In this document: one piece after another, positions 1 to 16,891 of the stretch | Position numbering within the stretch: position 1 is the first letter of the stretch | Layout of the letters: each line of letters opens with the position of its first letter | DNA from: an uncultured Fibrobacterota bacterium | Lineage (GTDB): Bacteria > Fibrobacterota > Chitinivibrionia > Chitinivibrionales > CAIOZP01 | DNA length: 16,891 nucleotides | Reading direction: 5' to 3' | NCBI GenBank assembly: GCA_903862805.1 | Contig: CAIOZP010000073.1 | Span: forward strand, 1 to 16,891 | Notes under the pieces: model-generated | Told to the model about the DNA's origin: nothing | Database searches by the model: none | The model's input: only the letters and a program-made list of their open reading frames with translations | Position numbers and translations under genes: made by a program

Positions 1-2029
1 GCGCTTCGGAGAAAGTCAGTGTCAGAATTTCTTGCGCTCCGACTGCTATCGAATCGACAGAGGACGCAGTCATTATCACTGGTGCGACTTTGTCAGCGGG
101 AAGGAGAGATCCCTTGAGAAATACCGAAGCATTGGGGAATGTAATATCATTAGGAAATGAAATCGAATCAGCTGAGCTAATCGCAGTATTGATGACATAA
201 GATTGCTGATTCAGTGTGATACCAATACCATTCGGGCTGGCGGTGGATTTCACGATTTTGAAATTTCGGCCGACCGGCAAAACAATATTTGCAGTGATTG
301 AATCAACGTAGCTCTGCCAGAGATTGCCGTTGATTCCAACAAACAGCGAATCGATTTTACCGTCTGCGTTGTTGTCAAAATATGCTGCTGTGCCGAGCGT
401 CCACTGGATGCGGTCGGTGTATGGAATTCTCACTTCCATTGTGTCAAGCGGAAGCGCCGGATTTCTGAATACCGCAATGACCGTGTCGATAGCTTTATGC
501 TCAAGTATTCCATCGCCGATAACTGGTGCTCCGAGTACCCGTGGAATTGAACCGCTCCAGTCTAAACCGTTAGCTGTCATCGTGACAGTTTCATGGTCTG
601 AATTATCTGAATTTCTAATATCAATCTTCACATTTTGATAGTTGTAAAGAGTGTCTATCCTGTAAACCTCGAACAGAAGATTTATCGTTGGATCTGCCGA
701 TGTAAGAGCCGTGACAGGAGCGCCTTTGATTCCAAACGAAAGCGTGCGGCCCCACCAGGTCATCAACATATTGTCTGGTGTCACGGTATCTGTTCCGACA
801 GTGACCGAGAAGTTGGATATCATGGAAGAATCACGGGTTGTCGAACTGATGATATTACCCATAGTGTCAAGTGAATCAATGACAAGATTCACCATGAAAT
901 TCATTGAAAAAGGTGTAGTGTCCTTCTGGAGAGGAAACATGTCTGCATAGTGGAATCCCGTGATACTGTCCCAGGTTGTACTGGTCGTCGTATTGATTGA
1001 CATGTTCACCGGAGTACCGGTTGTTTTGGCGAGAATCAGTCCGAAGAAATCATTGATTTTAGTTTTGATTATAGCCCAGTCGTTCATATTGATCAGGGAT
1101 GTCAGTGTAGCGTTTTTATCAGAATATCCGTTGCTTTGGATGTTGGTAGTCATTGTCTGCAGATCGGGTAAAGCAGACGCATCCTGCGGATTGTAGTACA
1201 CGGAAAGTGTCGTAGGGCAATCGATTCCTTTAATGTAATCTTTGTAGGTGGCTTGCGTTGGATCCGTTGGATAGTATGTCGGCATTCCATCTGAAAAAAG
1301 GATGTTGAATTGACGATTGGTCTTGAATCCCGTCGTACGATGGGCCAGATTTGCTCCAGCAAAGCCTATCGTAATATTTGTTGCCCCTTTGTCACTATGC
1401 AGAATACTATTCCAGGGGTCGCCTGCAAATGTTGCTGTGTAACTAAGAGCAGGGTCTTTTTTGAGGTACATGTTCAGAAGCTCAAGACCGGTCTTCCGGT
1501 ATGAAATCGGATTGGTGTCGAATCCCGCCGCTGTTCCGGCGTAGATTTTATCGAGTTCAAGAGGCGGAATCACCGCACCATCACCGGTCATAAAATTGTC
1601 CTGGGGAACCGAAAGAAACAGATTCCGGTTGTCGGGTCCATAAAGACAGAGACGGGTTGCAAAGATTGATAAACCGATCCGTGTTTCCGGTGCCCGTGCA
1701 TGAATCGTATCAATCAGTTCACGGACAATTTTCCACCGCAGACCGAGAGTGTCCGTTTGGGTATCATTACTTACAGAGTTATCAATAATGAACATGATCG
1801 AACAGGGATCACGCGACAGCATCGAAGAAAGTGTGTTCTTCAGATAAACATCTTCACTCATCGCTACCGTTCCAAGCGGCACGGTTATCGTCTGGCTGTC
1901 GATGGCAGCAAAAGAACTTTCCCACGCGAATTTACCAACTTTATCTGCCAATGAAACAGAAACAAGTAAGAATAAAAAAGAGAAAAGTACCCGCATCATT
2001 CGAATATTTCTTTGTTTTGAAAATTTCAT
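1..2029 (-). CDS. Exported von Willebrand factor A domain protein (C-terminus off the window)
   Basis: The frame is open from the ATG at 2029 through codon 676 at the window edge, so the C-terminus is missing. The start follows a strong GGAGGGG ribosome site. Residues 1-28 form a signal peptide (basic start, hydrophobic MRVLFSFLFLLVSVSLA). A vWA domain occupies about residues 75-335: the MIDAS motif DNSVS (Asp83, Ser85, Ser87) follows the hydrophobic strand SIMFII, a candidate MIDAS Thr is at 180, and FSDGMPT (245-251) is the usual late vWA strand. Residues 552-560 (DNNADGKID) match an EF-hand or dockerin-type calcium loop. From about 648 a segment beginning KVAPVI looks like the start of an Ig-like or repeat region. 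Such proteins usually act in metal-dependent adhesion outside the cell; the ligand cannot be told from sequence. A sorting domain would be expected off the window. The upstream region shares a motif with the regulator gene at 15175-16005. Confidence 0.85.
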   Translation of the reverse strand, partial: MKFSKQRNIRMMRVLFSFLFLLVSVSLADKVGKFAWESSFAAIDSQTITVPLGTVAMSEDVYLKNTLSSMLSRDPCSIMFIIDNSVSNDTQTDTLGLRWKIVRELIDTIHARAPETRIGLSIFATRLCLYGPDNRNLFLSVPQDNFMTGDGAVIPPLELDKIYAGTAAGFDTNPISYRKTGLELLNMYLKKDPALSYTATFAGDPWNSILHSDKGATNITIGFAGANLAHRTTGFKTNRQFNILFSDGMPTYYPTDPTQATYKDYIKGIDCPTTLSVYYNPQDASALPDLQTMTTNIQSNGYSDKNATLTSLINMNDWAIIKTKINDFFGLILAKTTGTPVNMSINTTTSTTWDSITGFHYADMFPLQKDTTPFSMNFMVNLVIDSLDTMGNIISSTTRDSSMISNFSVTVGTDTVTPDNMLMTWWGRTLSFGIKGAPVTALTSADPTINLLFEVYRIDTLYNYQNVKIDIRNSDNSDHETVTMTANGLDWSGSIPRVLGAPVIGDGILEHKAIDTVIAVFRNPALPLDTMEVRIPYTDRIQWTLGTAAYFDNNADGKIDSLFVGINGNLWQSYVDSITANIVLPVGRNFKIVKSTASPNGIGITLNQQSYVINTAISSADSISFPNDITFPNASVFLKGSLLPADKVAPVIMTASSVDSIAVGAQEILTLTFSEA

Positions 2030-2120
2030 TTTACCCCTCCTGATTCATGCAATATTTCAACATCCAATTTAAACCATCTTTGGTATTTATGATCATTATT
2101 AATGGTCGGCGAAGACGAAA

Positions 2121-2230
2121 GTGCTTCCTTTTTTGGTAGGCATTCATATAGTGATATGTGATAAATACTGGTCAAAATTTTAAAATCAATAACATTGTAA
2201 GTATTGTAATAGTGGATAATTGGTAGGCAC
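2121..2230 (-). promoter_or_regulatory. Upstream motif pair of the vWA gene, shared with the TIGR02147 gene
   Basis: On the minus strand, GCCTACCAAAAAAGGAAGC (2141-2123) is nearly identical to a site at 16106-16088 upstream of the TIGR02147 regulator. The similarity continues about 15 nt downstream (CACTTTCGTCTTCGCC against CGCTTTTGTTCCTGCC), and all differences are transitions. A second partial copy, GTGCCTACCA, begins at 2230, 87 nt further upstream. The arrangement suggests a bound operator pair, or that the inner copy lies in the mRNA leader. The 2030-2448 gap holds no credible gene; besides this motif it contains the structured element at 2358-2424 and AT-rich sequence. Confidence 0.5.
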
Positions 2231-2357
2231 TTAACCCTCGAAGTCAATTCCGTAATCCTCCACAAATGATGGTTGAACGTGCGACAATAAACTAAAAGTC
2301 AGCTATGCGGAAATTTTAAAAATGTTTCCGGAATTTCAAGCCCGGACAATCAGCAAA

Positions 2358-2424
2358 TCCGCCTTGGAAGAGAAGGGACTTCCCTGATGGACCAGCACAA
2401 TCATCTCCGCTCTACTCTTCCGGA
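2358..2424 (-). repeat. Structured intergenic element, copy 1 (candidate RNA)
   Basis: It begins 24 nt after the stop of the last selenoprotein gene. Read on the minus strand, an outer stem UCCG/CGGA continues into GAAGAG/CUCUUC and encloses two small hairpins, GAUG/CAUC and AGGG-AAGU-CCCU. A homologous copy lies at 5124-5187. The hairpin AGGG/CCCU is AAGG/CCUU in the other copy (G-C replaced by A-U), and GAUG/CAUC becomes GAUG/UAUC (G-C to G-U), so pairing is kept. No U tract follows, so it is not a typical intrinsic terminator. It could be a 3'-UTR processing or stability element, a small RNA or a mobile repeat. Confidence 0.5.
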
Positions 2425-2448
2425 AACTTTGTTAATAAATTCATTAAC

Positions 2449-3201
2449 TCATTTATCAAGCACTATCCTTGTCGAAGTAACACCGGCAGAGCTTGAAACT
2501 CTAGCGATGTAAATCCCTGACAAAAGATCCGAAATATTTATTGAAGAATGTCCGCTGAAACAATATGACCCGACCATGCGACCTGCGGCATTATACAGGC
2601 GCACTGTTTGCGAACCGGCGACACCATCAATCGTAAGTAACGATCCTTTCAACTGAACGGCGGTGTATTCATGAGCCAAATTATTCTGCCCTGTTTTTAT
2701 CGCTACATTTTTATTGCAACTGTCAGCAAGGGCCGCTTCAATGGCGCTGACAAGCGCTGTAGTATCAGCTGCGATCTGTACCTTTCGCCCATCGGGATGA
2801 AAAACATAGTCGATACCTGCGGCTTGAGGATATCCGACATCCTGGACAATGGTATGCCCTCCTCCCTCTAAAGGAATGATCGGGAAAAGAGGCGTCGTAT
2901 TAAACGGATCTGCCTGATAGGCCGCAATGATTGTTGCTGCGCTGTCAAAATCAGTCACACCAAGAAGGACGATCTCGTTCTGGTTACTTCCATATCTCGA
3001 ATAAATCGCATTGATGCCGCTCCCGGCGGCTTTACAGAGTTGTCACTGTGACCATGTCTGCATAAGGACAACGTGCTTGCCCTGTGCAAGCAGATCACTC
3101 AGCTTCCAGGTGGTGCCGAAATTATCGGTGCCTGTGAAATCAGCGCCCATTGCAGTTCCTGCCAGCATTGCGGCGGCAAGAATTGTCTGGATGATTTTCA
3201 T
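2449..3201 (-). CDS. Secreted redoxin-like selenoprotein C (UxxC) with T9SS-like C-terminal domain
   Basis: This is a 250-residue protein whose codon 53 is TGA (3045-3043), read here as selenocysteine. It starts at the ATG at 3201, with AAGGAG 7 nt upstream. Residues 1-20 are a signal peptide (IIQTILAAAMLAGTAMGA). Residues 22-180 look like a thioredoxin/redoxin fold: TDNFG..WKLSDLLAQGKHVVLMQTWSQ, then Sec53-Gln-Leu-Cys56, replacing the usual CxxC, and later YPQAAGIDYVFHPDGRKV, like the cis-Pro and PDG segment of AhpC/TlpA relatives. Residues about 182-250 form the sorting-type domain ending GVTSTRIVLDK. A stem-loop starts 12 nt after the TGA. The true stop is also TGA. It is the last of three paralogues, 76 nt after selenoprotein B. 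The activity (peroxidase, reductase or disulfide exchange) is not determined. The alternative, a nonsense-disrupted gene, is unlikely because the frame stays conserved on both sides. Confidence 0.85.
3016..3045 (-). promoter_or_regulatory. Selenocysteine UGA and bacterial SECIS stem-loop of selenoprotein C
   Basis: The UGA is at 3045-3043. After 12 nt comes GCCGC-CGGGA-GCGGC (3030-3016), a perfect 5-bp GC stem with a 5-nt loop whose second base is G. The loop starts 17 nt after the UGA. This fits the known bacterial pattern, in which a SECIS with a G near the start of a small apical loop lies just downstream of the UGA inside the coding region and binds SelB. Confidence 0.8.
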
Positions 3202-3277
3202 AAAAAACTCCTTATAGATTTATCTTGTCCGCTTCACAAAAATGAGAAGACAAAGAGTGACTCCTTCAAAAAACCAT

Positions 3278-4120
3278 TTACTTTTTACTTCTGTTTCCCA
3301 CAACTATCCGGCTTGAAGTTGCACCTGAAACACCACCGATTCGTGCGATGTATGTTCCTGAAGCGACACCATCAAACTCTGTTGAATTGATCCCTGCAAC
3401 ACAGTTCATTCGATTCAACCAGACAACTCTTCCATCGGCACTGAAGAGAGAAATTCCATACAGTCCGTTTTGCGAAACAGTAAATCGCATCTGCTTACCC
3501 ATGGCAGAAAGAATCTTTGTTCCTGCATTCGCACTTACAAAAGGATCATGTTTCAGAGAGCTCGGCACTCGCTTATCCAGCACCATTTGCACCACAAGAG
3601 GAACATCGGCCGCATCGGCCCCGCACCAATAAAGGGTTCGATCAGGCCCGATAACCCAGAAAAACCCTGCCCCTTGGGCCATCACCGGATTCCCTGTAAA
3701 TCCTGAGAAAAGAATAGGCGGGAGTCTTGTTCCATCTGCTCCAAAAATCTTGGGCGCATCAGGTACCACACCGGCTTGAGCCTGATAGGCACCATCGAGT
3801 TTCGCCAAATCATCAGTTACCAATACGTCGTTAATTAACATGACAACATCTTGAGTATTACTTCCGAGATCCGCATACAATTTTTTGACTGTGCCACCGG
3901 CCCAGATGCAGGTTCACCCGGAATATGTAGTATGAATAACCAGCACTTTGTTCTGGTTAAGGATGTTATCGATATTGTACTGCTGGCCTTTTTCGTCAGT
4001 GACAACCAGTCCGGTGGGATTTACCACAGTACCGGCAGAATCTGTAAATGCAGCTGATGCGGTAAAGGCTGCTGAAAAAACAAAGAATGCCGAAGTTATG
4101 GCATTTACTCTTTTACTCAT
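3278..4120 (-). CDS. Secreted redoxin-like selenoprotein B (UxC) with T9SS-like C-terminal domain
   Basis: This is a 280-residue protein with an in-frame TGA at codon 69 (3916-3914), read as selenocysteine. The start at 4120 follows GGAGGGG. Residues 1-24 are a signal peptide (AFFVFSAAFTASAA). The redoxin-like segment runs VVTDEKGQQYNIDNILNQNK, then VLVIHTTYSG, Sec69-Thr-Cys71, and after it LYADLGSNTQDVVMLINDVLV. One codon is missing relative to the paralogues, giving UxC instead of UxxC. The middle (GFTGNPVMAQGAGFFWVIGPD) matches the corresponding part of selenoprotein C. Residues about 200-280 are the sorting-type domain (YGISLFSADGRVVWLN ... SGTYIARI ... SSRIVVGN). It lies 44 nt after selenoprotein A, so probably in one transcript. 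The stop is TAA. It is the most diverged of the three. An independent second gene starting near 3880 is not supported, because the only start available there is a TTG without a ribosome site. Confidence 0.85.
3872..3916 (-). promoter_or_regulatory. Selenocysteine UGA and bacterial SECIS stem-loop of selenoprotein B
   Basis: The UGA is at 3916-3914. Eight nt later is CUGGGCC-GGU-GGCACAG (3905-3889): three pairs, a G-A mismatch, three GC pairs and a GGU apical loop. GGU is the classic loop sequence of bacterial SECIS elements. The loop starts 15 nt after the UGA. UGCAU (3910-3906) can also pair with AUGCG (3876-3872), extending the stem. Confidence 0.75.
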
Positions 4121-4164
4121 TTTCCCCTCCCAAAAAGGTAAATAATGATTTCATAAAATTCCTT

Positions 4165-4983
4165 TCAACGATCAAGCACGATCCGTGTCGAAGTAACACC
4201 AGCAGTGCTTGCAACACGAATGATGTAAGCGCCGGCGGTAAGATTGGCAAGGTCAATCGCAGCAGATTTCCTGACTTGAAATGAACGAGCCATGCGACCG
4301 GCGGCAGTAAAGAGCTGCACTGTTCCGGAACCGGCGATATTGTCGATCATCAGCGAAGATCCGACCAACCTGATTCCATTATGTTTCGGAAGTAGAGACA
4401 CACGACTTCCGGGTACGACAGACACTACCGGTTTCCCTAAGCTCGCGAGTGCACTGTTTATACTGTCGGTCCACTCTTGCGTCTCAATCATGGCTATCGT
4501 ATCTGGGTTGCTCGTAAACAAAGAGGTACTTGTGATATCATGCCTGCTCTTATCCGGAAGGAACATCCAGATCTTCCCGTTCATTGATGATATGCCGACA
4601 ACCGGCACAAATGTATCGGCTCCGCAATCAGCTCCGATTATAGGAAATATTGGAGTAGTCACATACGGGGTATCCTCATACGCACTGATCATTGTCGCCA
4701 CATGATTGAATTGAGCTGCTGCAAGTATCACGACATCTCCGGTATCATTTCCGAATGTTGTAAACAGGTTGTTTATAGCTCTCCCGGAGCTCAGGCACAT
4801 TGGTCATGTGTAATATGTTTGTTCCATTACTACAATTTTATTTTGAGCAAGCAAATCTGATAGCACCCATTGCTTCCCATTGTTGTCTGTGCCGATAAAA
4901 TTTTCGGTACCAGTCCAAAACTCACCGGCAAATGCGCTGCCGGCAAACAGTAACGCCGCGAAGATACTCAGTTTCTTTTTCAT
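4165..4983 (-). CDS. Secreted redoxin-like selenoprotein A (UxxC) with T9SS-like C-terminal domain
   Basis: This is a 272-residue protein with TGA at codon 60 (4806-4804), read as selenocysteine. The ATG at 4983 is preferred over the one at 4998, which overlaps the GGGGG ribosome site. Residues 1-19 are a signal peptide (KKKLSIFAALLFAGSAFA). The redoxin-like core runs GTDNNGKQWVLSDLLAQNK, IVVMEQTYYT, Sec60-Pro-Met-Cys63, then FGNDTGDVVIL. The spacing from LSDLL to the Sec equals that from LSDL to CxxC in TlpA/AhpC relatives. Residues about 203-272 are the sorting-type domain (GTVQLFTAAGRMARSF ... TAGAYIIRVA ... GVTSTRIVLDR), close to that of selenoprotein C. It is the first gene of the three, with a promoter-like sequence about 70 nt upstream. 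Its stop is TGA, so one codon has two meanings in one message. The likely role is thiol/selenol redox chemistry outside the inner membrane or at the surface; the substrate is unknown. Confidence 0.87.
4777..4806 (-). promoter_or_regulatory. Selenocysteine UGA and bacterial SECIS stem-loop of selenoprotein A
   Basis: The UGA is at 4806-4804. After 12 nt comes AGCUC-CGGGA-GAGCU (4791-4777), a perfect 5-bp stem. It has the same CGGGA loop, stem length and 17-nt distance from the UGA as in selenoprotein C, although the stem sequence differs completely. That is what selection on RNA structure predicts. Confidence 0.8.
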
Positions 4984-5051
4984 TTCAATGTCCCCCATTC
5001 AAAAGGTTTAGTTCAAAATTCTTTCAGCAATTTTCTGGAACAATTTCGATA

Positions 5052-5080
5052 TTTATACTGATCCGAAAATCAGTGCACAA
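5052..5080 (-). promoter_or_regulatory. Putative sigma70 promoter of the selenoprotein operon
   Basis: On the minus strand, TTGTGC (5080-5075) and TATAAA (5057-5052) are separated by exactly 17 nt, which would start the transcript about 60 nt before the ATG at 4983. The spacer is an inverted repeat (CTGAT TTTCGG ATCAG), possibly an operator. The promoter call rests on sequence match alone. Confidence 0.4.
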
Positions 5081-5123
5081 TCACCATCATCTGTTTTCTC
5101 GCATCACCCAAAGGCACGGGATT

Positions 5124-5187
5124 TCCGTTTTGGAAGAAGGGATTCCTTAGATAAGTTACATCTTCATCTGCGCTTTACTCTTCCGGA
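5124..5187 (-). repeat. Structured intergenic element, copy 2 (candidate RNA)
   Basis: It begins 28 nt after the C1 protease stop codon and is homologous to 2358-2424. The outer stem is UCCG/CGGA plus GAAGA/UCUUC, with inner hairpins AGAUGA/UUAUCU and AAGG-AAUC-CCUU. The shared CCGGAAGAGTA at its 5' end is the best-conserved part. It lies between the protease operon and the selenoprotein operon, so it may mark a transcript 3' end or a processing point. Confidence 0.5.
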
Positions 5188-5215
5188 GACATTATGATTT
5201 TCAAAGGTGGCAAAA

Positions 5216-6886
5216 CTACTCTACAACATGCCTGAAGCTCTGAGTTGCTCCATCTACATTCAACCGGACGACATAAACGCCTTTTGTTTTCGGCAGATTC
5301 AGCTCATGTATCCCGCAGGCAAGTCTGGTCGTATTCATCTGCGACAGAACCTGTCCTCGGAGATTCAAAACTGAATAACCCAGATCAGCCGACTTCGAAA
5401 GATTGATCGCCATACCGGATCCTGATGGCACAAGTTTGTACGTTGCTGAAAGCCCCGCAGGATTCGAGATAATCGGAGTAGCGGATTTTTTCGTATATAC
5501 CATGATTGCCGCGGTACCGGGATTATTTGCAGCCAGATCTACAAAAATATTTCCATTCCCGATGAACGTCTGCAGAGGTTTAGCAACGGCATGGTCGGCT
5601 GACAAAGATAGTATCGCACTTTCAACCGGAAGCCCGTATCCCTGACCGGGAGTTACATATTTGACAAGCACATGCATCGTATCGCCCTGCTTGCCCTGAA
5701 GCGGCTGAGGAAGCGGAATAGTATAGTAACCCGCCTCGTTGAAACTTGAGGAAAATGAAGCAAGTGGGCTGTTGAAATAGAAATATGAGCCCGTCAATGT
5801 CCGTTTAGAAAATACGGTAATATCTGCACGAGCGTTGTTAGTTGTCATGTATGTTCCGATAGCCGTTACCTTTTCGTCACCGTTAAGAACAAAAGACATT
5901 GCGAGATAACCGGAATCAATGCCGGTTCCAACGTGTGTACAGAATCCCAAAGTGTCGTAGTAGTATTGGTATTCGTCATCTTTAGGCACGGTAAGATCTT
6001 CAAAGGAAATGGCGTGTTTCACAGCACTGAGATCATCATAGGAAATCCAGAAATATCCATTTTCACTTCCCCAGGTAGCACCCCAACTGTTCTTGCAGAG
6101 CCAGGCCCCTTTATTTGTCGCAGTGGGGATGGTCATGGTATCGTCCCAGCCTGCCAGTGTTATTGCATGGTTGATCGTTGTCAGGCCATAGTAATAATTG
6201 TACGTCGTGTGAGCTCCGAACTGGTAAAGAGACAGCATGCTATACATTTCAGTATAGAGTGCACCCACATCCATCAGTGCCTGTTTGATCTGATCGTTTC
6301 CGACAAACTCACGGGATTTTCCTACATGTAGAACCGCAGGGAAATGAGCTGAAGTTTGATTCGTTTCACTGAACGGATCACTTGCATCAAGAACGGGGCC
6401 TTCCCATCGTGAAAGATAAGCCTGACTTCGGTAACTGTTACCTGTACCATCATCCCACATTGAACGATTCCGAAGATTTTCTTCCGAAAAATCATATACC
6501 GGAAAGCCGGCGTTAATAGCTTCACCTTCAAGTGTGCCGCATGTTGCAAATGCCCAGCAATCGCCACTGTTCCCCTGATCCTTTGCAGGTGTGATTAACT
6601 TCAGAGACCGCAGATCGTACTGAGCGGGAATAGTTGCACAGTTCTTTTTGATGACAGGATGGGCTCTGAGGAACTCGACATTATCCACCGGAGATGGAGT
6701 GGTTCCACATCTCGGATCGACTGACGCACTGTGATCCGATGCTTTGCTCTGTTCCGCCTGCCATTTCAAAAACGCCGGAGATAGCGGAGCAAAGCTGTAT
6801 TTAAATTGCCCGGCATCGTCACTGAATGCGGTACTCGCAGCGATCATCGTAGCTGCGAGTACCAAATAAGAAAGTTTATAGTTCAT
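5216..6886 (-). CDS. Exported papain-family (C1) cysteine protease with lectin-like and sorting domains
   Basis: This is a 556-residue protein. The ATG at 6886 (AGGAG about 6 nt upstream) is preferred over 6922, because it directly opens the signal peptide MNYKLSYLVLAATMIAASTAFS. A propeptide-like stretch of about 65 residues follows. The peptidase C1A domain (about 85-305) has all catalytic elements: Gln104 in KDQGNSGDC, nucleophile Cys110 in CWAFATCGTLEG, His240 in INHAITLAGWDD, and Asn266 in CKNSWGATWG. Residues about 308-430 resemble the lectin-like domain (PF18560) that follows C1 domains in many bacterial proteases. Residues about 483-556 are a sorting-type domain (GYSVLNLRGQVLSQM ... 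KGVYVVRLNVDG). It is the last gene of the protease operon, 48 nt after the DUF2271-like gene. The expected role is extracellular or cell-surface protein degradation. Confidence 0.9.
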   Translation of the reverse strand: MNYKLSYLVLAATMIAASTAFSDDAGQFKYSFAPLSPAFLKWQAEQSKASDHSASVDPRCGTTPSPVDNVEFLRAHPVIKKNCATIPAQYDLRSLKLITPAKDQGNSGDCWAFATCGTLEGEAINAGFPVYDFSEENLRNRSMWDDGTGNSYRSQAYLSRWEGPVLDASDPFSETNQTSAHFPAVLHVGKSREFVGNDQIKQALMDVGALYTEMYSMLSLYQFGAHTTYNYYYGLTTINHAITLAGWDDTMTIPTATNKGAWLCKNSWGATWGSENGYFWISYDDLSAVKHAISFEDLTVPKDDEYQYYYDTLGFCTHVGTGIDSGYLAMSFVLNGDEKVTAIGTYMTTNNARADITVFSKRTLTGSYFYFNSPLASFSSSFNEAGYYTIPLPQPLQGKQGDTMHVLVKYVTPGQGYGLPVESAILSLSADHAVAKPLQTFIGNGNIFVDLAANNPGTAAIMVYTKKSATPIISNPAGLSATYKLVPSGSGMAINLSKSADLGYSVLNLRGQVLSQMNTTRLACGIHELNLPKTKGVYVVRLNVDGATQSFRHVVE

Positions 6887-6934
6887 AGGTATCTCCTGGT
6901 ACTGAATTCTTTGTTGCCTCATATCCGAGCTACT

Positions 6935-7741
6935 TTATTTGATTGTTATCTGATTTGTAACTCTGATTCCGTTTGATCTCACTACCGCGAGGTATCGACC
7001 GGCACTTATCGATTGAATCCCGATCGATTGCGAGCCTACGATTTTTCTACTCATAACTTTTCTTCCCGATGCTGTGAAAAGTTCGAATGTCGAGTTCGCT
7101 GTAATTCCAGTAAGTGCAATCCTTCGACCGACAACTTGCATGGTTGGAGTTGATGAAACCAGACACTCGCTGTTGATTAGAGAATTTCCTGCTGGAGTAA
7201 AGTTAATTGATATGTCTTTGAAAACATCCGCCGTGGTTTCCACTGAGTCATAGGTAAACTTGTCATTATTCCAGACCAACAGTACTCCGGTATAAGAGTA
7301 GTTTTGCGGAGTGACCGTAACAGGTGATGATCCGACAGCTATTTCCGTAAACATCGCGGGGCCGGAATCATCGTTTTCAGTCATTTCAAACCATACACGA
7401 TATGCACCATCAGGGACTTTGTTTTCAGATGTATCCGTACAATTCCAGGTTAGAGTATGTGTCCCATGTGTCAACAATGATGCCGATGTTTTCGCGTCTA
7501 CTGTGTCCATTGTTGGGTTCATGGCAACAAATTTTGCCAGATAATGCCCGTAGTTCTGGGCGTTCAGCTCAAGCGTCTTTATGAAGTTATTATTTGTATC
7601 TGTAACCCAGAATGCTGAAACATGTTTTGGTGCGAACCAACCATTATAAGTGTCAGTCGTTACATTAATCGTAACTGTACCAGCTGCCCAAGTAGCCACA
7701 ACACAAGTCATCAAAAACAGTACTACCTTTTTCACAATCAT
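6935..7741 (-). CDS. Exported DUF2271-like protein with sorting-type C-terminal domain
   Basis: The protein has 268 residues from the ATG at 7741. A GTG at 7735 (KKVVLFLMTCVVATWAAG) has better spacing to the AAGGAG site and is a real alternative start. The signal peptide ends near residue 20. Residues about 22-150 resemble DUF2271: APKHVSAFWVTDTNNNFIKTL, then HGTHTLTWNCTD, then VPDGAYRVWFEM, the FlgD-like beta pattern of that family. DUF2271 proteins are periplasmic or exported and often lie near iron or flavin-linked export genes, but their function is unknown. Residues about 195-268 match a T9SS-like sorting domain (STFELFTASGRKVMSRKI ... SAGRYLAVVRSNG ... NQITIK). It lies 50 nt after the second C25 gene and 48 nt before the C1 gene, so it is probably co-transcribed. 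I cannot say whether it helps the proteases or is an independent surface protein. Confidence 0.72.
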   Translation of the reverse strand: MIVKKVVLFLMTCVVATWAAGTVTINVTTDTYNGWFAPKHVSAFWVTDTNNNFIKTLELNAQNYGHYLAKFVAMNPTMDTVDAKTSASLLTHGTHTLTWNCTDTSENKVPDGAYRVWFEMTENDDSGPAMFTEIAVGSSPVTVTPQNYSYTGVLLVWNNDKFTYDSVETTADVFKDISINFTPAGNSLINSECLVSSTPTMQVVGRRIALTGITANSTFELFTASGRKVMSRKIVGSQSIGIQSISAGRYLAVVRSNGIRVTNQITIK

Positions 7742-7791
7742 AATCTCCTTATTTCAACTTTTTCAAAAACTTTCAGATTTCTATTTGCCAA

Positions 7792-10197
7792 TCACCGTTC
7801 AATAATTCTCTGTGTCGATTTGATTCCCGGCCCGTCAACAGAAAGAATCTTCATGCCCGCAGCCTGATGAAATCCTGCTAAACCGATAGTGTTATTTCCG
7901 ATACCGAGATTTTGTTGGCTATGCCAAAGCGTGCGGCCGTCAGCACTGTATAGAGTCACAGTCCACAAGCCTGCTGTTGGTATTGTCAGTTGAATTCCGC
8001 TTTGAATCAGTGACGCCGCAAATGCAATCTGCTTGCCGTTCATTGGCTTTGTGACATTTGGAACTACCGCATTAGAATCAATAAGGATATTTGCAATGTA
8101 AGGCCTGACATTTATACCGGTGACGGTAAGAGTCAGATTAGTTCCTTGCGAAAGACCATTCAGATCAATCGACGCACTTCCACCGGAAACAGTTCCTGCT
8201 CCGACAAGTTCACCCGTTGCCGGATTGACAAGCGAGATCATTCCCTGATCGATAGTTCCGATATTATTAACGGTAAATGTGCCGGTTCCACGAGTCGTTG
8301 ACGCATGCGAAGGCGCGATCGTTACCGGAACATCAGTCCACATTCTCAGTGTCGGATCGCTGAACCATTCATACTCACGGTACTGCATCTTCGTCAAAGA
8401 AGCATCGTCAATAACTAATTCCGACATGCACTCGGTCATCCGAAAGAGCCCCTGCTGAAGAGCGTCGCCCATGGCAGTGATCGCCGGGTGAGCTACGAGA
8501 GTGGGATTCGGAACGAAATATGTGCCGGTATTTGTCATCGTCAGTCCGGGCGACGGCCAGAGCGCATCAACAATTCCGACCATCAGCGCCTCGTTGAATG
8601 CCATCCACGATGGAGCAGTTGCGGCGATAACACCAACCGCTCCGCCGTTACTCTGCGTGAGGCATGCTTCAGCGAAGCTCTTTCTTCCGGCAACAGTGAA
8701 TTCTCCGCATTCACAGTCGATGGCCAATATGACCGGCAGAAGATCGCCGTTTGTCAATGTGGACAGATCGGATGTCATGAAATGCGGTTCAACCCAACCT
8801 TCGATATCGCCATGATCGTAGTGATAGACAAAGGATGTCCCCTGGTTAATGGCCGATGCGATATCTGCTGCCGTTGCATTCCAGCCATAGTTGGGTTTCT
8901 GGAGTTCGGCTGGAATTGCACCGCCATTTCCATAATTGGTATTATTCCATGTGGAAGGCGATACCCATGAATCCGCTGTATACGCCCGCTTCGATGAAAT
9001 TCCGAAGTTGGTTGAGAGATACGAAATAATTTCTTCATTATATTGGATCATTCCATTGTCAGCCATGCTACCGCCAGAGCATGTAAAATATCCGGAAGAT
9101 AGAGCGCTCTTATAGAACGATGATTGCGTCGGTGGCGTTTTTTCATAGGTAATGATTTTTCTCACCGCTATCATTGCCTCAGCAGGAGATGCGCAGAGTA
9201 TTCGTCCAAGAGACATGTCTGGAACATAATCATTCACTCCATCCATGCAGACATAAGCCTGATCATCCGGATAGGTATTTCCGTTATATGTCAGGTTGTA
9301 ATCGTGAGCATCTATCACATTTTTACCGCCGATAATCAGCACGTATCCTGGATGCGGAGTTTGGGAATCATAGAACTGTTTGATACGGGCAGAAACATCT
9401 GCGGCATTGGTTTCGACTATCGACCCAAGCCCCTTCATCCGCTGCCATACCGCAAGTGTTTCAGCCGCATCCTTATAGGCGGGAGGAGTAATGATCAGCA
9501 CATCACTGCGAAGAGTTCCGGCAGCATTCGATGGGCTCGGCAAAGGCGCCGGTGCGCATACAGCCACCGAAGAGAAGTTGCTTGCAGATGAAAGCTGCGT
9601 CCTCTGGTTTGGACGCATCGAGGCCAGCAAAGAAGGATCAGCCGCCGCGAATGTGATATGAAAATTTACTTTCCGATATACGATCAATTCCTTGCGAACC
9701 GGGTTGTAAGACACCGGTGAAAGTGCGATCGTTGTAAGAGGCATTCCGGCGAGCATAACAGTTCCGGCAACCCATGTAGGACTTGCATGAACCGGTGCAT
9801 CCACCGAATAACAAGACGCAAGCGAGAACGGTGCTTCCGGCGCGATTGCAGGACGCGGGGCACTTGCAGGATAGACCAGTATATTTCGTATCGTATCAGC
9901 CTTGATCACATCATAACTCACCTGCACTGCAGGATCTTTGGCTGTGATAAACTTCAGCATTGAGAAAGGAAGCGCTGGTATCCCCTGATTGCTCTCAAGA
10001 GCAAATCCCTCGGCCTTCAGTGTTGTGTAAGCAACTCCATCTTTGATCACCGGTATCTGTTGCATGCCGTCAAGTTCAAGACAGACTTCCGCAGAATTTC
10101 TATCGGCTCTTACAACTGTCTGACCATAGGCCAATGCAGATGACGCACATATCGTTCCAACCAACACAAGCGTCAAACCCAATGAAGTTGCTTTCAT
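7792..10197 (-). CDS. Gingipain-type (C25) cysteine protease, second tandem copy
   Basis: The protein has 801 residues; the ATG at 10197 follows a GGAG site. The signal peptide ends near residue 23-25. Residues about 26-230 are a propeptide-like beta domain. The Peptidase_C25 domain spans about 232-625. The catalytic His is His462 in YHYDHG and the nucleophile is Cys495 in DCECGEF, 33 residues apart, the same spacing as His211/Cys244 of gingipain RgpB. Further family landmarks are SFAEAC...GGAVGVIAATAPSW and YEWFSDPTLRMWTD. An Ig-like segment (about 628-715) and a T9SS-like sorting domain (about 725-801; TVTLYSADGRTLWHS ... STQRIIER) follow. It starts 26 nt after the stop of the first copy and shares about 88 percent identity with it over the last 162 residues. 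Its stop is TGA, which shows that TGA terminates normally here. Confidence 0.92.
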   Translation of the reverse strand: MKATSLGLTLVLVGTICASSALAYGQTVVRADRNSAEVCLELDGMQQIPVIKDGVAYTTLKAEGFALESNQGIPALPFSMLKFITAKDPAVQVSYDVIKADTIRNILVYPASAPRPAIAPEAPFSLASCYSVDAPVHASPTWVAGTVMLAGMPLTTIALSPVSYNPVRKELIVYRKVNFHITFAAADPSLLASMRPNQRTQLSSASNFSSVAVCAPAPLPSPSNAAGTLRSDVLIITPPAYKDAAETLAVWQRMKGLGSIVETNAADVSARIKQFYDSQTPHPGYVLIIGGKNVIDAHDYNLTYNGNTYPDDQAYVCMDGVNDYVPDMSLGRILCASPAEAMIAVRKIITYEKTPPTQSSFYKSALSSGYFTCSGGSMADNGMIQYNEEIISYLSTNFGISSKRAYTADSWVSPSTWNNTNYGNGGAIPAELQKPNYGWNATAADIASAINQGTSFVYHYDHGDIEGWVEPHFMTSDLSTLTNGDLLPVILAIDCECGEFTVAGRKSFAEACLTQSNGGAVGVIAATAPSWMAFNEALMVGIVDALWPSPGLTMTNTGTYFVPNPTLVAHPAITAMGDALQQGLFRMTECMSELVIDDASLTKMQYREYEWFSDPTLRMWTDVPVTIAPSHASTTRGTGTFTVNNIGTIDQGMISLVNPATGELVGAGTVSGGSASIDLNGLSQGTNLTLTVTGINVRPYIANILIDSNAVVPNVTKPMNGKQIAFAASLIQSGIQLTIPTAGLWTVTLYSADGRTLWHSQQNLGIGNNTIGLAGFHQAAGMKILSVDGPGIKSTQRIIER

Positions 10198-10223
10198 ATT
10201 TTGCTCCAATTTCTTTTTATCAG

Positions 10224-12647
10224 TTATCGCTCAATAATTCTCTGTGTCGACCTGATCCCCGGCCCTTCAACCGAAAGGATTTTCATGCCGGCAGCCTGAT
10301 GAAACCCTGCTAAGACGATAGTGTTATTTCCGATACCGAGATTTTGTTGGCTATGCCAAAGTGTGCGGCCATCGGCACTGTATAGAGTCACTGTCCACAA
10401 GCCTGCGTTTGGAATTGTCAGTTGTATTCCGCTTTTAATCAGTGATGCTGCAAAAGCAATTTTTTTCTCGCTCAATGGGTTTGAAATATTCGGAACAACT
10501 GCATTTGAATCAATCGTGATATTTGCTATGTAAGGCCTGATATTGATACCGGTGACTGTAAGAGTCAGGTTGGTTCCTTGAGAAAGACCGGCGAGATCAA
10601 TCGACGCACTTCCGCCTGCAACCGCACCTGCACCGATGAGTTCACCGGTTGCCGGATTGACAAGAGAGATCATTCCCTGATCTATCGTTCCGATATTGCG
10701 TACTGCAAATGTGCCGTTGCCGCGAGTCGCTGATGAGTAAGTCGGGGCAATCGTAGCAGGAAAATCCGTCCAGATACGCATGGATGGGTCGCCGAACCAG
10801 TGATACATTTCTATATGCATTCGATTTAAATCGGTAGCGGGATTTACCATATTCATCGCGAACTTACCTTGATTGAGCGCCTCACCCATCGAAGGCATTG
10901 AACCATGCTGTGGCAGTGTCGCATTCGGAACAACATTAAAGACTGAACCGAAATCGATCCCCGGCCAGATCGCATCAATGATGCCGCACATCAGGATATC
11001 GTTGGTCCCCTCATATGATGGCGTACTTGCCGCAACAACACCAACAGCTCCGCCGGAATCCTTTGAGATGAATTTTTCTGCCAGACATTGTCCAGCCGTG
11101 CTGTTGAAATTGCCGCAGAGACAATCTATCGACAATACAACGGGAAGAAGATCAGCATTCTTCAGCAGATCAATTTTGCTGTTACTGTAGGCCGGCTGAC
11201 CCCACTGCTGATCAAGGCCATGATCGTAGTGATAAAGGAGAAATCTTCCGTTATCAAGTGCCGCGTTGATATCGGTTGCAGTTGCATTCCACCCATAATT
11301 CGGCACTTTGATATCGGCCGCTACCGTTGGGTCGTATCCGACGCCTTCGCTCCAGTATGTTTGCGGATTGGTAGCTTCGGAGGCTCCATTCTGCGCTGCA
11401 GCATAGTAGAGATGATCGGCAGCTATGTTTGATTTTTTCAGATGAGCCCGAACGATCTCGCAGGTTCTGACAAAACCGTCATCTTCTTCACCATACGGTG
11501 GACCTTCGTCATTCCAGTAACTTGCTCCGGCAGCCGTTGTATAAAACGACGCCAATGTCGGCGGTGTTTTTTCATACGTCACGATCTTTTTGACTATGGT
11601 CATCGCCTCATCGGCAGTAGTGCATGGTATGCGACCTCCTGCCATATCGGCTAGATAATCATTATCGCCATCCATGCAGACATATCCGAGATCCGTGGGA
11701 AACGGTGAAAATGAAACATTCAGGTTTGACATATAGGACGCGGGGACATCACCGATGCCACCGAGAACCAGAACAAATCCGGGATGCGGTGTCGTCGAGT
11801 TGTAGAATTCTGTCGTACGGGTCTTGACAGCATCGGAACTCCAGGAGGCGCGGGCATCAACAACCGAACCAAGTCCCTTCATCCGCTGCCAGACAGCAAG
11901 TGTTTCTGCGGCATCTTTATAGGCAGTGGTTGTAATTATCAGAACGTCGTTTCGACCGGCAGTGGCGACTGCTGAATACGACCGTGCAAGAGCCAGGGCA
12001 AACGATGATGCATTGCACGCTGCCGAAGCAAGCTGGTCACGCTGATTCGGTCGCATACCAACAAACGGCGACGGATCTGCAGCTGCATATGAGACATGGA
12101 ATTTCACTTGACGATAGAGAATAAGTTCTTTGCGAACCGGGTTATAAGATACCGGCGACAATACAACAGTTGTCAGCGGCATCCCGGAAAGAAGCATTGT
12201 ACTGGCAACATACGACGGGCTTGCAGGAACAGGCTCGTCAGCTGAGTAGCATTTGTCAAGCACAAACGGTGTCGGCTGATCAGGCACGTTTGCAATTGCG
12301 GGAGCATGTTGCTGCGCCGGATGAACAAGAATGTTGCGGATCGTATCTGCCTTCACAACATCGCAAATCACCTGAACCGCTGGATCACGCGCAGTCAAAA
12401 TTTTTATCAGTGAGATAGGTAGCGCAGGTAAGCCTTCTCTGGTCTCGATGCCGAATCCGTCGGCATGAATCTTCGTATATAAAACGCCATTCCTGTCAAC
12501 AGGAGTCAGCGTGGCATTATCAAGTTCAAGAATAACATCAACTGAATTTCGTCCTGCATTGGAAATCGTCTGTCCCGATGCAATCGCAGACGAAGGCCAT
12601 ATTGATGCAGCCGATGCAAGCATCAACAGAAATAAATTTGATCTCAT
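10224..12647 (-). CDS. Gingipain-type (C25) cysteine protease, first tandem copy
   Basis: The protein has 807 residues. The frame is open up to 12800, but the extra 51 codons have no signal-peptide character, while the ATG at 12647 follows GGGAGATT and opens the signal peptide RSNLFLLMLASAASIWPSSAIA. The propeptide-like domain is about 25-235 and Peptidase_C25 about 235-630, with His476 in YHYDHG and Cys509 in DCLCGNF (33 apart, as in gingipains), then GGAVGVVAASTPSY and YHWFGDPSMRIWTD. The Ig-like segment and sorting domain (about 730-807) are nearly identical to those of the downstream copy, while the catalytic half differs more. Compared with it, this copy has a longer insertion around 380-450 (GPPYGEEDDGF and following), which may alter substrate preference. 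It is the first gene of the four-gene secreted-protein operon. No clear promoter was recognised upstream. Confidence 0.92.
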   Translation of the reverse strand: MRSNLFLLMLASAASIWPSSAIASGQTISNAGRNSVDVILELDNATLTPVDRNGVLYTKIHADGFGIETREGLPALPISLIKILTARDPAVQVICDVVKADTIRNILVHPAQQHAPAIANVPDQPTPFVLDKCYSADEPVPASPSYVASTMLLSGMPLTTVVLSPVSYNPVRKELILYRQVKFHVSYAAADPSPFVGMRPNQRDQLASAACNASSFALALARSYSAVATAGRNDVLIITTTAYKDAAETLAVWQRMKGLGSVVDARASWSSDAVKTRTTEFYNSTTPHPGFVLVLGGIGDVPASYMSNLNVSFSPFPTDLGYVCMDGDNDYLADMAGGRIPCTTADEAMTIVKKIVTYEKTPPTLASFYTTAAGASYWNDEGPPYGEEDDGFVRTCEIVRAHLKKSNIAADHLYYAAAQNGASEATNPQTYWSEGVGYDPTVAADIKVPNYGWNATATDINAALDNGRFLLYHYDHGLDQQWGQPAYSNSKIDLLKNADLLPVVLSIDCLCGNFNSTAGQCLAEKFISKDSGGAVGVVAASTPSYEGTNDILMCGIIDAIWPGIDFGSVFNVVPNATLPQHGSMPSMGEALNQGKFAMNMVNPATDLNRMHIEMYHWFGDPSMRIWTDFPATIAPTYSSATRGNGTFAVRNIGTIDQGMISLVNPATGELIGAGAVAGGSASIDLAGLSQGTNLTLTVTGINIRPYIANITIDSNAVVPNISNPLSEKKIAFAASLIKSGIQLTIPNAGLWTVTLYSADGRTLWHSQQNLGIGNNTIVLAGFHQAAGMKILSVEGPGIRSTQRIIER

Positions 12648-13005
12648 ATAATCTCCCATGAAACTTGAAGTTTTACAGTTCAAAAAACTCAACCATTCCC
12701 AACGGTAGTTCCTCCGTCGCAACAGAGTATTTCCAGCATATTCCGTGTAAACGCAAACAACCGTTTCTGGAAAACCTTCCCGGAAATCATCTATTAGCAC
12801 GAACCTGAACTACTTGTATATCGGGGCTGCCATTTTCAAGGCAACCCCTATTGTCATGGAACTAAATCCGAGCATCAACACTGCAACAGTTTCTGTCTAA
12901 GCAGAACATTTCCTCGCCGTGTAGACAGGCAAACCAAGCCCCCCTATATGTTCGTGTTGACACTCATCTTCGAAGTTCCAGACATATTTCTAATTTTTTA
13001 TCAGG
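12648..13005. other. Non-coding leader of the protease operon with inverted repeats
   Basis: No credible gene was seen. On the minus strand, GGGGUUGCC/GGCAGCCCC (12848-12823) forms a 9-bp hairpin, including one U-G pair, with an 8-nt loop. CTGTCTA/TAGACAG arms (12893-12899 and 12922-12928) form an inverted repeat with a 22-nt spacer. TTTCCGGGAAGG...TTCCAGAAACGG (12788-12763) has a shape like a shortened version of the structured elements at 2358 and 5124. No T tract follows any of these, so terminator calls are not justified. Leader regulation of the C25 genes is possible but unproven. Confidence 0.3.
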
Positions 13006-13239
13006 TCATTCCTGCCAGAGAACAAGAATGTCGCCACGCCCACCATTGGATTCTCGTATTCTTGCGCCTACATGCTTGGCGAAATCAAATTCTTCCAAAG
13101 GTAATGTTGGTTCAATGTTCCCGCCATTGTCTCGCTCTACGTCACACATAAGTGAGCGACGGAGATGATGCATTGTCTCGCATTTCATACAGGATTGAAT
13201 CTCCAACTTTGCACTGAAACACGATGAAAACTTTTCCAA
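13006..13239 (-). CDS. Doubtful small ORF
   Basis: A 77-codon frame starts at a TTG with no clear ribosome site; an internal ATG at codon 18 is no better supported. The C-terminal part (PLEEFDFAKHVGARIRESNG) reads like protein. An overlapping frame from the ATG at 13252 gives 36 plausible residues before a stop, so this may be a frameshifted remnant of a small gene. No family was recognised. Confidence 0.2.
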   Translation of the reverse strand: MEKFSSCFSAKLEIQSCMKCETMHHLRRSLMCDVERDNGGNIEPTLPLEEFDFAKHVGARIRESNGGRGDILVLWQE

Positions 13240-13351
13240 AACGACATGCCATTACAGGAATAGGTAGAGGTCGCGACATCAAAGAATTTTATTTCATCGC
13301 TTTGAATTCCTAAAAACATGTTAGCCTTCGTAACTGGTTATGACGGTGAAC

Positions 13352-13376
13352 AGGTTTCAAACTTTATAAGAAACCT
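13352..13376. terminator. Weak hairpin after the small hypothetical gene
   Basis: AGGTTTC (13352-13358) and GAAACCT (13370-13376) form a 7-bp inverted repeat with an AT-rich 11-nt loop, 33 nt after the stop of the small gene at 13410. Only a short, mixed T stretch follows on the minus strand, so a terminator role is tentative. Confidence 0.25.
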
Positions 13377-13409
13377 TTGCTTTCTGAAACAGTTTTCCGA
13401 ATCTGGAAG

Positions 13410-13589
13410 CTATCTCGCTATTTGTCGCCAGAGTATATGTGTACTGCAGTCAGGAGTGTCGAACCAGAAAATGAGATAGCCATCTGAAAACGTAAAACAC
13501 TCACGGAGACTGCGTTTGCCTCCACACGGAAAAATCCGTTCATGTTCTTGCCTCGCTAATGAGATTAACTCATTTTTCAGCGTTTCCAT
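13410..13589 (-). CDS. Small hypothetical protein (59 aa)
   Basis: The ATG at 13589 follows the very strong ribosome site GAGGAGGGG, which decides the start over the upstream ATG at 13631. The product (METLKNELISLARQEHERI, then a PCGGKRSL loop and FTFSDGYLIFWFD) reads as a compact alpha then beta protein with three cysteines and no signal peptide or membrane segment. No family was recognised. The gene stands alone between the lipoprotein gene and the protease operon. The strong ribosome site and protein-like composition are the only support. Confidence 0.5.
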   Translation of the reverse strand: METLKNELISLARQEHERIFPCGGKRSLRECFTFSDGYLIFWFDTPDCSTHILWRQIAR

Positions 13590-13653
13590 AAACCCCTCCT
13601 CTTTTTGTACCACAAACCGAAAAACCATCATTTTTGATATGTCAAAGGATATT

Positions 13654-13673
13654 CCGGCTTTTTTTCAAGCCGG
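13654..13673 (-). terminator. Hairpin downstream of the lipoprotein gene
   Basis: On the minus strand, CCGGCTT-GAAAAA-AAGCCGG is a perfect 7-bp stem with a 6-nt A-rich loop, 42 nt after the lipoprotein stop. The following sequence (AATATCCTTTG) is only partly T-rich, so termination may be weak. On the plus strand the loop itself supplies a T run, but no plus-strand gene ends here. Confidence 0.4.
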
Positions 13674-13715
13674 TTTACCCTTGTTTTCAGAATTTCTGTC
13701 TGGAATTTTAAGCCG

Positions 13716-15191
13716 TCAGTTGAAACCTTTGGCTTTTACGTGAAAGATCCGGCCATCGCTGGTCGAGATCCATCCCGTCGAATTCTCAATCGCAAGTGCA
13801 GATGGTCTGCAGGTAATTGACAAAGGCGAAGACAGAGACGAGAACAATCTCCAGCTTCCCGCATTGTAAACTTCGGCAGTGCCACCGGCACCGATCATCC
13901 ATAGTGATCCACCAGATGTAACCTTCAAATCATTCAATGTATCGTTAAGGATCGCGGAATTCCCTTTAGAAAAGTCAACAGCTGCTGCCGGTCCAAGTTT
14001 GAATAAACCATTTGTTGGAGCAGCCCAGATGTCGCCTGATGAAATCGCCATGTGGCTTATATTTGCAGGGACATTCGGACGTGTATCCTGAGTCAGTACT
14101 GGCGCACCGGAAGTAGTCATGGAGAAAAGACCAGTTGCTCCTACGCAGAAAGCACTTCCACTTCTGTCTGATGCAATAGCCGAAATACCAACAGTCGAGC
14201 TGGTTATTCTGCCATCTCCGGTACCATAATGGCATACAGTCCCTGAGCTTGTAAGTAGAAACAGCATTGTATCTGATACCGCGGCAATTTTTGTAACCGT
14301 TGACAATGGACTTCCTGCATCGAAGGAGGTGGATGTGCGAGAAGTACCATTTCCATCACAGAAGCCCAAACCATTTCCTGAAGCGATGGCAATCTGGCTT
14401 CCGAACTGCGCAAGGTCGAAGACTGCCGTTCCATATGGAGCGTCTATCTGCGTGAATTTGCCATCTGTAAGTTTAAAGCGTCGGATGCCGGTGGAGTCTC
14501 CGAAAACAAGCGTGTCTCCCTGCATAAGAACTGCATTCGCACCTGATGTTACGCCAGGAAGAGTGTATCCGGTCCACTGAACACTATCCGCACTTACAAA
14601 AACCTGCCCACAAGCAGAAACTTCAAGACTATCAGTAACCACAGTCCTGCTTCCGCTTGCCGAATCAACGTAGAAAAGTAAAACATTGGCAAGTGGAGCA
14701 AGATCTGTAAGAAGAATCAAGGAGTCTGTAACCGAAATTGTTTTTGTGTACGGGGTTCCAATAATTCCGAAGATCAAAGTAGAGCCGATGAATGATCCGG
14801 GAACTGTAACTGACATAGTAGTTGGGTCGGCGCATTGCATATTTTCAAGCTTAGCACCAGCAACAATATTATCGACAGATGCAACATCGCCGGATATGGT
14901 TCTTATCCACAACCGTGCTGCACTTGCAAACGAAAGGTGCATTGTGAATTTTCCATTTGAATCGGTACGGACAGAATCACTGGATTGAATTGTATCTTTA
15001 GTAGGATCGAAGGCTGCAGGAACCGCAACGACCAAGGCTCCGGGTGAAACAGCGCCAGTGGTGTCGTGCACAATTCCGGCGACCGCATTACAATCTTCCA
15101 CAGAGCCTCCGGTAGAGGATGTGGACAATGAACAGGATGCGACCAGGCACACCAGCAACAGCAGGATTAAGTTTTTAATTTGAGCTGACAT
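13716..15191 (-). CDS. Lipoprotein with regulatory-like beta domain and beta-propeller
   Basis: The protein has 491 residues. The ATG at 15191 is chosen because AAGGA lies 7 nt upstream and it opens a lipoprotein signal; the frame extends to 15269 inside the regulator gene. The lipobox is VASC with Cys20. Residues about 33-110 (VAGIVHDTTGAVSPGALVVAV ... TDSNGKFTMHL) look like a carboxypeptidase-regulatory-like beta-sandwich. The second half (about 200-490) has repeated blades such as GNGLGFCDGNG, GATGLFSMTTSG, GDIWAAPTNGLFKL and GGSLWMIGAGG, with WISTSDGRIF closing it: a seven-ish-blade propeller of the periplasmic sensor kind. The start overlaps the end of the TIGR02147 gene by 17 nt, indicating coupled translation. 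I infer an envelope protein that works with, or is controlled by, that regulator. The stop is TGA. Confidence 0.78.
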   Translation of the reverse strand: MSAQIKNLILLLLVCLVASCSLSTSSTGGSVEDCNAVAGIVHDTTGAVSPGALVVAVPAAFDPTKDTIQSSDSVRTDSNGKFTMHLSFASAARLWIRTISGDVASVDNIVAGAKLENMQCADPTTMSVTVPGSFIGSTLIFGIIGTPYTKTISVTDSLILLTDLAPLANVLLFYVDSASGSRTVVTDSLEVSACGQVFVSADSVQWTGYTLPGVTSGANAVLMQGDTLVFGDSTGIRRFKLTDGKFTQIDAPYGTAVFDLAQFGSQIAIASGNGLGFCDGNGTSRTSTSFDAGSPLSTVTKIAAVSDTMLFLLTSSGTVCHYGTGDGRITSSTVGISAIASDRSGSAFCVGATGLFSMTTSGAPVLTQDTRPNVPANISHMAISSGDIWAAPTNGLFKLGPAAAVDFSKGNSAILNDTLNDLKVTSGGSLWMIGAGGTAEVYNAGSWRLFSSLSSPLSITCRPSALAIENSTGWISTSDGRIFHVKAKGFN

Positions 15192-16005
15192 CTTCATTTC
15201 CTTTAACCAGGGGGAAAAGCTGAACACTGCAGCGATATATTCTATCCGCCGAACCGGAATCCACTGCAATTTGCGAAATCCTATGGCGAAATCTCCTGAT
15301 TTCTTCCTTTAACAATGGCAGACATTCTTCAGACAGTGCCAATGTCACACCGGAAATATCACGTTTTTCAAGCGGCGTAGTCAAAGCAAGTGCCGCCAGA
15401 TCAAGCATATCTTTTTGAAACCGAACAACAAGGAACGAATGAACATCATCTCCGGTGGTCAGCGAAGTTTCACATCTTTCCCATTTATCGTCTTCTGTTT
15501 TTTTTATGAAACCACCTTTCACAAGTGCTGCTACAGCCTGTGAAACCTCGTCTGCGCTTATCGGTGGCATCAATCGTTTTCCCAAAACAGCATAGTCGTT
15601 CGATTGTTCCATCACCAGAAGTTCACGCAGAGGCGTATAGTACCATTTTGAGAAAAGGTTCAAAGATGCACTCTGGAGAAGTTTTGCTTTGACCCGGCGA
15701 TATGACAGTAGTTGTTCAAAAAAATGATTTTTCTCATCGACGGTTGTTGCATGCGAGAAAAGAACCATTGTCTTGAAATATTTTTTTTCAGACTCTGAAA
15801 GGCCAAAGAGGTCACCGATCTTCGATGAAAGCTCAAGCGACAGCTTACTACGGCCCGCAATGATATTGCTGAGATAGCCATTCGATGTCAGCCCGAGCCG
15901 TTTTTGAATCGCTCTCATGCTATAGGCAGCGCCAATCGCTCGTTTTTCGGCAAGTATATCTGCTAAAAAACGACGATAATCAAGGTATTCATGGATATTG
16001 ACCAT
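15175..16005 (-). CDS. TIGR02147-family (DUF4423) putative DNA-binding regulator
   Basis: This 276-residue protein begins MVNIHEYLDYRRFLADILAEK, the typical opening of TIGR02147 proteins, which occur in many copies in Fibrobacter and relatives. Residues about 25-60 (YSMRAIQKRLGLTSNGYLSNIIAGRSKLS) form a helix-turn-helix of XRE type. DUF4423 covers the rest: FGLSESEKKYFKTMVLFSHA, a winged-helix-like part around 140-175 (ISADEVSQAVAALVKGGFIKK), and EECLPLLKEEIRRFRHRI near the end. There is no signal peptide, so it acts in the cytoplasm. The gene overlaps the downstream lipoprotein gene, suggesting a two-gene unit. Its own upstream region carries a motif that also precedes the vWA gene, which would fit autoregulation plus control of that gene (inference). 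The biological function of the family is not established. Confidence 0.88.
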   Translation of the reverse strand: MVNIHEYLDYRRFLADILAEKRAIGAAYSMRAIQKRLGLTSNGYLSNIIAGRSKLSLELSSKIGDLFGLSESEKKYFKTMVLFSHATTVDEKNHFFEQLLSYRRVKAKLLQSASLNLFSKWYYTPLRELLVMEQSNDYAVLGKRLMPPISADEVSQAVAALVKGGFIKKTEDDKWERCETSLTTGDDVHSFLVVRFQKDMLDLAALALTTPLEKRDISGVTLALSEECLPLLKEEIRRFRHRISQIAVDSGSADRIYRCSVQLFPLVKGNEDVSSN

Positions 16006-16040
16006 AATGGCTTCCCTCTTCTGACGATATAATATAGCCC

Positions 16041-16046
16041 ATTATA
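16041..16046 (-). promoter_or_regulatory. Putative -10 box of the TIGR02147 gene
   Basis: A perfect TATAAT (16046-16041, minus strand) would start a transcript about 28 nt before the ATG at 16005. No good -35 hexamer lies at 16-18 nt, which would suit an activator-dependent promoter. The GCCTAC motif starts 60 nt upstream of the box. Confidence 0.4.
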
Positions 16047-16087
16047 CTGCTAGAACTTCAACTTTAATATGTGGCAGGAACAAAAGC

Positions 16088-16206
16088 GCTTCCTTTTTTA
16101 GTAGGCACCCAAAACATAAATATAATGCGAATTTGAGTGATATTTGGCGTTTTACCAATGGGGAAATAATCACAAAGAATGAAGTTAGGACTTTTTTAGT
16201 AGTCAC
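16088..16206 (-). promoter_or_regulatory. Upstream motif pair of the TIGR02147 gene
   Basis: On the minus strand, GCCTACTAAAAAAGGAAGC (16106-16088) matches the site before the vWA gene with one difference in 19. A second copy, GTGACTACTAAAAAAG, starts at 16206, 98 nt upstream of the GTGCCTAC at 16108. The same double arrangement occurs at the vWA gene with 87-nt spacing; 98 and 87 differ by about one helical turn. The remaining 16207-16391 sequence shows no gene or other feature I can support. Confidence 0.5.
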
Positions 16207-16391
16207 TCTATCTGCGTTGCAATAATATACTGCACCGGACTTTCAATTTGAAATTTAATCTTCAGCATCTGATTTTTGGCTGTTCAAATACGATTGAGAC
16301 ATCTGTAAAAAATGCAGTATCCCAACGAAGTCGGTATGGCATAAAGATTGCACACAATTTTGGAGGCGCCACCAATTTGCAGGAGTTTCCT

Positions 16392-16779
16392 ATGCATGAA
16401 GACAGAAACGTCAAATACCTTCCCCTTGGCGACTTTGCTGATGCAACAGAAGAATTATTCCGAGACAAATGGATTTGTTTTATGGAAGTTCTTGAGACTG
16501 AAAAGTCTTTAAAAACGAAGCAAAGGCTTTCGGACGCCACGCTAAACAGGTATTTGTCATATGCGTCTGCGGCGATAGGGCGAGCAGTCAAGTTTGAGAA
16601 ATGGAAGTCGAATCAGAAACGGTACGACCAAGAATGATTCCGGTGTTTGGAAACCGATTCCACCCGACATGGAGGAATACTTTCAAACAATACCGGTGGA
16701 GTGTAATTGGCTCTTTTTCAGAACACAGGAAGATGAAGACGGAAACGTCAATTATCTTCCTGTCGCGTCTGCCAGATAA
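16392..16779 (+). pseudogene. Degenerate tyrosine-recombinase-like fragments
   Basis: Two short frames follow one another. The first (16392-16637, ATG after AGGAG) encodes LKTKQRLSDATLNRYLSYAS then AIGRAVKFEKW, which resembles the end of the core-binding (SAM-like) domain of phage integrases. The second (16594-16779, another frame) encodes TKNDSGVWKPIPPDMEEYFQ then ECNWLFFRTQEDEDG, which resembles the integrase catalytic stretch with TKN..., the PLPP-like segment and WLF. The part between them, and everything with the HxxR and Tyr residues, is missing. A 26-nt direct repeat with 3 mismatches (16398-16423 and 16735-16760) encodes EDRNVKYLP and EDGNVNYLP. I read this as a scrambled, internally deleted integrase remnant. 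The family assignment rests on short motifs only. Confidence 0.35.
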
Positions 16780-16807
16780 TGAGACCAGTCTTTTCCTAAA
16801 ATAGGGT

Positions 16808-16840
16808 AACACTCCATTGGTGACAGAACCAAGGAGTGTT
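16808..16840 (+). promoter_or_regulatory. Long hairpin that covers a ribosome-binding site
   Basis: AACACTCC pairs with GGAGTGTT (8 bp) and, after one bulged A, TTGGT pairs with ACCAA (5 bp) around the loop GACAGA. The 3' arm contains AAGGAG, which lies 7 nt before the ATG at 16844. Folding would hide this ribosome site; insertion-sequence transposase genes often use this to block translation of read-through messages. Confidence 0.5.
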
Positions 16841-16843
16841 TGT

Positions 16844-16891
16844 ATGAACGATGTAGAGAAGAAGAGGAAGCGTAGAACTTCCCCCAAGGCA
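16844..16891 (+). CDS. Start of a possible transposase-like gene (cut by the window)
   Basis: Sixteen codons are visible from the ATG at 16844, preceded by AAGGAG at 7 nt. The start (MNDVEKKRKRRTSPKA) is strongly basic and reminiscent of IS3-type OrfA N-termini, but it is too short for an assignment. The adjacent integrase-like debris and the hairpin over the ribosome site fit a mobile-element setting. Confidence 0.35.
   Translation, partial: MNDVEKKRKRRTSPKA

What the first reader, a model, noticed from the sequence alone, without database searches (positions are those of the whole stretch)
2449..4983. Three tandem selenoprotein genes hidden behind in-frame TGA codons
Three adjacent genes each consist of a signal peptide plus half a redoxin fold, one TGA, then the rest of the fold in the same frame. 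The TGA falls at codons 60, 69 and 53, always at the first active-site cysteine position, with Cys 2-3 codons later (U-P-M-C, U-T-C, U-Q-L-C). Standard annotation would give six fragments. Three independent nonsense mutations at one homologous position are not credible. Thioredoxin-like selenoproteins are known, but a tandem triplet of exported ones is, to my knowledge, unusual.
Basis: partly seen in the sequence, partly recalled or inferred. Interest (0 to 1): 0.95.

Follow-up and report, generated by a model that had tools for sequence, protein, structure and literature searches.

The report
Tandem cell-surface selenothioredoxin genes
Three neighbouring genes are each interrupted by one TGA codon at the catalytic cysteine position of a thioredoxin-like protein, and eleven more such genes lie elsewhere in the same bacterial genome; they likely encode selenium-containing redox proteins predicted to be carried to the cell surface by the type IX secretion system.

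Summary
Confirmed and extended. On the minus strand three adjacent genes (4983-4165, 4120-3278, 3201-2449) each carry one in-frame TGA (codons 60, 69, 53) at the first active-site Cys of a thioredoxin-like domain. All three end in a T9SS sorting tail (TIGR04183, 3 of 3 over cut-off) placed after the TGA. The same genome (83% complete) holds 14 such genes on nine contigs, with a second tandem triplet; all 14 TGAs share one alignment column. Eleven more TGA homologues occur in three genomes of the same order, three reading WUGPC. Hairpins with G-containing loops after the TGAs exceed all 1000 synonymous-codon shuffles in the 14 and in the 11, but a stricter fixed-centre test fails in the 11. tRNA-Sec and selD are present; selA and selB were not found here, but a 90%-complete relative with eight such genes has two full sets. 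So these are almost certainly selenoproteins. Surface display is inferred from tail plus SprA. Function is inferred: thiol-disulfide exchange, possibly on secreted cysteine peptidases, whose genes adjoin four of nine loci. Thioredoxin-like selenoproteins are known; a T9SS-cargo expansion did not appear in my searches.

The parts
4165..4983 (-). sel1: predicted exported thioredoxin-like selenoprotein, 272 aa, U60 in UPMC
4804..4806 (-). in-frame TGA (predicted Sec codon) of sel1
4777..4791 (-). predicted SECIS apical hairpin of sel1: AGCTC-CGGGA-GAGCT, +13 to +27 after TGA
4177..4341 (-). T9SS type A sorting tail of sel1 (TIGR04183, 31.2 bits, cut-off 23)
3278..4120 (-). sel2: predicted exported thioredoxin-like selenoprotein, 280 aa, U69 in UTC
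3914..3916 (-). in-frame TGA (predicted Sec codon) of sel2
3889..3905 (-). predicted SECIS hairpin of sel2: CTG-g-GCC-GGT-GGC-a-CAG (one mismatch)
3299..3484 (-). T9SS type A sorting tail of sel2 (24.6 bits, cut-off 23)
2449..3201 (-). sel3: predicted exported thioredoxin-like selenoprotein, 250 aa, U53 in UQLC
3043..3045 (-). in-frame TGA (predicted Sec codon) of sel3
3016..3030 (-). predicted SECIS apical hairpin of sel3: GCCGC-CGGGA-GCGGC
2461..2622 (-). T9SS type A sorting tail of sel3 (36.0 bits, cut-off 23)
5216..6922 (-). papain-family (C1) peptidase with lectin-like domain and T9SS tail (24.3 bits), directly upstream
6935..7741 (-). FlgD-Ig-like protein, T9SS tail just over the cut-off (23.2 bits)
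7792..10209 (-). gingipain-like C25 peptidase (T9SS tail match below cut-off, 15.2 bits)
10224..12800 (-). second gingipain-like C25 peptidase (T9SS tail match below cut-off, 15.6 bits)

Best explanation
The three genes are predicted to be selenoprotein genes whose in-frame TGA likely encodes selenocysteine at the attacking position of a TlpA/ResA-like thioredoxin active site, and whose products would be sent by an N-terminal signal and a C-terminal sorting tail through the type IX secretion system to the cell surface, where they would act as thiol-disulfide redox enzymes. Steps shown by sequence: the single TGAs in one column, frames and protein constraint continuing past them, hairpins with G-containing loops after them, tRNA-Sec and selD in the genome, T9SS tails placed after the TGA, and SprA in the genome. 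Because the signal-like N-terminus and the tail lie on opposite sides of the TGA, only the read-through product could be a T9SS cargo. Steps inferred: insertion of Sec by a SelB missing from this incomplete assembly, transport, and redox activity outside the cell. The likeliest substrates (weakest step) are disulfides or oxidised active-site thiols of co-secreted cysteine peptidases (C25, C1), whose genes adjoin several of the loci.
For: 14 own-genome members with exactly one TGA, all in one column; 11 TGA homologues in three genomes of the same order: 8 of 9 matches in G033, 2 of 3 in G034, 1 of 1 in G026, three of the 11 reading FWATWUGPC. Cys counterparts: L034 CGWC, P0006 WCGPC, and Cys in the single matches of five other genomes of the phylum. 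tRNA-Sec 66.8 bits, gathering score 47, anticodon TCA; selD 304.2 bits, cut-off 125. G033 (90% complete): two tRNA-Sec, two selA, two selB, each over its cut-off. Flexible hairpin score, 14 own genes: 177 against 112.7 +- 9.2 in synonymous shuffles, 0 of 1000 reach it; 11 relatives: 126.5 against 83.9 +- 8.8, 0 of 1000; 9 Cys/Ser controls: 66.5 against 60.9 +- 8.1, 258 of 1000. Pair counts on 16 of the 25 sequences, centred by hand: 87.5% of cells paired, 30-41% when slid, 42.2% when shuffled; 38 cells changed on both sides against 13.5. T9SS tail over cut-off in 3 of 3 window proteins and 6 of 10 relatives scanned; 8 of 14 own members at E <= 1e-3, one of the 14 being cut off by its contig end. 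SprA over cut-off in 4 of 4 genomes, 0 of 14 control genomes. Fold matches: DipZ C-terminal domain and ResA at the top, mirolase C-terminal domain for the tail. Purifying selection past the TGA, 7 of 7 pairs.
Against: selA not found and no true selB in the window's genome; G026, with one TGA homologue, shows no selA, selB or tRNA-Sec over cut-off (69% complete). The window matches no Rfam family at gathering score. Folding energy is only weakly unusual (Stouffer z -3.05 own, -1.68 relatives; a window upstream of the TGAs averages -1.35, stronger than the -0.87 at the site). A fixed-centre hairpin test succeeds for the 14 own genes (64 against 40.0, 0 of 2000; centres chosen after looking) but fails for the 11 relatives (26 against 22.4, 352 of 2000 reach it). 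The flexible score was written after that failure and after I had seen both sets of sequences. Relatives L056 and L044 score below the shuffled mean per gene, and L057 stops 24 residues after the TGA. Model confidence is low (mean pLDDT 56), and the window proteins alone stay below the Pfam cut-offs for redoxin families. The protease link is circumstantial.
Confidence: 0.88

Rival explanations
1. The TGAs encode selenocysteine, but the proteins stay in the periplasm or cell envelope and the tails are ordinary Ig-like domains; they work like periplasmic ResA/TlpA/DsbE proteins.
For: TIGR04183 scores are modest (24.6-36.0, cut-off 23) and PF18962 stays below its cut-off in sel1 and sel3 and is not listed for sel2; only 8 of 14 own members match TIGR04183 at 1e-3, and 4 of 10 relatives do not reach it.
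Against: SprA, the T9SS translocon, is over cut-off in all 4 genomes searched; the neighbouring papain and FlgD-Ig proteins carry the same tail; Foldseek finds a T9SS C-terminal domain (mirolase).
Confidence: 0.08
2. The genes are pseudogenes or assembly errors, so that TGA is a real stop.
For: Metagenome-assembled genome of 748 contigs; selA and selB not found.
Against: 14 of 14 TGAs in one catalytic column, other genomes with the same change, constraint past the TGA, covarying hairpins, tRNA-Sec and selD.
Confidence: 0.01
3. TGA is read as another amino acid (tryptophan, glycine or cysteine) by a changed code or a suppressor tRNA.
For: The frame is open with any reading of TGA.
Against: sel1 and sel3 themselves end in TGA; one TGA per gene, in the catalytic column in 14 of 14; a tRNA-Sec with TCA anticodon is present.
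Confidence: 0.01
4. Selenoproteins and T9SS cargo as in the best explanation, but the role is peroxide or electrophile defence or selenium storage at the surface, unrelated to the peptidases.
For: The fold list also holds peroxiredoxins and GPX. On four own contigs (C492, C94, C185, C12) the one neighbour that I scanned is no cysteine peptidase; C122 was not scanned. G033 has 38 C25 matches, only 3 of them on contigs near TGA homologues.
Against: C25 or C1 genes adjoin the TGA genes on 4 of 9 own contigs (C73, C110, C450, C357; the last a partial gene of 26.2 bits that one search did not list); 2 of 7 C25 loci lie on contigs that make up 2.1% of the genome, crude post hoc P 0.008.
Confidence: 0.4

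Closest known systems
TlpA/ResA-like (cd02966) UxxC and UGC selenoproteins, e.g. 'UGC-containing TlpA disulfide reductase family protein' and 'thiol-disulfide isomerase-like protein' (Table 1 of PMC13188914, read)
   Same: Thioredoxin fold; Sec at the attacking position of UxxC or UGC (three own members read UGC)
   Different: Here a C-terminal T9SS tail follows, the family is multiplied (14 in one genome) and partly tandem; the table, which the paper says holds 119 families, shows no T9SS entry
NCBIfam NF041054 WAxxUGC_long, ResA-like WAxxUGC motif-containing protein
   Same: ResA-like with Sec at the same kind of site, by its name
   Different: Only 18.9 and 20.1 bits (cut-off 300) for two relatives, not listed for the window proteins
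Bacterial SECIS of E. coli fdhF
   Different: Three other UxxC genes have the loop one codon later, the six UxC genes about one codon earlier
T9SS type A cargo (gingipains, mirolase)
   Same: TIGR04183 tail, SprA in genome, C25 peptidases next door
   Different: No paper listed by the searches joining selenoproteins with T9SS was, by its title, about selenoprotein cargo
Database protein P0006 (256 aa, 50 member sequences): Cys-form thioredoxin with Por_Secre_tail
   Same: Same domain order, WCGPC at the TGA position
   Different: Cys, no Sec

Membership tests
Bacterial selenoprotein | In-frame TGA at a position where homologues have Cys | tested here: met
Bacterial selenoprotein | Frame and protein constraint continue past the TGA | tested here: met
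   7 of 7 pairs tested
Bacterial selenoprotein | SECIS hairpin immediately downstream | tested here: met
   for the own genes; the fixed-centre test fails for the relatives, energies are weak, no Rfam match in the window
Bacterial selenoprotein | tRNA-Sec and selD in the genome | tested here: met
Bacterial selenoprotein | selA and selB in the genome | tested here: inconclusive
   Not found in G000 (83% complete); both present, twice, in G033
Bacterial selenoprotein | Sec in the protein | not testable with these tools
   needs mass spectrometry or 75Se
TlpA/ResA-like thioredoxin family | Sequence or fold similarity to TlpA/ResA | tested here: met
   Family level: PF00578 over cut-off in 4 of 10 relatives, 6 of 14 own members match it at E <= 0.01. 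Window proteins alone are below cut-off (sel3 22.9 and sel1 14.5 bits against 26, sel2 not listed). Foldseek ResA TMt about 0.6 on a model of mean pLDDT 56
T9SS type A cargo | C-terminal sorting domain over the curated cut-off | tested here: met
   3 of 3 in the window by TIGR04183; Pfam PF18962 below its cut-off
T9SS type A cargo | T9SS translocon in the genome | tested here: met
   SprA, 352.7 bits with its neighbours in the frame in G000, cut-off 200
T9SS type A cargo | Signal peptide | not tested
   Hydrophobic N-termini seen by eye; no predictor was run
T9SS type A cargo | Transport to the surface and cleavage of the tail | not testable with these tools
   -
WAxxUGC_long (NF041054) | Score over the cut-off of 300 | tested here: not met
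   18.9 and 20.1 bits for two relatives; window proteins not listed

The most novel reading that the evidence does not exclude
A surface selenol system: a T9SS lineage displays a battery of selenothioredoxins outside its outer membrane that reduce and thereby switch on its own secreted cysteine peptidases (C25, C1), so that selenium supply controls extracellular proteolysis.
Probability: 0.25. Interest if true: 0.92.

Novelty: new variant of a known kind. Interest (0 to 1): 0.74.

Why it matters
Selenols oxidise readily (recalled), so placing predicted selenoproteins, 14 in one genome, on the cell surface is unexpected. It would add T9SS cargo to the known places of selenoproteins and raise a direct question: what reduces a thioredoxin outside the outer membrane? 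Such genes are easily missed: for the two own-genome members that the protein database returned (P0004, P0005), it holds only the half after the TGA. A relative with two divergent Sec-insertion cassettes in one genome would also allow a test of SelB/SECIS specificity.

Tried and rejected
Protein search with sel1 alone found only its own fragment. Folding-energy z-scores did not separate the site from an upstream window. A SECIS covariance model was not built: I judged the hairpin too short to be specific in 3 Mb. Pseudogene, changed-code and assembly-error readings rejected (see rivals). The top selB match in the own genome was rejected as EF-Tu from its translation. Literature searches. From PMC13188914 I read section 7 parts 1-2 of 3 and section 10 and passages; from PMC9312934, PMC5029168 and PMC12013277 passages only; of all other papers only search listings.
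Full report
What is there. The window is contig 73 of a genome assembly (3.13 Mb, 748 contigs, 83.2% complete). On the minus strand, three adjacent genes have frames broken by one TGA each. With TGA read as U the proteins are 272, 280 and 250 aa with U60, U69 and U53. sel1 and sel3 also terminate in TGA, so the codon is not reassigned wholesale.

A genome-wide family. A profile of the three proteins gave 41 matches in the genome at E <= 0.1, many of them to the shared C-terminal tail only. Sixteen cover the thioredoxin domain: 14 with exactly one TGA, two with none. The domain profile A2, built from these same 16 and so not an independent test, matches the same 16 at E <= 1e-8. The 14 lie on nine contigs: C73 (3), C492 (3), C94 (2), C110, C357, C450, C185, C12, C122. 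In the alignment of the 14, all TGAs fall in one column. The two without TGA have CGWC (L034) and SSC (L022) there. A phylum-wide scan matched 9 of 167 genomes, the own one included; in three genomes of the same order (other families) 11 of 13 matches carry one TGA: G033 8 of 9, G034 2 of 3, G026 1 of 1. The single matches of the other five genomes have Cys. Three relatives read FWATWUGPC, the usual thioredoxin site with U for the first C. So the trait is confined to few genomes of the phylum in this search.

Is the TGA translated? (a) Past the TGA, pN is below pS in all 7 pairs tested. (b) Hairpins. A flexible score, for a stem closing a 3-7 base loop that contains GG or GT, gave 177 in the 14 own genes against 112.7 +- 9.2 in synonymous shuffles (0 of 1000), and 126.5 in the 11 relatives against 83.9 +- 8.8 (0 of 1000). 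Its loop rule came from the own genes, but I wrote it after seeing both sets and after the fixed-centre test had failed in the relatives (26 against 22.4, 352 of 2000; own genes 64 against 40.0, 0 of 2000). Nine Cys/Ser homologues at the same place gave 66.5 against 60.9 +- 8.1 (258 of 1000). In 16 sequences centred by hand (14 own, 2 of 11 relatives, chosen because they fit) the five pairs of the stem are formed in 87.5% of cells against 42.2% in shuffles and 30-41% in slid registers, with 38 two-sided changes against 13.5; such a choice leans towards the structure, but the two-sided changes among the 14 own genes do not depend on it. The loop G-G-G or G-G-U sits at +19 to +21 after the TGA in 5 of 8 own UxxC genes, the place of G-G-U in E. 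coli fdhF, at +22 to +24 in the other three, and at about +16 to +18 in the six UxC genes. Also against: energy z-scores are weak, and the window has no Rfam match.

Machinery. tRNA-Sec with TCA anticodon (66.8 bits) and selD (304.2 bits) are present. selA is not found and the best selB match is EF-Tu. In G033 two sets exist: tRNA-Sec, selA and selB on C6 and again on C244, with SelB 32% and SelA 39% identical. G034 has tRNA-Sec and a selA cut by the contig end. G026 shows none over cut-off (69% complete). The absence in G000 is best read as missing sequence, but this is inference.

Where the proteins go. Hydrophobic signal-like N-termini are visible by eye; no predictor was run. The C-terminal tails score over the TIGR04183 cut-off in 3 of 3 window proteins and in 6 of 10 relatives scanned (the eleventh, 85 aa, was not given); 8 of 14 own members match at E <= 1e-3. 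SprA is over cut-off in 4 of 4 genomes. The tail lies after the TGA, so export by T9SS requires read-through. The model of sel1 (three-sequence alignment, mean pLDDT 56) matches the DipZ C-terminal domain and ResA for the first domain and the mirolase T9SS domain for the tail.

What they might do. The active site argues for thiol-disulfide exchange. Upstream of the triplet lie a papain-family and two C25 peptidases. A C25 or C1 gene adjoins the TGA genes on four of nine own contigs: C73, C110, C450, and C357 by a partial gene of 26.2 bits that one search did not list. On C492, C94, C185 and C12 the one neighbour scanned is no cysteine peptidase; C122 was not scanned. In G033, C25 genes lie 5-8 kb from the tandem pair on C119 and about 3 kb from the gene on C239, but that genome has 38 C25 matches. 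The crude enrichment in G000 (2 of 7 C25 loci on 2.1% of the genome, P 0.008) is post hoc, and both gene kinds are T9SS-related, which may cluster anyway. I rate activation of peptidases as possible, not shown.

Novelty. The family table of a 2026 review lists TlpA-like and redoxin selenoproteins but none named for a T9SS tail (PMC13188914). Searches for selenoprotein with type IX secretion, selenocysteine with T9SS, and selenocysteine with Fibrobacterota gave 1, 2 and 1 papers, by title none on the subject; Chitinivibrionia with selenoprotein gave none. The library holds open-licence papers only. Larger selenoproteomes (57, 63 genes) are known, so the count alone is not a record; the combination of T9SS tail, paralogue expansion and tandem arrays is what I did not find described.

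Noticed in passing
G033 contigs C6 (L095, L084, L072) and C244 (L096, L080, L077): One relative carries two divergent Sec cassettes (tRNA-Sec, selA, selB), SelB 32% identical; contamination not excluded (2% estimated). By eye the own-genome tRNA-Sec resembles the C244 type, that of G034 the C6 type.
   Followed up: partly
L092 (G000:C6) 2312-2405 and 2455-3711: A 418-aa ORF on the opposite strand that looks, by eye, like a tyrosine integrase ends about 50 bases from the tRNA-Sec gene, as if a mobile element had used tRNA-Sec as its insertion site.
   Followed up: no
L004/L093 1-916 (G000:C738): selD has a Cys-rich N-terminal stretch (CICDPKRPCPC..CPC), and adjoins ORFs that look like an activase and a dehydratase (named by eye).
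   Followed up: no
L113 (G034:C492:443-838): An AhpC-TSA family match (124.3 bits) with one in-frame TGA, perhaps a further selenoprotein; where the TGA falls was not examined.
   Followed up: no
L022 (G000:C306): A TGA-free paralogue has Ser-Ser-Cys where the others have U-x-C, and a threonine/aspartate-rich N-terminal stretch.
   Followed up: no
L085 (G000:C492) 174-2784: A second tandem triplet of TGA genes on a 5.8-kb contig, mixing two subfamilies (by eye from the alignment).
   Followed up: partly
window 15175-16005, minus: TIGR02147 (Fsuc_second) regulator next to a putative lipoprotein; a similar-looking pair lies beside TGA genes on C492, C94 and G026:C270 (by eye).
   Followed up: no
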